Source of the DNA: Aureococcus anophagefferens
Lineage: Eukaryota > Sar > Pelagophyceae > Pelagomonadales > Pelagomonadaceae
Reading direction: 5' to 3'
NCBI RefSeq assembly: GCF_000186865.1
Contig: NW_008705566.1
Span: forward strand, 1,605,699 to 1,669,698
Length of the DNA stretch: 64,000 nt
In this document: piece by piece, positions 1 through 64,000 of the stretch
How positions within the stretch are numbered: position 1 is the first letter of the stretch
Layout: each line of letters starts with the position of its first letter
Program-made: the position numbers and the translations under genes
Notes under the pieces: model-generated
The model's input: only the letters and a program-made list of their open reading frames with translations
Database searches by the model: none
Told to the model about the DNA's origin: nothing

Positions 1-2163
1 GGGCGGCGCCTCGCGGGCGTCGCGCCGCGGCAGCGTCGCCGGCGGCGCCTCGGGCTCCTCCAAAGCGAAGCGCCGCGGCGTCGACGGCGGCGGCTCGACG
101 TCGCCGTCGGCGCGCGGCGCCGGCGTCGGCGGCGGCGCGTCGACGTCGCCGCGGCGCGGCGCCGGCTCCTCCGGCTCCTCGAGCGCGAAGCGGAGCGGGC
201 GCGCGACGTGCCGCCGCGGCGGCGACCGCAGCTCGAGGGCCCCTTCGTAGTGCGCCTCGAGGTCGTGCTTCGACGGGCTCGACGCGAGGTAGACGGCGCG
301 GTCGAGCGATTCGCGGCCGCTGAGGTAGTCCGCGCGCGCGTCGAGCCGCGTCCCCGCGAACGCCTCCTCGTAGTCGTCGCCCCGCGCCTCCTTGTGCTCC
401 GCCTCGAAGGCCGGGGCGAGGCGCACGGCGAGGCCGCTCCGGAGCTCCGCGCGGCACGCGCCGGGCGCCGGGGCCCGGCCGAAGGGCTCCTTTTGCCGGT
501 CGAGGAACGCGCCAAAGGCCGTGCGCCGCTTCGCCGGCGCGCGGCGCGCGCGGGCCGCCGCGCAGACCACGGCGCCGAAGAGCGCGACGGCGCCGGCGGC
601 GACGGCGGCGCCGAGCGCGCCGAGGCCCGCCGCGTCCGCGGTCTCCGACCGCGCGCGGCGCTCGGGCGCCGACGGCGCGGCCGTCGGCGCCGTCGGCGCG
701 GCCGCCGGCGCCGCCGACGGCGCGGNNNNNNNNNNNNNNNNNNNNNNNNNNNNNNNNNNNNNNNNNNNNNNNNNNNNNNNNNNNNNNNNNNNNNNNNNNN
801 NNNNNNNNNNNNNNNNNNNNNNNNNNNNNNNNNCCGCGGCCTCGACGCCGGCGACGGCCGCGACGGCCGCCGCGAAGACGGGCGCCGCGGCCGCGGCGGA
901 GTCGACGTCGACGCCGGAGAACGTCGCGCGGACGCGGACCTCGGCGGACCCCGCGGCCATCGGCGCGGCGCTCGCGGGCCGCGCCGACGGCGTCGCCGAC
1001 GGCCGGAGCGCCGGCGACGACGACGGGCCTCGCGTCGGCCGCGACGACGACGGCGCGGTCGACGGCGCGGACGACGGCCCGCGCGTCGGCGGCCGCGACG
1101 GTCCGCGCGTCGGCGGCCGCGAGGGCTCCGCGGCGGCGATGGCAGAGGGCGGCGCCGTCGGCGGCGGAGCGGGTGCCGTCGGCGGCGGAGCGATCGCGGT
1201 CGGCGTCGGAGAGATCGGGGTCGGCGTCGGCGGTACCGCGAGCGCCGTCGGCGCCGGCGCGCTCGACGCCGCGGCCGTCGGCGCCGGCGCGAGTGCCGTC
1301 GGTCCCGGCGTCGCGCGCGCGGCCGTCGGCGCCGGCGGCGCCGCGCTCGGCGCGGCGCTCGGCGCGGCGCTCGGCGCGGCGCTCGGCGCGGCGCTCGGCG
1401 CGGCGCTCGGCGCGGCGCTCGGCGCGTAGGTCGACGGCGCGTAGGTCGACGGCGCGTAGGTCGACGGCGCGTAGGTCGAGGCCCCGGCGATCGCCGCGGC
1501 CAGAAGCTCCGCGACGAGCGCCGAGCCCGCCTCCGACGGGTGGAGGCCGTCGTCGTCGTAGTAGCTCGCGCAGTCGCGCCCGCCGTCGCAGCCCGTCGCG
1601 TCGAGCCAGGCCCCGCGCAGGTCGACGAGCCGCACGCGGTCGTCGCCGCGCCGCGCGACGAAGTCCGCGACGGCGTCCGGGATCGCGCCGTTGACGAGGC
1701 CGCGGTCGATGTCGCAGCACGTGCCCACCGAGTGGACGACGGTGACGACGAAGACCAGCGCCAGCGACTTCGCGTCGTCGAAGAGGTCGTCGACGAGGTC
1801 GTCGTAGGCGTCCATGAACTCGTCCGCGTCCCAGGGGAACTTGGAGTCGTTGACGCCGAGCATGATCGTCGCCAGCTCGGGATCGAAGTCCGCCGCGTCG
1901 TCGTAGCGGTGCGTTTTTCCGTAGGCGCGGTCGTCGACGTCGCGCACCGTGGCGCCGGAGCCCCCGAAGTTGCGCACGTCGGCGCCGAGCAGCTCGCCGA
2001 GCGTTTGCGGGTAGTTGCCCCGGTCCATCTTGTGCGCCTTCGTCTGGCCGTCGTGGGCGCCGTTGCCGCGCGTGTACGAGTCGCCGAGGCAGGCGACGCG
2101 GTCGTAGGCCCGGGCGCACCCGGCGAGGCCCCCCAGGGTGGCCGCGCGCAGGCGCCGGACCAT
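1..2163 (-). CDS. Membrane-anchored SGNH (GDSL) hydrolase, partial at the left edge
   Basis: The frame opens at the ATG whose complement is 2161-2163 and stays open to base 1, so the C-terminus lies outside the window. A short N-terminal segment leads into an SGNH hydrolase with the block I nucleophile in CLGDSYTRG, a block III-like LGVNDSK and the block V dyad in DGLHPSEAG, covering about residues 1-220. Next come STYAP and SAAP repeats and a long Ser/Pro/Thr-rich stalk, a segment with VRVRATFSGVDV, the assembly gap (36 codons if its size is right), a transmembrane stretch (GALGAAVAAGAVALFGAVV) and a cytoplasmic tail with two copies of an RFALEEPE motif. Inferred role: an extracellular or lumenal esterase/lipase displayed on a membrane. 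Substrate unknown. Confidence 0.75.
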   Translation of the reverse strand, partial: MVRRLRAATLGGLAGCARAYDRVACLGDSYTRGNGAHDGQTKAHKMDRGNYPQTLGELLGADVRNFGGSGATVRDVDDRAYGKTHRYDDAADFDPELATIMLGVNDSKFPWDADEFMDAYDDLVDDLFDDAKSLALVFVVTVVHSVGTCCDIDRGLVNGAIPDAVADFVARRGDDRVRLVDLRGAWLDATGCDGGRDCASYYDDDGLHPSEAGSALVAELLAAAIAGASTYAPSTYAPSTYAPSTYAPSAAPSAAPSAAPSAAPSAAPSAAPSAAPPAPTAARATPGPTALAPAPTAAASSAPAPTALAVPPTPTPISPTPTAIAPPPTAPAPPPTAPPSAIAAAEPSRPPTRGPSRPPTRGPSSAPSTAPSSSRPTRGPSSSPALRPSATPSARPASAAPMAAGSAEVRVRATFSGVDVDSAAAAAPVFAAAVAAVAGVEAAXXXXXXXXXXXXXXXXXXXXXXXXXXXXXXXXXXXXXAPSAAPAAAPTAPTAAPSAPERRARSETADAAGLGALGAAVAAGAVALFGAVVCAAARARRAPAKRRTAFGAFLDRQKEPFGRAPAPGACRAELRSGLAVRLAPAFEAEHKEARGDDYEEAFAGTRLDARADYLSGRESLDRAVYLASSPSKHDLEAHYEGALELRSPPRRHVARPLRFALEEPEEPAPRRGDVDAPPPTPAPRADGDVEPPPSTPRRFALEEPEAPPATLPRRDAREAPP
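726..833. other. Assembly gap (108 Ns)
   Basis: A run of 108 undetermined bases interrupts the Ser/Pro-rich region of the membrane-anchored SGNH hydrolase gene. The flanks are low-complexity GC repeats, the usual cause of such gaps. 108 is a multiple of three and the coding frame continues on both sides, but the true gap length is not known. Confidence 0.99.
1346..1479 (-). repeat. In-gene 12-bp and 15-bp tandem repeats coding SAAP and STYAP
   Basis: About seven copies of a 12-bp unit (Ser-Ala-Ala-Pro on the minus strand) abut four copies of a 15-bp unit (Ser-Thr-Tyr-Ala-Pro). Both unit lengths are multiples of three, so copy-number change would lengthen or shorten the stalk of the SGNH hydrolase without shifting frame. 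Confidence 0.9.
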
Positions 2164-2310
2164 CGTTAAGGAGGGTTCAGGCCGGCAGGGCAGGTTCCGG
2201 AGGAGGCGGGCCAAACCATCGCGCCGTGTGGGTACTGGAATTCCCCTAATAACGACGAGATGAAGCCTTGCTTGAAGTTACGGAGCGCGGCGCGCCGCTG
2301 CGCCGCGAGC

Positions 2311-3190
2311 TCAGTCGACGCAGTCCTCCTCGGGCTCGGGGATGCCCTCGAAGGGGTCGTCGGGGTTCTCGCCCTGGGGCGGCGCCTTCTGCTGGATGAT
2401 GGGCGGCTCGTACTCCTCGTCGGCCTTGGTCAGGTCCACGCCCATGTTGTGCGTCGACGTCGGGTGGCCGAGGGCCTCCTCGTGGAGGCCGCCCTTGAAG
2501 CCGCTCTGCATGGAGTCCGTGAGGCGGGGCCACTTGCCCTCGGCGGCCTTGAAGAGCTTGAGGATCACGCGGTTCTTCCCGGGCTTGCGGACGAGCTTCG
2601 CGCGCTTGACCTCGCCGAAGAGCGTGTTGAGCGACAGGAGCCGCAGGCCCTCGTGGCTCAGCACCGTGAAGACGACCTGGCGCCCCGCCGACGCGAGCTC
2701 GACCTCCATGAACTCGTCGGGCACCTCGTCGAGCTTGGCGAACTCGACGTAGACGTTGACCTTCTTCTCGTCGTCGTCCCAGGCGTAGTCCGTGATCATC
2801 TCGCCGCCGGCGCCGTTGTGCGCCGCCGCCGTGCGCTCGTGGAGCTTCTCGTAGGCGACCTCCTTCCACGTGTACTTGCCCTTGGCCGGGCCGACGAAGC
2901 GCGCCGGCTTCTTCCGGCGGTTCTCGGGCTTCATCCAGTCTGCGCGGGGACGCGCCCGAATCACACTCGCGGCACTCGCGGACGCTCGGACTTTCGTTGC
3001 TTCGCGACCCGCCGCGCGCTCTCGCATCCGGCGCCGGAGAGCGAGCGAGGGGCACCGTCACCCCGATCGAGGACGCCGGGAACGCGCCGCCGGCGAAATC
3101 GTCGCTCTTCGGCAGCTCCACGGTCTTCCCGCGGATGCGCTCGAACTCGTCCTCCGGCACGTCCTCCATGGGGCGATCGAGCGCGGCCAT
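2311..3190 (-). CDS. CacyBP/SIP-like CS-domain cochaperone (5' exon uncertain)
   Basis: The 3' part codes for a CS (p23-like) domain starting near ITDYAWDDDEKKVNVYVEF and ending before WPRLTD, followed by an SGS-type tail (FKGGLHEEALGHPTSTHN) and an acidic C-terminus. The order and the core resemble calcyclin-binding protein/Siah-interacting protein, which bridges ubiquitin ligases or Hsp90 clients; that role is inferred. A credible first exon starts at the ATG at 3190 (MAALDRPMEDVPEDEFERIR) and its coding sense fades after about 3062, where GTGACG could be a donor. A CGCAG acceptor stands at 2944-2940. These two boundaries do not join in phase, so the intron is unresolved. An ATG at 3027 or 2934 could instead start a single-exon form. 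Confidence 0.65.
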
Positions 3191-3292
3191 GCTGTGGCCG
3201 AGCCGTGCGAAGACGACTGCACTGTGGGGGCATTGTCAACATCGGGGCAGCCCCACCAGCCAGACGGCGGCGATCTTCACGCTCTTTTGACG

Positions 3293-4693
3293 ATGCTGCG
3301 GTTCCTCGGCGTGGGCGACGCCTGCGGGGATGGGCTCTGTGATTTGTGCGCGACTCCGGCCGGCGACCCCGACACCGGGGCGCGGGGGGCGCTCGCGCTG
3401 GACGACCCCGACAGCTTCGTCCTCGAAGAGGGCGACGTCCTCGGCCCCGTGTGCGACCTCTTCCACGAGGCGGACCTCGTCGAGTCGCGCACGCGCCGCG
3501 CCGCGGCGCTGCGGCACATCCAGGCCATGGAGGGCAAGGCGCGGGAGACGCACCTCGAGGCGAACAGGCGGAAGCTCTGCTCCGTCATCAAGCGCGACCA
3601 CGTCGCGCGGTTCGTCGGCTACTGCGAGGTCGCGCGGAAGAACCTGCTGGCGGAGGCGGGGCTCCACCAGCACCTCGCGCTCATCCCGCTCAGCGCGAAG
3701 CCCAGCGAGGAGGACTTCGACGAGGTCTTCCAGGTCGTCGGCATCGCGGACCACCCCGCGGTGGAGAGCGCGAGGTGGTGCGTCGGGCGCTGGGTCGAGT
3801 GCCGCGACGACCCCGAGAAGCGCCTCATCGTCGAGCGCCACCTGCGGGCGCTGGGCGTCGTCGGCGCCGACATGGAGGCGCCGGACGCCAAGGGCACGAC
3901 CGCGCTGCTCCACGCCGTCGGCGAGAACTGCGTCGACGGCACGGAGCACTGCCCCGTGGCGCTGCTCCTCGCCTTCGGCGCCGACGCCTGCCACCGCAAC
4001 GACGCCCACGTGACGCCCCTCCTCGCGGCGGCGGCCAAGGGCCACGTGAAGCTCTTCGAGATCCTGGTGCTGGTCCTCGAGCGCCAGGGGCGCCTCGACG
4101 TCGCCGTCGAGCGGTGCACGAACGGCGACGGCGCGACGGTGCTCCACTTCCTCGCGGACCGGGGCCACGCGCAGCTGTTGAGCTTCGTGCTGAAGCGCGA
4201 CGCCTTCCAGGCCGTCGTCGACGCGAAGACGAAGAAGACGGGCGAGACGGCGCTCGTCGACGCCGCGCGCCACGGCCGCGCGCCCTGCGTCCACGCGCTC
4301 CTCGACGGCGGCGCCCGCCCCGAGGCCGCGGCCTTGCTGGCCGCGGCGCAGCACGGCCACGCGCGCGTCGTCGAGGCGCTCCTCGCCGCGGGCGCGAGCC
4401 CGGCCGCGAAGGACGGCAAGGGCCGCACGGCCGCGGACCTCTGCGCGGCCGACGCGAGGCGCATCGCGTCCCAGAACAAGACCATGCTGACCATGCTCGG
4501 CGGCATGCGCAAGTCCTTCACGAGCACGGCGACGCACGCGTCGTCCGCGGACCACGACGCGTGCCTCGCGCTCCTCAAGGCCGCGCAGGACACGCGCCAC
4601 GAAAAGCACCACCACGCGCACAAGAAGGACGACCACCACCACGCGCACAAGAAGGACGACCACCACCACGTCCACGCCCAGAAGCACCACTAG
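3293..4693 (+). CDS. Ankyrin-repeat protein with His/Lys-rich tail
   Basis: The gene codes for 466 residues from the ATG at 3293; upstream in-frame sequence looks non-coding. The N-terminal 160 residues are predominantly helical and unrecognised. Ankyrin repeats follow (for example TTALLHAVGENC, VTPLLAAAAKGHVKLFEIL, ETALVDAARHGRAPCVHALL, AALLAAAQHGHARVVEALL). The C-terminus ends in two near-copies of HHHAHKKDD, which could bind metal or acidic partners. It is probably an intracellular scaffold; no catalytic domain is visible. It is divergent from the CS-domain gene, with only about 100 bases between the two starts to serve both promoters. Confidence 0.8.
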   Translation: MLRFLGVGDACGDGLCDLCATPAGDPDTGARGALALDDPDSFVLEEGDVLGPVCDLFHEADLVESRTRRAAALRHIQAMEGKARETHLEANRRKLCSVIKRDHVARFVGYCEVARKNLLAEAGLHQHLALIPLSAKPSEEDFDEVFQVVGIADHPAVESARWCVGRWVECRDDPEKRLIVERHLRALGVVGADMEAPDAKGTTALLHAVGENCVDGTEHCPVALLLAFGADACHRNDAHVTPLLAAAAKGHVKLFEILVLVLERQGRLDVAVERCTNGDGATVLHFLADRGHAQLLSFVLKRDAFQAVVDAKTKKTGETALVDAARHGRAPCVHALLDGGARPEAAALLAAAQHGHARVVEALLAAGASPAAKDGKGRTAADLCAADARRIASQNKTMLTMLGGMRKSFTSTATHASSADHDACLALLKAAQDTRHEKHHHAHKKDDHHHAHKKDDHHHVHAQKHH

Positions 4694-4755
4694 GGGGCTG
4701 GCGCGCTTTAGCGTCGGGGTCGGGGTCTTGGACGGGGGGGGAGGTTCCCGACCTC

Positions 4756-6135
4756 TCAGCCGCCCGCGGACGGCGCGTCGAGCTCCGCGAGGAGCGCCCG
4801 GAGGCAGGCGTCGATCTTGCGCGTCTTGTGGGCGACGAGGGGCTCGTCGCCGTCCATGGCGGCGAGGAGGTCGAGCGCGGCGCCGTAGTGCGCGACGGCC
4901 GCGGCCGAGTCGCCGCGCTTGGCGGAGACGGCCGCGAGCTTGCCGAGCGTGCGCACGAGGGGGTACTCCTGGCCCGCGACGAGGCGCCGGCGCATGGCGA
5001 GGGACGCGGCGAGCTGGACCTCCGCCGCGGCGAGGTCGCCGGGCCCGCCGCGGTGGCCGAGCGCGTGGCCGAGGTTCTCGCGCGAGTTCGCGAGCTCCGC
5101 GTTTGCGGCGTCGCCGCCGTAGACGGCGAGCTGCATGGCCAGCGCCTCGGCGTGGTGGGCCGCCGCGGCCGCGTAGTCGCCGCGCGTGTCGCGGACGACG
5201 CCGAGGTTGCCGAGGGCCTTGGCGACGTCCGCGTTCCGCGCGTTGGCGCCGTGGATCTCGCGGAAGGCCGCGAGGGCCGCGCCGTAGCAGGCCTCGGCGC
5301 CGCAGATCTGGCCCGTGGACATGTAGACGTTGCCCAGGTTGATGCGCGCGCAGGCGACGTCCGCCGCGCGCGCGGCGCCGTCGCCGCGGTCGCCGTCGGC
5401 CGCGTAGAGGCCGAGCGCCTCCTCGAAGCAGGCCTCGGCGGCCTTGAGCCTGCCGAGCTGCTTCCGCGCGATGCCGAGGTCGTTGAGGCACGACGCCACG
5501 TTCGCGTCGGCGCCGCGGACGACGCGCTTGAGCTTGAGCGCGGCCGCGAGCGTCCGCTCGGCCGCGGGGAACTCGCCGCGCGCGAGGCGCACGCTGCCGA
5601 GGTTGTGCAGCGCCGCGGGCACGAGGTAGTCGCGCGTCTGCGCCCGCGACAGCTCCAGGAACGTCTCCGCGAGCGCCAGGGCCGCGTCGCCCGTGTACCT
5701 GGGGGGGGGCGGCCGTCTCGGTCGGAGGAGCGCGCCGTTCCCGGGGACGCGGGGCCCGCGCATGGTGAGGCAGACGCCGCACTGGCGCCAGCCGTCGACG
5801 GCGTGCTCGCGGAGCCGCGCCCAGCGCTCGAGGCAGGCGAGGTGCACGTGCGCGGAGTCGCCGCGGCACGCGCAGGGGCGGACGAGCGCGCCGGCCTCGG
5901 CGCCCTCGAAGCAGATGCGGCACACGGGCGCCTCGGCCTCGCGGGCCGCGGGCGGCGCGGCGGCGGCCGCGGGCCCGCGGCCCGCCTCGGCGCCGGGCGC
6001 GCGGCCCGCGGCCGGCGCGACCTTGGCCGCCGCGGGCTCCTTGCGGGGCGCCGGCGCCGCGAGCTCCTCGGGGGCCGTCGTCGCGGACTTGGGCGCGCGG
6101 AAGAGGCGCGCGTAGCGCAGGCTCGCGAACTTCAT
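4756..6135 (-). CDS. RING-CH (RINGv) domain plus TPR protein
   Basis: 459 residues. A C4HC3 RING-CH finger is complete: C72-x2-C75, C88-x-C90, H98-x2-C101 and C119-x2-C122, with Trp106 and Trp116 nearby. Families with this finger are E3 ubiquitin ligases of the MARCH type, but there are no membrane helices here. Instead the rest of the protein is tetratricopeptide repeats of the kinesin-light-chain style (AALHNLGSVRLARGEFPAAE, ARINLGNVYMSTGQICGAE, KALGNLGVVRDTRGDYAAA), so substrates are likely recruited by the TPR array. Just after the finger, a C-rich tract ending in CAG at about 5702-5690 looks like a splice acceptor in front of RYTG. A short unrecognised intron there cannot be excluded, although the frame is open throughout. 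Confidence 0.8.
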   Translation of the reverse strand: MKFASLRYARLFRAPKSATTAPEELAAPAPRKEPAAAKVAPAAGRAPGAEAGRGPAAAAAPPAAREAEAPVCRICFEGAEAGALVRPCACRGDSAHVHLACLERWARLREHAVDGWRQCGVCLTMRGPRVPGNGALLRPRRPPPPRYTGDAALALAETFLELSRAQTRDYLVPAALHNLGSVRLARGEFPAAERTLAAALKLKRVVRGADANVASCLNDLGIARKQLGRLKAAEACFEEALGLYAADGDRGDGAARAADVACARINLGNVYMSTGQICGAEACYGAALAAFREIHGANARNADVAKALGNLGVVRDTRGDYAAAAAHHAEALAMQLAVYGGDAANAELANSRENLGHALGHRGGPGDLAAAEVQLAASLAMRRRLVAGQEYPLVRTLGKLAAVSAKRGDSAAAVAHYGAALDLLAAMDGDEPLVAHKTRKIDACLRALLAELDAPSAGG

Positions 6136-7277
6136 GGCGGCGCGGGGGTGCGGGGCGCGCGGGGCTGCGGGCGCGCGGGGCTGCGGCGCCGCGTTCTGCG
6201 GGATTGATTCGCCCTCGAAAGGGGGCTTCTCCAGGGGTGTGCGAGGGCAGCCTCGAGTGTTGTTCGAGGGCCAACCAAGGGGTAATAAATAGTATGGGGT
6301 GGCAGCTCAACGAGATTATGTTGCGCGAGCTCCTCGTACTGCAACCCATCGTTTTGGGGCAATGTTGACGACTTTTGGCCGGGGACTTTTCGACGCCGCC
6401 GTCGTCGACGCGGCCCCAGACGGACCGCAGCGGTATTCGCTCCCCCGCGAAGGCGCCCGCGACAAGACTTACGCGTCCGGGCGGTTCGGGTCCGGTGGAA
6501 GGAAACCGAGGCGCGCTGGAGGGCACCGTGTCCGGTTTGGCGCCACGCGAGGAAGGGGGTTTTGGGGCAGCTCTTGGACGTGTTCGCGATGATGATGGTC
6601 GTGGACCGTCTGCTGGCGCTGCAGAGCCCTTCGTTGGTACCTATGGATGGGCTCGAGCATCTCAGGACACGAAAAGTTCTCGACCTCGAATGCCCGCACG
6701 CTGCCCGAGAAACTGTGTTGCGACACCGTCGGCGCCGGGGCTGCGCAGGCTCTGAGATCGTGGGAAAAGTGTGTCCTGAAGGTTTCGAGCCCCCCGCGGG
6801 TACCCATAGGGCGCCTCCAACCTCTAAGGACAAGAAAATATCGCACACTCGACTCACACCGCCGCCCTCTCGTCCCGCCGCCGAACAACCGTCGCGCTCG
6901 CGAGCCAACGCAATGATCTCAGCAGCCCAAATTCGCTGCCCCGCCCCGTCGAAGGGTTCCGCAGCCGCGCCGCGCCGCGCGACCCGCCATCGTTGCACTC
7001 AGCCCGCGCGCTGCGGCGTGGAAGAAGAAAGAAAACGCTAGCGGCGGCCCCGAGTAGTACGAGGACCTCGCGTTTCGCCTGCCACCCCATCTAGATTTAT
7101 ATCCCCTTGGGCCAACGCGGATTTATCGTCAACGTTGGTGCACTCGAGCGCCGGTATAAAAAAAGGCAAAAAACATCAAAACGGCGAGCCGCAGCTCGTG
7201 TCGCACCAGCGCCGTCGTCGTTCGGCGCTTGTTGCATCGGTCCTTCGGCGCTCGCACCGCTGCATTGCAGTCGCGCC
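6136..7277. other. Intergenic region, no convincing gene
   Basis: About 1.1 kb between the RING-CH/TPR gene and the mitochondrial carrier gene, with lower GC than the flanking genes. Open frames here are short, lack recognisable domains and differ from the strong GAC/GAG/CGC codon bias of the neighbours. Two degenerate copies of a segment beginning GGTACCYAT lie near 6635 and 6798. The downstream end holds the likely promoter of the carrier gene. Confidence 0.6.
7155..7165 (+). promoter_or_regulatory. TATA-like box upstream of the mitochondrial carrier
   Basis: The sequence TATAAAAAAAG stands 123 bases before the carrier ATG in otherwise GC-rich DNA. It is the clearest TATA-like element in the window. 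Assignment as a core promoter is inference from sequence and position only. Confidence 0.4.
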
Positions 7278-8279
7278 ATGGCCGCGCCGCCGCGCGAGCA
7301 GGCGTGGTGGACGCCGGCCGTGCCCTTCGCGTCCGGCGCCGTCGCCGGCGGCGTCGTCAAGACCTTCACGGCGCCGCTGTCGCGGTCGACGATCCTGCTG
7401 CAGACCGCGGGCCACGGGAGCATGGTCCAGGCCGCATCGGGCGCCGGCGGTGCGCGGAGCGCGTCGGAGCTCGCCGTGGGCTACCTCGCGCACGTGCGGG
7501 CCTCGGAGGGCGCCGTCGCGTTCTGGAAGGGCAACGGCACGTCGATCCTGCAGAAGATGGCGACGACGGGGTCGAACTACTTCGTCTACGAGCGGCTCAA
7601 GGAGTTGCTGCGGCCGATATGGAAAAGCGACGACGACGTGGGCTTCCCCGCGCGGCTCGCGGCGGGCTCGCTCGCCGGCGCGGCCAACGTGACGCTGGCC
7701 TACCCGCTCGACGTCGTCCGCACGAACATCGCGTCGTCGTCGAAGCGCGCCGCGGGCGCGGAGCGCTGGGCGGGCATCGCCGAGACGTTCCGCCTGCTCT
7801 ACCGGACGCACGGGTTGCGGGGGTTCGCGCGGGGCCTCCCGGCGACGCAGTTGTGCCAGGGCGCGAACATCGGCCTCCACTTTGGGATCTACGAGACGCT
7901 GAACACGAACGCGGCGCTCGCGGCGACGTTCTCGCGGGCCTGCGGCTACGAGCCCGCGCTCGAATCCGGCGACCGGCCGCGGAGCTCGTTCGCGTGGTCC
8001 ATGGTCTGCGGGTCGCTCGCGGGTCTGGTCGCGTCGACGCTCGTGCAGCCCCTGGACCTCGTGCGCCGCCGCCAGCAGCTCGTCGGGTCCAAGGACGCGG
8101 GGCGGCCCTTCTGGGCCGTCGCCGCGGCCCTCGCGCGCGCCGGCGGGCCCGCGGCGCTCTACCGGGGCCTGCTCCCGGAGCTCTGCAAGGTCTGCCTCTT
8201 CCCGGCGTCGGGCCTCAACTTCTACGTCTACGAGCTCGTCCGCCAGGACATCTTCGGCCACACGACGGGCATTCGATAA
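7278..8279 (+). CDS. Mitochondrial carrier family (SLC25) transporter
   Basis: 333 residues from the ATG at 7278, the normal length for the family. Three tandem repeats are visible, each with the carrier signature: APLSRSTILLQ (degenerate, Ser for the acidic residue), YPLDVVRTNI and QPLDLVRRRQ. Glycine-rich second helices and FWKGNGTSILQ, FARGLPATQL and LYRGLLPELCK sites are present. The overall pattern resembles the CoA/adenine-nucleotide group (SLC25A42/SLC25A16), which would place it in the mitochondrial or peroxisomal membrane, but the substrate cannot be read from sequence. It converges on the MFSD5-like gene, with 9 bases between the two stop codons. Confidence 0.88.
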   Translation: MAAPPREQAWWTPAVPFASGAVAGGVVKTFTAPLSRSTILLQTAGHGSMVQAASGAGGARSASELAVGYLAHVRASEGAVAFWKGNGTSILQKMATTGSNYFVYERLKELLRPIWKSDDDVGFPARLAAGSLAGAANVTLAYPLDVVRTNIASSSKRAAGAERWAGIAETFRLLYRTHGLRGFARGLPATQLCQGANIGLHFGIYETLNTNAALAATFSRACGYEPALESGDRPRSSFAWSMVCGSLAGLVASTLVQPLDLVRRRQQLVGSKDAGRPFWAVAAALARAGGPAALYRGLLPELCKVCLFPASGLNFYVYELVRQDIFGHTTGIR

Positions 8280-8288
8280 GAAGGCTTA

Positions 8289-9632
8289 CTACCTCGGCGC
8301 GCCGGCGCCGGCGAGCAGGGGCTCCGCGTTGATGGCGACGTCGCCCGTGAGCCGCGGCGCGCGCTCCGCGCGCTCCGCCCGCGCGAGGGCGACGCCCGCG
8401 GCCGCCGACGCCGCGAGGAGCCCCGCGCAGACGAGGAACTGGGCGCGCCGGGACGCGGCGCGCGCGAGGAGCACGGCGACGACGCACGCGTTGAGCGGGA
8501 CGCGGTAGAGCGAGTAGACCGCGGCCCGGCTCTCCTCGGGCACGACGCGCGCCTTAATTGCACCGACCAGGGGCCAGTAGCAGCCGACGCAGACCTCGAA
8601 GACCAGAAACGCGAGGAGCTTCCACCGCCGGTCGTCGAGCGCGGCCGCGGCGCCGAGGCTCAGCGCGGCCGCGGCCGAGTTCGCCGCGAAGCGCCGCGCG
8701 CCGCCGCCTTTCGCGAGGCACGAGCCGCCCATGACGCAGACCATGAACGTCGAGAAGATGAGCCCCTCCGGCGGCTCGTCCGCCCCGGCGAGCGCGGGCG
8801 TCCATAAAAAGACGAAGATGTACATGGCGCTCTCGAAGGTCGACGACGCGACGCCGCAGAGGAGCGCGCGGCCCTCGAGCGCGTCGCCGACGGCGCGGCG
8901 CCAGCGGCGCGGCCGCTCGCGGTCGCCGTAGTTCTCGTCCCACGTCGAAACGCAGGCGACGCCGCAGGCGACGAGCGCCAGGGCCGAGAGGTCGAAGGGC
9001 CAGATGTCGCCGCCGTAGTAGAGCGCGCCGGCTCGGGTCAGCGGCGCGCCGCGGTCCACGGCGGCCTGGGCGAGCTGCCCCGCGATGATGGCCGCGAGGC
9101 CATTGCCGAATTGCGCCGCGGCAAAAAGGTCCGGCAGCGCGGCGGCCTCGCCCGCCTTCGCGTGCGCGGAGACGCACCACGCCTCGAAGCTGCTGAAAAG
9201 GAGACTCGTCGCGACGCCGCCGAGGAGCCGGCCCGCGAGGCACGCGCCGTAGGCGTTCGAGTGCTTGCACGCGCAGCAGGCGACATACACGGCGCAGTAG
9301 GCGACGGCGCAGGCGCGCCGGCCCACGCGGTCCGCGAGCCCGCCGGCGAAGGTGCCGATGACCGCGGAGCTGCCGAAGCCCGCGACGAAGAGGAACGCGA
9401 TGCGCGCTTCGGAGAAGCCGTACGACGCGTAGAGCGCGTAGACGTAGGGGCCCTGGAGCCAGTCCGCGAAGAACGCGAGCAGGTAGACCACGAGGTACTT
9501 TTTTCTCAGCGCTTTGCAGGCCTGCGACGCCGGCGGGCCCTTCGAACGCGTCCAGGTCGCGGCGACGAGGCCGAAGGTGAGCGCCGACGTCACGCCGAAG
9601 GCCGCGTAGCAATAGGCGACGAAGCCGCGCAT
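8289..9632 (-). CDS. MFSD5/MOT2-like major facilitator (molybdate transporter family)
   Basis: 447 residues with about 12 hydrophobic helices. Diagnostic stretches of the MFSD5/MOT2 family are present: YLVVYLLAFFADWLQGPYVY, LADRVGRR in the first loop, RLLGGVATSLLFSSFEAW, and TFESAMYIFVFLWTP in the second half. In green algae members of this family take up molybdate with high affinity; in animals the role is less clear. The complete family core is retained, so an anion-transport role at the plasma membrane or an endomembrane is a reasonable inference. Confidence 0.88.
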   Translation of the reverse strand: MRGFVAYCYAAFGVTSALTFGLVAATWTRSKGPPASQACKALRKKYLVVYLLAFFADWLQGPYVYALYASYGFSEARIAFLFVAGFGSSAVIGTFAGGLADRVGRRACAVAYCAVYVACCACKHSNAYGACLAGRLLGGVATSLLFSSFEAWCVSAHAKAGEAAALPDLFAAAQFGNGLAAIIAGQLAQAAVDRGAPLTRAGALYYGGDIWPFDLSALALVACGVACVSTWDENYGDRERPRRWRRAVGDALEGRALLCGVASSTFESAMYIFVFLWTPALAGADEPPEGLIFSTFMVCVMGGSCLAKGGGARRFAANSAAAALSLGAAAALDDRRWKLLAFLVFEVCVGCYWPLVGAIKARVVPEESRAAVYSLYRVPLNACVVAVLLARAASRRAQFLVCAGLLAASAAAGVALARAERAERAPRLTGDVAINAEPLLAGAGAPR

Positions 9633-9834
9633 TGCTATTGAGCAGTCCGATGAGTCGAACTAGTGAACGATACCGAGCGACCGCGCGCGACTCAGCAGCG
9701 GGATTCGGCAGCCCGACGCGTCCATCGTGGAGCGGAAAGGTTGGTGTTTGACCTCGCCTTCGATGTTGAAGCCCTCGGCTCTCGATCACGAGTGAGATCC
9801 CGCCGCCGCGCGCGTCGTCGTCGCACGTTCAGAG

Positions 9835-11175
9835 ATGGCGCTCAAACTCGTTCTCGCCCTCGCTCTCGTCGCGGATGCGTTCGTCGTGCCTCGGGCGCCG
9901 CGGCTCGCGACGATGGTTCGACCGGCGCAGGAAAAGGACACGGTGGCGAGCATCCAGGAGGCGGTCGCGAGCTTCCAGGACGACATCATCAAAAAGGCAA
10001 ACGAGTGGGGCAAAGAGGTGAACAAGGAAGCGGCGCCGGCGCCGGCGCCCGCGCCGGCGCCCGCGCCCGTGGCCGTGGCCGAACCGGAGCCCGCGCCCGC
10101 GCCCGCGCCCGCCGCCGCGGCCGAGCCGGAGCCCGCGCCCGCGCCCGCGCCCGTCGCCGTCGCGCCCGTCGCCGTCGCGCCGAAGCCCGTGTTGCAGACG
10201 TCGCCGTCGCCGGCGGCTGCGAAGCAGGAGGCGGCCTTCGCCGCGATGAAGCAGGAGGCGTACGCCGCGCGGGAGGCGGAGAAGAACGCCGAGGCGCGCG
10301 TCTTGCAGATGAACGCGGCCGCGGGCGAGATCTTCGCGGCGCGGGCCGCCGCGAAGAGGAAGGCGTCCGCGACGGCGGCGCTCGTCGCCGGCGCCAAGGT
10401 CGCCGGCTTCGGCGTCGCCGTCGGCCTCGCGTCGTCGGCGCCGGTGACGTCCGCCGCGCTCCCCTTCGCGCAAAACGCCGTCGCGCTGCTGCCCGCGGGC
10501 GCCCAGGGCCTCGTCGCCCGGGTGCCCGCGGCCGCCTGGCCCGTCGTCGCCGTGTCGACCGTCGCGACGGTCCTCGCCCGGGCCCTCGCGAAGGCGGAGG
10601 CGCCGCCGCCGGTGACGTACTCGTCCGACGCCGTCCGGCGGATGAACGAGGACACCGCGCGGATCTTCGAGCGGCTCAGGCTCGCGCGGATCAAGCCGCT
10701 GTCGCCCATGGCCAAGGTCGTCCGCCTCTTCGCCTTCGGCTGCGCCGTCGGGCTCGCGGTCGACCCGGGACTCCGCGCGGCGTCTCTCGCGATCGCGAAA
10801 GACGCGGCCGCGAAGCTCGTCGCGGTCCTCGGCGTCGTCTCCGTGACCGCGGCCGCGGGCGCGACCAAGGCCGGCGTCCTCACCGCGTCGGCCCTGAAGG
10901 CCGTGCCCTTCGGCGAACCGGTCGTCGCGTTCGCGGGCAAGGCCGGCGGCGGCGCCGCGGCGGCCGCGGCCGCGGCCGCGGGCGCGGCCAAGGCCGGCGT
11001 CGTCGCCGCGGCCTGCGCCGCAAAGACGGGCGTCGTCGCCGCGGCCTGCGCCGCAAAGACGGGCGTCGTCGCCGCGGGCGGCGCCGCGAAGACGGGCGTC
11101 GCCGCCGTCGCCAAGGCCCCGGTCGCCGTCGCCACCGTCGCCTGCGTCGCCGCCGCGGCCTTCGCGAGCGCGTAG
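9835..11175 (+). CDS. Plastid-type, Ala-rich protein of unknown function
   Basis: 446 residues. It begins with a signal peptide (MALKLVLALALVADAF) followed by VVPRAPRLATMVRP, a bipartite presequence of the secondary-plastid kind with Phe at the expected +1 position. A Pro-Ala spacer (repeated PAPAPAP) leads to a coiled-coil-like segment (KQEAAFAAMKQEAYAAREAE). Two weakly similar hydrophobic halves follow, ending in three copies of AAKTGVVAA. The Ala-rich hydrophobic stretches could be membrane-associated. I do not recognise the family. Confidence 0.72.
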   Translation: MALKLVLALALVADAFVVPRAPRLATMVRPAQEKDTVASIQEAVASFQDDIIKKANEWGKEVNKEAAPAPAPAPAPAPVAVAEPEPAPAPAPAAAAEPEPAPAPAPVAVAPVAVAPKPVLQTSPSPAAAKQEAAFAAMKQEAYAAREAEKNAEARVLQMNAAAGEIFAARAAAKRKASATAALVAGAKVAGFGVAVGLASSAPVTSAALPFAQNAVALLPAGAQGLVARVPAAAWPVVAVSTVATVLARALAKAEAPPPVTYSSDAVRRMNEDTARIFERLRLARIKPLSPMAKVVRLFAFGCAVGLAVDPGLRAASLAIAKDAAAKLVAVLGVVSVTAAAGATKAGVLTASALKAVPFGEPVVAFAGKAGGGAAAAAAAAAGAAKAGVVAAACAAKTGVVAAACAAKTGVVAAGGAAKTGVAAVAKAPVAVATVACVAAAAFASA

Positions 11176-11207
11176 CTCCGGGAAAGGCGCCCTAAGAAAC
11201 TCAAAGC

Positions 11208-13118
11208 CTAGACCTCGAAGTTGTCGTCGGCGAGGCGGACGGCGTCGGCCTTGTCGTGGTGGACCTCGATCTCGTGCTCGTCGGCCTTCTCGTCCTCGGA
11301 GTCGGACGCGTTCGCGCAGCGGTGGAAGAACTCGGCGGCCTCGGCGTCCGTGGCCTTGCCGGACGCGTCGATGAAGGACGCGATGTGCTTCGAGTGGTGC
11401 GCGTCGCGCGCGTCGCTCTCGCGCCGCCGCCGGTCCTCGACGAGCTGCCGGACCTGGTTTGCGATGCTTCGCATTTTCACCGCGGCCGCGAAGAGCATCG
11501 CGGCCCCGAGCACCATGGGCAGCGCGGGCCGCATGTCGCCCCGCGCGGCGCGCGAGCCGCGGCGGTGCTGCGCGAGGTCCGACCAGCGGCCCGTGAGCGT
11601 CATGAAGGACACGAGGCTCACGGCGACGCACGGCGCGCCCACCGCGACGACGAGGATGACGACGCAGACGCCCGCGAAGCGGCCCTGCTTGTCCAGGGGC
11701 GCCTGGCTCGCCCACATGGCGCCGAGCGGGATCGTCGCCGCCGGTAGCGCTACGAAGAAGAATGCCAAAGCGACGAGGAACCCGGCGTACGACGACGCGA
11801 ACGCCGCGCCGAAGAGCGCCACCGCCAAAACGAACTGGTAGCGCGGCATGACATAAATCTCCGCCTTGTCGCCCTGCTTGAAGTGGCGGATCCACAGGAA
11901 GACGCCGATGACGAAGGGCGGCAATAAGGAAAAACCGAACTCGATGCGCTCCTCGACGGACGGGTCCAATTTGTACTGGAAGACGTTGAAGAGCGTCACG
12001 AGGTGCACCGTGAGCCCGCCGAGGAGCAAGAACAGAAACACCGTCAGGTCGTCGAGCAATTTCTCGCCCGCGGCCCAGCGCGCGCGCTGGTCCGCGAAGC
12101 CGAGCCACATCTCCGCGCGCGCCTTGGCCACGGCCTCGGCCAGGAGCTCGGCCAGGCCCGGGCCGCCCGGCACGCGCGGCTTCGACTCGGGCAGCCGCAG
12201 CGCGAGGAGCTGCGCGGCGAGCATGACCACGAGCGCCAGATAGGCGGCGCCGCGGACCTCGAGGGCGTCGCTCGCCAGCAACACGCCGCCCAAAATCTGC
12301 CCCGCGAAGGACCCGACGCCGCCGTACGCGCCTGAGCTCACGCTCCCGCTCTGGACGTCGTCCAAACCGCCGTCCGCGGCGACGGCGCGCGACAGCAATT
12401 TCGTCTGGGGCTTCGCGTCCTCGGCGCCGCCGACGGCCAGCCGCCCCAGGTCGCCGCCCGCGACGTAGAGCGTGAGGTCGAGCACGTAGAGCGACTGCGC
12501 GAACGAGTGCACGTTCGCGATCGCGCGCACGAAGTACAAGAATAAAATGAAGCCCATGTGGGCGTAGGAGCAGATCAGACACCAGAGGAAGATCTCGAAG
12601 CAATAAGACGCAAAAATGCAGGGCACGCGCGGCAGCCGGTCCGTGATCTCGCCGTGGATCATGACCAGCGACACGCGCGGCACCTCGTAGCAGACGTAGG
12701 CCAGCGCGCTGAACACGGCCAGTTTCCCCGGGTTGTCGCCGCAGACGTCCTCGACGATGTAGGACAGCAGCGGGAACTGGAGGAGCCCGCTGCCGAAGCC
12801 GAGGACTAATGAATAATGATAGTACGGCCGCAGCCGCTCGCCGACCTTGCGCCGCCGCGCCTCCTCCATGGCCTCGTTCTTCGGGCCCTTGGCCTCGTCG
12901 CCGAAGCGCGTCGGCGTCGCCATGTCCAGCGACGGCTGGTGGCTCGCGCCGCTCGGGTAGATGAAGCGCATGTCCAGCGACGGGTCGTGGACCTCTTCGA
13001 CGGAGCGGCCGACGGCGCCGGTCTTGCTGTTCTTGTAGAGCGTGCAGCCCGTCGACTCCTCGTAGCCGCAGACGCGGATGTCCTGCGGCAGCGACGACAT
13101 GGACACGCGCGAGGACAT
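11208..13118 (-). CDS. Polytopic membrane protein, probable MFS-type transporter
   Basis: 636 residues from the first true ATG at 13118 (MSSRVSMSSLPQDIR). After an N-terminal cytoplasmic region of about 100 residues there are about 12 hydrophobic segments in two groups, starting SLVLGFGSGLLQFPLLSYIV and LTVFLFLLLGGLTVHLVTLF, separated by a long loop. The tail is cytoplasmic and charged (VEDRRRRESDARDAHH). The 6+6 layout suggests a major facilitator, but no family signature identifies the substrate. A CCGCAG stands just before GACATCCGC near 13085, so a short 5' intron is possible. Confidence 0.72.
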   Translation of the reverse strand: MSSRVSMSSLPQDIRVCGYEESTGCTLYKNSKTGAVGRSVEEVHDPSLDMRFIYPSGASHQPSLDMATPTRFGDEAKGPKNEAMEEARRRKVGERLRPYYHYSLVLGFGSGLLQFPLLSYIVEDVCGDNPGKLAVFSALAYVCYEVPRVSLVMIHGEITDRLPRVPCIFASYCFEIFLWCLICSYAHMGFILFLYFVRAIANVHSFAQSLYVLDLTLYVAGGDLGRLAVGGAEDAKPQTKLLSRAVAADGGLDDVQSGSVSSGAYGGVGSFAGQILGGVLLASDALEVRGAAYLALVVMLAAQLLALRLPESKPRVPGGPGLAELLAEAVAKARAEMWLGFADQRARWAAGEKLLDDLTVFLFLLLGGLTVHLVTLFNVFQYKLDPSVEERIEFGFSLLPPFVIGVFLWIRHFKQGDKAEIYVMPRYQFVLAVALFGAAFASSYAGFLVALAFFFVALPAATIPLGAMWASQAPLDKQGRFAGVCVVILVVAVGAPCVAVSLVSFMTLTGRWSDLAQHRRGSRAARGDMRPALPMVLGAAMLFAAAVKMRSIANQVRQLVEDRRRRESDARDAHHSKHIASFIDASGKATDAEAAEFFHRCANASDSEDEKADEHEIEVHHDKADAVRLADDNFEV

Positions 13119-13385
13119 CACCAAGGCCTTCCGGGACTACCAGATGACCCAGTTCGGCAGCTGGCCCTGGCCCTCGGACGGCGTCGTCCCGGCGTCTTCC
13201 GGTTCAGCTCAGGGGGCTGCCATCGATGGGCAATTTTCGGTCGGGGGGTTGCAAGGCACCTTTATCAAGGTTGCACCAACGCAGCCGGCCGCCGAGATCT
13301 CGAGAGCAAAAGCCAGGCTTGTGCGCCGAAGCAGCAAAGCCGCGCCGCCGCGCCGCACCGCCGCCGCAGCCGCAGCACCGCGGCC
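13119..13385. promoter_or_regulatory. Divergent intergenic region between transporter and ESCRT-III genes
   Basis: About 270 bases separate two divergent start codons and should contain both promoters. I see no TATA box; short A/T-rich patches occur near 13225-13275 (GGCAATTTTCGG, TTTATCAAGGTTGC). Confidence 0.4.
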
Positions 13386-14039
13386 ATGTCCGGCTTCAAT
13401 CCCTTCGGCAAGAAGCCCACGGCCAAGGAGCAGGCCAAGCAGGTGAAGCGCGGCGTGCGGAGCTCGCAGCGGGACCTCGACCGGGAGCTGCGCGACCTCG
13501 ACCGGCGCGAGCAGCAGATCATCGCGGACCTCAAGAAGGAGGCGAAGCTCGGGCGCAGCGAGAAGGCCGTGAAGCTGCTCGCGAAGAATCTGGTCCAGCT
13601 CCGCGCGCAGCGCGAGCGCGTGCTCGGCGCCAAGGTGCAGGTCGGGTCCGTCGCGACGCAGGCGAGCGCCATGGCCGCGTCCGTCGCCGTCGCCGACAGC
13701 GTCGGCGCCGCGGGCAAGGCCATGGGCGCCATGAACAAGACGATGGCCAAGGCCAACGTCGGCCTCTCCATCGCGCAGTTCCAGCGCGAGACGGAGCGGA
13801 TGAACATGACCGAGGAGATGATGGGCGACATGCTGAGCGACGCCTTCGACACCGACGAGATCGAGGAGGAGACCGACGCCGTCGTCGACGGCGTGTTGGC
13901 CGAGATCGGCCTCGACATGACCAAGGGCATGAGCGACGCGCCGACGGCGGCGCTGCCCCAACAAGCCGCGGCGGAGCCGCAGCAGGCCGACGACGACAAG
14001 GCCCTCGCCGCGCTCCAGGCCCAGCTCAACGCGCTGTAG
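13386..14039 (+). CDS. ESCRT-III subunit, CHMP2/Vps2 type
   Basis: 217 residues, the usual size of a Snf7-superfamily protein. The basic N-terminal half (MSGFNPFGKKPTAKEQAKQV, then LDRELRDLDRREQQIIADLK) forms the membrane-binding helical core. The segment RMNMTEEMMGDMLSDAFD is typical of Vps2/CHMP2 proteins. The acidic C-terminal half ends in KALAALQAQLNAL, a MIT-interacting motif expected to bind Vps4. Such proteins polymerise on membranes and drive scission away from the cytoplasm in multivesicular-body formation, cytokinesis and repair. A second ESCRT-III-like gene lies 3.3 kb away. Confidence 0.9.
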   Translation: MSGFNPFGKKPTAKEQAKQVKRGVRSSQRDLDRELRDLDRREQQIIADLKKEAKLGRSEKAVKLLAKNLVQLRAQRERVLGAKVQVGSVATQASAMAASVAVADSVGAAGKAMGAMNKTMAKANVGLSIAQFQRETERMNMTEEMMGDMLSDAFDTDEIEEETDAVVDGVLAEIGLDMTKGMSDAPTAALPQQAAAEPQQADDDKALAALQAQLNAL

Positions 14040-14088
14040 CACGTAGTTCAATTGGTTTTAGTCGGTCGAGGAGAAAAGTACGGGGTGG

Positions 14089-16170
14089 CTACAGCTCGCC
14101 GCCCGGCGGCGTCGCCTCGAAGCGGAACTTCCCGGGGCGGCTCTCGGGCGGCTCCGAGTCGACGTCGCCCACGTCGCCCTCGTCGTCGTCGCCCGCGCTC
14201 GCCGCCGCGCGCCTCGCCGCGCGCTCCGCGGCGCGCTGCTCGCGCGCGCGCGCCGCGGCCTGCTCCGCGGCGCGCTCCTCGCGGATCTCGCGGCGCGTCC
14301 GCGGGCGGCCGTCGTCCTTCCGCGGCGGCGGCGGCGACCGCGGCGGCGGCGGCGGGTCCGTCGCCGGCGGCGGCTGCGGCGGCTCGTCGGGCTTGCGCTC
14401 GCAGATGAGCGTGCCCTGGTTGTTGCCCACGTGCTCGTCGTCCTGGCAGCCCCGCGGGTCGATGGCGGCCTCGCGGAAGTCGTCGCGGGTCTTGCCCGTG
14501 AGGCACCGCGTGCACCGGAGCACCCGGGACCCGTCGTCGTCGTCGTCGAAGGCGCAGCCCTTGCAGGAGCCCCGGTAGGAGCCGCCGGGGATGTCCGGGC
14601 CGTCGGGCCGCGGCGGCGCCTCGCGCCGCTTCCGCTCGAGGACGTCGCGCTTCCGCTCGAAGGGGTCGCCGAAGGGCTCGAAGCCAAAGTCCTCGGGGAA
14701 GTACTTGCGCGAGACGACCTCGGAGAAGGCGGCCCCCTGCTTGTTGTCGCGGCCGACGCCCCGCTCGAGGTCGTCGCCGCGGTCGTAGGCCTTGCGGAGC
14801 TTCGCGTCGGCGAGGCAGTCGTGCGCGGCGGAGACGCGCGTGAACATGGTGTTGGACCCGCCGTGGCGGTCCGGGTGGTAGACGCGCGACGCCGTGCGGT
14901 AGGCCTTGCGGAGCTCCTCGTCGCCGAAGTCGCGGCTCAGACCGAGCACCAGATAATGGTTGTGCTTGCCTTCTAAAGTGGCCGCGTCGGCCCCGTCGCC
15001 GATGGCCGACGCCGCGGCCCGCGCGGCCGCCGCGTCGAGCTGGCGCCGCTTCTCGTCGACGGCCGCGACGATCACGAGGTCCCGGAGCCCCGCGCGGTCG
15101 CGGTCGACGCGCGCCAGCCGCTCCGCGTTGCGCACGGCGCCGAGCGCGTCGCCGGCGTCGAGCGCGAGGCGCACGTCCTCTTCTAAAGCGTCGCCGAACG
15201 TCGGGAAGAGGCCGAGCGCCGCGTCGAGGCGCTCCCGCGCCTCCTCGCGGCGCCCTAAGCGCCGCAGGCAGCCCGCGTGGTGCAGCGCGCCGACGGCCGA
15301 CGCCCAGCGGTCCTCCACGGGCTCGTAGATCAAGCGCCGCCAGCCGCTCGGGTTCTCCGGGCTCTCGGCCCACGCGGCCGCGCACCCGACGAAGTCGCCC
15401 GCGCGCTTCAGCTCGTCGGCCCGGGGCGCCCGTTTCAGAGCAGCGGCGAAGGCACCCTCCGTCGGCGTCGCCGCGCCGCTCGCGTGCTCCGCGTTCTCCG
15501 GCGCCGCCAAACGGTGGAGCTGGCCCGTGTGGTCGTCGACGAAATGGCCGAGCAGCGCGTGGTCCGCGACCTGGCGGTGGTACGCGGCCTGGCGCTGGAG
15601 GCGCCGCACCATGTGGGGGTCCCCGATGTAGATGACCTGCCAGGGCAGCTCGTCAAAATCATCGTCGTCGCCGTCGCCGGCCGCGTCCGTCGCGTCCGCG
15701 GGGCCGAACGGCGGCCGCCGCTTCGCGTGCGACCACGAGTCGCCCGCGCCGGGGATGATCGTCTCGCCCGCGTGGCCGAACTTGTCGTGGCCCTTCTTGT
15801 CGACGAACATCCACTCCGTCGACTTGCGGCCCACGGCGCCGTAGCCCTCCGGGGGCCGCGCGAGGACCATCGACCACTTGCTCGCCTCGTTGTAGTACGC
15901 GAGCTGGCACTCGCGCAGCAGCGACCCGCAGGCCGCGCCGGCGCGGCTGTCCGTCGGATCCACGCGCGCGTAGACGCCGTTGAGCCCGCGCAGCGTCGAG
16001 CCGGCCACGAAGAAACCATGAGCTGGATCGCGCACCGTGCCGTAGCGCCGCGGGCCGCCGCCGCCGCCGCCGTAGGGCACGACGCCGCCGGGGCCGACGA
16101 GCTGGGCGTTTGAGGACGCGAGCAGCAGCGCGAGGCGCAGGAAAGCGCTGCAGGTCGCGCGCGCGCGCAT
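14089..16170 (-). CDS. Secreted J-domain protein with a CVNH-like lectin domain
   Basis: 693 residues starting with a signal peptide (cleavage near SSNAQ, residues 19-23). Residues 45-150 form an unrecognised domain (HGFFVAGSTLRGLNGVYARV). A helical region with TPR-like spacing follows. A J-domain spans about 403-467, with the Hsp70-stimulating HPD at 432-434 (YHPDRHGG). Residues 528-590 resemble a cyanovirin-N homology domain: GGSYRGSCKGC, LRCTRC, IDPRGCQ and NNQGTLIC match the order of its conserved positions. The tail is Pro-rich, then basic and coiled-coil-like. An ER lumenal cochaperone that binds glycans on clients is a plausible inference. The signal peptide excludes a cytosolic role. 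Confidence 0.8.
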   Translation of the reverse strand: MRARATCSAFLRLALLLASSNAQLVGPGGVVPYGGGGGGPRRYGTVRDPAHGFFVAGSTLRGLNGVYARVDPTDSRAGAACGSLLRECQLAYYNEASKWSMVLARPPEGYGAVGRKSTEWMFVDKKGHDKFGHAGETIIPGAGDSWSHAKRRPPFGPADATDAAGDGDDDDFDELPWQVIYIGDPHMVRRLQRQAAYHRQVADHALLGHFVDDHTGQLHRLAAPENAEHASGAATPTEGAFAAALKRAPRADELKRAGDFVGCAAAWAESPENPSGWRRLIYEPVEDRWASAVGALHHAGCLRRLGRREEARERLDAALGLFPTFGDALEEDVRLALDAGDALGAVRNAERLARVDRDRAGLRDLVIVAAVDEKRRQLDAAAARAAASAIGDGADAATLEGKHNHYLVLGLSRDFGDEELRKAYRTASRVYHPDRHGGSNTMFTRVSAAHDCLADAKLRKAYDRGDDLERGVGRDNKQGAAFSEVVSRKYFPEDFGFEPFGDPFERKRDVLERKRREAPPRPDGPDIPGGSYRGSCKGCAFDDDDDGSRVLRCTRCLTGKTRDDFREAAIDPRGCQDDEHVGNNQGTLICERKPDEPPQPPPATDPPPPPRSPPPPRKDDGRPRTRREIREERAAEQAAARAREQRAAERAARRAAASAGDDDEGDVGDVDSEPPESRPGKFRFEATPPGGEL

Positions 16171-16286
16171 TTCGACGGCGCGGGGCGTTCCAGCCTAGGT
16201 ATTTTTGCTTTTAGCGACCGCAACTGCGCAGCAAGGTGCCGCTCTGTAAAAGCTGCCGATTAGCATGGCAGCCCTCTCTAGGTTCG

Positions 16287-16380
16287 CTGAGAGACTTCGT
16301 GCTGAGAGACTTCGTGCTGAGAGACTTCGTGCTGAGAGACTTCGTGCTGAGAGACTTCGTGCTGAGAGACTTCGTGCTGC
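16287..16380 (+). repeat. 15-bp tandem repeat, about six copies
   Basis: The unit GCTGAGAGACTTCGT is repeated head to tail about six times almost perfectly, followed after a short break by a diverged copy (GCTGAGAGGCTTCGT). It lies in the 270-base divergent region between the J-domain/CVNH gene and the SGNH hydrolase gene, about 60 bases upstream of the latter's ATG, so it is likely 5' UTR or promoter sequence. Confidence 0.95.
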
Positions 16381-16440
16381 AGACCGCTGAGAGGCTTCGT
16401 GCTGCAATTCTTGCGACAGGCAGCCTCCGCAGCCAAACAT

Positions 16441-17355
16441 ATGAGCAGCAACGAGGAGCAGGCGAGCCCGAGGCCCATCGAGTGGTTCTGGATCGCCGCG
16501 TTCCGCCGAGACGCCTGGCTCGCGCAGCATCGCGCGAACGCTTCAAAAGCAACAGGCCGCGAGCGCGTCGTCCTGCTCGGCGACTCGATCACGGAAGGCT
16601 GGTCCGTGCCAATCCCATTCGCGTGGTATCGCGCGCTCGCGCTGGACCACCGGTCCGCGGGCGCGCTGGGCCCCGGCACGGCGGGCGTCTGGAAGGGCCT
16701 GCTGCACCAGTTCGCGGCGATCTGGGTCTGGTTCCTCGCGTTCCCCTTCGGCCGGCGCGCGCGCGTCGCGGCGCTCGCGCTCGTCCTCCGGCGCGTCCTC
16801 GACCACCGCCGCGACGCGTTCCGGCGCCTCGCGGACGACCTCGGCGGCGACGACGCCGTGGTGAACATGGGCGTCGGCGGCGACCGGACGCGGCACGTGC
16901 TCTGGCGCGTCGAACGCGGCGAGCTCGACGGCGCGATCTCGCCGCGGCTGCGGGCCGTCGTCGTGGTCGTCGGCGTGAACAATCTGGTCTTCGGCGAGGA
17001 CGCGCCTCCGGCCGTCGCCGCGAAGATGCTCGGCGTCGCGCGCGCGGTCGAGGCGCGGACGCCGGAGGCCGTCTCCGTCTTCCTGGCGGCGTTGACGCCC
17101 GTGGACAGCCCCAAGGGTCCCGTGACGCCGGCCATGGCGCAGGCCTGCAACGACGCGCTGGCGCGCGAGCGCCGCGACGCGGGGCTCACGCGGACGACGA
17201 TCCTCGACTTCGAGAAGGCGCTCGCCCGCGCGGGGACGCGCCCGCCGGAGCCCCTCGACGCGCTATCGCCGGACAGGCTCCACCTCAACGAGCGGGGCTA
17301 CGCGGCCCTCGCGACGGCGCTCGTCCACGGCATACAAAAGGCGCTTAAGCTTTAG
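16441..17355 (+). CDS. SGNH/GDSL hydrolase, PAF-acetylhydrolase-like
   Basis: 304 residues from the ATG at 16441. SGNH blocks are complete: VVLLGDSITEGW (Ser nucleophile), NMGVGGDRTRHVLWRVERGE (Gly), VVVVGVNNL (Asn) and SPDRLHLNERGY (Asp/His). The wording of these blocks is that of the platelet-activating-factor acetylhydrolase alpha-subunit group. A hydrophobic insert (AAIWVWFLAFPFG) between the first two blocks may bind a membrane or lipid. Predicted function: ester hydrolysis of a lipid or acetylated carbohydrate in the cytoplasm, as no signal peptide is present. Confidence 0.85.
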   Translation: MSSNEEQASPRPIEWFWIAAFRRDAWLAQHRANASKATGRERVVLLGDSITEGWSVPIPFAWYRALALDHRSAGALGPGTAGVWKGLLHQFAAIWVWFLAFPFGRRARVAALALVLRRVLDHRRDAFRRLADDLGGDDAVVNMGVGGDRTRHVLWRVERGELDGAISPRLRAVVVVVGVNNLVFGEDAPPAVAAKMLGVARAVEARTPEAVSVFLAALTPVDSPKGPVTPAMAQACNDALARERRDAGLTRTTILDFEKALARAGTRPPEPLDALSPDRLHLNERGYAALATALVHGIQKALKL

Positions 17356-17384
17356 CTAGCTCGCCGTCCACTACAAAAGGCGCT

Positions 17385-18701
17385 TTAGCTCGCGGGCTCC
17401 GCGCGGCGCGGCGGCTTCGTCGGCGGCGTGGGCAGGTCGGCGATCGACAGGCCGCCGAGGGCCGGGAGGTCGTCGTCGTCCGCGACGAGCGCCTCGAGCT
17501 CGCGCTCGAGGCTGCCGTCGTCGTCGTCGGACGTCGTCGCGCGGGCGAGCGCGGCGTCGACGTCCGCGACCTCGTCCATCTCCGCGGCGAGCGCGTCCGT
17601 CGCGGCCTCGACGTCGTCGGCGGATAGGTCCGCGCGGGCCGCGCGGAGCGCGCCGGCGGCGAGCTCGAGGGCCGCGACGACGCTCCGGTCGTCCCACAGC
17701 TTGCGGAGCGCGTCGTAGGGCTTTTCGAAGTGCTCGAAGTGCGCGCCGCGCGCGCGCGCGGCCGCGGCGTCGAGCGCCTTCCAGCGCCGCGCGGCGACGA
17801 CGTCGAAGGCGCCCGTGGCCCGCTTGTTCGCGCGGCAGGCCTCGAGCGCCGCCGCCGCGCGCGCCTCGAGTCTCGCGGTCGCGCGCGCGTGCTTCCGGAG
17901 CGCCGCCCGGAACTGGACCGCGGCCTCGTCGGCGTCCGTCGGGGCCGCGCCGCCGCCGACGCGGACGAGGCCGCGGCGCAGGTCGTAGACGTCCACGTCC
18001 GCGGCGACGCTCGCGCGGCCGCGCGCGACGGCGAAGCGGACGAGGGCCGCGAAGTCGTCGTCGTGCGTCGCGCAGCGCGCGAGCGCGGCCGCCGCCGCCG
18101 CGTCGCCGCAGCTCGCCGCCGCCGCCGCGCAGCAGCCCCGGAGCGTCGCCGGCGGCACGTCGTCGTGCGGCTCGTCGGCGCCCTCGAGCGCGAAGACCCG
18201 CTCTCCCTCCCTGAGCGTCGCCGCGTGGGCCGCGAGCGCGCGCGCGCACCGCTCGAGGGCCGCGTCGGCGACGCGGTACGCGCCGCTCCCGCCGCCGCGC
18301 CAGGACCGCAGCGCCGCGACGGCGCAGCGCGCCGCGTCGCCCGCGGACGCGCGCGACCGCCAGCGCCGCGACCGCTCCGCGTCGTGCGCGAGGGCGTCCG
18401 CGGCCGCGAAGCGCGCCGCGAGGCAGGTCGCGAGGCCCGGCGGCGGGCCGAAGGCGTCGTGCGCTAAAGCGGTTTCGAGGTCGCTTTGGTGGAGAACGAG
18501 CCAGCCGCGCGCCGCCGCGCACTCCTCGACGGCGCGCTGCCAGGTGCTGTGGAAGTCCTCGTCGACCTCTCCATTTTTTTTCGGGATGGAGTAGAGAAAC
18601 TCGATGCGCTCCCGATTAATACCGAGGGCCGACGGGAGCTTGTGTCCCTCCGTGCCTGGTTCGTCGGCAGCTTGCTCGAGGCCCAGACCCAAGCGGACCA
18701 T
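17385..18701 (-). CDS. CHMP7-like ESCRT-III family protein
   Basis: 438 residues from the ATG at 18701. An in-frame ATG further upstream at 18839 would reach toward the divergent gene and is less likely. The first 240 residues, beginning MVRLGLGLEQAADEP and including REWF-like helical repeats, fit the two winged-helix-like N-terminal modules of CHMP7. The C-terminal half has Snf7-type helices: VQFRAALRKHARATARLEAR, WKALDAAAARARGAHFEHF, and an acidic end LERELEALVADDDDLPALGG. CHMP7 recruits other ESCRT-III subunits to the nuclear envelope and endosomes. The assignment rests on domain order and Snf7-like composition. Confidence 0.6.
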   Translation of the reverse strand: MVRLGLGLEQAADEPGTEGHKLPSALGINRERIEFLYSIPKKNGEVDEDFHSTWQRAVEECAAARGWLVLHQSDLETALAHDAFGPPPGLATCLAARFAAADALAHDAERSRRWRSRASAGDAARCAVAALRSWRGGGSGAYRVADAALERCARALAAHAATLREGERVFALEGADEPHDDVPPATLRGCCAAAAASCGDAAAAAALARCATHDDDFAALVRFAVARGRASVAADVDVYDLRRGLVRVGGGAAPTDADEAAVQFRAALRKHARATARLEARAAAALEACRANKRATGAFDVVAARRWKALDAAAARARGAHFEHFEKPYDALRKLWDDRSVVAALELAAGALRAARADLSADDVEAATDALAAEMDEVADVDAALARATTSDDDDGSLERELEALVADDDDLPALGGLSIADLPTPPTKPPRRAEPAS

Positions 18702-18919
18702 CGTCTTTTGCCGTGCGGCAAATCTGCGGCAAGTCGCCAAATTTACTCTTCGTTGCCCTCGTGGCGCGCGCTGGACGCGCGTTCGGGGCGTGCGCGGCTC
18801 GACGTGGCAAACAGAGGCGCGCCGGCGTCGACCAGACAACGTTTACGGAGCGTGCGCCACAAGAAGAAGCGCTCGAAGAGGCGGAAGCGGCGCATCGGCC
18901 CCAAACAAACAAGTACTGC

Positions 18920-19831
18920 ATGATGGCGCGCTGCCTCTCCCTGTCTCTACTCACGAGAACCGTCGCCGCCTTCGGCATGCCCGCCGTCAAGAGGGCCCGG
19001 TCGACGCTCGTCGTCGCGCCCGCCGACGGCCAGACCTTCGCCGTCGCCGGCGACAGCGCGGACAAGATCACGCTGCTCCTCGACGACGTGAAGGCGAAGA
19101 TCTGCGTGCGGACGCAGCTCGAGGGCCGGGAGCCCTCGCCGGAGACGTGCCTGCAGAACGTCGGCAGCGTCGACCTCTTCAACGTGCCGCGCGGCGGCCT
19201 CCGGCTCCTCGTGCGCGACGCGGACCGCGAGGAGTCGCTGTCGATCGCCGTCGCGAAGACGAAGGAGTTCGTGCCCGGCGACGACTGGCGCGAGGTCGGC
19301 GAGAAGGCCGTGCCCGCGGGCCTCGACATCCGCCTGCCCCTCGACGGCGCGGCCAAGGTCGCGCGCGTGCCGCCGACGTGGCGGCTCCAGCTCTACGTCG
19401 AGCCGCCGGACGGCCGGCCGGGCTTCTGGCGCGCGGACGTGACGCGCGACACGCCCATCCGCGCCCTCGAGGCGGACCTCCGGAAATGGCTCGCGGGCCG
19501 CGGCGCGTCCGCGCTCCCGAGCCTCGCGCTCGGCGACGGCCGGCCGTTCCACGCGGCCGCGACGGCCGGTTTGGTGAACCTCTTCGCGCACCAGCACGAC
19601 CTCGCCTGCGTCTGGACGCGGCCGACGGCACCGCCCGCCCCCGAGGCGCCCGTCGTGCTCACGCGCGACGCGCCGCCCGCGAAGGTCGAGGCGCCCGCGG
19701 ACGAGGCTCCCGACGCGCCCGTCGTGCTCACGCGGGACGCGCCCGCGAAGGCCACCTGGGCCGCGGGCGGGCCGCTCCGCGTCGTGCGTCCGCCCGCGGG
19801 TTTCACCGACGCCGCCGCGGCGATTCGGTAA
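18920..19831 (+). CDS. Plastid-type protein of unknown function
   Basis: 303 residues (or 302 from the adjacent second ATG). The start MMARCLSLSLLTRTVAAFGM is a signal peptide ending in AAF, followed by a basic stretch (PAVKRARS), the pattern of a secondary-plastid presequence. The body contains two compact beta-rich segments; the second (WRLQLYVEPPDGRPGFWRAD to HDLACVW) is vaguely ubiquitin-like. A 20-residue spacer contains APVVLTRDAP twice. I do not recognise the family. It converges on the TMEM97-like gene with only 7 bases between stops. Confidence 0.7.
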   Translation: MMARCLSLSLLTRTVAAFGMPAVKRARSTLVVAPADGQTFAVAGDSADKITLLLDDVKAKICVRTQLEGREPSPETCLQNVGSVDLFNVPRGGLRLLVRDADREESLSIAVAKTKEFVPGDDWREVGEKAVPAGLDIRLPLDGAAKVARVPPTWRLQLYVEPPDGRPGFWRADVTRDTPIRALEADLRKWLAGRGASALPSLALGDGRPFHAAATAGLVNLFAHQHDLACVWTRPTAPPAPEAPVVLTRDAPPAKVEAPADEAPDAPVVLTRDAPAKATWAAGGPLRVVRPPAGFTDAAAAIR

Positions 19832-19838
19832 GCATTTT

Positions 19839-20366
19839 TCACGCTGCTTTATCGATGTGTGGTGTGGCGGAAAACGACGCGACGATGCAGAGCGGCACGA
19901 CGAGGTAGGGCAGGTAGATGAGCGCGAGGCGCGCGCGCGTCGCCGCGGCCGCGTCCGCGCGGAGCAGGATCTCGCCGAGGATGGGCACCATCGTCGTCGC
20001 GACGTGCGAACCGTAGGCGACGAACGCCCAGCGGAGGCGCGCCTCGGTCTTCGCGAGGAGCGATCGACACGCGACGAAGAAGAACGGCAGCTGCAGCACG
20101 ACCTCGACGAGGATGAGGCTCCGGAACCAGGTCGGCGGCGCGCCCATCAAGAAGTCGCCGTTCGTTTCGACGTGAAAATCCAACAACTTCGCGGCGATGT
20201 GCGGGTAGAGCGCGCGCGGCAGCAGCGCCTGCGAGTCGATGAACATCGTGATCGGGATGTGGCTCGCGAAGTAAGCTAAGTAGAGCTTCCGCGCCAGCGA
20301 TCCCACGCTTATGCAGCGCAGATCATAGCTTGGCTTGGCCTCCAGAGTGCGGCAATTGGCCGGCAT
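19839..20366 (-). CDS. TMEM97/sigma-2 receptor-like EXPERA protein
   Basis: 175 residues with four predicted membrane helices. Family hallmarks are YLAYFASHIPITMFIDSQAL at the first helix and DFLMGAPPTWFRSLILVEVV before the second. The EXPERA group includes emopamil-binding sterol isomerases, TM6SF and TMEM97, which act in the ER on sterols and lipid transport. The acidic residues expected to line the pocket (Asp in FIDSQ, Glu in LVEVV) are present. The first 20 residues may be a leader or unnecessary extension, and a later start is possible. Confidence 0.8.
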   Translation of the reverse strand: MPANCRTLEAKPSYDLRCISVGSLARKLYLAYFASHIPITMFIDSQALLPRALYPHIAAKLLDFHVETNGDFLMGAPPTWFRSLILVEVVLQLPFFFVACRSLLAKTEARLRWAFVAYGSHVATTMVPILGEILLRADAAAATRARLALIYLPYLVVPLCIVASFSATPHIDKAA

Positions 20367-20398
20367 AGCTGCTCGCGTCCCGCTGCGGGCTGTCTGCG

Positions 20399-20495
20399 AG
20401 GCGCGCAGCGGGCGTCACGAGCGCAAGCCGGTTACGCTGCGGGCGTCACGAGAGCAAGCGCGTCACACTGCGGGCGTCACACGAGAGCAAGCACG
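20399..20495 (+). repeat. Three diverged copies of a ~31-bp repeat
   Basis: The segment GCGGGCGTCACGAGMGCAAGC occurs near 20405, 20436 and 20467 with 31-base spacing and small changes (the third has an extra AC). It fills the region upstream of both the TMEM97-like gene and the glycosyltransferase gene. Confidence 0.8.
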
Positions 20496-20594
20496 GTGGG
20501 CGTGCAGGTCGCCCTGCGGCCATCTGAGAGCGCTGGAAGTCGGGGTAAACGTGCCTCTGTTTAACATGTCCTTGAACATACAAAGTCGCGCGCG

Positions 20595-22005
20595 ATGGCG
20601 CGCGCAGCCCGAATCGGGCTGCTATTGTTGCTCTGCGCGCCCATTGTAGAACCCTACGCCATCCCGAACCTCACGGCGCCGCACCCCATCAACGCGTCCT
20701 GCGTGCTGCGCAAGCTGCCCCAGCCCTGGGCGGCGCGCATCCACTTTTTTTCCTACGTCGCGAGCGACCTCTACCACATGCTCGCGCACGCGCTGCGCTA
20801 CTACCGGCGCCTCGGCGTCGACTTTGAAAAGCGAGCGAAGTTCGTCGTGCACAACGCGTCGGGCCCGAGCGTGCTCGCCAAGGCGACGACGTACCTGGAA
20901 CGCTACGGCGCGCGCTACGACGTCTCGAACGCGTGGAGCTCGGCGATGAAGCGCCAGGCGGCGAACGCCTACCTGGCGTCGCTGCCGGCGGACGCCTGGC
21001 TCGTCTACCCGGACCTCGACGAGTTCTTCGCGTTCCCCTGCGAGCTGCCCGCGGTGATGCGGAACGGCAGCTTCCTCTCGGGCGCGATGGTCGACCGCGT
21101 GGCCTACGACTGGCGCCTCGCGGGGCTCCACGCCCTGCCGGCGGCCGCCAAGGAGTCGCGCGAGTACGCCATCGACCACCAGTTCCCGCGGAGCTGCGCG
21201 CTCACGGAGAAATTGTTCCAGACGAACGCGCACACGTCTGTGTGGAAATCAAATCTTCAACCCGACTTCAATTTGCGCGTATTTCAAAGTTTGACTCTGC
21301 TTAGAGAACTCGACGAGAGCAATCGATTCGTCCAAAAATCAGCCGAATCGACTTCGAATTGACTGAGCTAGAGAATTTCAAAGTTTGGTCGGGACGTCCC
21401 AAACCAGTGGTTGATTTCCACGCAGGCACAAGTACACGCTCGTGCCGGCGCGCGACGCCGCGGGCAGCCCGCTGGCCTACATCAACGCCCACTCCGTGAC
21501 CTGCCGGGGCGACCCGGACCGGCCCGAGCCGCGGCGCCGCCTCGCGAAGCGCCACGCGCAGCGCGCGATCGGCTGCGCGGGCGTCGTCGTCCACCGGGGC
21601 CCGGACATCGCGCACTACGGCTTCACCAAGGTCACGGTGCCCATGATGGAGCGCAAGCTCGAGACCTACCGCGCGCTCTACGCCGCCGAGGGCACGACGT
21701 CGTCCCTCGACGCCGTCGCGCACTACGAGCGGCTCCGCGACAACTTCGAGTGGTGCGCGAAGACGCGGAGCTACCAGTTCACGGCCGAGGCGCGGCGGCG
21801 CGTCGGGACCATGTGCGCGCCCCTCGGGGCCGACGCGGAGGACGAGCGCCCGGACATGGTCCTCTGCCACCCGCGGCCGACGAGGGCGCCGACGCCGCGG
21901 CCCTCGCGGAGCTTCCGGCCGACGCGACGGCCGACGCCGCGGCCGACGCCGGAGCCGACGCGGTCCTTCGCGCCGACGAACGCGTCCCGGGTTCTATCAT
22001 CGTAG
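20595..22005 (+). CDS. GT92-like glycosyltransferase, split by an introner
   Basis: Exons 20595-21235 and 21426-22005 give about 406 residues. A signal peptide or anchor (ARIGLLLLLCAPIVEPYAIP) is followed by a GT-A type core: FFSYVASDLYHMLAHALRYY, then WLVYPDLDEFFAFPC with the DxD-like DLDEF expected to hold the nucleotide-sugar metal. Exon 2 resumes at HKYTLVPA, contains VVHRGPDIAHYGFTKV as in family 92 enzymes, and ends in a Pro/Thr/Arg-rich tail. Predicted role: a Golgi or secreted-pathway galactosyl- or related transferase. The joint uses donor GTCTGT and acceptor CACGCAG and keeps frame, adding Thr-His relative to an element-free target. The last 9 bases overlap the end of the next gene on the other strand. 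Confidence 0.72.
21238..21425 (+). mobile_element. Introner element 1 (intron-forming TIR element)
   Basis: 188 bp with terminal inverted repeats: the left end CTGTGTGGAAATCAA matches the complement of the right end (CTGCGTGGAAATCAA) at 14 of 15 positions. It is flanked by 8-bp near-duplications, GCACACGT (21230-21237) and GCACAAGT (21426-21433). It is much more A/T-rich than the host exon and carries stops in all useful frames. The right tip CAG is the splice acceptor and the GT closing the left duplication serves as donor. An internal core CCAAAAATCAGCCGAATCG (21332-21350) is shared with the second element in this window. Confidence 0.85.
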
Positions 22006-22977
22006 GGGTCTCGACGCGCGCCGGCCGGGTCGCAGGCGGCCGCGCTCCGCCGCCGGGAGCGCCGGGAGCGCCCCGCCCTTCGCCTTGCCCTTGGCGAAGG
22101 CCGCGGCGGCGCGCGCGACGGCGCGCGTCGGCTTCGGCTTCGCCGAGGCCGCGGCGGCGCGCGCGACGCCCTGGGTCGGCTTCGGCCTCGCGAAGGCCGC
22201 CGCGGCGCGCGCGACGGCTCCGCTCGGCCCGGCGGCCGCGGGCGCGGCCCGCGCGAAGCGCAGGAGCGCCCGGAGCCACTCGAAGCAGCTCTCGAGCGCC
22301 CGCAGGAGAGGCTCGTCGCCCTCGGGGAGGCCGCGCGCGACGGCGGTCCAGGCGACGCCGTCGAGCGCCGCCGCGAGCGCGGCGGCCAGGTCCGGGTCCG
22401 CGTCGTCCGGCCGCCGCCGGAGCAGGTCCCCCGTGAACGACGGCGCGGCTATGCGCCGCGCCGGGCGCGCGCTCGCGGCGCCGGGCTTGTCCGCCGCGCG
22501 GACGAGCGCCGCGGCGAAGCTTCGCGCCTCCTCGCCGGCCGCGTCGCCCTCGAGCCACGCGGCGAGGCGCGCGAAGACGTCGCGCGAGCAGGCGGCGGCG
22601 ACGCCGCGGTGCGTGACGAAGACCCGCAGGCGCGCGAGGTCCGCCTCGGACGCGGCCGGCGCCGCGGCCGGCGCCGGGGTCTCCGCCTCGCTCGCCGGCT
22701 TCGAAGCGCGCCGGTTGCCCCAGACGACGACGCGCGCCCAGGAGCGGTGCCAGATCATCTCCACGAGCTCGTCGGCGGCGTAGCGCGCCGGGTCGAGGTG
22801 CTTCGCGGCCTCCGCCGGGTTTGGCGCCAGGGCGCATAAAATGCGATGTACGATTGGCTTTGGCAGCACCGCCAGGCCATTGCCGGGCCGCGCCGCCGCG
22901 AGCACGAGGACGAGGGCATCTTTCAGCTTCGCCGGCGACGGCGCGAAGAAGCCGCCGGGGCGCCGGACGGGCTTCAT
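21997..22977 (-). CDS. Hypothetical protein with C-terminal VARAAAAFAK repeats
   Basis: 326 residues. The N-terminal region (KDALVLVLAAARPGNGLAVL, HLDPARYAADELVEMIWHRS, VVVWGNRR) reads like a folded helical domain. The middle is Ala-rich. The C-terminus holds three copies of an 18-residue basic unit built on VARAAAAFAKPKPT, similar in style to histone-H1-type lysine/alanine tails, so nucleic-acid binding is possible. I do not recognise the family. Its stop overlaps the last codons of the glycosyltransferase gene tail to tail. Confidence 0.55.
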   Translation of the reverse strand: MKPVRRPGGFFAPSPAKLKDALVLVLAAARPGNGLAVLPKPIVHRILCALAPNPAEAAKHLDPARYAADELVEMIWHRSWARVVVWGNRRASKPASEAETPAPAAAPAASEADLARLRVFVTHRGVAAACSRDVFARLAAWLEGDAAGEEARSFAAALVRAADKPGAASARPARRIAAPSFTGDLLRRRPDDADPDLAAALAAALDGVAWTAVARGLPEGDEPLLRALESCFEWLRALLRFARAAPAAAGPSGAVARAAAAFARPKPTQGVARAAAASAKPKPTRAVARAAAAFAKGKAKGGALPALPAAERGRLRPGRRASRPLR

Positions 22978-22988
22978 CGTTACGTTAG

Positions 22989-23064
22989 CATGTCCATGCT
23001 GCCCTCGCTTTTATCAACTTCGTTATGTCGCATGTCCATGCGCTTTTATCAACTTCACTAATCC
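22989..23064 (+). repeat. Two tandem ~40-bp units in an intergenic region
   Basis: CATGTCCATG followed by CGCTTTTATCAACTTC occurs twice, starting at 22989 and 23031 (42-base spacing; the second copy lacks a few internal bases). It lies directly upstream of the ATG of the minus-strand hypothetical gene and may hold its promoter. The rest of 22978-23246 shows nothing recognisable. Confidence 0.8.
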
Positions 23065-23246
23065 TTAATTACCCAAAGTTTACCAGATGTTACCCATCAA
23101 CACACGACTCGTGCCACATGCCGATGTGCTCTAGCTTTGCTCACTGGTGAAGCATCCACGCTTCCAACCGAGCAGTGTCGGCCCTGTTTGTGGCGCGTCA
23201 TACGGAACTTGCATGAACCACTACGCGTGGACGGTCTCGTTGAGCG

Positions 23247-23927
23247 ATGAGGGTCCTTGCGCCCCTCCTCGTCCTGGGCGCGGCCGCGTTCCTCGGGGAG
23301 ATGCCGCGGCGTGCGCGCCGCTTGCGACGCGACGCGCGCCGGCGGGGGGCCGAGCTCGACGTCGACCCGTTCGCCGTGCTCGGGCTGGACGCGGCGGCCC
23401 TCGCCGCAATGGATCCGCGGAGCCGCGACGCGGCGGTGCGAGCCGCGTACCGCGCCGCGGCGCTGGCGTCGCACCCGGACACGTCGGCGACGGAGCGCGG
23501 CGACCGCTTCGCGCTCGTCAAGCGCGCCGCGGACGCGCTGAAGCGCGAGGACGATTTCGAGAGGCTCGCGCGGGCCCACGCGGCGGCGCGCGACGACTCG
23601 CTGGCGGCGCTCTGGCGCGACGAGGTCCGGGAGTGGTCCGTCGAGCGGCTCGCGGCGCACCTGCGGGACGAGGGCGCGCCTGAGCCGGTCGTCGCCGCGT
23701 TCGTCGAGGAGGACGTCGACGGCCGCGAGGTCGTCGGCGTGCCCCAATGGGAGGGCGACGACGTCGACCACTTCATCTGGGCGCTCCGCTGGCTGGGCAC
23801 CGAGGACGAGGCCGTCGCCGCGCGGACGGAGAAAATCCTCCGCGACCTCGCGGGCCGCGAACGCGGCGCGAATTTCGTCCGGCGCGACGGCGCCCAGGGG
23901 CGGCGGGCCGATAGGACCAATTTCTAG
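23247..23927 (+). CDS. Plastid-type J-domain protein with SAM-like C-terminus
   Basis: 226 residues. A signal peptide with Ala-Ala-Ala-Phe at its end (PLLVLGAAAF) and a basic stretch (PRRARRLRRDARRRG) form a secondary-plastid presequence. A J-domain runs about 40-105 (DPFAVLGLDAAALAAM, AAYRAAALASHPDTS) with an intact HPD. The C-terminal half resembles a SAM-type helical module (WSVERLAAHLRDEGAPEPVV, FVEEDVDGREVVGV). Predicted role: a plastid cochaperone that activates an Hsp70, with a protein-binding tail. The combination is unfamiliar to me. Confidence 0.75.
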   Translation: MRVLAPLLVLGAAAFLGEMPRRARRLRRDARRRGAELDVDPFAVLGLDAAALAAMDPRSRDAAVRAAYRAAALASHPDTSATERGDRFALVKRAADALKREDDFERLARAHAAARDDSLAALWRDEVREWSVERLAAHLRDEGAPEPVVAAFVEEDVDGREVVGVPQWEGDDVDHFIWALRWLGTEDEAVAARTEKILRDLAGRERGANFVRRDGAQGRRADRTNF

Positions 23928-23987
23928 ATCCGTCTCTTTTTAGGAGCCGTCGTATGCTCACGCGTGGGCGGCTATCATATCGTTTAC

Positions 23988-24962
23988 CTACAGCTCGGCC
24001 CAGCCGAAGCCCGCGGGCTTGTTCGCCTTGGCCTCGGCGACCTTGTCCGCGTAGTCGATCGCGAGCTGGGCGCGCTGGGCCCAGTCAGGGCCGACGCCGT
24101 CGTGGGCGCCGGCGATGGCGGGCTCGAAGGCCTCGGAGCTCACGAGGCAGAGCTCCAGGCCGTTGACGTCCGTCACGATGGCGATGAGCAGCACGCCGAG
24201 CCCCGTCTCCTCGTTGATCTCCTGGAGCTCGTGGACCACGCGGTCCGGCTCGTCGCGCGCGAGCTGATCGTAGATCGCCCGCACCCGCGCCGCCGGCAGG
24301 GAGAAGGCGTTGCGGCCGTCGTGCTGCGTCGGGACGACGGCGTCGCCCTCGTGGAAGTCGAAGACGACGGACTCGGCCTCGTCCGCGGCGAAGTAGACGC
24401 GCTCGCCCGTGCCGTGGGGCGCCGCGGCCATGCCGAGCGTCTTCGCGTACCAGGCCGCCGTCGCCCTCGGGTCCGCGACCTCGAAGTGGACGGATTTGAA
24501 GGGCTCGCGGCGGCCGGCGGGCCGGTCGCGGAGCTTGAACGCGTAGCCGTCCGGGCCGACGACGGACGTGCCGTGCACGCTGTAGCCCAGCGCCGTCGCG
24601 CGCGCCGCCGCCGCCGCCGCGTCGTCGACGTACATCTCGAAGAGGTGGAGGCCGGAGCCGCGCGCGTAGCCGTCGACGCCGTAGTTGTACGTGATCTCGA
24701 GCGCGTAGGCCTCGTCCTCGGCGCGCGTGCCGACCATGGTCTTGCTCCAGGGCACGGCGTAGTCGCCGTTGCACGTGATCGGGCAGGCCTCCGGGTTCTC
24801 CTCGTGGCGCAGCACGACGAGGCCCAGGACCCGGGTCGTGAACTCGAGCGTCGCGTGCAGGTCCGACGTGCGGATGACGTAGTGGGCCGCCGGGCCGGGC
24901 CGCGTCCCGCCCGCGGCACTGGCGGCCGCGACGACGAGCGCGAAGCGCAGCGGCGCGAGCAT
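23988..24962 (-). CDS. GLOD4-like glyoxalase/VOC-fold protein
   Basis: 324 residues from the ATG at 24962 (MLAPLRFALVVAAASAAGG, a likely signal peptide). Two vicinal-oxygen-chelate halves are visible. The first begins HYVIRTSDLHATLEFTTRVL and contains SKTMVGTRAEDEAYALEITY and NYGVDGY, wording typical of glyoxalase-domain-containing protein 4. The second begins KSVHFEVADPRATAAWYAKT. GLOD4 homologues have an uncertain substrate and lack proven glyoxalase I activity, so only the fold is assigned. The hydrophobic N-terminus suggests an organelle or secretory location, unlike the cytosolic/mitochondrial animal form. Confidence 0.85.
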   Translation of the reverse strand: MLAPLRFALVVAAASAAGGTRPGPAAHYVIRTSDLHATLEFTTRVLGLVVLRHEENPEACPITCNGDYAVPWSKTMVGTRAEDEAYALEITYNYGVDGYARGSGLHLFEMYVDDAAAAAARATALGYSVHGTSVVGPDGYAFKLRDRPAGRREPFKSVHFEVADPRATAAWYAKTLGMAAAPHGTGERVYFAADEAESVVFDFHEGDAVVPTQHDGRNAFSLPAARVRAIYDQLARDEPDRVVHELQEINEETGLGVLLIAIVTDVNGLELCLVSSEAFEPAIAGAHDGVGPDWAQRAQLAIDYADKVAEAKANKPAGFGWAEL

Positions 24963-25144
24963 GGCTTCGCTGCCGACGCCGATGGAGGCGAACCAAGAGC
25001 TTGTGGGCCCACAATAAAAAGGCACACAAATAGTCAACAAAATCGGTATCTTACTTCCATAACAGCCGCGTTGGACCTGGGGCAGCGTCTCGCGGCGGTC
25101 GTCGTGCGCCGCGCCGACCGCGCGAGCGGCGCCGGTTCGCGACG

Positions 25145-28100
25145 ATGATGGGCCAGCCGCAGGCCCTGTGCGAGGAGGACGAGATCATCAACCGGCTGCG
25201 CGAGTCGCGGAGCGACGGGGAGATGTTCTTCGACGTCGAGTTCGGGGGCGTGGCGACGGCGCTCTACGAGAACGAGAGCGAGGTGCCCGAGTACGACCAG
25301 GACCTGAGCGAGCCCGTGGTCTGGCTGCGGCCCCAGGAGCTCGCGCACTCGCCGGAGTACTTCGTCGACGGCGCGCTGTCCGGGTCCGTCGTCGAGGGGC
25401 GGCTCGGCGACGGCTGGCTCCTCGGGGCCATGGCGGCCATCAGCGGCCACCCGGAGCTGCTCGTCGAGAACCTCTTCGGCAGCGACCCCGACGACTTCAA
25501 GAAGTGGGGCGTCTACACCTGCCGCTTCTACAAGAACGGGAGCTGGGTCGAGGTGACGACGGACACGCGCGCGCCGGCGACGTCCGGCTTCGGCGACGGC
25601 GGCGCCCACGGCTCGCCGGAGCCCATCTACGGCCGCTGCCTCGACCCGCGGGAGCAGTGGGTGTCGCTGTTGGAGAAGGCCTACGCGAAGCTCCACGGCT
25701 CCTACGAGGCGCTGAGCGGCGGCAGCGTGACGGAGGCGCTCGTGGACCTCACGGGCGGGTCCGGCGAGGAGGTGAAACTCGAGGAGAAGGACCACGCGCG
25801 GCTCTGGGACCTGGTCAAGGCCCACGCGGAGAAGAAGCACGTGCTCTGCGGCACGGTCGACGTCGGCGAGGGCCTCGAGGCCGTGCGGTCCACGGAGCTC
25901 CGCGAGACGCCGCTGGGCCTGCTCCCGGCCCACGCCTACGGCGTCCTCGCCTGCGTCGAGGTCGCGGACCAGCGCTTCCTCCACATGCGCAACCCCTGGG
26001 GCAAGGGCGAGGGCAACGGCGACTGGCGCGGGCCGTGGTCGAACGCGTCGACGCAGTGGGACGACTTCCCCGAGGTGCTCACGGAGATGATGAACGACGA
26101 GTCCCTCGCCTGGGACCGCAACGCCAACGACGGCACCTTCTTCATGGCCTTCGAGGACTTTTGCGCGCGCTTCGACACGCTCCACGTCTGCAAGCTCTTC
26201 GTCGACGACAAGTACAAGCAGTACAAGGTCGTCGGCAAGTGGAGCGGCAAGACCGCCGGCGGGCCCGACGCCAAGTTCGAGGCCAAGCAGAAGGCGGACC
26301 TCGCCGCCGCCGCCGACGTTTCCCCGGCGCCGCCGCCGCCGGCGGGCGCCGCCGCGCCGAGCCCGGACCGCCGCGCGTCGCGCGACAAGGCGGGCCCCGG
26401 CGACGAGCTCAACGACGCGTCCCTCAAGCTCGCCAACGCTTTGCGGGACCACCACGGCAAGTTCGTGCGCACGGACGGCGACCCCTACTGGTTCAACAAC
26501 CCCCAGTTCCGCGTGACGACGCAGGCGCCCGTCGAGGTCCACGTGTCGCTCACGCAGTGCAAGAACCCGACGGCGCCGGCGGCGACGAAGGGCCACTTCA
26601 AGATGGCCTTTGAAGTCCTGCGGACGAAGCGCAACGCCGAGCACCCGCGCATCTGGAGCCTCGACGGCGCGGAGCTCGTCGCGCACGCGCCCGGGCTGCC
26701 CGCGGCGGCGACGCGCGAGGTCTCGCTCTCCGGGCTTTTACTCGAGCCGGGCTGGAACTACAGCGTCGTCGCCCACGCGACGCTCCGCGGCCGCGAGGCG
26801 CCCTTCGTGCTGCGCATCTTCTCGCCGGGCGAGCTCAAGGTCGCGCCCGCGCCCGAGACGCACAGCCAGTACGTGCCCGGCGCGTGGCAGGCGGACCTGG
26901 AGCACGACACGGCGGGCGGCCCGCCCCTGCTCTCGGGACCGAAGCACGGCGTCCTCAAGGTCGCGCCGAAGTGGTGCCACAACCCGCAGTACCACCTGAA
27001 GCTCGTCGACGGCGACCCGGGCCGCGACCCGGACGCGCCGGAGCCGGCGAACGCGGGCACGGTGGACATCAAGCTCGTGCTCCGGCGCACGGACGCGGCG
27101 CCCCAGGCCGCGGAGCCGCGGAAGAAGGGCCTGCCGCGGAAGTCGTCCGCGGGCAACATCGACGCGGCGGGCTCGTCGCGCGCGCTCGGCGGCGGCGGCG
27201 ACGACGCGGCCGTCACGACCGTGGGGCTCGTCGTCTGCAAGGCGCCGGCGCCCGAGGAGGAGCTGGGCCGCCGCGTGCACAAGGAGACGAAGACGAACGC
27301 GCTCGGCGAGCCGAAGCCGACGAAGGAGTCGACGCTGCGGAAGAAGCGGCCCAAGCCCGGCGTCGCCGAGGCGCGCCAGCTGCTCGAGGGGCTCGGCGGC
27401 GCGTCCTGGGGCGCGGGCATCGGCGGGTTGGGCGGCGGCTTCGAGGGCGAGCCGGAGAAGGCCATGCCGCCGCGGAAGATGCTTTTAGAAGCGAACGAGT
27501 GGCACCAGACGTCGAACTTCCGCGGCGCGACCGTGGCGACGCTGCTCCTCCCGGGCATCGTCAAGAGCCGCATGCCCAACGGCATGGTCGTCGTGCCCTG
27601 CCTCAGCGACGTCGACACGCAGGGGTCCTTCGTCCTCGAGGTCCACAGCGACGCGCCCGTCTCCGTCGAGGCCGTCTCCGAGTCCAAGTCGAAGACCGTC
27701 GTCGGCGAGTGGGTCGACTCCAACTCCGGCGGCTCCCACCTCCAGCCCTCCTGGAAGACGAACCCCAAGTACAAGCTCACGTTCGCGAACGCGACGGCGC
27801 GCGCCAAGGTCAACATCACGCTCACGCGGCCCGAGGCGGACTGGAAGATGCGCGACATGGTTGGCTCAATGATGGGCTTCTACCTGAGCCGCGGCGCCGC
27901 GCCGTCGACGCCGAACCCGGGCAACCAGTCGCCGTCGTCCGACGGCGCCGCGATCTTCCACGAGGGCAAGCCCTGGAACGAGTCGCCCTTCGTGCCCATG
28001 CACTCCGTCTCCACGCCGCCGGGCTTCGCCCTCGAGGCCACCGACGGCTCCTACGTCATCATGCCGGCCACCTACGCGCCCAACAAAAAGGGCCGCTTCT

Positions 28101-28171
28101 TCCTCTCCGTCACCTCCGACGTCGACTTCGTCCTCACGGGCGCCGGCGGCACGACGTCCGTCACGCACTAG
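25145..28171 (+). CDS. Calpain-like protein lacking the catalytic Cys, with C2-like repeats
   Basis: 1008 residues. The calpain protease core spans about 50-350. The box that normally holds the nucleophile reads RLGDGWLLGAMA: Gly90 (codon 25412-25414) replaces Cys. His263 (LLPAHAYGV) and Asn283 (MRNPWGKG) of the triad are kept. At least three C2L-type beta domains follow, each with a W-x2-NP-Q/K-Y/F motif: YWFNNPQFRV near 449, KWCHNPQYHL near 617 and SWKTNPKYKL near 875. A Lys/Pro-rich linker (KKRPKPGVAEA) separates the second and third. Families with this change are treated as pseudoproteases acting as regulatory scaffolds. The start is the first of two consecutive ATGs. Confidence 0.88.
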   Translation: MMGQPQALCEEDEIINRLRESRSDGEMFFDVEFGGVATALYENESEVPEYDQDLSEPVVWLRPQELAHSPEYFVDGALSGSVVEGRLGDGWLLGAMAAISGHPELLVENLFGSDPDDFKKWGVYTCRFYKNGSWVEVTTDTRAPATSGFGDGGAHGSPEPIYGRCLDPREQWVSLLEKAYAKLHGSYEALSGGSVTEALVDLTGGSGEEVKLEEKDHARLWDLVKAHAEKKHVLCGTVDVGEGLEAVRSTELRETPLGLLPAHAYGVLACVEVADQRFLHMRNPWGKGEGNGDWRGPWSNASTQWDDFPEVLTEMMNDESLAWDRNANDGTFFMAFEDFCARFDTLHVCKLFVDDKYKQYKVVGKWSGKTAGGPDAKFEAKQKADLAAAADVSPAPPPPAGAAAPSPDRRASRDKAGPGDELNDASLKLANALRDHHGKFVRTDGDPYWFNNPQFRVTTQAPVEVHVSLTQCKNPTAPAATKGHFKMAFEVLRTKRNAEHPRIWSLDGAELVAHAPGLPAAATREVSLSGLLLEPGWNYSVVAHATLRGREAPFVLRIFSPGELKVAPAPETHSQYVPGAWQADLEHDTAGGPPLLSGPKHGVLKVAPKWCHNPQYHLKLVDGDPGRDPDAPEPANAGTVDIKLVLRRTDAAPQAAEPRKKGLPRKSSAGNIDAAGSSRALGGGGDDAAVTTVGLVVCKAPAPEEELGRRVHKETKTNALGEPKPTKESTLRKKRPKPGVAEARQLLEGLGGASWGAGIGGLGGGFEGEPEKAMPPRKMLLEANEWHQTSNFRGATVATLLLPGIVKSRMPNGMVVVPCLSDVDTQGSFVLEVHSDAPVSVEAVSESKSKTVVGEWVDSNSGGSHLQPSWKTNPKYKLTFANATARAKVNITLTRPEADWKMRDMVGSMMGFYLSRGAAPSTPNPGNQSPSSDGAAIFHEGKPWNESPFVPMHSVSTPPGFALEATDGSYVIMPATYAPNKKGRFFLSVTSDVDFVLTGAGGTTSVTH

Positions 28172-28374
28172 GGGAGGGGCGAGGCGCGTAAGGAGGGGCG
28201 TTGCTGCTTGGCGCGGTCGCGGGGCAGCGTCGCGGCGCGCCGTCACGGTCGTAGCGCCGGGGTAAATGATGCAACTTGAAGTGTGCTGAAAGTGGCTCGA
28301 GAGTGGTGCCGCGGGCTGCCGCTCCGGATCAAAATGGGCAGCTCCGTTTGAGCTCGCGGGTTCGCAATCCCAGG

Positions 28375-29715
28375 ATGGGTAAAGAGCGCTACGTGAAAGT
28401 GAAGTCACCGCTGTTCGAGGATGCTTACTGGGAGGGTTTGGCTCTCCGAAGCTCCATACGGAAGGACGTCCTGAAACTTGATAATGATGCATATCAAGAA
28501 GCATGCGCGTTCCAACTCAACCTGGAATTCGACGACCAGCCCTGGACGCTCGAAAACCTGCGCGAAATCATCCACAAGTTCACGCGGATCCCGGCTCGAC
28601 GAATCGTGTTCGCCGAGCAAGGCCGCGACCTCGAGGCTGACTTCGAATTTGACGGAGGCGAGACGCTCGCCAGGAACTACAAGCTCTCCATGCGCATCTG
28701 CCGCGACGCGGTGGGTCGTTGCGGCGTCCCAGCGTCCCCCGACGCGAGGCCGCTCGAGATCCTTCCGGATGCCGCCCTCGGCGCCTGCGTCGCGTTCTGT
28801 CGTCCGCGAGCGGTCGCGATCCTCGGAGCGACCTCCAAGGCGACGCGCGAACGCCTCGTCGCCGACGTCGTCGGCCATCAAGCGGCCACGGTCTTCGCTC
28901 GTTTCTACGGCGTGCGCGGCCTCGACGACGTGGCGTCGCTGCTCGCTTCGCACGCTCCCCGCTTTTCCGAGTGGACCGCGACGCACCGGGACGCGACTCT
29001 CGATCCGGCGCTCGCGCTAGCCTTGAGCCGCGGTGTGGTTGCCGACGCCTACTCCGATGGGGAACGCGAGCGGGCGCTCGCGGCGTCTGGCGTGCGATGG
29101 AAGTCTTGCGAGCGCACCTGGTTCCACGAAGAAACCGACGTCCGACAAGGCTTTCGCGGCACGGTCGTCCTTGCCGATCGCCTGGAGGTGTCCATCGACA
29201 CGGGTCTCGACATTTACGCTGAAAGCGGTTTCGGCTGGGCTATTAGCATCGAAATTAGAGTGCACTACAGGAGGAAGAGCAAGGCCCACCGGAAACCGTC
29301 ACCGCTAATGCTCGCCAGCCTCGGTTCGGGCTACGGCGATCTACGCGACGATAGCAGTAGAAAGATCTCCGGGTCCGTCTGCGAACAGCTTTCGGCTGAG
29401 CTGGAATTGCCCGTCGGCGTCGACCGGCTGCTGAAGTTTCTCGCGCTCGTCCTGGCTGGCCCGCTTCGCTGGGAGAGGCCCGCCCACCACTATGTCCCGC
29501 ATCAGAGTCTCCTACTCCTGATCTCGAGACAGATCGAGGTCGCGACGTTGATCCACACCGGAAAGATGAGCGTCGACAACGACAACGACTTCGACGTCGA
29601 CGACGAGAAGCGCGCGTGCCAGCCGCCGCCGCCCGAGTTCGAGCGGCCACTCTTCGCGTGGTCCGCGGAGCAGGACTCGGGCTGGTGGTCGCGCTACGTC
29701 GAGCCGGCGAATTGA
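28375..29715 (+). CDS. Ubiquitin-like-fold protein with F-box-like segment
   Basis: 446 residues from the ATG at 28375. Residues 35-115 (ACAFQLNLEFDDQPWTLENL, then IIHKFTRIPARRIVFAEQGR and a final YKLSMRI) follow the strand-helix-strand order of a ubiquitin-like fold. A segment beginning PLEILPDAALGACVAFCRPR resembles an F-box in spacing. The C-terminal 250 residues are unrecognised. Base composition is noticeably less GC-rich than the neighbours and codon choice is more relaxed (GAA, AAA, CGA frequent), so this gene may be younger, less expressed or acquired. It could be a substrate adaptor for a cullin ligase, but that is speculative. Confidence 0.6.
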   Translation: MGKERYVKVKSPLFEDAYWEGLALRSSIRKDVLKLDNDAYQEACAFQLNLEFDDQPWTLENLREIIHKFTRIPARRIVFAEQGRDLEADFEFDGGETLARNYKLSMRICRDAVGRCGVPASPDARPLEILPDAALGACVAFCRPRAVAILGATSKATRERLVADVVGHQAATVFARFYGVRGLDDVASLLASHAPRFSEWTATHRDATLDPALALALSRGVVADAYSDGERERALAASGVRWKSCERTWFHEETDVRQGFRGTVVLADRLEVSIDTGLDIYAESGFGWAISIEIRVHYRRKSKAHRKPSPLMLASLGSGYGDLRDDSSRKISGSVCEQLSAELELPVGVDRLLKFLALVLAGPLRWERPAHHYVPHQSLLLLISRQIEVATLIHTGKMSVDNDNDFDVDDEKRACQPPPPEFERPLFAWSAEQDSGWWSRYVEPAN

Positions 29716-29803
29716 GGCTGCAAATAGGCGAAAGCATGTGGGTAAACGTGAGTTCAATGATACTGTAACTTGAAGGCGACAACAACACGGCTCGAGCGCC
29801 ACG

Positions 29804-30757
29804 ATGGCACGCCTCGCGTGGCTGCTCAGCACCCTGCTGCTGCAAGCCAATGCGCTCGCTCCGACCCTGCGCACGCTCCTTCGCCGCCGTGCCACGGTGG
29901 CGGACCGCGAGGCCGCGCTCGCGCAAGTGATGGGCGCGCCGGACCGCGACGCGCTGCTCGACGAGTGCCTGCAGCCGTCGCGCATCCCGCGCTGGCTCGC
30001 GCGCGCGCCCGTGAGCTGGCCGGCGCGCGACCTCGCGGCGCTCGAGCGCGTCCTGAAGCTCGGCGGCGAGCTCGACGACGCCGGCGCGGCGCGGCGCGCG
30101 CTGCTGTCGACGCTGCGGCAGCTGCCCGAGGCCGGCGGCGCCGTGCGCCTCGAGCGCGAGGCGCGGCGGCGGTCGCGCCTCGCGCCGTCCTTCGACGAGA
30201 TGCTCGCGCGGACGCCGGACCTGTCGACGCCGGCCTTCGAATTGGTCGACACCGCGGACGACTTCCAGGTCCGGCGCTACGCGGACTTCTCCGTCGTGCG
30301 CACGGCGCGCCGGGCGCCGGTCGCGGCGGAGGGCCTCGAGCTCCAGAACCCGAAGATGGCCGGCGCGGGCGCGTTCCAGGCGCTCGCGGGCTACATCTTC
30401 GGCGGCAACGGCCGCGAGGAGAAGATGGCGATGACGACGCCCGTGTTCACGCGCGGCGGCGACATGGAGTTCGTGCTGCCCGAGGCCTACTGGTCCGACG
30501 CGTCCCGGGCGCCGGCGCCGACGTCGGACGTGGAGCTGAGCGCGGGCCAGAACGGCCTCGTCGCCGCGGCGTTCTTCGGCGGGTACGCGACGAAGGACGA
30601 GGTCGAGCGCCGGTCCGCGGCGCTCGTCGACGCGGTCCGGGCGAGCGGGGCCTGGACGCCCGTCGACGACCCGTACCAGGCGGCGTACAACGACCCCTTC
30701 ACGCCGCCCTGGCGCCGGCGCAACGAGGTGCTCGTGGCGGTCGAGGCGGCGAATTAA
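29804..30757 (+). CDS. SOUL haem-binding family protein, plastid-type
   Basis: 317 residues. A signal peptide (RLAWLLSTLLLQANALAP) followed by TLRTLLRRRATV suggests plastid or secretory targeting. Residues 145-315 are a SOUL/HBP domain: FELVDTADDFQVRRYADFSV, FQALAGYIFGGNGREEKMAM, TTPVFT and MEFVLPEAYW are hallmark blocks. Related algal and plant proteins bind tetrapyrroles, and several sit in plastid eyespots or plastoglobules. The intervening 120 residues are helical and unassigned. The stop codon directly abuts the stop of the DHHC gene on the other strand. Confidence 0.85.
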   Translation: MARLAWLLSTLLLQANALAPTLRTLLRRRATVADREAALAQVMGAPDRDALLDECLQPSRIPRWLARAPVSWPARDLAALERVLKLGGELDDAGAARRALLSTLRQLPEAGGAVRLEREARRRSRLAPSFDEMLARTPDLSTPAFELVDTADDFQVRRYADFSVVRTARRAPVAAEGLELQNPKMAGAGAFQALAGYIFGGNGREEKMAMTTPVFTRGGDMEFVLPEAYWSDASRAPAPTSDVELSAGQNGLVAAAFFGGYATKDEVERRSAALVDAVRASGAWTPVDDPYQAAYNDPFTPPWRRRNEVLVAVEAAN

Positions 30758-31435
30758 TTAGGCGGCCTCCGCGGGCGTGACGCGGATTCGCCGCGCGCCC
30801 TTCGTCCACAGCTCCTGCTGCGACTGCCGATAGAGCAGGAGGAGGTCCATCGTCGCGATGTTCTTGCGAATCAGGAGCGTGTGGAAGAGCAGCAACGATC
30901 CGAGCAGCCCGACGAGGACAAGCGCCACCGCCGTGTGGGCTGCGACGACGAGCGCGCGCCGCGACGCGCGGTCCCGCAGGTGCCAGAGGACCCATCCGCC
31001 GAACGCGCTTTGAGCTGCGAACTGGAACGTGGAAAACAGCGCGATGACATAGAAATAGGGATAGTTGCGCTTGCCCACACACGTATTCAACCAAGGGCAA
31101 TGGTGGTCCATGCCCGGCGAGAGCTTGTTGCACAGGGAGCAGTAGCTCGGCGCGCGAACCCAGCGCGACGTCGACGTCTCCGCGTCGAAGCAATAGAGCG
31201 GGCCGCAGAGGCGCTGCTCCCATGGGCCCGGCGGCTCCGCGGGGTCGACGAGGCTCGTGACGAAAAAATTCACGATCGTGACGGCCGCGAGGCCGCCGAC
31301 GACGGCGTGCGCGCCGGGGACCGACCAGTCCTCGACTGCAAAAAAGGCGGCAGTGGTCGAAACATAGGCCACGACGGCTGTAATCTGCGATGGAGAGAGA
31401 GGTCGTTCGAGCCCGCAGGACCGCCGCGGGCGCAT
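30758..31435 (-). CDS. DHHC-type protein acyltransferase with a degenerate Cys-rich domain
   Basis: 225 residues, short for the family. Two membrane segments (SQITAVVAYVSTTAAFFAVE, VVGGLAAVTIVNFFV) precede a DHHC domain: SYCSLCNKLSPGMDHHCPW followed by LNTCVGKRNYPYFY, with the catalytic DHHC at 110-113. Two more membrane segments follow. Zinc-binding positions are eroded: the usual first C-x2-C reads YCFDAE and the Cys after NK is Leu. The protein may still palmitoylate membrane proteins, but loss of zinc ligands makes activity uncertain. Confidence 0.8.
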   Translation of the reverse strand: MRPRRSCGLERPLSPSQITAVVAYVSTTAAFFAVEDWSVPGAHAVVGGLAAVTIVNFFVTSLVDPAEPPGPWEQRLCGPLYCFDAETSTSRWVRAPSYCSLCNKLSPGMDHHCPWLNTCVGKRNYPYFYVIALFSTFQFAAQSAFGGWVLWHLRDRASRRALVVAAHTAVALVLVGLLGSLLLFHTLLIRKNIATMDLLLLYRQSQQELWTKGARRIRVTPAEAA

Positions 31436-31565
31436 GTCATCTGCGGACCACCGCGCCGCTGCACCAGCAGCCGGGCAGCGTCACCATGCTATTGCCCTGG
31501 TTCAACGTCCGTTGTTGATGCACTAATTCGTGCAAGCAGCAGCCGGGCAGCGTCTGGAGCGCCAG

Positions 31566-31745
31566 ATGGGTCTGGCCGACGCGGCCATCGCCCTCGCCGC
31601 GAGGCCCGCGCCCCCGGGCGAGCAGCTCCCGACCCAGAGCGAGATCAAATCCGTCACGCAAGCGTTTTCGGGACCGACGAAAGGCGGCGCGCCGTCGAAG
31701 GAAGAGATCGCGCGGCTCGTCGCCGCCGTGAAGACGCCGCGGTAA
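31566..31745 (+). CDS. Possible small protein, 59 residues
   Basis: A short frame beginning MGLADAAIALAARPAPP with codon choice like the neighbours and a helical C-terminal half (KEEIARLVAAVKTPR). It ends 19 bases before the next ATG on the same strand. The last codon is followed by GTAAGC, a strong donor consensus, but the nearest acceptor is too close for an intron. It may be a real small gene, an unspliced 5' exon of the next gene, or chance. The 17-bp string AGCAGCCGGGCAGCGTC occurs twice just upstream (about 31468 and 31536). Confidence 0.35.
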   Translation: MGLADAAIALAARPAPPGEQLPTQSEIKSVTQAFSGPTKGGAPSKEEIARLVAAVKTPR

Positions 31746-31764
31746 GCGCCCCTCGTCGAGTAGG

Positions 31765-32439
31765 ATGGGCGTCGTCAGCGACGCGCTCACGTCCGGCATC
31801 GGCGCCGCGTCGCGGTCCGTCGCGCGCGCGGGGCTGGACCGAGAGATCAACGCGCTCACGGCCAAAGTCAAGGCGCGGAAGGAGGCGCTGGGCATGGACC
31901 TGTTCGCGCCGCTCGACGCGGCGGATTACGTGCAAGTCTCGACGATGTACGCCGCGGCGCGGCGGGACGTCGAGGAGCTCGAGCGCGCGATCGAATTGAA
32001 GCGGTCGGCCAAAGAAGCGCTCCGCGCGGCCGCCGCGCCGCCGTCGCCGCCGGCCGCCGCCGCGCCGCCGCCATCGCAGCCCGTCGTCGCCCGGACGCGG
32101 ACGGCGCGGGACGTGGAGGGCGCGGCGGCGCGGGACCGCGCGCTCGCCGACGAGCTCTCGCGCGCGGCGGACGATCTCTCGCGCGCGCTCCAGGTCCAGC
32201 GCTCCGACGCCGTCGACGCGCTCCGGCGCAGCCACGGCGACCGGGAGGCCGCGGCGGCGCTCCTGCTCGACCCCCCGCCGGGCATCCAGGAGGCCCAGGT
32301 CCTCTCCGTGGAGCCGGTCCACGTGACCGCGACGCTCGTGCCCCACACGCCGGCGGACGCGCTCCCGGCGCCGCCGAAGAAGAAGTCCGTCACGCGGCGC
32401 CTCAGCGAGGCCCTGCGCGCGCCGAAGAAGAAAGGGTAG
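31765..32439 (+). CDS. UBA-domain protein of unknown function
   Basis: 224 residues. The N-terminal 80 residues form a helical, coiled-coil-like region (ALTAKVKARKEALGMD, RRDVEELERAIELKRSA). A Pro/Ala linker follows. Residues 148-175 read RSDAVDALRRSHGDREAAAA, followed by LLL, a UBA-type ubiquitin-binding helix bundle. The tail is basic (KKKSVTRRLSEALRAPKKKG) and could be a nuclear localisation or membrane-binding signal. The overall protein is unrecognised; a ubiquitin-binding adaptor is a reasonable inference. Confidence 0.65.
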   Translation: MGVVSDALTSGIGAASRSVARAGLDREINALTAKVKARKEALGMDLFAPLDAADYVQVSTMYAAARRDVEELERAIELKRSAKEALRAAAAPPSPPAAAAPPPSQPVVARTRTARDVEGAAARDRALADELSRAADDLSRALQVQRSDAVDALRRSHGDREAAAALLLDPPPGIQEAQVLSVEPVHVTATLVPHTPADALPAPPKKKSVTRRLSEALRAPKKKG

Positions 32440-32552
32440 GACCCCGTTTTAGCTGCCTAAGTTCAACAAATCAGCTTGAACAATGTGTATCTAGGTGTTT
32501 TATCGTGCCCGGGCGCTGGTAACGAGTTGGCCCCGCGCGTTTTCAGGGCAGC

Positions 32553-33260
32553 ATGGAGCCCCCCGTGTGCGCGCCGCCGGAGAGTCTGCTGAAGCATGAC
32601 GAGCCCCTCTTCGTCGGGTTCGACGGGAACGACGAGGGCGGCGTGAAGAAGGGGGACGCGTCGGGGTCGCAGCTCGAGGAGATGGTCAACTCCATGCTGC
32701 CGCCGCGCGAGTGGACGCAGACGTCGGGGACGTGGATGCAGTACGTGTCGAAGAAGACGGCGACGCGCATGGACGTCATCTCCCTCCAGGAGGACCTGGA
32801 CAAGCGGCTGCTCGACCGGCAGGCGCGCGACGCGGGCATCTGCCCCGTGCGCGAGGATTTGTACAGCCAGTGCTACGACGAGCTCATCCGCCAGATCACG
32901 CTCGACGGCCCCGAGCGGGGGCTCCTGCTGCTGCGCGTGCGCGACGAGATCCGCATGACCATCGACGCCTACAAGGTGCTCTACGACAGCAGCGTGACGT
33001 TCGGCATCCGGAAGCAGCTCCAGGCGGAGCAGGGCATGTCGGAGCTCGAGGGCCGCATCGCCGAGCTCGAGGCCGAGAACAAGGACTTGGAGAACCAGGT
33101 CCTCGAGCTCCGCAACGGCGTCGAGGTCATCGAGAAGCGCGAGAACGAGCACAAGGCCGTCGAGGACAAGAAGCGCAAGGACGAGATCGACTTCCTCAAG
33201 TACCAGGGCCAGCACCTCGACGCCTTCCTCCGCCAGCTCGGGCCCGTCGGCGGGAAGTGA
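32553..33260 (+). CDS. DNALI1: Axonemal dynein light intermediate chain (inner arm, p28/DNALI1)
   Basis: 235 residues, close to the family's usual length. Near-invariant blocks are present: LPPREWTQTSGTWMQYVSKK, ATRMDVISLQEDLDKRLLDR, ICPVREDLYSQCYDELIRQI, LDGPERGLLLLRVRDEIRMT and VTFGIRKQLQAEQ. The C-terminal half is a coiled coil. This subunit belongs to single-headed inner-arm dyneins of motile flagella, so the organism makes, or recently made, a motile flagellum. It has no close functional neighbour here. Confidence 0.95.
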   Translation: MEPPVCAPPESLLKHDEPLFVGFDGNDEGGVKKGDASGSQLEEMVNSMLPPREWTQTSGTWMQYVSKKTATRMDVISLQEDLDKRLLDRQARDAGICPVREDLYSQCYDELIRQITLDGPERGLLLLRVRDEIRMTIDAYKVLYDSSVTFGIRKQLQAEQGMSELEGRIAELEAENKDLENQVLELRNGVEVIEKRENEHKAVEDKKRKDEIDFLKYQGQHLDAFLRQLGPVGGK

Positions 33261-33299
33261 GCGGGCTGATCGCGCGCGCGACACCGCTAACGCCCCCTG

Positions 33300-35174
33300 T
33301 TACCCCGGAAACCCGTAGAGCAGGGGCGCCGCGGGGTCGAGGAGCTCCCGGACGGGCGCGGCGACCTCGACGGCCCTGACGAAGCGCAGCGTGAGCTTCG
33401 TGATGCGCGCGTGCATGGGCTTCCCGCCGAACATGCCCTGCTCGAGCTCGACCTGGTCGCCCTTGAGGAGCGCGGCCATCGTGGGGCACGGCGACCAGCG
33501 CCAGCCGTCGGGCCTCGCGAGCTCCGCGAGCGCGGCGTCGCGGTTCGCCGACGGCGCGCCGCGGTCGACGACGATGCTGAACTCGTCGTGGAATTCGAGC
33601 GCCGTGAATGGCGGGAGGACGAGCTCCTTCTCCCTGTGGTCTGGTGTCTCGCGGGTGCCCCTCCGGGACGCGGGGCGCGCGCTGGGGCCCGATGAGCGCG
33701 TCGGAGAAGAATTGGACGGGCACGACCCACTCGCTGTCGCGCCAGCAGCGGAGCACAAACACTAAAACGTGGCCGTATTTTGCCTGCCAAGCACGTCCGT
33801 GACGATCTCCCATCGATTTCCCGGCCGAAATCTCTCAAAAACGTCATGGCTGCAGGACGCCGTGGTTCGCGGCCGTCGCCGCGGCCTCGGTGCCCTCGAG
33901 GGACGCGTAGAAGTCGAGGACGCCGCAGACGCCCTGCATGGTCCGCGAGTAGCTCGCGATGGACGTCGAGAAGGCCGCGCGCGCCTCGTCGATGGCGTCG
34001 GGGACCCAGACCCCTCGATACGCGTGGCGCGGCGCGCCGTCGTGCGCGGCGAAGGCGCCGCCGCCGCCGTGGACTCCCGGCGCCATGTCGACGCATCCCG
34101 CGCCGAAGACCTAAAAAAACGCCGATGGACAAACGACAACGCTCCCTGGGACGCCGACCGCCACCATGGGCGCCGTGCTCGCGAGCGGCTCGACGACCGC
34201 GGGCCCGTGCGCCGCGCGCGCGCGCCGCACGAACTGGAGCGCCGCGAAGAGCGAGAACACGAGCCACGCGGATTTCTGCGCGCCGGCCTCGAAGTCGCGC
34301 TCCATGGTTTGCGCGTCGCCGTAGCGCTCGAGCCGGAGGCCGTGGAACTTGCGCAGCACGGAGTAGAGGTGCGTCGAATTCCTCACGTAGACGGCGAAGG
34401 GCAGGCAGAGGTACTTGAGGAGCAGGGGAACCTCCTTCCGCTGGAGCTCGAACGCGACCGGCGTCGACGTGTCGCGCTCCGGGAAGCCGCTCGCCGCGAG
34501 CGCGCGGTCGATACTGTTCGCCTCCGAGTCGCCGAAGCCGAGCTCGCCGCCGAGCTCCGCGAGCCACGACTCCTGCGGTGCGCACTCCGCCACGCATAGC
34601 GCCTGGAGCTTCGCCAGCGCGTCCCGCAGCAGCTTCGCCTCCAAGTTGCCGACGGCGACGCGCGCGAGCGTGCCGTAGATCTCCTTCGCGAGCGCCCAGT
34701 AGTTCGTCTGCCTACGATGCGGCGGATGTGGACCGCGGCGACGCGGGGAACGACGGCGGCGCCGCGCTTCGTCCGCCGGATGAGCACGTCGTCGTCCTCC
34801 GAGACGACCAGCGGCGCCATGAGCGCCTTCTCCATGCCCTCGGACCAGGCCCTGGGCCCGCGCGCGGCCATGCCGCGGACCATGTCGCGCAGCACGGCCG
34901 CGTTGGCGAGCCACGCGGCCCTGGTCTCGTCGACGTCCTCGCGCACGGTCTCGCCCGCGACGCTGCGCACGACCTTGGCCGAGCACCAGCCCGTCGCCGT
35001 GGCATGCCTGACGAGGAGCCGCTCGCGGCCGTCGTCCAGCGTCGCCGCGTCGACGACCATGCATCGCTGCCCGGCCGCGATGTGGCCGCATTGCTCGGAC
35101 TCGAGCGGTGCAGCAGCGCGCAGCAGCGCACCGTTCTTGCCAGAAACGATCACGTCCAAGCGCCGCTGTCCCAT
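33300..35174 (-). CDS. Multi-exon gene of unknown function, frame broken at 34708-34715
   Basis: Coding-like segments in different frames line up on the minus strand. From the ATG at 35174 (MGQRRLDVIVSGKNGALLRA) frame 1 runs to VHIRRI at about 34716. Frame 2 runs from TNYWALAKEIYGTLARV to LASTAPM at 34165. After a likely 54-base intron (GTGGCG at 34164 to TTTTTTTAG at 34111), frame 3 runs VFGAGCVDMAPGVH to about 33850. Further exons hold VLRCWRDSEWVVPVQFFSDA (near 33700-33770) and KELVLPPFTALEFHDEFSIV to the stop at 33300. The last joints are not resolved. Frames 1 and 2 are separated by just 8 bases (GTAGGCAG). I do not recognise the protein. Confidence 0.5.
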
Positions 35175-35312
35175 GACAGGTCATTCCATCACGCAGCGGC
35201 GTGGCCTCGCTGTAGTATCAGACAGGCAGCGCGAGTGCAGCCCATCATGATGCTGGCCATCGATGTGTTGGTCTTCAAGTTGAAGGCAAACAAAGCAAAG
35301 TTTAGCGCGCCC

Positions 35313-37160
35313 CTAGGCGTCGCGCCGCTCCTCGTCCGTGAGGCCGATACCCGTCACGTCGCGGACGCGGATGGCCGCGGGCCGCTTGAGCCGCGCGTGC
35401 TCGGGCTTGCGCAGGTCCGCGAGCACGCCGCCGTGCTCGTCGACGCGGGCCATGTAGGCGCACTCGGGCCCGTAGGTGCGGTTCAGGGACGCCCAGGGGT
35501 CGTTGGGGATGTTGACGTCGATGTCGTAGAGGCGCAACGACCGGAAGGGCTCGAACTCGGACGCCTCGAAGTACTCGTCCTGGAAGTAGGACACGTGGGG
35601 CCCCGGCCAGGCCCAGTCCGCGCCCGGCGTCCGCGTCCAGCGGCCCGGGTCGAAGAGCAGGTTCTTCCAGTGGACGTCCTCGGGGATCACCAAAAAGGTC
35701 GGCGGGTCCGCCCGGTTGTCGAGCGCCGCGAGCGCGTCCTTCGCCGCCGCGAGCTTCTGCGAGAGCGGCGGCCACTTGGGCGTCTCGCCGTGGGCCCAGG
35801 GCGCGTAGCTCGACTTCGCTAAGACCAACACGTCCAGCGAGCAGGCGTCGCGCGTCGCGTGGAAGAGCTTGTAGCCGAAGCCGCAGCAGGGCGTCCACCA
35901 CGTCTCGTCCACGAAGCCGCGGAATTCCAACGCGCCGCAGTGGGGCTCGCGGCGGCCGTGCGCGCAGTCCACGGCGACCTTGAAGATCAGATCCGACGCG
36001 TCCCGCGCGGGCACGTAGACGTCGACGTCGTGCTCCCAGGGCAGAAGCCCCGGCGGCTCCGTGCGCAGGGCGCCGAGGAGCGTGCCCGCGCCGAGCGTCC
36101 ACCGCGCCGTGCCCGCGAGCGCCGCGAAGGACTTCAAGAGCTCGTAGTTGCACTGCGCCGCGTCCGGCGTCGGCTCGAGGTCGACGCCGTCGCGCGCGAG
36201 CGCGAGCGCCGCTTCGCTCGCGTAGGCGAGGCGCAGCGCGAGCGCCGCCGACGCCGCGAGGGCGAGGAAGACCAACAAGCCGACGCAGGCCGGGTGCACG
36301 GTCCGCGGCTTCTTGCGCAGGACGTAGATGAAGACTTTGTCGCCGCGCCGCTTCGACGCGCGCAGCGTCTCGCGCTCGAGCGCGCACCAGGGCTCCGCCG
36401 TGTCGTGGCCCTCGAAGTACTTCAGGCGCGTCTCCGGCTGGCCGAAGGACGCGACGAGCAGCACGCCGCCGGGCGCGAGCACGCGGAAGCACTCGGAGAC
36501 GTAGCGCCGCCCGCGCCGCAGCGCGATCTTCTCGTCGTCGTGGCACGCCATCGCGTCGAGCGTGCCCTTGTCCACCACGACGTCGAAGAGCTCGTCCTCG
36601 TAGTCCATGTCCGTGCAGTCGCCCTGGTCCCACCTACGAAGCGTTCGGCTCGAGCGCGCTCCGACGACTCGTCCGGACGAAACGATAGAGATCGCGTCTC
36701 GAGCGCTCCAAGAAATACGACGTCGATTCGACCGAGAGCGTTCGCTTGTCGGCGCGGGTCCGCGCTCGACGCTCGGGTAGGCCGCCTCCATGCGGTCCAC
36801 GACGGCGGCGCTGTAGTCGACGTTGACGCAGCGGTCGCAGTAGCCTGCGCGCGCGAGCTCGAAGCCCAGCGGCGAGTTGCCGCAGCCCGTGTGGAGCACG
36901 CTCCGCGCGCCGGGCCCGCCGACGTTCCGCTCGAAGACGGGCGCGAGCGCGTCCCAGTCGCAGAGCCAGTCGTAGTCCGTCGTCACGTCCTCGTCGTCGT
37001 AGCGCGCCTCCCAGTAGCGCCGCTCGCCGTAGGCCTTGGTCTTCTTCTTCGCCTTTGCCGCCACGTCCTCCTTCGTCGTCACGACCTCTTCCGCGACGCG
37101 GCCCGCGCTGCGCCGCCGCAGCTGCTGGCGCAGCTGGATCGGATCCATGGGCTTGTTCAT
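35313..37160 (-). CDS. Methyltransferase (EEF1AKMT4/METTL13 type) fused to a LicD-like domain
   Basis: Start taken at the ATG at 37160 (MNKPMDPIQLRQQLR). The N-terminal half is a class I methyltransferase: AYGERRYWEARYDDE, SVLHTGCGNSPLGFELARAG (SAM loop) and GDCTDMDYEDELFDVVVDKG, as in lysine methyltransferases of the METTL13 group. A membrane helix (PACVGLLVFLALAASAALAL) follows. The C-terminal half has a LicD/fukutin-type nucleotidyltransferase core with LGAGTLLGALRTEPPG and PWEHDVDVYVP, the DxD that would hold metal. At 36640-36771 a segment interrupts the methyltransferase between YPSV and WDQGDCTDM and ends in CTTCGTAG, so it is probably an intron. Fusion is real only if the two halves are one transcript. 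Confidence 0.7.
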   Translation of the reverse strand: MNKPMDPIQLRQQLRRRSAGRVAEEVVTTKEDVAAKAKKKTKAYGERRYWEARYDDEDVTTDYDWLCDWDALAPVFERNVGGPGARSVLHTGCGNSPLGFELARAGYCDRCVNVDYSAAVVDRMEAAYPSVERGPAPTSERSRSNRRRISWSARDAISIVSSGRVVGARSSRTLRRWDQGDCTDMDYEDELFDVVVDKGTLDAMACHDDEKIALRRGRRYVSECFRVLAPGGVLLVASFGQPETRLKYFEGHDTAEPWCALERETLRASKRRGDKVFIYVLRKKPRTVHPACVGLLVFLALAASAALALRLAYASEAALALARDGVDLEPTPDAAQCNYELLKSFAALAGTARWTLGAGTLLGALRTEPPGLLPWEHDVDVYVPARDASDLIFKVAVDCAHGRREPHCGALEFRGFVDETWWTPCCGFGYKLFHATRDACSLDVLVLAKSSYAPWAHGETPKWPPLSQKLAAAKDALAALDNRADPPTFLVIPEDVHWKNLLFDPGRWTRTPGADWAWPGPHVSYFQDEYFEASEFEPFRSLRLYDIDVNIPNDPWASLNRTYGPECAYMARVDEHGGVLADLRKPEHARLKRPAAIRVRDVTGIGLTDEERRDA

Positions 37161-37285
37161 TGCTTCGTTGGCTGCGTCGAACACTTCGTCGAACGCTGAT
37201 TTCACGCGCTCAGCGAAGCCATTGCTTTGCTGCGAGCAAGCTTGAGATTCTCAACTTCGCGTCAACATAGGCCTCCCGCATGCCA

Positions 37286-38311
37286 TTAGCCCCCGTCCCG
37301 CAGGTCCTGGAGCGCCTTGGCGACGGCGGGCGCGTCAAAGACCGCCGTCGCGGCGTGGACGTCGATCACCGTCGCCGTGCACGCCGCGGCGGCCGCGCTC
37401 TCGCGGAGGTCCGCTTTCGCGCCCGGGTGGACCCAGCCCTCGAGGACGATGCGGACCGTGTCGGTGCTGTTCGGCCGCTTGACCGTGCGGTTGAAGGTCT
37501 GGTCGAGGGTCTTGAGCTGCGCGTTGTCGAAGGCGCCGTCGCTGAGTACCGCGAAGGGCCGCGCGAGGCCCGTCTCCCGCGGGGGCGCTTTCGCGTCCGC
37601 GTCCCGGAGCATGAGCGCGCAGTTGAGCACGGCGCGGCAGGCCGTGGGCCCGCGGCCGGCGACGACCGTCGCCCGCGCTTGCGGCGCGAAGCGCCGGTCG
37701 CTTACGGCCGGGTTCGGCACGGACACGGCCTCGCGCGGCACCTCGCAGTCGTCGATGGCCTCGGCGACGGCGGCGCTCGCGGTGGCATCCGGCGAGTAGG
37801 CGAGCACGACCTGCTCCGCGTCCTCGTCGCGGGCCCAGACGATGGACAGCCCGTTGAACCGCGCGTAGACCTTGGACGCGCGCTCCGCGCGCCACCCCTC
37901 GTACGCGGAGATGACCGCGTCGCACCACTCGCCGTCGCCGGCGGCGACCGACGCCGCGAAGGCGCTCGCGCCGTACTCCCAGCGGAGCCGCGCGCGCCGC
38001 CAGCGGCCCGCGACGGACAGCGCGTCGGCGCCGGCCGCGGCGGCGAACGACGCGACGCCCGCGGACGTCTCGCCGGCGGTCGCGGCCTCGTTCCAGGGGA
38101 AGGACGGCGCCTCGAGGGTCACGCGCGTCGCCAGCGCGAAGCCCGCCGGGTCCGCGAGCGACGGGCCGCGGTGCACGGGCTCCTCCTCCTCCTCGGCCGC
38201 GTCGGCCGCCGGCGCCGGCGCGTCGGCCATCTCGACGTCCGCATCGTCGTCGTCGTCGCTGTCAGACGCCGGCACGTGCACGTAGGCGTCGAGCTCCGCG
38301 AGGAACGCCAT
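37286..38311 (-). CDS. DONSON-like replication protein
   Basis: 341 residues. An acidic N-terminus (SDSDDDDDADVEMADAP) precedes a domain that follows the order of animal DONSON: LATRVTLEAPSFPW, EWCDAVISAYEGWRAERASK with VYARFNGLSIVWA, GRGPTACRAVLNCAL, and RPFAVLSDGAFDNAQLKTLD with VRIVLEGWVHPGA. DONSON helps assemble and protect the CMG helicase at replication origins and forks in the nucleus. The match is by block order and key hydrophobic/aromatic positions rather than strong identity, so this is a probable, not certain, assignment. It diverges from the GH47 gene with 136 bases between starts. Confidence 0.7.
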   Translation of the reverse strand: MAFLAELDAYVHVPASDSDDDDDADVEMADAPAPAADAAEEEEEPVHRGPSLADPAGFALATRVTLEAPSFPWNEAATAGETSAGVASFAAAAGADALSVAGRWRRARLRWEYGASAFAASVAAGDGEWCDAVISAYEGWRAERASKVYARFNGLSIVWARDEDAEQVVLAYSPDATASAAVAEAIDDCEVPREAVSVPNPAVSDRRFAPQARATVVAGRGPTACRAVLNCALMLRDADAKAPPRETGLARPFAVLSDGAFDNAQLKTLDQTFNRTVKRPNSTDTVRIVLEGWVHPGAKADLRESAAAAACTATVIDVHAATAVFDAPAVAKALQDLRDGG

Positions 38312-38447
38312 CGTAGAGCCGCTGTGAGAACTGGGTTAGGGGTCTGGCAGCGATCCCATTCGATCGATCTCTCGAGCGTCAACTAAATTGGTTGGCCTTC
38401 AACGCAGCTTCAAGGCGGCGCCATCTTAGGCTGCCCGCTCGCAAACG

Positions 38448-41003
38448 ATGAAGGCGCGCGGCCGGCAGAAGGAGACGCATCGCGCGAAGAAGGAGACGAA
38501 GGAAAAGGAGAAAGGCGGCCGCGGCTTCTCGATGCTCCCGCTCGTCGCCGCCGTCTTCCTCTTTGGCGTGGTGATTGGGACGACCATGGGGCACGACGCC
38601 GGCGCCGCCCCGGACGCGCCGCTGCGCCGATCGCTGCGCGGCGGCGCCGGCGCGGCCCCGCCGCCGATCGCAGCGGCGCCAGTCGCAGCGGCGCCGATCG
38701 CGGCGGCGCCGAACGCGGCGGCGCCGAAAGCCGCGGCGCCGATCGCGGCGGCGCCCGCTCCGCCGGCGGCGGCGCCGCTCGAAGCCCCGCGGGCCGCCCC
38801 GCCGCCGCCCGCGGCGTCTACGGACCGGTCGCGGCGCGTGAAGTCCCTGCGATCGCTCCGCGACGGCACGGCCTACGCGAGGGCGTCGGCGCCGCTCGAC
38901 CGCGACAGCGTGTCCGGCGCCGCGTTCGTGTACGTCGACGGCGCCGACAAATCGGCGGACATCAAGACCGTCGTCAGCAACAAGGAGACGGGCTGCGACG
39001 TCGGCGACGCGCGCGACGGCTACGCGCTCGCCGTGAACAACTGGGAGACGCGCGACGGCCAGCTCACGCTCGAGTGGGGCGACGCCGCGACTGGCTGCCG
39101 CAAGCTCGCGTCGGGCCCGCGCGCCGTCGTCGCGCCGGACCGCTGGACCCACGTGGCCTTCGTGCTGTCGCCGACGACGGCGGCGCTCTTCGTCGACGGC
39201 GCCGAGGTCGCGCGGGAGCGCGTCGGCGACCGCCGGTCGCCGCAGCGGACGCAGCCGCTCCGCGTCGCGCAGTACGCGGACGCGTTCTACCCCTTCGTCG
39301 GCAACATCTCCGGGCTCGTCATCTTCGACGGCGCGCTGACGGCGTCGGACGTCCGGGCGCTCGCGGCCGCGTCGGCGCCCGGCGCCGCCGCGGCGCCGCC
39401 GCGGACCGGCCCGGCGGTCGCCGCGTCCTTCCCCCTCGCGGACTGGCCCGGCGCCAAGGGCGCGAACGTCGCCGGCGACGGGCGGGGCCTCGCCTACGCG
39501 CGGGCGTCGCCGGCGGCGCGCGCGGGCGCCGCGCGCGCGTCGCCCGGCGGGTCGTTCGCCGTCGGCTACGACGCCTGGGAGCCGACGCCCGAGAAGCTCG
39601 CCGCGAGCGACGCGACGGCGGCGGGGCGCGCGGCCAAGGTCCGCGACGCCATGCGCCACGCGTGGAAGGGCTACAAGGACCGGGCCTGGGGCCGCGACGA
39701 GCTCAAGCCCGTCTCGGGCCGGGGCCACGACAACTGGGGCGGCATGGGCGTCACGCTCGTCGACTCGCTGGACACGCTCTGGCTCATGGGCCTGCGCCAG
39801 GAGTTCGACGAGGCCAAGAAATGGGTCCGCGACTCGCTCCGCTTCGACCGCACGGGCGACGTCTCCGTCTTCGAGACGACGATCCGCGAGCTCGGGGGCC
39901 TGCTCGCGGCCTTCGACCTCAGCGGCGACAAGGTCTTCCTCGACAAGGCCCGCGACCTGGGCCAGCGCCTCGCGCACGCCTTCGACACGCCGACGGGCAT
40001 CCCCAAGGGCTCGACGAGCCTCCGCGAGGGCCGCGCGAAGGACGTCGGCTGGACCGGCGGCAACGCGGTGCTCGCGGAGCTCGGGTCCGTCGAGCTCGAG
40101 TTCCGCTACCTCGGCTACAAGCTCGGCGACGCGTCCTTCTCCGACAAGGCCAACAGGGTCTTCGAGCAGTTCTCGACGATGAAGGGCACGCAGGGCCTCT
40201 TCCCCATCTACGTCGACCCGCGCAACGGCGGCCTCAAGTCGCGGAAGATCACCTTCGGCGCCCTCGGCGACTCCTACTACGAGTACCTGCTGAAGACCTG
40301 GCTCCAGGGCGGCCGCACGGAGACGAGGCTCCGGGAGATGTACGACGAGGCCATGGACGGCATGGTCGACCTGCTGCTGCAGCACTCCTCTCCCTCCAAC
40401 CTCGCCTACGTCGCGGACATCGACGGGGGCACGGTGCACAAGATGGACCACCTCGTGTGCTTCCTGGGCGGCGTGCTGGCGCTGGGCGCGAAGACGGACC
40501 CGCGGGGCTTCGACTCGCCGCGCGCGCGGCGCGACCTGCACGTCGCCGAGGCGCTGACGCACACCTGCGTCCAAATGTACCTGCGCCAGCCGACGAAGCT
40601 CGCGCCGGAGTTCGTCACGTTCCGCCGGGGCGCCGACATGGTCGTCGCGCCGTCGGCGCCGTTCTACATCCTGCGGCCCGAGACCGCGGAGTCGCTCTTC
40701 GTGCTGCACGAGGTCACGAAGAATCCAGTGTATCGCGACTGGGGCTGGGAGATCTTCTCCGCCATCGAGGCGCGGTGCAGGACGGCCCACGGCTACGGCT
40801 CCGTCCCGGACGTCCGCAAGGTCACGAAGCCCGACGACCGCATGGAGTCCTTCTTCCTCGCGGAGACGCTCAAGTACCTCTACCTCCTCCAGGACCCGAA
40901 CCACGCCGTCGACCTCGAAACGGCCGTCTTCAACACGGAGGCCCACCCCCTGCGCAACATCGGCCCGGGCAAGTTCACGTCGTCGAGGCTCACGACGGGC
41001 TAA
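38448..41003 (+). CDS. LamG-like domain fused to GH47 alpha-1,2-mannosidase
   Basis: 851 residues. Type II membrane protein: a basic start, then the anchor SMLPLVAAVFLFGVVIG (28-44) and a long Pro/Ala stem. Residues 135-320 form a concanavalin/LamG-like jelly roll (SGAAFVYVDGADKSADIKTV, DRWTHVAFVLSPTTAALFVD, FYPFVGNISGLVIFDGALTA). From about 400 a complete GH47 catalytic domain follows: RHAWKGYKDRAWGRDELKPV, LVDSLDTLWLMGL, VFETTIRELGG, LRPETAESLF and the terminal NTEAHPL. GH47 enzymes trim mannose from N-glycans in the ER or Golgi, or mark proteins for degradation. The extra lectin-like domain may help bind glycoprotein substrate. Confidence 0.9.
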   Translation: MKARGRQKETHRAKKETKEKEKGGRGFSMLPLVAAVFLFGVVIGTTMGHDAGAAPDAPLRRSLRGGAGAAPPPIAAAPVAAAPIAAAPNAAAPKAAAPIAAAPAPPAAAPLEAPRAAPPPPAASTDRSRRVKSLRSLRDGTAYARASAPLDRDSVSGAAFVYVDGADKSADIKTVVSNKETGCDVGDARDGYALAVNNWETRDGQLTLEWGDAATGCRKLASGPRAVVAPDRWTHVAFVLSPTTAALFVDGAEVARERVGDRRSPQRTQPLRVAQYADAFYPFVGNISGLVIFDGALTASDVRALAAASAPGAAAAPPRTGPAVAASFPLADWPGAKGANVAGDGRGLAYARASPAARAGAARASPGGSFAVGYDAWEPTPEKLAASDATAAGRAAKVRDAMRHAWKGYKDRAWGRDELKPVSGRGHDNWGGMGVTLVDSLDTLWLMGLRQEFDEAKKWVRDSLRFDRTGDVSVFETTIRELGGLLAAFDLSGDKVFLDKARDLGQRLAHAFDTPTGIPKGSTSLREGRAKDVGWTGGNAVLAELGSVELEFRYLGYKLGDASFSDKANRVFEQFSTMKGTQGLFPIYVDPRNGGLKSRKITFGALGDSYYEYLLKTWLQGGRTETRLREMYDEAMDGMVDLLLQHSSPSNLAYVADIDGGTVHKMDHLVCFLGGVLALGAKTDPRGFDSPRARRDLHVAEALTHTCVQMYLRQPTKLAPEFVTFRRGADMVVAPSAPFYILRPETAESLFVLHEVTKNPVYRDWGWEIFSAIEARCRTAHGYGSVPDVRKVTKPDDRMESFFLAETLKYLYLLQDPNHAVDLETAVFNTEAHPLRNIGPGKFTSSRLTTG

Positions 41004-41047
41004 GAGGCCTCGGTTGAAGTACAGATTGAAGCTCACTCAGCGACAAC

Positions 41048-42229
41048 ATGGTGCCCAAGTTCCTCCTCTTCTTCTGCGGCGCCGCCGCGGCCCTCGTCGC
41101 GCCGCATCCGAAGCGCGCGTGCGTCGCGGCGCGGCCGTCGGTCGCACTCCCCGACGCGGACGTCGCCGCCGTCCCCGGCGACGGCGAGGCCGACCGGCCG
41201 CCGGAGCTCGAGGCGTCGGGCCCGGCGCCGGCGACGCTCGCGACGCCGTTCCGCGCGGGCTTCGTCGGCGTCGTCGGGTCGCCGAACGTGGGCAAGTCGA
41301 CGCTGACGAACGCGCTCCTCGGCCAGGACCTCTGCATCACCAACTCGAAGGCGCAGACGACGCGGCACCGGATTTTGGGAGTAGCGAACGGCGACGGCTA
41401 CCAGCTCGTGCTCAGCGACACGCCGGGCATCCTCTGCGACCCGGCCTACGCGCTCCAGAGCACGATGATGACCGCGGCCAAGGCCGCGGCGCGCGACGCG
41501 GAGTGCGTCTTGTTCGTGACGGACGTCTTCGAGGACCCGGAGGTCGTTGCCGAGTCCGCGGCGTGGCTCGACGCGCAGCTGGCGAGCCGCGCCGGCGACG
41601 AGCCGAAGCCGCCCGTGGTCGTGGCGCTGAACAAGGTCGACCTGCTCGGCGTCGACGACGACGGCTACCCGCTGCTCGGCGAGGCCGCGAGCCGGCGCGT
41701 CGGCTCGCTCGACGACGCGGTCGCGCGCGCGCGCGCGGCCGTGCCGGGGGCGGCGGCGGTGGTGCCGCTGAGCGCCGCCACGGGCGCCGGGGTCGACGAG
41801 CTGGCGCGCGCGCTGGCGTCGGAGCTCCCCGAGAGCGCCGCGCTCTTCGACGACGAATACTTCACGGACCGGCCCTCCCGGTTCTTCGCGGCGGAGATCA
41901 TCCGGGAGAAGATCCTCGCCCAGTTCGCCAAGGAGATTCCGTATTCGTGCGAGGTGCGCATCGACCGCTTCAAGGAGGACCTGGAGCTCAAGGGCAGGCC
42001 GTTCGTGAACATCGACGCGGCGGTCCTCGTCGCGCGCGACTCGCAGAAGGGCATCCTCGTGGGCAAGCGCGGCGCGGCCATCAAGGCCATCGGCGTGGCC
42101 GCCCGGGAGCACCTCGAGACGTTCTTCGACGCCAAGGTCCACCTCGCGCTGCGCGTCAAGGTCTCGAAGGACTGGCGCGCGGACGAGGGGAAGCTCAAGG
42201 CCATGGGGTACCCCGTGGCGGGGCGGTAG
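41048..42229 (+). CDS. Era-type GTPase, plastid-type presequence
   Basis: 393 residues. The G domain has G1 GSPNVGKST, a switch I region SKAQTTRHRILG, G3 DTPG and G4 NKVD. The C-terminal KH domain is present with the GxxG loop in ILVGKRGAAIKAIG, preceded by IPYSCEVRIDRFKE. This is the bacterial Era architecture; Era helps mature the small ribosomal subunit by binding the 3' end of 16S rRNA. The N-terminus (MVPKFLLFFCGAAAALVAPH) is a signal peptide followed by a basic stretch, so the site of action is probably the plastid. A bacterial origin by endosymbiosis is expected. Confidence 0.92.
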   Translation: MVPKFLLFFCGAAAALVAPHPKRACVAARPSVALPDADVAAVPGDGEADRPPELEASGPAPATLATPFRAGFVGVVGSPNVGKSTLTNALLGQDLCITNSKAQTTRHRILGVANGDGYQLVLSDTPGILCDPAYALQSTMMTAAKAAARDAECVLFVTDVFEDPEVVAESAAWLDAQLASRAGDEPKPPVVVALNKVDLLGVDDDGYPLLGEAASRRVGSLDDAVARARAAVPGAAAVVPLSAATGAGVDELARALASELPESAALFDDEYFTDRPSRFFAAEIIREKILAQFAKEIPYSCEVRIDRFKEDLELKGRPFVNIDAAVLVARDSQKGILVGKRGAAIKAIGVAAREHLETFFDAKVHLALRVKVSKDWRADEGKLKAMGYPVAGR

Positions 42230-42346
42230 TATAAGTGCGTCGCTGCGCCCGGCTCGATATCACTCAATTACAATAGTCGACGACGCGACGTGTCACCGGC
42301 GCTCTGAGAGCGGAGGAGGGGAGCGCGTCCGGCCGCGGCCGCGAGC

Positions 42347-42823
42347 CTAGCCCGTGTTGTGCCGCCGCGGGCCGGCGCCCGGGCCGAGGCGGAACGTCGG
42401 CGGGCAGGAGCCCGGGTCGCGCGGCTGCATCGACGGCGACCCGTCGGGCGTGAGCCCCCGCGTCGGCTCCGTCGCCGGCGAGACGCCGCCCGCCGTCGAC
42501 TCGGACCCGTAGCCGTCGGGCGCGCGGCCGTAGCCGTCCATGGACTGGCGCTGGCCCGGCAACGACGGCTGGAACATGCTGCTGCGCAGGAGCGGCTGGC
42601 CGAAGCGGTCCAGCGGCCGCGGCTCGCGCGCGATCGTGTAGATCGGGCGGTTCGTCTGATAGGGCGTCGCGCCCAGCGACTGCGCCGGCGACGAGTAGGC
42701 GCTCGGCGGCGGCGCGGGCGGCGCTAGTCTCGGCGCGAAGACGGTGTCAGGCGATTGCTGCTGCTGATTCTCGTGTTTTTCGCGGTTGCCGCTCGATTGC
42801 CCTTGATCGGCGAAGAACGACAT
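42347..42823 (-). CDS. Disordered Pro/Gln/Ser-rich small protein
   Basis: 158 residues with no folded domain: a Gln-rich start (REKHENQQQQSPDTV), a Pro-rich middle (APPAPPPSAYSSPAQSLGAT) and Gly/Ser/Pro-rich end. Codon bias is the same as the neighbours and the start codon is clear (MSFFADQGQSSG). Function unknown; low-complexity composition makes homology hard to judge. Confidence 0.5.
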   Translation of the reverse strand: MSFFADQGQSSGNREKHENQQQQSPDTVFAPRLAPPAPPPSAYSSPAQSLGATPYQTNRPIYTIAREPRPLDRFGQPLLRSSMFQPSLPGQRQSMDGYGRAPDGYGSESTAGGVSPATEPTRGLTPDGSPSMQPRDPGSCPPTFRLGPGAGPRRHNTG

Positions 42824-43324
42824 CGTTTCGAGCCGGGAGTTTTTGTGCGCGTGCTCGAGGGAGGTGTGTCCGGCCGTCGGGAGCGCTTTCCAGGAGTACA
42901 GTCGAGAAGTAAGCCTCTCAACAGAGGCGCAAAAACAGCAGTATTTGTTCTCGTCACCCCAATCGAGCTCGATTGCATTTGGCTTGAGGTTCGCCGACCC
43001 CTGGCGAAATCCTGACGCAGCCCAAATAATACCCCCCTTCGTCGATTGCAGACTGATTGCACTTGATCGCGGGTTCTCTACGACGACCGGCGCCGCCGCG
43101 CTCCGGATCGCCGGGATCGTGTCCGAGCGCGTAGGAGCGCTCGGGTTCGCGTAAGGTCGCCCGAGATCGCTCGGGATCGCTCGGGATCGCTCGAGATCGC
43201 TCGGGCCCCGGGATCGCGCCGGATCGCCGCCGGGATCCCGGCGGCGCCGGCCCTTCTACGCAGGCTCCAAACCACAACTACGCCGCCTGAATTTAGCTAG
43301 GGCGGACGCGCATCCCACAGGTCT
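42824..43324. other. Intergenic region with a 10-bp tandem repeat
   Basis: About 500 bases between two minus-strand genes. GATCGCTCGG is repeated four times at 43165-43204 and further degenerate copies lie around 43105 and 43210-43240. The 42840-43060 part is less GC-rich and contains similar strings GATTGCCCTTGATCG (42795) and GATTGCACTTGATCG (43055). No gene is supported; it should hold the promoter of the disordered-protein gene. Confidence 0.6.
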
Positions 43325-45256
43325 TCACCACACCATCATCGCCGGCTTGCTCCGGCCCTTGGAGTCGCCGACGCCGAGGCAGAGGCCGCCGTCGCCGTCG
43401 CCCCAGGCGAAGTACGTGTCGTCGAAGGTCTTGACGAGCGTGTGGAGCGCGGACGTCGCGAGCTCGGCGACGGGCGCGTGGAACGTGTGGGTCACGACGG
43501 CGCTCTTGGGCCGCGGGCCGGCCGCGCTCGGCGCGCCGGACGTCGACGACGACCGCGCGCGGCCGATGCCCGCGGTCGCCGTCGGCGACGCCGCGCCGGA
43601 CCCGGACCGCGGGCGGCCGATGCCCGCGAGGGAGCTCCGGGCCTTGGGCGACGTCGCCGCGGGCTCGCCCGACGACGAGAGCGCGCCCGGCGGCCCGAGG
43701 ACGTAGACCACCCCGTCGGCGTCGAGGCACGCGGTCTCGCGCTCCGACGCGCAGACGGCGACGACGCGCACGTCGGCGAGCGCCGCGACGCGGCGGGGCG
43801 CGTGCTCGCTGTCCGGCGCCGCGCCCGACGAGTGCGCGAGGACCTCGCCGAGCGCGCGCGCGGACTCCCACGACGGCATCGACGACAGGCCGCCCTCCTT
43901 CTTGCCCGCCTTGGTCGACTTGGGCTTGGGGCCCCGGTGGCCCAGCGCCCCCTTGGACCCGTCGCCCCAGGTGTAGAGCGCGCCGGCGTCGTCCACGGCC
44001 GCGCCGTGCGCCGCGCCCGCCGCCGCGGCGCGGCAGAACGCGTCCAGGGGCACCTTCTCCGGCAGCGACGCGTTGAGGCAGTGGCCGAGGCCGAGCCGCC
44101 CGTCGGCTCCTAAACCGAAGGCGTACAGGCTCCCGTCGTCGACGACGACGAAGCTGTGGAAGCCGCCCGCGGCCGCGTCGACGCATTTTCGCGCGCGGAG
44201 CGGCAGCACGCGCTTGGGCGTCGGGCTCGGCCGCGTGCCGCCGTGGCCGAGCTGGCCGTGGGCGTTGCGGCCCCAGGACCAGACGCCGCCCGCGTCGTCG
44301 ACGGCGACGCTGTGCGCGCCGCCCGCGGAGCACCGCGCGCACCGCGCGGGCCGCCCGGCGCCGTTGCCCGCCGCGGCCACGGCCTCCCGCAAGACGACGC
44401 GCGTCGGCGTCGCGACGACCGTGAGCTCGAGGTTGCCCAGGCCCAGCTGGTGGTCGCTCGCCTTGCCCCAGGCCCAGAGGCCGCCGTCCGCCGTGACCGC
44501 CAAGGAATGGTGCCCGCCCGCGGACACGGAGACGACGTCGCGGAGCGCGACGATGGGCCGCGGCACGCTCACGTCGTAGGCCGCGGCCCCTAAACCCAGC
44601 TGGCCGCAGGTGCCCCGGCCGCACGCGGACACGACGCCGCCCGTATCGCCGCCGTCGCCGTCGTCGTCGTCGCCGCGCGAGACCGCGCGCGCGCGGAGGA
44701 TGAGGCTGTGGGCGCCGCCGGCCCCGAGGGAGCTGCCGGCGCCGGTGGCGTGGTAGCGCCGCGCCGCGAGGAGCGCGCGCCAGGCCGGCTCGCAGAACGC
44801 GGCGCTGACGACGCAGCGTTTCGGGGCCGGCGCGGACGCGTACGGCCGGAGCAGGAGCCGCGCGGTCTCCTCGACGGGCAGCGCGAAGGCGCGGTGGGCG
44901 AGGACCGTCGCGCCCATGGCGCCGGCGGAGCAGAAGGCGAGCGTCGCGCGGACCTCGTCGAGGCTCAGGCGCTCGAAGAGCGCGGCGCCCGCCATCTTCG
45001 GGCCGTCGTCGCTCGCGGGCCGCGGCGGCACGTAGGCGCAGGCCGCGAAGGTCCGCGGCGCGGCCGGCTCCGCGAGCAGCCGCGTCAGCGGCGTCACGGC
45101 GGATTGCGTCAGCACGCCGTTCGTCGCCGCCGCGCGGATCGTCCGCGGTTTCAAGGTCACCAGCTCCTTCTCGCGGTACTCGCGCTTCGCCGCGGCGAGC
45201 GTCGCCTTGGCGAGCAGCAGGCCGGGCTCCGCGTCGCCGTCGCGGAAGGCAGTCAT
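43325..45256 (-). CDS. RCC1-repeat protein
   Basis: 643 residues. At least five RCC1-type blades are clear: CGRGTCGQLGLG, LWAWGKASDHQLGLGN, VWSWGRNAHGQLGHGG, LYAFGLGADGRLGLG and LYTWGDGSKGALGHRG, each followed by an AAGxxHS-type strand (SAGGHHSLAVTADG, SAGGAHSVAVDDAG, AAGGFHSFVVVDDG). The first 170 residues are a separate helical region. A Ser-rich insert (SSLAGIGRPRSGSGAASP) interrupts the last blades. RCC1-like propellers act as exchange factors for small GTPases or as binding platforms; no partner can be named. Confidence 0.85.
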   Translation of the reverse strand: MTAFRDGDAEPGLLLAKATLAAAKREYREKELVTLKPRTIRAAATNGVLTQSAVTPLTRLLAEPAAPRTFAACAYVPPRPASDDGPKMAGAALFERLSLDEVRATLAFCSAGAMGATVLAHRAFALPVEETARLLLRPYASAPAPKRCVVSAAFCEPAWRALLAARRYHATGAGSSLGAGGAHSLILRARAVSRGDDDDGDGGDTGGVVSACGRGTCGQLGLGAAAYDVSVPRPIVALRDVVSVSAGGHHSLAVTADGGLWAWGKASDHQLGLGNLELTVVATPTRVVLREAVAAAGNGAGRPARCARCSAGGAHSVAVDDAGGVWSWGRNAHGQLGHGGTRPSPTPKRVLPLRARKCVDAAAGGFHSFVVVDDGSLYAFGLGADGRLGLGHCLNASLPEKVPLDAFCRAAAAGAAHGAAVDDAGALYTWGDGSKGALGHRGPKPKSTKAGKKEGGLSSMPSWESARALGEVLAHSSGAAPDSEHAPRRVAALADVRVVAVCASERETACLDADGVVYVLGPPGALSSSGEPAATSPKARSSLAGIGRPRSGSGAASPTATAGIGRARSSSTSGAPSAAGPRPKSAVVTHTFHAPVAELATSALHTLVKTFDDTYFAWGDGDGGLCLGVGDSKGRSKPAMMVW

Positions 45257-45400
45257 TTTCTAGAAGCGGCGCGTCTGCTGGGTGCCAGGACGCTCGTGCC
45301 AGCAAGCTTGTGGGCCAGCACGCTCCGAGCAGCAGCCGATCGAGAACAGAGATCTTGGGACCAAGAATCGTCAAGTTGAGGCAAATGTTGCACTTTCAAG

Positions 45401-46624
45401 TTACCTGGGCTTCGTCTTCATCAGCAGGATCTTCGCGCCGGGCTTGAGGGCCGTGTCCCCCAGCTTCTTGGCGTCGTCGCGCGCGAGGTCGCCCTTGAAG
45501 ATGAGCTTCATCGCCGCGGGCTCGACGCCCGTCGCCGCGGCGGCCGCGGCCTTGAGCTCCGCGACGGTCGACGCGGGCGTCAGGTGCGCGATGGTGTGGT
45601 CCCGCTTGTCGTACTTGACGACGAGGTCGTAGGCGCCCGCGGGCGGCGGCGGCGGCGACGGCGACGGCGACGACGGCGAAGCCGCCGTCGGCGCCGCGGC
45701 CTCCGCCACCCCCGAAGCCTCCGCCACCCCCTCCGCCGCCCCTTCCGGCGACGGCGCGGCCGCCGCGCCGCCGCCGCCGCGCACGAAGGACACGCAGGAG
45801 AAGGACGGCAGCGCGCCGTCGAGCGCGAACAACGTGTCCGTCGCGCGGAACGTCGCGCCGTCGGCGGCGCGCGCGAGGGCCGCCGCCGCCGGCGAGACGC
45901 GCAGCAGCGCCGCGACGGCCTCCGTCGCGCGGCCGAGCGTGTCCTGGCGCGAGAAGAAGCAGTAGAGCGCCGGCGACGCGGCGCCCCGGTCGACGACGAG
46001 GTAGTGCCGGTCCTCCTCGCGGAGGCCGTCGCGGCCGACGGCGTGGCGCTTGGCCATCATGCGCCAGAGCGTCGCCGCCGTCTTCGGGTCGCGCGCGCCG
46101 GCGGCCTTGCGCCGCGCGGCGTCGGTCTTCCGCGCCTTGGCGTCGCGCGCCGCGTCCGCCGAGGTGTCGGCCGCGGAGGTCCGCACGCGCGCGCGCGTCG
46201 TCCCCGCGTCGAGCGCCGGCGCGGCGTCGTGGCGCGTCGCCACGGCCGCGAAGAGCGACGACGGCGGCGCCTTGGCCGGGGCCGCGCCGGGCGCGGAGGC
46301 CGCGGCGGCGGCGGCGGCGGCGGCGGCCTCGACGACGAGCACGCCCGACGGGAACCAGCCGAGCGTCTGGAGCGTCGACGCCGCGTCGGCGACGCGCAGC
46401 GCCTTCGGCGGGCCGCAGGACGACCCGTCGAGCGGCACGGGCCCGCCGGCGGCCCACGACGTCGCCGTCGCGACGGGCGCCTCGATGCCCTCGCCGGGCA
46501 AAAGCGCCAGGAGCTCCGCGAGCGTCGTCGCCGGGTCGAGCGTGAGCAGCGCGCGGCGCTCGTCGGCGACGCGCACGGCGATCGTGCAGAGCGACGCGGG
46601 CGCCGACGCGCGGTCGTCGTCCAT
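45401..46624 (-). CDS. Protein with C-terminal ubiquitin-like domain and two beta-grasp-like segments
   Basis: 407 residues. The last 75 residues form a ubiquitin-like domain (YDLVVKYDKRDHTIAHLTPA, MKLIFKGDLARDDAKKLGDT, ILLMKTKPR) lacking a C-terminal Gly-Gly, so it would not be conjugated. The N-terminal segment (CTIAVRVADERRALLTLDPA) is UBX-like in pattern. The middle segment (HYLVVDRGAASPALYCFFSR) resembles the C-terminal beta-grasp of ZFAND1-type proteins. Low-complexity Ala/Pro linkers join them. Likely a proteasome- or p97-linked adaptor, by inference from the domains. Confidence 0.65.
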   Translation of the reverse strand: MDDDRASAPASLCTIAVRVADERRALLTLDPATTLAELLALLPGEGIEAPVATATSWAAGGPVPLDGSSCGPPKALRVADAASTLQTLGWFPSGVLVVEAAAAAAAAAASAPGAAPAKAPPSSLFAAVATRHDAAPALDAGTTRARVRTSAADTSADAARDAKARKTDAARRKAAGARDPKTAATLWRMMAKRHAVGRDGLREEDRHYLVVDRGAASPALYCFFSRQDTLGRATEAVAALLRVSPAAAALARAADGATFRATDTLFALDGALPSFSCVSFVRGGGGAAAAPSPEGAAEGVAEASGVAEAAAPTAASPSSPSPSPPPPPAGAYDLVVKYDKRDHTIAHLTPASTVAELKAAAAAATGVEPAAMKLIFKGDLARDDAKKLGDTALKPGAKILLMKTKPR

Positions 46625-46726
46625 CGCCGCCGCGTCGACGGCGCTGGCGGCCGCCAGCGCGACTCGACTCGCAAACGATGGGGGCTGTGATTTGTGGCAA
46701 TTCCTAGAGCTAATTTTAGCGCCGCG

Positions 46727-47962
46727 ATGAGCGCACTCGCGGAAAGCGATTCTCCGCCTGCTCAGTCATCAGCACCACCGCCCGCTCAGTCGTCGGCAGC
46801 AGCACCACCACCTGCTCAGTCGTCGGCACCACCACCGCCGCCGCCGCCGCCGCTCTCCGACGCCGCCGCCGCCGTGCTGCGGCTCCAGGAGACCGAGCGG
46901 TCCGCGAAGCGCCAGCGCAACGGCGACGGCACCTACGCCAAGCTCTGGCTCGAGCTCTTCTTGAACGTCGACGTCGAGGAGTGCCTCCGCGTGCGCTGCG
47001 CCGTCGCCTCGAACCTGTGCTTCCGCGCGCGCGACGGCGCGCACCTCGACGTCCAGTTCGTGCGGCGCCACCTGTCGCCCGCGGACGACGCGCGGCTCCT
47101 CGCGCGGCTCGCGACAGCAGCACGACACGCGCCGCAAACGAGCGGCTTCCGCGTCGCGTCGGACCTCGACGACACGATCGTGCCGGGCGGCTACGGCGCG
47201 CTCGGCGTCGCGGGCTGCGACACGACGGCCCCTCGCGGCTCGTTCTATGCGGGCTGCGCGGCTCTGCACGGCGAGCTACGGCCCGGGGGCTACAGCACGC
47301 TGCTCACGGCGCGGCCGCCGCGGCTCGTGCGCGCGCTCGTCGCGAGCGACCGCGGCGCGGAGCTTTTGCGAGCGCTCGGCCCGCGCCTCGGCCTGTCGCC
47401 GGGCGCGTCGCGGACCTCGGAGGTCGGCGCAAACCTGAAAAATATCCTGGCGGCGCGCGTCGGCGAGCGCGCGCGAAGGTTCGAGAATCTCGCGGCCTAC
47501 GACGCGCACGCGCGGCGGCGCTACGGCGGGCTCGCGGACCACAAGGTCCGCGAGTTCGCCGACTGGGCCGCGGCGTACCCGGACGGCGACGGCCGCTTCG
47601 TCTTCGTCGGCGACGACCACCAGGGCGACTACCTCGTCGCCCGGCGGCTCCTCCGGCTCGCGTGCGCGGCGCCCGACGGCGCGGAGGGCGCGACGCGGCC
47701 GCTTTTAGCGTTCGCGGCCATCAAGCACGCGCGGCGCCGCGGCGAGCCCCCGGACCGCGACGCGCTGCCGCCGGCGGTCCTCGCGGAGATGGTCGACGAG
47801 ACGCGCGGCGCCGCGGGCGGCGACGCGCGCTTCTTCGTCTTCGACAGCTACCACGACCTCGCCGCGCAGCTCCACGCCGCGGGCTGGCTCGACAGAGACG
47901 CGAAGAACAGGGTGGTGGAGGCCTCGGCCCAGGAGCAGCAGGCCAACGACTTCTTCGGGTAA
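46727..47962 (+). CDS. APP1-type (DUF2183) phosphatidate phosphatase
   Basis: 411 residues from the ATG at 46727. Three copies of a PPAQSSA unit open the protein. The catalytic domain starts near residue 140 with the HAD-like DxDxT motif SDLDDTIVPGGY, continues with GGYSTLLTARPPRLV and KVREFADWAAAYP, and has GDDHQGDYLVARRLL, the acidic third motif. In yeast App1 this domain dephosphorylates phosphatidate at actin patches and affects endocytosis. No actin-binding motif is obvious here. The stop codon lies only about 5 bases from the tip of the foldback element. Confidence 0.75.
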   Translation: MSALAESDSPPAQSSAPPPAQSSAAAPPPAQSSAPPPPPPPPLSDAAAAVLRLQETERSAKRQRNGDGTYAKLWLELFLNVDVEECLRVRCAVASNLCFRARDGAHLDVQFVRRHLSPADDARLLARLATAARHAPQTSGFRVASDLDDTIVPGGYGALGVAGCDTTAPRGSFYAGCAALHGELRPGGYSTLLTARPPRLVRALVASDRGAELLRALGPRLGLSPGASRTSEVGANLKNILAARVGERARRFENLAAYDAHARRRYGGLADHKVREFADWAAAYPDGDGRFVFVGDDHQGDYLVARRLLRLACAAPDGAEGATRPLLAFAAIKHARRRGEPPDRDALPPAVLAEMVDETRGAAGGDARFFVFDSYHDLAAQLHAAGWLDRDAKNRVVEASAQEQQANDFFG

Positions 47963-48284
47963 GCTTTTTTGCGAAGCCCGCGCCGCAGGCGCCAGGCCAG
48001 ATCTTCTGGCCGAAGGGCGTAGCTTTTGTCCGAAGGTTGCGAGACAGCCATACGATGCGCTCCGCTCGATTTGTGTCCCACATCAGTGCGCAAAATCTAG
48101 AGCCTCTCACGCGGCGAGCCCGGGCTCGCCAGAGAGCCCCTACGGAGAGGATCAGGCGGAAAATACGCTTTTCCCGGAACGACGTCGTAACGGCGAACGC
48201 GGCGGGCGGTTTCGCGTCGAAAGCGCTCATTCGAGCCCGAGGGGAGGTCTGCGGGCCCCGAGGAGCGATCGAAGCGTATGTACA

Positions 48285-48900
48285 CGCTCGGGGGGGGTCG
48301 GGGAAGGGGTGCGCGCAGGCGGAGACGTCGCGCGCGCCCACCTACCCCGCTTGCGGCCGACCGAATGTCGGGGGGAACGCGTCCGGCGGCCGCCGCGCGC
48401 GTCCCATGGCTCGGTGACGCGCTCGCAGCGCTTGCAAACGCTCGGGGGGCTCGGGGAAGGAGTGCACGCCGGCTGAGACGTCGCGCGCGCCCACCTCCCC
48501 CGCGCGCGGCCGACCGACATTTGGGGGGGAACCCGTCCGGCCGCCGCCGCGCGCATCCCAGCCCCCGCGCAGCGCTCGCAGCGCGCCCAAACGCTCAACG
48601 GGGTCGGGGAAGGGGTGCGCGCCGGCGGCGACGTCGTGCGCGTGCAGCTTCCCCGCGCGCGGCCGACCGACATTCGCGCGGGGGGAACGCGTCGGCCGCC
48701 GCCGCACGCGTTCCAGGCCCCCGTGCAGCGCTCGCAGCGCTCCCACGCGCTCGGGAGGGTCGGGGAATGAGTGCTCGCCGGCGGCCACGTCTTGCTCGAC
48801 ATCTCTCTCGCGCTCGCGGCCGAGCGTCTGTCGGGGCGAACGAAGCGCTCCCGATCGCCGCCGCCGCCGCCGCGGACACCTTCGCGGGTCTGCGGCGCCG
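48285..48900 (+). repeat. Four ~154-bp tandem units inside the foldback element
   Basis: Units start at 48285, 48439, 48592 and 48748 with CGCTC(GGGG) followed by GTCGGGGAAKGRGTGC and a later GGCCGACCGA. The spacing is 154, 153 and 156 bases. The copies are diverged by substitutions and short indels, more so than the arms, and the fourth fades out near 48900. Open frames across the array have no recognisable product. Confidence 0.85.
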
Positions 48901-49326
48901 CGCGCTCCGGGGCATGCGCGCGAGAGAGCATGAGTCGCGCGTCGGACGCTGCGACGTTCTTGAAACTGACTCCGCGCGAACGTTCGCGCCCTTTCGGGCC
49001 GTTTGGTGCTCGCGCGTACAATAACATGAGTAGTGGAGCTCTGCACTCGTATACTGACGCAGGGCTTACACCGCCCCCCCCGCGCTGAGACGCGAAACCG
49101 CCCGCCGCGTTCGCCGTTACGACGTCGTTCCGGGAAAAGCGTATTTTCCCCCGATCCTCTCCGTAGGGGCTCTCTGGCGAGCCCGGGCTCGCCGCGTGAG
49201 AGGCTCTAGATTTTGCGCACTGATGTGGGACACAAATCGAGCGGAGCGCATCGTATGGCTGTCTCGCAACCTTCGGACAAAAGCTACGCCCTTCGGCCAG
49301 AAGATCTGGCCTGGCGCCTGCGGCGC

Positions 49327-49681
49327 AAAAACCGCCGCGAAGCGGCGGCTCACGGCGCCGCAGGCCGATGGACTACAGGTTCGCCCGGCCCAGGCGAGTC
49401 GCCGCGGCTGGCGGAACACCCCTCCCCCGCGGCGCTGCGGCGCGCCGGCGCGCCGGCACGGCGAGACGGACCGTGGTGATCGAAGGGCATGGCGGACTAG
49501 AGGTGGGCAAATCTCCCGCGAGCCGCAGTGTACGGACGACGCGGCGGCGACGGCAACGGACGGCCCGGGCGGGAGGCGGACTGTCGTGAACGAAGGGTAG
49601 CACCGCGCCGTTGCCGGGGGCCCCAAGGTTGCGAAACCTCGCCCAGCGCCCGACGGACAGTCGTAAATTTGCCCGAGGGCA
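49327..49681. mobile_element. Insertion nested in the right arm of the foldback element
   Basis: The 12-bp string CGCCTGCGGCGC stands at 49315-49326 and again at 49682-49693; the second copy continues into the outer tip that matches the left arm. The 355 bases between are absent from the left arm. Three diverged segments of the type CGGAC-GTCGTGAACGAAGGG occur at about 49458, 49567 and 49650. No coding capacity is seen. Confidence 0.65.
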
Positions 49682-49800
49682 CGCCTGCGGCGCGGGCTTC
49701 GCAAAACTTGGGGACCCCCCACTATTATTTGGAAGTTTTTTTGGGCACGCTTCAACTCCCCTTGTTGAACAATTCAGCCGCGGGCAGCCCGCGCAGCGCT

Positions 49801-51540
49801 ATGGTCAAGCTCACGGTTCGCTGCGCGTCGCAACCGGCGGTCGCCGCTCCTCGGCGCGTCGCGCCGACGACGCTGTCGCCCGCCGAGCGGCTCGCGGCCG
49901 GCGAGCGGCTCAAGAAGAGCGGCAACGACGCCTACGGCCGCGGCGACGCCGCCGGCGCCGTGGAGCGCTGGGTCGAGGCCGTGGACGCGCTCCGGGGCGC
50001 CGGCGGCGCCGCGCGGCTGCTCGGCGAGCCCGCGGCGGCGGCCGTCGCCGTCGCGTGCCTGAGCAACTGCGCGCGCGCGCGGCTCGAGCTCGGCGGCGCC
50101 GCGGGCGACGGCGACGGCGCGGCCGCGGCCGCGCTCGAGGACGCGAACGGCGCGCTGGCCCTCGACGGCGACAACGTCAAGGCGCGCTTCCAGCGCGCGC
50201 GGGCCCTCGCGCGCCTCGGGCGCGTCGACGACGCCGCCGACGCCGTCGCGTGGCTCGAGGGCCGCGAGCCGGCCAACGCGGCCGTCCGCGCGCTCGCCGC
50301 CAGGGTCGCGACCGCCCAGGCCGTCGTCGCCGCGGCCACGGGCGCCGCGCTCGCGCCGGCGAAGCCGAGCGCCGAGGACGCGGCGGCGGCGAAGGCCGAC
50401 GCGGACGCGGCCTTCCGCGCGGACTTTCGCGCGGAGGCGAAGCGGGCCATGGCCGACGCGGAAGCCGCGTGCGCGAAGCAGAACGCCAAGATCTGCGGCA
50501 CGTCCGCGTCCGCGGCGCTGCGCGGCGACGGCGCCGGCGACGGCGCCGGCGACGCCAAGCTCCTCGAGGAGCTCGCGGGCGTCGAGCGGGAGGCGAACGC
50601 GCTCCTCGACGACGCCGCGGGCGTCGCGCCGCGGAGCGCCTCGGCCGCCGTCGCCGGGGCCCCCGTCGAGGTCGTCGAGCCGAGCCCCTTCAAGGTCGAC
50701 GTGCCCAAGACGGCGCGTGCGACCACCACCAGGGCCGCCGACAACAACACGGCCGGCGCCGCCGAGGCCGCCGACAACAACACGGCCGGCGCCGCCGAGG
50801 CCGCCGACAACAACACGGCCGGCGCCGCCAAGACCGCCTCCGGAAGCGCCGGGGCCGCCGGTCCCCGTCCCGCCGCCGGGACCGCCCTGGCCGCCGCGGC
50901 GAGCCCGTTCAACGTCGACCTGCCGCGGCGGCGGGCCGTCGCGGCGCCGCTGGACCCCGCGGCCGAGGAGCTGCGGCGGCTCCGGGCCCGCGCGGGCGAC
51001 GTCCGCGCGGCCGCGCGGCCCGCGGCCGCCGCGGGCCCGTCCGTGTCGGAGATCCTCGCCGCGAAGCGCGCCGCGAGACGCGCGGCGAAACCCGCCGCCG
51101 CCCCGGCGCCGGGCGCCGCGCTCGACGCCGCCTGGGCGGCCATGGCCGACGGCGAGTCCGCGGACGTCGCGGCCGCGGCCGCGCGGCGGCCCGCGGCGGC
51201 CGCGGCCGCGCCGCGGGACCGCGTGGACCGCGGGCCGAGCGGCGTCGCGCCCTGCGAGCCCGGGCCGATCGTCGCCGAGGTCTGGGCGGACCTCGCCGCC
51301 GACGAGCGGGGCAAGGCGAGCGTCGTCGACGCGCGGCGCGCGGCCGCGGCGGACGTCGCGCCCGACCGCGCGCGGCGCAAGGCGCGGAAGCACGCCAAGG
51401 CCGTCGCCCGGGCCGCCGCCGCGCCGAAGATCGGCGCGAGCCCCCTCGCGGAGCTCGAGCGCGGCCACGAGGCGCAGCTCGCGGCCTACCGGGAGCGCGA
51501 GGCGAAGATCCGCGGCGCCGCGGCAAGCGACGGAGGTTAG
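49801..51540 (+). CDS. TPR protein with Ala-rich, low-complexity C-terminal half
   Basis: 579 residues from the ATG at 49801 (MVKLTVRCASQPAVAAPRRV). Residues 30-150 form TPR units of the Hsp-organising style: GERLKKSGNDAYGRGDAAGA, AVACLSNCARARLELGG, VKARFQRARALARLGRVDDA. The rest is Ala-rich with two SPFxVD motifs (SPFKVDVP, SPFNVDLP) and three copies of AADNNTAGA. A basic C-terminal segment (RARRKARKHAKAVARAAAAP) may bind nucleic acid. Partner unknown; chaperone binding is plausible. The final TAG overlaps the TAA of the channel gene on the other strand. Confidence 0.7.
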   Translation: MVKLTVRCASQPAVAAPRRVAPTTLSPAERLAAGERLKKSGNDAYGRGDAAGAVERWVEAVDALRGAGGAARLLGEPAAAAVAVACLSNCARARLELGGAAGDGDGAAAAALEDANGALALDGDNVKARFQRARALARLGRVDDAADAVAWLEGREPANAAVRALAARVATAQAVVAAATGAALAPAKPSAEDAAAAKADADAAFRADFRAEAKRAMADAEAACAKQNAKICGTSASAALRGDGAGDGAGDAKLLEELAGVEREANALLDDAAGVAPRSASAAVAGAPVEVVEPSPFKVDVPKTARATTTRAADNNTAGAAEAADNNTAGAAEAADNNTAGAAKTASGSAGAAGPRPAAGTALAAAASPFNVDLPRRRAVAAPLDPAAEELRRLRARAGDVRAAARPAAAAGPSVSEILAAKRAARRAAKPAAAPAPGAALDAAWAAMADGESADVAAAAARRPAAAAAAPRDRVDRGPSGVAPCEPGPIVAEVWADLAADERGKASVVDARRAAAADVAPDRARRKARKHAKAVARAAAAPKIGASPLAELERGHEAQLAAYREREAKIRGAAASDGG

Positions 51541-53323
51541 TAGAAGGCGGCGTCGAGGGGCGCGTGCGTCGTCTCGCGGCGGCCCGCGTTGACGCCCGGG
51601 TCCACGGTGACGCGCTGGCCCTTGGGCACGGGCTGGGCCGCGGACCGCCGCGCGCGGTCGGGCTCGGGCTTCGGCTCGGGCTCCGCGGGCTCCAGGGGCG
51701 TCACGGGCGTGTACTCCGCCGGCGCGACGCGCGCCGCGTCCTTGCCGTCGTCGGCGACCTTGGCGTCCTCGGCGTCACCGGCCGGCTCCGCGGCGCGCGC
51801 GGACGCGCGGCGCGCGTCCGACGCCTTCTTGCGCCCCGTCTGCCGGCGGTGGCCGCCGTTCGCCGCGGGCCGCCGGGCCCGGCCGTCGGCGCCCGCCGCG
51901 GTGTCGCCGTCTTCGTCGCCGACGTACTCGGCGTCGACGATGTCCGCGCGCGCGGTCGCGACGGCGTCGACGACGACGCCGAGGAGCACGTTGAGCACGA
52001 GGAAGGTCATGACGACCTCGAAGCTATAGAAGAAGGCCATCTCGAGCCAGAGCGGCGCGCAGTCGACGAGATCGTCCGTGTCCTCGCCCTCGGAGAACGA
52101 GTGGATCGTCGTCTCGTAGCGGACCGCGTACTCGTCGTCGCCCGACGACGCGCTGTAGCCCCAGGGGATGCCCTCGCAGGTGTGCGTGAGCCGCTTCGCC
52201 ATCTCGCCGCCCGCGCTGTCCGTGAGGAAGGACCACATGGTGAAGAAGCTCTCCGCGAACGTGCCGAAATACGCGGGGTGGTCGCGCTCGAACCTGGGCA
52301 GCAAAAGAGTGATTCAAGTTCGCTTCAACGTGAGTGTTCCGCGCGCGCGCGTTCCGGAAAAATCGTCCACGCTTCGAGGCCGTTCCAAGAGATGATCGCT
52401 CGTCCAAATATCAGCCGAAACGAGTGGGAAACGGCCGAGATAGGAGCCTCCAAAGTTGGGAATTTCGCACCCTTTTGCTGCCCTGGCTCGAACGCGATGA
52501 AGCCGATCGCGGACCAGAGCCAGAGACCCAGCGCGAGCACGAGGCCCGGGTAGAGGATGACCGGCAGCGCGCGCGCGATGGGCACGATCTGCTTCTGCAT
52601 GACCCGGAGCCGGAACACCGACAGCCCCGTGAACGTGTCGAGGAGCAGCGTCGCCGTCTTCGTCGTCTCGTCGCGGTCGACGCTCACGCCGTGGCCCGTC
52701 ACGCGCGCCTCGGCGTACAACAGCCCCCAGTACGCCGCGGCCCAGGGGCAGACCACGAGGCACCAGACGCGGTCCGCGGCCGTGTTCCGCAGGACGAGCC
52801 GCGCGACGATCTCGAGCGAGAAGACGGCGTTCGCGCCCCAGTCGACGCGCCGCAGGTACCACGTCGCCGCCGTGCCGTCCGGGTAGTAGGACGCCGTCAG
52901 CGACGCGAGCTTGCCGACCGTCGCGAGGCCCATGACGACCTCGACGGCCGCGCGGTGCCGCCGCCACGCGCCGGTCCACCGCGCGACGAAGCGCCGGCGC
53001 TTGCGCAGGGCCTTGCGCAGCTCCGGCGACTCGTCGAGGAGCGCGCTCGCCGCCGCCGCCGCGGCGGCCGTCGCCTGCTCGACGGCGTCCATGCCGGGCA
53101 CGCCGGACTTGCGCGGGCCGCGCGGGCCGCCGCCGCGTTGCGCGGCCTCGGCGCGCGCGGCCGCGTCGCCGAGGCGCAGCGCGAACTTGCGCAGGGCCGG
53201 GACGAGCGCCGCGCCGCCGCCGCCGGCGCAGCGGGCCTCGGCCAAACGCACGGCGGACTCGAGGACGCCCACGGCGAGGGCCTCGGCGTCGCCGTCGACG
53301 TGGGCGTGGTGCACGCCCTCCAT
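51537..53323 (-). CDS. Single-domain voltage-gated-like cation channel, split by an introner
   Basis: Exons 53323-52494 and 52293-51537 give 528 residues. Exon 1 carries S1-S4-like helices (AVEVVMGLATVGKLASLTAS, GANAVFSLEIVARLVLRN, VWCLVVCPWAAAYWGLLYAE), an S4 with few charges (LSVFRLRVMQKQIVPIARAL) and S5 (YPGLVLALGLWLWSAIGFIA). Exon 2 holds the pore region FAESFFTMWSFLTDSAGGEM and S6 (FYSFEVVMTFLVLNVLLGVV). One 6-helix domain would assemble as a tetramer, as in bacterial NaV and algal EukCat channels. The filter lacks their usual acidic-x-Trp. The C-tail is charged and disordered. Splicing joins AFE to RDHPAYFG exactly. Confidence 0.78.
52294..52485 (-). mobile_element. Introner element 2 (intron-forming TIR element)
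   Basis: 192 bp. On the gene's strand it starts CAGGGCAGCAAAAGGGTG and ends CACTCTTTTGCTGCCCAG, inverted repeats matching at 16 of 18 positions. It is flanked by a perfect 8-bp duplication, GTTCGAGC on that strand (52486-52493 and 52286-52293). The donor GT is the first two bases of the upstream duplication and the acceptor AG is the last two bases of the element, so the 200-base intron 52493-52294 leaves GCG TTC GAG CGC intact. The core CCAAATATCAGCCGAAACG (52404-52422, plus strand) matches introner 1. Confidence 0.9.
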
Positions 53324-54545
53324 GCTTTTGCTGCGGGGGCTCAGGCAGCCGTCATGCTTTGCTGCGGGGCGCGGCGAAACCCTCCTGGCATGTAGCTCCC
53401 GCTTTGATGCGCCACCATTCTCGAGCGTTTCGTCCGGGGCAGCCAAGACAATAGTGAACGCATGATGTAAGGTAAAAAGGCGATCGAGCAGCTAGGCTGC
53501 TCGCAACCCGGGCCTCGGCGTCTGGCGAGGCTCTTGAGGCAAAAGCTTATGGTTCTGCGCGTATCGAGTGTGCGCGCGCAACGCGTGGCGCACGCCGACG
53601 GCCGGAGACGATTGCAGCAGCATCGCTACGACGTGCGCGACGCGCGACGCGATTGGGGCGACCCCGTTCGACCAGGGGGCGGCGCGCGACGACTTGCAGG
53701 ACGGCGACGCCATGAAGAGCACGCCGTCGAGCGCTGGCGCCGCGACCGCCGCGCGGCACCGCTTCGACACCTTCTCCAGCGTCCGCGGGACCGAGATGCC
53801 CCCCGCTCGGGGACACGGGGCGCCCCCGCGAGCGCCACTTCATTTTTTGGCAAAGAAACGAATGCTCGCACCCACATGACCTGGAAACGAATGCTCGCAC
53901 CGAGAGAGGTCCCGCGCGCGCTGCGATCCAGGCGCGCAGGCCGCGCCGGCTCGAGCCATCGTGCTCGCCGGTGCGCCGGTTCGCGCACCTTGGCCTCTGG
54001 TCGAGTGCTGCGCATGCGCGCACTGCATGGCGATGCAGTGCGCATGCGCGCGGTCAGCGGACGCGCAAGCGATGCCTCGCCTGGCTCAACGGTACACGCC
54101 CCGAGGAGGCTCTCCTCTGCGTTTTCCCTCGTGAGAGGTCTTTTCCGCGCGGTTTCTCGAAAAAGAGTTTCCGCAAATCTACGCGCGTCGTCACTCCACG
54201 ACGCGCAAGCTCACGTCGCCTGCCCTGAGGTTGGCCTTCGGGTCTGGGCAGAGTGCGCGACGTCCCGAGAGGCTCCGGGCGTTGGGCTCCCCGCCGGACT
54301 GGGGTCAGCAGCCCCGCCTGCTGCCCTGGCCGCGAAACCCCGTTCGGTCGACCGAGCGGGGGGACGCGGCAGGTCCGGAGGCTTACCCGGCGTCAGACGG
54401 CCACGAGGCAGCGAGAGCGCTGGACCAGCGCGCTCTTTGGGGTTCCTCACCCCGGACGCGACGCGCCTAGGCGCTCCTCCCAGCGAGAGTCCGGTTCCCC
54501 CGTGGGTCTCGGCTAGGCCCGGGCTAGCAGTAAGCCGAGGGGGTT
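53324..54545. other. Repeat-rich intergenic region, no gene supported
   Basis: About 1.2 kb. AAACGAATGCTCGCACC occurs twice (53855 and 53885). A hairpin-forming sequence at about 54008-54048 has GCGCACTGCAT facing ATGCAGTGCGC around a four-base loop. Open frames here are composed of Arg/Ala-rich low-complexity sequence and have no recognisable domain. The part 54210-54545 is GC-rich and unassigned; it may belong to the retroelement remnant that follows. Confidence 0.5.
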
Positions 54546-54870
54546 GACCGCCGGTATGCCTGGTAGTGCCGTACCCAGAAGATCCATACGGAACCTCATA
54601 CAGGAACTGAACTGTGCCATCTCAGGTAAAGACGAACCCCTGAAGGCAACGAGCATTTTGTGCGACAACCTTGGAACAGTTCACACCTCTTCCAACCCTG
54701 TCTCTTCAGGCAGGTCAAAACACATTGATATGCGGTACTTAAAGATAAGAGAGTACCAGTCTTCCTCTCAACTCGAGGTAAGACACATCGAGGGCACCAA
54801 CAATGTAGCCGACATGTTTACGAAGCCCCTGGTAAGGGACCCTTTTGTGAAATACTGTCGTGCTAGGTAG
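54546..54870 (+). pseudogene. Remnant of a Ty1/Copia retrotransposon polyprotein (RNase H end)
   Basis: About 100 codons end in a stop at 54870. The text SILCDNLGTVHTSSNPVSSG, RSKHIDMRYLKIREYQ, LEVRHIEGTNNVADMFTKPL is the C-terminal half of the Copia RNase H, including the ADMFTKPL sign-off. Reverse transcriptase, integrase and gag are absent and no LTR pair is seen, so the copy is truncated at the 5' side. Codon use and GC content are much lower than in host genes, consistent with a mobile origin. Confidence 0.85.
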
Positions 54871-54964
54871 CACACTGAGCTTCCCCTCTCACCCACTGTG
54901 CCTATCCTGCTACTACGGACTGTACCTTAACGTCAAGTTGATGTACAGGACTTAGTTTCTTTAC

Positions 54965-55110
54965 ATGCGGCTGCTATGCTGGTGGTATGCGCCTGCTATG
55001 CGCCTGCTATGCGTCTGCTATGCGCCTGCTATGCGCCTGCTATGCGTCTGCTATGCGCCCGCTATGCGTCTGCTATGCGGCTGCTATGCGGCTGCTATGC
55101 TGGTGTATGC
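54965..55110 (+). repeat. 11-bp tandem repeat, about 12-13 copies
   Basis: The unit ATGCGCCTGCT and variants (ATGCGTCTGCT, ATGCGGCTGCT, ATGCTGGTGGT) are repeated head to tail with very little length change. Because 11 is not a multiple of three, successive units are read in all three frames and none contains a stop, giving long spurious frames rich in Met, Leu, Cys and Tyr. The array lies just beyond the Copia remnant and about 200 bases upstream of the amine oxidase start. Confidence 0.95.
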
Positions 55111-55315
55111 CGTGGCTGGTGTATGCCTGGTGGTCGGCCCCCTCTGGCAGTAAGCGACTCCAGGCCAGGGCCTACCGGCGGCTCGTCGGCAACGTCGGTT
55201 TGGCCGCGCGCGCGGACGGCATCTTCGACGGCCTGCCGAAGCGGCCAACAACGTTGGTCGGCAGCAGCAAGCGCAGCGCAAAAGCGCCGGCGCGCCCGGG
55301 CGCAGCCTCCGCGAT

Positions 55316-57133
55316 ATGGCCGCCGTGCAGGCGGCCGTGGAGAAGTTCGCGAAGGCGACCGTCGGCGAGCCGTCGGAGTTCGACTGCGACGTCGTCGTCG
55401 TCGGCGGCGGCTGCGCGGGCCTCGCCGCGGCGCGGTTCCTCATGGCCAAGGGCTGGTCCTGCGTCGTCGTCGAGGCGTCGGACCGGCTCGGCGGGCGCGT
55501 GCGCGAGGCGGCGGTGCGCTGCGGCGAGGACGAGGTGCGCGTCGCCGCGGGCGCCGAGTTCGTGCACGGCGGCGACGGGAACTTCCTGCTGCCGCTCCTC
55601 AAGGACGCGGGCGTCGCATTGGAGGAGGCGAGCTGGCCCGACAGCTACTGGCTCGGCGGGGCCGGCGCGCTCGTCGCCGCGGCCGCCGCGGACCGGCGGC
55701 CCGGCCTCAAAAAGGTCCACGGCGCGTTCGAGGACGTCGTCGCGGCGCACGCGCCCGGCGAGTCGCTCCTCCAGTACTGGGTGCGGGCCGGCGTCGGGAG
55801 CGCCGATCTGGGTTTGGCCGAGGCCGTCTACGCGAACGACTACGGCGGCGCCGCGTCGGGCCTCGGCGCGGCCGAGGTCGCGTGGGAGCAGCGGCACTGG
55901 ACGCACGGCGAGGCCTACCTGCTGCTGGAGACGGGGGCGACGCTGTCGCGGGCCGTCGGCGAGCTCGCGACGGGCGTCGACGCAAAGCTCGGCTGGGCCG
56001 TCGCGTCCGTGTACCGCGACGACCGGGGCGTGACCGCGCGGCGGACGGACGGCGTCATGCTCCGCGCGCGCGCGTGCGTCGTCGCGGCGCCCGTCGCGGC
56101 GCTCCGCCCGCGGGGCGGCGACCCGGGCGTGGCCTTCGTGCCGCCCCTGCCGCCGGACCTGGCCCGCGCCATCGACGCGTTGCCCGTCGCGAACGCCGTA
56201 AAAGCCGTCGTCGTGCTGGACCGGGCCGTCTGGGCCGACGAAAATTGGTGGAACTGCGTCTGCGGCGACGCGCTCTACCCCGAGTTCTGGCGCTCCGGCG
56301 GGCCCCGGGGCCCCCGGGGCCTCTACGTGCTCGTGGGCTTCGCGACGGGCGACCGCGCGGACGACGTCGCCGCGCTCGGCGAGGCCGAGGCGACGCGCCG
56401 GTTCCTGCGCCAGCTCGACGACGTCTTCGGCGCGGCGGACGACCCGCACCCGGCGACGAACGCCTGCGTCGGGTCCGCGCTCTTCGACTGGGCCTCGGAG
56501 GCGCACGCGCGCGGCGGCTACACGTACCCGTCGCCGGGGTGTTTGCCGCTCCGCGCGCCGTTCCGCGAGCCCGTCGACGGGCGCCTCTTCTTCGCCGGCG
56601 AGCACGCCACGGAGGGCATCAACCCCTGCGTCCAGGGCGCCGTCGACAGCGGCTTCCGCGCGGGCAAGCTCGCGCACGCGTCGCTCCGCGGCGGCGCGCC
56701 GGCGGCCGCGGCCGCGGCGGCCGCCGCGCGGCCGCGGCCCGCGCGCGCGACGCGCCGGGTGCGCGGGCCCCGCGTCAAGTGCGACCTCAACGGCTGGCGC
56801 GAGGAGGCGCCGCGGAAGCCCCGCAACGGCTTCGACGCGGCCGTGACGGCGCTGCCCCAGTTCGACGTCGCCATCGGCGACTCGACGCCGCTCCGCCACT
56901 CGAAAACGTCCGCGAAATTCCCCTGGAACGCCGACGGCGCGGGGTCGCCGAGCCCCCGCGCGCCGGGCACGACGGCCTGGGGGCCCCACGTCGACCACCC
57001 CCGCGAGCGCGAGACCATGGCGCCGGGCCGGTCGCCGCCGCGGCCGCCCTGGCACGAGGCCACGCCCGTGAGCCCGGGCCTCCGCCTCCCGCGCGGCCTC
57101 GCCGAGGACGACCTCCCCGCGTTCTACCACTAA
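55316..57133 (+). CDS. FAD-dependent amine oxidase (polyamine oxidase/LSD1-like superfamily)
   Basis: 605 residues. The dinucleotide-binding fold is clear: CDVVVVGGGCAGLAAARFLM, VVVEASDRLGGRVREA and AGAEFVHG. The C-terminal FAD motif LFFAGEHATEGINPCVQGAV, followed by DSGFRAG, completes the amine oxidase fold near residue 430. A 150-residue Pro/Arg-rich tail without predicted structure follows. Without a SWIRM domain this is more like a polyamine oxidase than a histone demethylase, but the substrate is not settled. No signal peptide is present. The stop lies 3 bases from that of the SET gene on the opposite strand. Confidence 0.87.
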   Translation: MAAVQAAVEKFAKATVGEPSEFDCDVVVVGGGCAGLAAARFLMAKGWSCVVVEASDRLGGRVREAAVRCGEDEVRVAAGAEFVHGGDGNFLLPLLKDAGVALEEASWPDSYWLGGAGALVAAAAADRRPGLKKVHGAFEDVVAAHAPGESLLQYWVRAGVGSADLGLAEAVYANDYGGAASGLGAAEVAWEQRHWTHGEAYLLLETGATLSRAVGELATGVDAKLGWAVASVYRDDRGVTARRTDGVMLRARACVVAAPVAALRPRGGDPGVAFVPPLPPDLARAIDALPVANAVKAVVVLDRAVWADENWWNCVCGDALYPEFWRSGGPRGPRGLYVLVGFATGDRADDVAALGEAEATRRFLRQLDDVFGAADDPHPATNACVGSALFDWASEAHARGGYTYPSPGCLPLRAPFREPVDGRLFFAGEHATEGINPCVQGAVDSGFRAGKLAHASLRGGAPAAAAAAAAARPRPARATRRVRGPRVKCDLNGWREEAPRKPRNGFDAAVTALPQFDVAIGDSTPLRHSKTSAKFPWNADGAGSPSPRAPGTTAWGPHVDHPRERETMAPGRSPPRPPWHEATPVSPGLRLPRGLAEDDLPAFYH

Positions 57134-57136
57134 TGT

Positions 57137-57853
57137 TTAGCCGGGGTCGAAGCCGAAGTTCTCGATGAACGCCTCGCGCTCGCGCGGCTCGTCCGCGTCG
57201 CCGTACCAGTTCCACAGCTCCGACCCGGCGGGCGTCGCGGCGTCCGGCGCGTCCACGACGACGGCGCCGCCGTCGACGCGCCACGCCACGCACGCGTCGG
57301 CGGCGCCGGGAGTGGGGTGGTTGAACAAATCGAGGAACGGCACGAGCGCCGGGCCCCGCTCCCCGAGGTCGAACGCGCGGCTCCTCGCGAGCCGCACCGC
57401 GCCCCAGGCCCGCGCCTCCGACGCGTCCGCCAGCTCCGCGCACCTTCGGGTCTCCGCGAGCCACCGCTCCGGGATGTCGTCGGCGTCGTCGAACCACGGC
57501 AGCGACCGCGCGTACGCGGCGAGCGGCTCGTCGGCGGACGCGTGGCGCAGGCGCGCGAGGAGCGCTCGCGTGGCGTCGCGCCGCGCCGCGTAGCCGTCCG
57601 CGCGCCGCCGCTTGCCCTTCGCCAGGAGCTTCGCGCGACGCGCCGCGACGCGCGGCAGCGCCGCTTCGGCGGCGGCGGCGGTCACGCACGCGGCCAGCGG
57701 GATCTCGGCGAGGCGGGCGCGCGGCGGCACGTCGCGGACGGCAAAGACGCCGACGCCGTCGCAGGTCGGCGATTGCCGCACGGCGAGCAGCGATGCGTCG
57801 TAGCGCGCGCCGCAGTAGTCGCTGCTCGTTGCAAGCAGGGAGAGAAGCAACAT
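57137..57853 (-). CDS. SET-domain protein of the Rubisco-LSMT/SETD3 type, short
   Basis: 238 residues. The N-terminal SET half is GVGVFAVRDVPPRARLAEIP; a helical insert follows; the C-terminal half has LVPFLDLFNHPTPGA (the DxxNH-type motif), GSELWNWYGD in the place of the usual N-Y-G turn and FIENFGFDPG at the end. The order matches lysine/histidine methyltransferases that act on non-histone proteins. It lacks the Rubisco-LSMT C-terminal substrate-binding domain. The N-terminus (MLLLSLLATSSDYCGARYDA) looks like a signal peptide, so the target may be in an organelle or the secretory route. Confidence 0.75.
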   Translation of the reverse strand: MLLLSLLATSSDYCGARYDASLLAVRQSPTCDGVGVFAVRDVPPRARLAEIPLAACVTAAAAEAALPRVAARRAKLLAKGKRRRADGYAARRDATRALLARLRHASADEPLAAYARSLPWFDDADDIPERWLAETRRCAELADASEARAWGAVRLARSRAFDLGERGPALVPFLDLFNHPTPGAADACVAWRVDGGAVVVDAPDAATPAGSELWNWYGDADEPREREAFIENFGFDPG

Positions 57854-58236
57854 TGTGTGTGCGTCGCGCCTGCTCGGCTTGACGGTTCGTCGCGCCTATA
57901 GGGGCAACGCTTCACGTTGGAGTTCGCCGCATCCAAAAGCCTTGAGGGACCCCGCGACGCGATCGCCTGCTGACGCCTCTGCTGGCGTTCGGGGCACGGC
58001 CTGCTCCACGTTGCTGCATATGGTCTGCACCTGGTCCACGCTTGCGCTGGCGCCCATGGTTCGTCGCACCTCCACGTCACGAACCGTAGCGGCCAGCCAC
58101 ACTCATCATAATGCACGCAGCCCTACGCTGGACATCCAGGGAAGCCCTTCAACATTGCACGTTGGACTAGTTATTGAAGGATGTTCAAGCCATGCCTCAG
58201 GTGAAACCTCGATTCGACGTGCCGTTCTATTGCGTG

Positions 58237-58804
58237 CCGGTGCCGCGCTGTTCTAGAACAGCGCGGCATGAGCGGCGCGGTCGTCACGGGCCCAGCCAGG
58301 CCAAAAAACGCGATGTCACTTTCCGCGACGAATCGGGACGAACCCCGTACGCCTAAATACATTTCGGAGACTCTGAATTCATTTTCGACGTCCTTGGTGC
58401 CGTGTAAGACGACCTCGCGGAAGCGCGCGCGTGCACGCGCGGCCGAAAATATTAAAAAAATAAAATAAAATACAGATACGCGAGCGCATCGAGCCCCTCG
58501 CGCTGCGGCATCGCTTTAAAGCTCTTCCAGAGCGAGTTCATGCCGCGCGGCGGCCAGCTGTTTTACAAAGCGCTTAGCGGCGGCTAAAAAAGATATAACT
58601 CCGAGTCGGTAGAAAAAAAAATTAACTTTTTTAGTTTACGATTTTGCATTTTTTTTTGTGCGAGACTCTCGGCATTGGGCGTTGAGCTTCAACGTTGAGT
58701 CCGGTGTTGAGCTTCAAGGTTGCCGGTGTTGAGCTTCAAGGTCGGCTTCAACGCCGCGGTTTCCGCCGCTCATGCCGCGCTGTTCTAGAACAGCGCGGCA
58801 CCGG
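58237..58804. mobile_element. 568-bp element with 41-bp TIRs containing a 28-bp perfect palindrome
   Basis: Left end 58237-58277 and right end 58764-58804 are exact inverted copies: CCGG, a palindrome with half-site TGCCGCGCTGTTCT (58241-58268 and 58773-58800), then TGAGCGGCG. The interior is strikingly A/T-rich around 58450-58475 and 58590-58650 and carries three copies of GTTGAGCTTCAA-type sequence at 58683-58742. No coding capacity or clear target duplication is seen. It is a probable MITE-like non-autonomous transposon. The rest of 57854-58828 holds no supported gene. Confidence 0.7.
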
Positions 58805-58828
58805 AGGCACCCAAAAAAAAACGCCACG

Positions 58829-60031
58829 TTAGTCGCTCGCGACGACGACGGGGTAGGCGTGCTCCTTGGGCACGGCGTCGTCGAAGAGCTCCTTCTCGTA
58901 CTCCTTCGGCGAGAGCGCGGTGACGACGACGAACTGGAAGTCGTCCCTCGGGCACGCGGAGCCGTGCTCCTTCTCCTCGTCCTTCCACATCTTCGTGTAG
59001 GCCATCTTGTTGCGCGTGAGGCCCTTGCCGCCCTCGATGAAGAGCTCCTTGCGGACGCCGTCGGGCTTGCAGAGCGTCGACCAGAACGGCGCCTTGCTCC
59101 CCTCCGCGTCGCCGAGGTCGAGCGCGAGCGTCTGGCCGCCCTTCATGGCCTGGACGGCCTTGGCCCGCAGTTCCTCCATGAAGACCTTGGGCTTGGGCCG
59201 CGCCTTGTTCCGGAGCGGGAGCGCGAGCTTCGTGCCGTCGACGAGGACGCCCTTGAAGCTGAAGAACGTCGCGAGCTTGCGGTCCTCGGACGCGTCGAGG
59301 AGCAGGGGCGTCTTCTTCTCCTCCTCGATGATGCGCTTGATCTCGCCGACGACCTCCGTGAGCGCGACGACGGGGAGGCCACCGGCCGCGTCCTCCTTGG
59401 CCTTGAGGTCCCCGTCGTCAATAAAACCGTCGGGCCGGTTCGCGGCGAACTCGTGCGTCAGCGAGTGGACGTAGACGTAGCAGCCGCTGCCGCCCATGAG
59501 CTTGAGCCACTTGCCCAGCTTCTCGACCTCGGCCTTCTGCTCCCGCGTCAGGGATCCGTGGAGGTCCGCGAGGAGCGGGTCCTCGTCCTCGGCCGCGGCG
59601 CCGCCGCGCATCTCCTGGGCCGCCTCCTTCTCCTTTTTCGTGTCCTCCGCGCTCCCGCTGAACCCCTTGCTGTAGTCCATCTTCGCGAGCCTCGCGGCCT
59701 CGTCCGCCGCGGCCTTGCGCTTCGCCTCGCGCTTGAGCGCCGCGGCGAGGACGAGCTCGGCCTCGGCGTCGAGCTCCTCGGGCGTCATGGCCTGGCACTT
59801 CGTGAGGAGCGCGCTGCCCGCGCCGGCGGTCGCGGACGCGCCGCCGCCGCCGACGCCGAGGCCCTTGGCCTTGGCGGCCTCGAGGAACTGGTCCTTGGAG
59901 ACCACGGGCTTGCAGGTCGCGAAGTCCTCCTCCGCGAGCGAGTCGAAGAGCTTCTGGTCGAAGTGGTCGCCGGCGAGCTCCTTGGCCTTGGCCTCGTCGA
60001 GGCTGGCGGGGACGGAACCGCCCGCGCCCAT
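58829..60031 (-). CDS. Possible IQUB-like C-terminal domain protein with N-myristoylation signal
   Basis: 400 residues. MGAGGSVPASLDEAK is a good N-myristoylation context. Two helical segments follow (FDQKLFDSLAEEDFATCKPV; LVLAAALKREAKRKAAADEA), then a globular region of 230 residues: KLGKWLKLMGGSGCYVYVHS, IIEEEKKTPLLLDASEDRKL, AVQAMKGGQTLALDLGDAEG. The last blocks resemble the C-terminal region of ciliary IQ-and-ubiquitin-domain proteins, but the match is weak. It ends in VAYPVVVASD-like sequence. Treat as a membrane-associated protein of unknown function with a possible flagellar link. Confidence 0.55.
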   Translation of the reverse strand: MGAGGSVPASLDEAKAKELAGDHFDQKLFDSLAEEDFATCKPVVSKDQFLEAAKAKGLGVGGGGASATAGAGSALLTKCQAMTPEELDAEAELVLAAALKREAKRKAAADEAARLAKMDYSKGFSGSAEDTKKEKEAAQEMRGGAAAEDEDPLLADLHGSLTREQKAEVEKLGKWLKLMGGSGCYVYVHSLTHEFAANRPDGFIDDGDLKAKEDAAGGLPVVALTEVVGEIKRIIEEEKKTPLLLDASEDRKLATFFSFKGVLVDGTKLALPLRNKARPKPKVFMEELRAKAVQAMKGGQTLALDLGDAEGSKAPFWSTLCKPDGVRKELFIEGGKGLTRNKMAYTKMWKDEEKEHGSACPRDDFQFVVVTALSPKEYEKELFDDAVPKEHAYPVVVASD

Positions 60032-60148
60032 GCTTCCTACGCGTTAATTAAGAAGGCGTCAACTTCCTGGATTTGTTAATAATGTTTGCGATGGAGAGCA
60101 TGGTGGTGGACTCGTGGTCGATGGGGCCTCCTCCGGGGGTTTGGTGAG

Positions 60149-62647
60149 ATGCGCGTCACCGTGATCCCGGAGGACGATGCGCTCACGCCCGTCCAGTTCA
60201 GCTTCAACGCCAAGTGGCAGCTCAAGCAGGTCGCCGCCGTCGCCGAAGCCTTCCGCAAGAAGCAGGGCCTGGCGCTGCCCGTCGTCCTCCTCCGGATCAC
60301 GACGCGCCGGCCCGTGGACCTGAACGCCACGGTCAACGAGGCGCTCTGCGAGGGGGAGCACCTGCTCGCCGTCGTCCCCAGCATCCCCGGCGCCGCGCCG
60401 GCCCGAGCCGCGGCGGCGACGAAGAAAAAGAAGAAGACCAAGGCCGAGGCGGTCGCCCCGCCGCCGCCGCCGGAGACGCGTCCGCCCGCGGACGTCCCCG
60501 CAGCTCACGACGAGACGCCCGCTGCTCCGACGGCCGCCGCGGAGGCCGCTCCGACGGCCGCCGCGGAGGCCGCTCCGACGGCAGCCGCGGAGGCCGCTCC
60601 GACGGCCAGCGCCGCGTCCGAGGCCGCGTCGTCATCGAAGCCCAAGGCCACAGCAGCACCGAAGTCCAAGTCGAAGCCCGCGAAGTCGCCGAAGCCCGCG
60701 GCCGCGAAGCCGCCGAAGCCCGAGCCCGCGGCGTCGCCGAAGCCCGCGCCCGCGCCGAAGCCCGCGGCGCCGGCGCCGGGGCCCGCGGCGGCCGCGGCGC
60801 CGGCGCCGTCGGCGCGCGCGCTCGCGGACGAGGGCGTGCGGCGCTTCGCGCGCAAGGACTACGCGGGCGCCGTGGCGTCGCTCGGCGCGGCGCTCGCGGC
60901 GGGCGCGGCGGGCGCGGCGCGGCTCGAGTGCCTCGTGAACCGCGCCGCGTGCCACGCCAAGCTCCGGCGCTGGGCCGACGTCGTCGCCGACTGCGGCGCG
61001 GTCATCGCCGCGGGCGAGGCCGGCGGCGGCGCGCCGCGGCCGAGCGAGCTCAAGTGCCTGCTCTGGCGGGGCGCCGCGGCGTGCGAGCTCGGCGACTTCG
61101 CGCGCGCGCGCCGCGACGGCGAGGCCGCGCTGCGCCTCTCCTACGGCGAGTCCGAGGCCGCGGCGCGGCTGCTCGAGCGCGTCGCCGCGGCGGACCCCGC
61201 GGCCTGCGTCTGCGCGTGCGGCGCGACGTTCGGGAGCCACGCGCTCCTCTTCCGGCACGCGCTCGAGCGGCGCCACGACGTCTTCGTCTGCGACGAGTGC
61301 GGCGACACGTTCCGCACCGTCGGCGACCTCGAGGCCCACGCGCGGGCCGAGGGCCACGAGCTCCTGGACCCGCGCGACGCCGCGATGGGGCCCGAGGGCT
61401 ACGACGTGGGGCGGCCGCTCGTCTGCCCCGTCTGCGGCGCCGAATTCGACGACGAGCGCGACGCGCTCGCGCACGTCGAGGCCACGGGCCACGGCGCGGA
61501 CGACTTCTTCGGCGCGTTCGCGGGCGGGCCCCTCGACGGCTTCCCCGGCGGCTTCGCCCCGGGCTTCGACGACCGCTTCCCGCCGGGCTTCGACGACGAG
61601 CCGCCCGAGGGCGCCTTCGACCCCTTCGACGCGGACGCGTGGCGCGGCGGCGGCGACGGCGACCTCCGGTGCCCGCGGTGCGCCTGGGCCGCGCCGAACC
61701 TCGCGGAGCTCGACGTCCACTGCGAGCGCCTCGGCCACGCGCCCCACGCGTGCCCCTACTGCGCGCTCCGCTTCGACTCGCGCGCCGAGCTCGAGGACCA
61801 CTGCGGCGGGCCCTGCGGCGCCGCGCTCGCCGCGGGCGACCGGCGGCCGCCGCCCCACGCCTGCGACTGCGGCCGCGCGTTCTGCTCCGCGGCCGCGCTG
61901 CGGGACCACCGCCGCGAGGAGTCCGGCGGCGGCGACGAGCCCTGGTACTGCCCGACCTGCGACCGGCCCTTCTCCTCGGAAGCCGCGCTTTTGGAACACT
62001 GCGGCGGCGAGTCGCCCGAGCCCGGCGCGGAGCCCAAGTTCTGCTCCTGCGGCGTCGCCTTCTGCAGCGACGCCGCGCTCGAAAAGCACCAAGCGGACAC
62101 GGGCCACCGCGCGGCCGACGGCGCCGCGCCCGCGTCGCCCGCGGCGCTGCGGCGGCTCAAGGACGACCACGTCAAGGCGACGGAGCGCCGCGCGCGGCCG
62201 GGCGAGACCTGCTCCATCTGCATGGAGCCGCTCCACGCCAAGGTCGAAGTCCAGGCCCTCCCGAACTGCGTCCACCTCTTCCACCCCAAGTGCGCCGCGC
62301 GCTGGTTCAAGCGCGCGGCCGCGTGTCCGGTCTGCCGCGCGACGGTCGAGCCGCCGGCGCCGGAGCCCGAGCCCGAGCGCGTCTACCCGCGCGCGCCGGA
62401 CATGCCGCCCCTGCGCCTCTACCCGGAGCCGGCGGAGCCCAGCGACCGCGACCTCATCGACGCGCAGGACGCGGCCTTCGACACGGCGCTCGCCGCGGAC
62501 CGCGACGCCGCCGCCGCGGAAACGCCGGCGGACGACGCGGGGAGCGCCGCCGAAACGGCGGCGGCGGACGACGCGGGGAGCGCCGCCGCCGCGCCGCCGC
62601 CGACGAAGGACGAGCTCCGCGAGCGCCGCCTCAAGTTCTTCGGGTGA
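60149..62647 (+). CDS. UBL-TPR-zinc finger-RING multidomain protein, probable E3 ligase
   Basis: 832 residues from the ATG at 60149 (MRVTVIPEDDALTPVQFSFN). The first 80 residues have a ubiquitin-like or PB1-like pattern. A Lys/Pro/Ala-rich linker contains four TAAAEAAP-type repeats. A TPR-like block follows (FARKDYAGAVASLGAALAAG, VNRAACHAKLRRWADVVADC). About seven C2H2-like fingers run from CVCACGATFGSHALLFRHAL through CDECGDTFRTVGDLEAHARA and YCPTCDRPFSSEAALLEHCG. The C-terminus has a RING-H2 finger, CSICMEPLHAKVEVQALPNC to HLFHPKCAARWFKRAAACPV-C. The RING implies ubiquitin transfer; the other modules would choose substrate. Confidence 0.8.
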   Translation: MRVTVIPEDDALTPVQFSFNAKWQLKQVAAVAEAFRKKQGLALPVVLLRITTRRPVDLNATVNEALCEGEHLLAVVPSIPGAAPARAAAATKKKKKTKAEAVAPPPPPETRPPADVPAAHDETPAAPTAAAEAAPTAAAEAAPTAAAEAAPTASAASEAASSSKPKATAAPKSKSKPAKSPKPAAAKPPKPEPAASPKPAPAPKPAAPAPGPAAAAAPAPSARALADEGVRRFARKDYAGAVASLGAALAAGAAGAARLECLVNRAACHAKLRRWADVVADCGAVIAAGEAGGGAPRPSELKCLLWRGAAACELGDFARARRDGEAALRLSYGESEAAARLLERVAAADPAACVCACGATFGSHALLFRHALERRHDVFVCDECGDTFRTVGDLEAHARAEGHELLDPRDAAMGPEGYDVGRPLVCPVCGAEFDDERDALAHVEATGHGADDFFGAFAGGPLDGFPGGFAPGFDDRFPPGFDDEPPEGAFDPFDADAWRGGGDGDLRCPRCAWAAPNLAELDVHCERLGHAPHACPYCALRFDSRAELEDHCGGPCGAALAAGDRRPPPHACDCGRAFCSAAALRDHRREESGGGDEPWYCPTCDRPFSSEAALLEHCGGESPEPGAEPKFCSCGVAFCSDAALEKHQADTGHRAADGAAPASPAALRRLKDDHVKATERRARPGETCSICMEPLHAKVEVQALPNCVHLFHPKCAARWFKRAAACPVCRATVEPPAPEPEPERVYPRAPDMPPLRLYPEPAEPSDRDLIDAQDAAFDTALAADRDAAAAETPADDAGSAAETAAADDAGSAAAAPPPTKDELRERRLKFFG

Positions 62648-62741
62648 CGATCTGGGTAAAGGAGATGGTCCTTGAAGTTCAAGTTGACCACTTCGGGGAG
62701 AGCGGCGCTGGATGGCCTGAGTTTTGCGAGCATCTCGAGCG

Positions 62742-64000
62742 ATGCGGAATCGTCGCGGACAACCGGACGTCGTCGCAGACAACGACGACGACGCCGAGGA
62801 GGAACGCGCGCCAACAGCGTCCAACCTCGCGAACCCGCTGAGCGTCGCGGCGCACATCCTGGTCTTCTTCCTCGCCATCGGCGCGGGCCGCTACGCGCGC
62901 CTGCGCGAGGCGTCGGCGCCGCCGCTCCTCGACGGCGAGGAGTTCGTGCAGGCGCTGCTGGAGACGCCGCAGCAGCTGCTGCTCGTGGCGACGCGGCTCC
63001 AGGTCGACCGGTTCCCGCGCGGGGACGCCGACGACGCGCGGCGGACGCTCGGCGGCGCGCTCGACGTCGACGAGGCGCTCGCGGCGTCGCCGACCCTCGC
63101 GGCGCTCTGGCGGTCGCGCGAAATGCCGGACGCGGGCGCGTTCCGCGACGGCGCGGCGGCGACCGCGCGGGCCGTCGTCGACGAGTATTTCGTGGACCTC
63201 GTCGCCAAGTCGGCCTTCGACGGCGCGACGGCGACGGCGGCCCTCGGCTACGCCGCCTGGCTCGGCCTGCCGCGCGCCTGCGCGGCGCTCGTGGCCCGCG
63301 GCGGCGACGTCGGCTTCGCGGGCGGCCTCGGGCGGTCGCCGCTGCACGTCGCGGCCGCCCGCGGCCACGGCGACGCGCTCGCGGCGCTGCTCAGGGCCGC
63401 GCGGCGCGCGGGCGCCGAGGGCCCGCGGCGCTGGCGCGACGCGTTGGGCCTGTCGCCCAAGGCGCTCGCGGCGAAGGCGGCGCGGGGGGACGGCGACTGC
63501 GCCGTCGACGTCGTCGACGTCGACCGCTTCCCGGGGAGCCTGGAGCCCTACGTGCTGCGGGGCGCGCCGGTCCTCGTGCGCGGCCTGGGCCGCAACTGGA
63601 CGGCGCGGCAACTCTGGGATCCGGCGGTCCTGGCGACACGCGACGACGTCGACGTCCAGCCGCACCCGATCCCGCACGGCGAGAGCTTCGGCGTCGCCGC
63701 GCCGCCCGCGCCGGCGACGCTCGGCGCCTACGTGCGGTCCTGGGCGCGGGACCCGCCGCCGTCCGCCGGCGGCCGCGCGGGGCCCGACGACGTCGCGGAC
63801 CTGCCGGCCTACGTCTTCGCCGCGGGCGCGGCCGCGGCGCCGCTCTTCGAGGGCGCGGACGCGCTCGGCGAGCTGCGGAAGCTTTTGGCGCCGAGCGCCG
63901 CCGTCGACGCGCTCCTCGACGGGCTGCCGGGGCGGCTCCACGGCGCCCACGGCGGCAGCGACCAGTTCTACTGCGGGCCCGCGGGAAGCGGCGCGCCGCT
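62742..64000 (+). CDS. Membrane-anchored ankyrin/JmjC-type hydroxylase, partial at the right edge
   Basis: The frame opens at the ATG at 62742 (MRNRRGQPDVVADNDDDAEE) and runs off the window. A membrane segment (LSVAAHILVFFLAIGAG) lies near residues 33-49. Ankyrin-type repeats follow (GYAAWLGLPRACAALVARGG; RSPLHVAAARGHGDALAALL). From about 265 a cupin/JmjC domain begins: DRFPGSLEPYVLRGAPVLVR, then SDQFYCGPAGSGAP as the window ends. The iron-binding HxD should come immediately after and is not visible. Homologues are 2-oxoglutarate/Fe(II) hydroxylases. The N-terminal anchor suggests ER or Golgi action. Confidence 0.75.
   Translation, partial: MRNRRGQPDVVADNDDDAEEERAPTASNLANPLSVAAHILVFFLAIGAGRYARLREASAPPLLDGEEFVQALLETPQQLLLVATRLQVDRFPRGDADDARRTLGGALDVDEALAASPTLAALWRSREMPDAGAFRDGAAATARAVVDEYFVDLVAKSAFDGATATAALGYAAWLGLPRACAALVARGGDVGFAGGLGRSPLHVAAARGHGDALAALLRAARRAGAEGPRRWRDALGLSPKALAAKAARGDGDCAVDVVDVDRFPGSLEPYVLRGAPVLVRGLGRNWTARQLWDPAVLATRDDVDVQPHPIPHGESFGVAAPPAPATLGAYVRSWARDPPPSAGGRAGPDDVADLPAYVFAAGAAAAPLFEGADALGELRKLLAPSAAVDALLDGLPGRLHGAHGGSDQFYCGPAGSGAP

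Follow-up and report, generated by a model that had tools for sequence, protein, structure and literature searches.

A short, non-autonomous DNA transposon of an introner family appears to have inserted into a coding exon of an ion channel gene of Aureococcus anophagefferens and to be spliced out of the transcript together with one copy of its target duplication, a reading to which we assign a probability of about 0.95 on the strength of the sequence. Direct examination of the raw genome sequence indicates that a great many introns of this compact algal genome came from this one transposon family, and the reading frame is preserved in every sampled copy judged to lie in coding sense. The insertion lies within a window of 64,000 nucleotides (the whole stretch of DNA analysed), which occupies 1605699-1669698 of contig C6, and comprises the following features, all on the minus strand.

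52494..53323, minus strand: upstream coding part of a single-domain ion channel, start codon uncertain
52294..52493, minus strand: predicted spliceosomal intron, 200 nt, phase 2
52486..52493, minus strand: first 8-bp target duplicate, minus-strand GTTCGAGC, source of the donor GT
52294..52485, minus strand: 192-bp non-autonomous element (introner copy), body sense to the gene, 'class A'
52468..52485, minus strand: donor-side inverted end CAGGGCAGCAAAAGGGTG
52294..52311, minus strand: acceptor-side inverted end, minus-strand CACTCTTTTGCTGCCCAG, pyrimidine-rich tract and AG acceptor
52286..52293, minus strand: second 8-bp target duplicate, forming the start of the downstream exon
51537..52293, minus strand: downstream coding part of the channel, up to the stop codon

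Read directly on the plus strand, GCTCGAAC (52286-52293) is followed by the 192-bp element (52294-52485) and by GCTCGAAC again (52486-52493). The element terminates in CTGGGCAGCAAAAGAGTG and CAGGGCAGCAAAAGGGTG, which form 18-bp inverted ends identical at 16 of 18 positions, and the predicted 200-nt intron (52493-52294, minus strand) starts with the GT of the duplicate and finishes with the CCCAG of the element tip. The preliminary description of this locus had proposed a 192-bp element with inverted ends of about 18 bp and a perfect 8-bp duplication, a donor GT taken from the first duplicate and an acceptor CAG supplied by the tip of the element; direct reading bears out all of these. Removal of the 200 bases was also said to restore GCG TTC GAG CGC without a scar, and the joined exons do read so (...GFI-A-FERDHPAYFGTF...). 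Three arrangements in the window combine an exact 8-bp repeat with a pair of ends spaced 90-400 bp apart and alike at no fewer than 15 of 18 positions; the other two are GC-rich low-complexity pairs, one of which (51171-51351) likewise reaches 16/18. None of 60 Markov shuffles attained an end match of 16/18. The GC content of the element is 55%, against 72% for the window.

The window contains 25 dips of low GC, each of approximately 180-610 bp (e.g. 22911-23280, 28261-28670 and 58331-58810), which are candidates for introns or for the borders of genes; one of them includes a run of N. Among these dips, inverted ends matching at 13 in 14 positions and accompanied by an 8-bp duplicate occur only at 52294-52485. 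Tandem arrays are present at 48284-48791 (a 153-bp unit in 3.3 copies) and, in a low-GC stretch, at 54965-55100 (12.4 copies of the 11-mer ATGCGCCTGCT).

Splicing of 52493-52294 in RNA is predicted. If the intron is retained, the frame shifts and a stop codon is met; the spliced product contains a Pfam Ion_trans domain (E 1.9e-8, residues 128-392) that spans the junction at residue 277. A search of the channel protein against its own genome returned six matches, two of them its own exons and four of them other genes. In each of the four paralogous genes the match crosses the junction in one stop-free open frame at 29-31% identity, and all four align gaplessly over residues 261-295. Exact removal of 200 nt therefore restores the reading common to the paralogs, which are without this intron.

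The 49.05 Mb assembly (86 contigs) was searched for further copies. Those with the same ends, on whose existence the preliminary description had staked its family assignment, were found in abundance: allowing up to two mismatches, the inverted end has 1,571 genome matches against 9 for the reversed-pattern control. Exact degenerate end patterns gave 1,510 left and 1,362 right ends (0 for each reversed-pattern control), and the two-ended exact CAG...CAG pattern, CAGGGCAG-N168..184-CTGCCCAG, was present at 1,125 places (1 in the control). Many near-identical predicted introns are thereby found in different genes. Membership of an introner-type family is upheld by the shared ends at more than 1,000 places together with the duplications, inverted ends, coding-strand orientation and frame restoration. 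The viral and prokaryote collections yielded no match to one exact body pattern of the element.

Copies were fetched mainly from the first listed places on contigs C1 to C3, with the eight best DNA matches added, a sample biased toward copies with intact ends. The first set comprised 88 loci with 88 element matches; the second comprised 40 stretches (L117-L156), of which 39 are distinct because L131 is the same copy as L022. From the donor count we dropped eight of the 88 (L010, L011, L018 twice, L023, L038, L043 and L073), whose duplicates differed by 2-4 mismatches or whose ends could not be placed, and L143 of the second set (3 mismatches). The resulting 118 distinct copies have at most one mismatch between their duplicates. 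Inverted ends and target duplications, the latter of 8 bp, recur across the sampled copies. At C1:2490559-2490995 (L082), two copies that belong to one class lie approximately 59 bp apart, both flanked by an 8-bp duplicate of their own, and would leave a very short exon between them. Two weaker relatives of the body (L018:1845-2019 and 2192-2371) are without recognisable duplicates and are perhaps decayed copies or members of another subfamily.

With the sense of the donor read from the AG tip, the 118 copies start with GC in 69 cases, GT in 47, GA in one and CG in one, so that GY is present in 116. The GT donor of the preliminary description is thus correct for the window copy, but the donor of the family is GY, with GC the commoner form. 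In the exon flanks (one copy being counted twice), GY makes up 20% of dinucleotides, GC 16% and GT 4.3%, and relative to this background GT is enriched 9-fold and GC 3.7-fold at the donor. Positions 3-8 of the duplicate show no consensus beyond a mild excess of G at position 3 and of C at position 8. Within 20 nt of a donor there are about 7.5 GY dinucleotides (again with one copy counted twice), so that the dinucleotide by itself cannot fix where the cut is made. The copy starting with GA (L144, C1:2625203-2625394) fits in strand and frame and would form a GA-AG intron if spliced likewise. The sole copy starting with CG (L060, C1:859023, plus strand) lies antisense to its gene and, by eye, probably sits inside a longer intron. 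Non-GY starts are nearly absent from the 118 copies, though neutral insertions outside genes should escape the GY constraint; either genes are preferred as insertion sites or copies that do not form introns are lost.

Coding calls were made using a codon model with unsupervised training. Among the 80 copies of the first set, both flanks could be called in 66; 11 were weak and 3 too short. Sixty-four of the 66 were in sense orientation, and the frame was kept in all 64; L060 was antisense and L066 was called mixed, its sense frame being open on both sides by eye. All 35 callable copies among the 39 distinct copies of the second set, which lay outside the training, were sense and in frame at a slightly lower calling threshold than that of the first set; the remaining 4 were weak. 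Pooling the sets, 99 of 101 callable copies lie in sense orientation in coding sequence and 99 of 99 are in frame after excision. Phases 0, 1 and 2 are represented by 23, 18 and 23 introns in the first set. Of ten spliced products picked by eye from 58 for Pfam analysis, two have a domain that clearly spans the junction (Pkinase in L002, Peptidase_M20 in L028) and one a domain that does so marginally (LtrA in L041); four have an accepted domain only beside the junction and three have no domain.

These observations are consistent with a mechanism in which a short element of the introner family enters the coding exon of the channel gene and duplicates 8 bp of target. Transposition would be the mobilising process, most likely through a transposase that acts in trans to move the element and produce the 8-bp duplications. 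The acceptor-side inverted end would bring a ready-made 3' splice site, consisting of a pyrimidine-rich tract and CAG; each arm, when read outwards, would provide such a tract, and would become an acceptor only if position 2 gives the A of AG. The donor would be whatever GY starts the duplicate, which in the window copy is GT. One splice site is, by sequence, carried by the element and the other co-opted from the duplication. The spliceosome would then remove the element and one duplicate (200 nt in total), leaving the protein unchanged.

The strand of the intron may be decided by a single base. On the body strand of the window copy, two classes are seen, CAG...CAG with a duplicate starting GY and its mirror image, CTG...CTG with a duplicate ending RC. 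Read along the gene, either class gives CAG...CAG, the body being forwards in 75 and backwards in 43 of the 118 copies. In the 90 copies assigned to a class from their tips, the acceptor end has T at position 2 in every case, which yields the AG of the acceptor, and the donor end has A there in 78, G in 11 and C in one. The matching arms of the preliminary description stand, but with a systematic difference at position 2, which makes the acceptor. Elsewhere the arms vary together: positions 9 and 11, both variable within the family, agree between arms in 87% of the 90 copies (50 and 58% expected), a level reached in 0 of 1000 shuffles.

Counts of tip patterns across the genome are independent of the classing of copies by tips. 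The symmetric CAG..CTG pattern, with gaps of 168-184, occurs at 0 places (controls 1 and 1), and CTG..CAG with the same gaps occurs at 13 (controls 4 and 4), of which six are 192 bp long. The other seven are, by their listed letters, ordinary copies beside a chance CTGGG, as was confirmed for L089 by reading it. Thus, of the 1,131 exact-ended places counted over the three patterns, 1,125 have the mismatch at position 2. Of the six 192-bp CTG..CAG copies, three (L097, L098 and L099) have the gene in body sense with the frame kept, L101 has it in reverse sense with the frame kept and an extra base at one end, L102 lies in a gene on the reverse strand and L100 has a weak coding call.

A longer relative has symmetric tips. 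L051 and L052 represent the two ends of one 479-bp element (L051:1501-1979; C1:618576-619054) with a perfect 21-bp inverted repeat and CAG at both ends, each in its own reading, and an AG acceptor is impossible at either tip. Its body differs from that of the family; it has 58% GC, stops in most frames and an internal 72-bp repeat (83%), and was common to no other fetched locus, though L145 shares the 21-bp end. By coding score, the 300 bp on each side are non-coding or close to it, and the flanks show no 8-bp duplicate. hAT transposons generate 8-bp duplications and have ends starting CAG, both ends starting with CA. The present family resembles them in its 8-bp duplications and in the CAG of the donor end and of both ends of the 479-bp element; unlike them, it reads CTG at its acceptor-side end. 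Ends that both start with CA were thus found only in the 479-bp relative and not in the 192-bp family. As a single copy, the 479-bp relative hints at how an ancestor should have looked in which one base change could turn either end into an acceptor. One end would keep the hAT-like A or G at position 2 and the other, which must give AG, would have T, and this asymmetry would set the strand of the intron.

The two orientations could have arisen by point changes at the tips or by inversion of the body in place between the arms, the tips being kept. The latter has a substantial chance of being correct, falling somewhat short of even odds. Intermediates of point change are rare at the 192-bp length (CAG..CTG 0 and CTG..CAG 6, against 1,125), as inversion would have it, and a tree of 139 rows (133 classed) requires 12 class changes, at least five of them forced by starred branches. 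However, the tree, built from short bodies, is weakly resolved. Nine class changes are needed on a tree of 84 tipless bodies, and the AU test against a single clade gave p 0.017 with the bootstrap unsettled; the corresponding value for the 133 classed copies was p 0.052. Repeated switching of polarity is therefore likely, short of formal proof. The symmetric CAG ends of the 479-bp relative also make separate point changes from a symmetric ancestor possible, and the occurrence of CTG..CAG copies in genes in both orientations argues that a path by point change exists.

Mobilisation through RNA, in which an excised intron is reverse spliced as proposed for fungal introner-like elements, is very improbable. 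It would accommodate the fact that nearly all sampled copies are intron-like and that 192-bp non-intron copies are hardly seen. Against it, each copy has its own 8-bp duplicate, whereas an excised intron would bring its duplicate along; the inverted ends vary in concert at positions 9 and 11, and the body is present in both orientations. Still less probable is that the channel gene is disrupted by an unspliced miniature transposon whose fit to an intron is accidental, given the agreement of strand and frame in 99 of 101 callable copies and the retention of frame and homology by the downstream half of Ion_trans beyond the intron. An ordinary intron with accidental repeats is ruled out by the family size and frame statistics. 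An origin of the tips in the target instead of the element was also rejected, since the flanks do not supply them.

We return to transposition in trans, for which an autonomous partner was sought. The 479-bp element was considered for this role and rejected as a non-coding relative. The hAT transposase domains PF05699 and PF14291 had no match in the genome, and these searches were silent in every control genome too, so that the negatives carry no weight; the same held for DUF4371 and KDZ. Ends with G or T as the inner base number 17 genome-wide (1 in the control), and 15 of these were examined (14 fetched, plus L141; C10:1120258 and C15:541870 were left out). No autonomous partner was found among the 15, all of which match the family body, with L104 and L106 cut by an edge, L113 partly N, L107 shortened (165 bp) and the ends of L108 and L114 badly placed.

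Compared by description, the element is an introner as described for Micromonas and Aureococcus, and its kind is already known. Huff et al. 2016 (Nature) reportedly described introners whose splice sites are supplied in this divided manner, in Aureococcus anophagefferens and in Micromonas pusilla. Passages describing the introners of Huff et al. at second hand (PMC9612004, PMC10228655, PMC7789003) agree with the present family, in that those introners are short non-autonomous DNA transposons with inverted ends and target duplications that carry one splice site and take the other from adjacent gene sequence. Insertion in both orientations, as seen here for the body, is also reported at second hand in a passage of PMC10228655. 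In the part of PMC7789003 that concerns A. anophagefferens, introners have inverted ends, direct repeats of constant length and canonical splicing motifs, whereas GC donors are present in 69 of our 118 copies; the same source places the alga among species with a raised share of non-canonical introns. A characteristic length of about 210 bp is stated for A. anophagefferens introners in a passage of the P. calceolata paper (PMC9481584), compared with 200 bp for the intron here.

Sections of Gozashti et al. 2022 (PMC9860276) report introners of the same kind in many lineages, with insertions under negative selection. According to these sections, introners of Symbiodinium microadriaticum likewise carry the 3' site and inverted ends and obtain the 5' site from the duplication, which is of 4 bp rather than 8 bp. 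They further describe family 4 of the Aureococcus sp. TARA isolate, of the same or a related genus, which shares the 8-bp duplication but brings its own donor and acceptor and lengthens the transcript by 12 bp; the element here would add nothing. In the portions of the introner literature covered, which lie outside the main description (Huff 2016), no mention of the position-2 asymmetry was found, and this feature may be new. Pieces of the element ends were also matched against full-text literature, where no title among the matches listed concerned introns or algae.

The preliminary description had further held the insertion to be recent. The intact duplicates agree with this, but the terminal branch (0.044) exceeds the median (0.025). 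Together with an identity of 95% to the best scored relative (40 of 1,994 candidates being scored), this supports a recent origin only in part.

A joint reading of these findings can be put forward tentatively, and we consider it rather doubtful as a whole. The inverted end would serve both as transposase end and as 3' splice site, with position 2 deciding the strand of the intron and staying mismatched as the arms otherwise vary in concert. Starting from a symmetric ancestor, of which the 479-bp element may be a trace, the transposon would have given introns in both orientations, with repeated polarity switches. The donor would need only GY, its site being set by its place 8 nt outside the stem of the arms, without a consensus. 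The stem of paired arms is our hypothetical candidate for placing the donor cut. In RNA folding, the arms were paired (at least 12 of 20) in 101 of 119 minimum-energy folds, one copy being counted twice; such pairing is expected of any inverted repeat, and the result was therefore set aside as evidence. The one-base difference between otherwise matching ends offers a straightforward way to test how the end of a transposon turns into a splice site, and the GY-only donors a good system in which to ask what, beyond sequence consensus, marks the start of an intron for the spliceosome. In class B copies (e.g. L012-L014), the antisense body holds a GTGAGT in its interior; this is a textbook 5' splice site and might be used as a cryptic donor.
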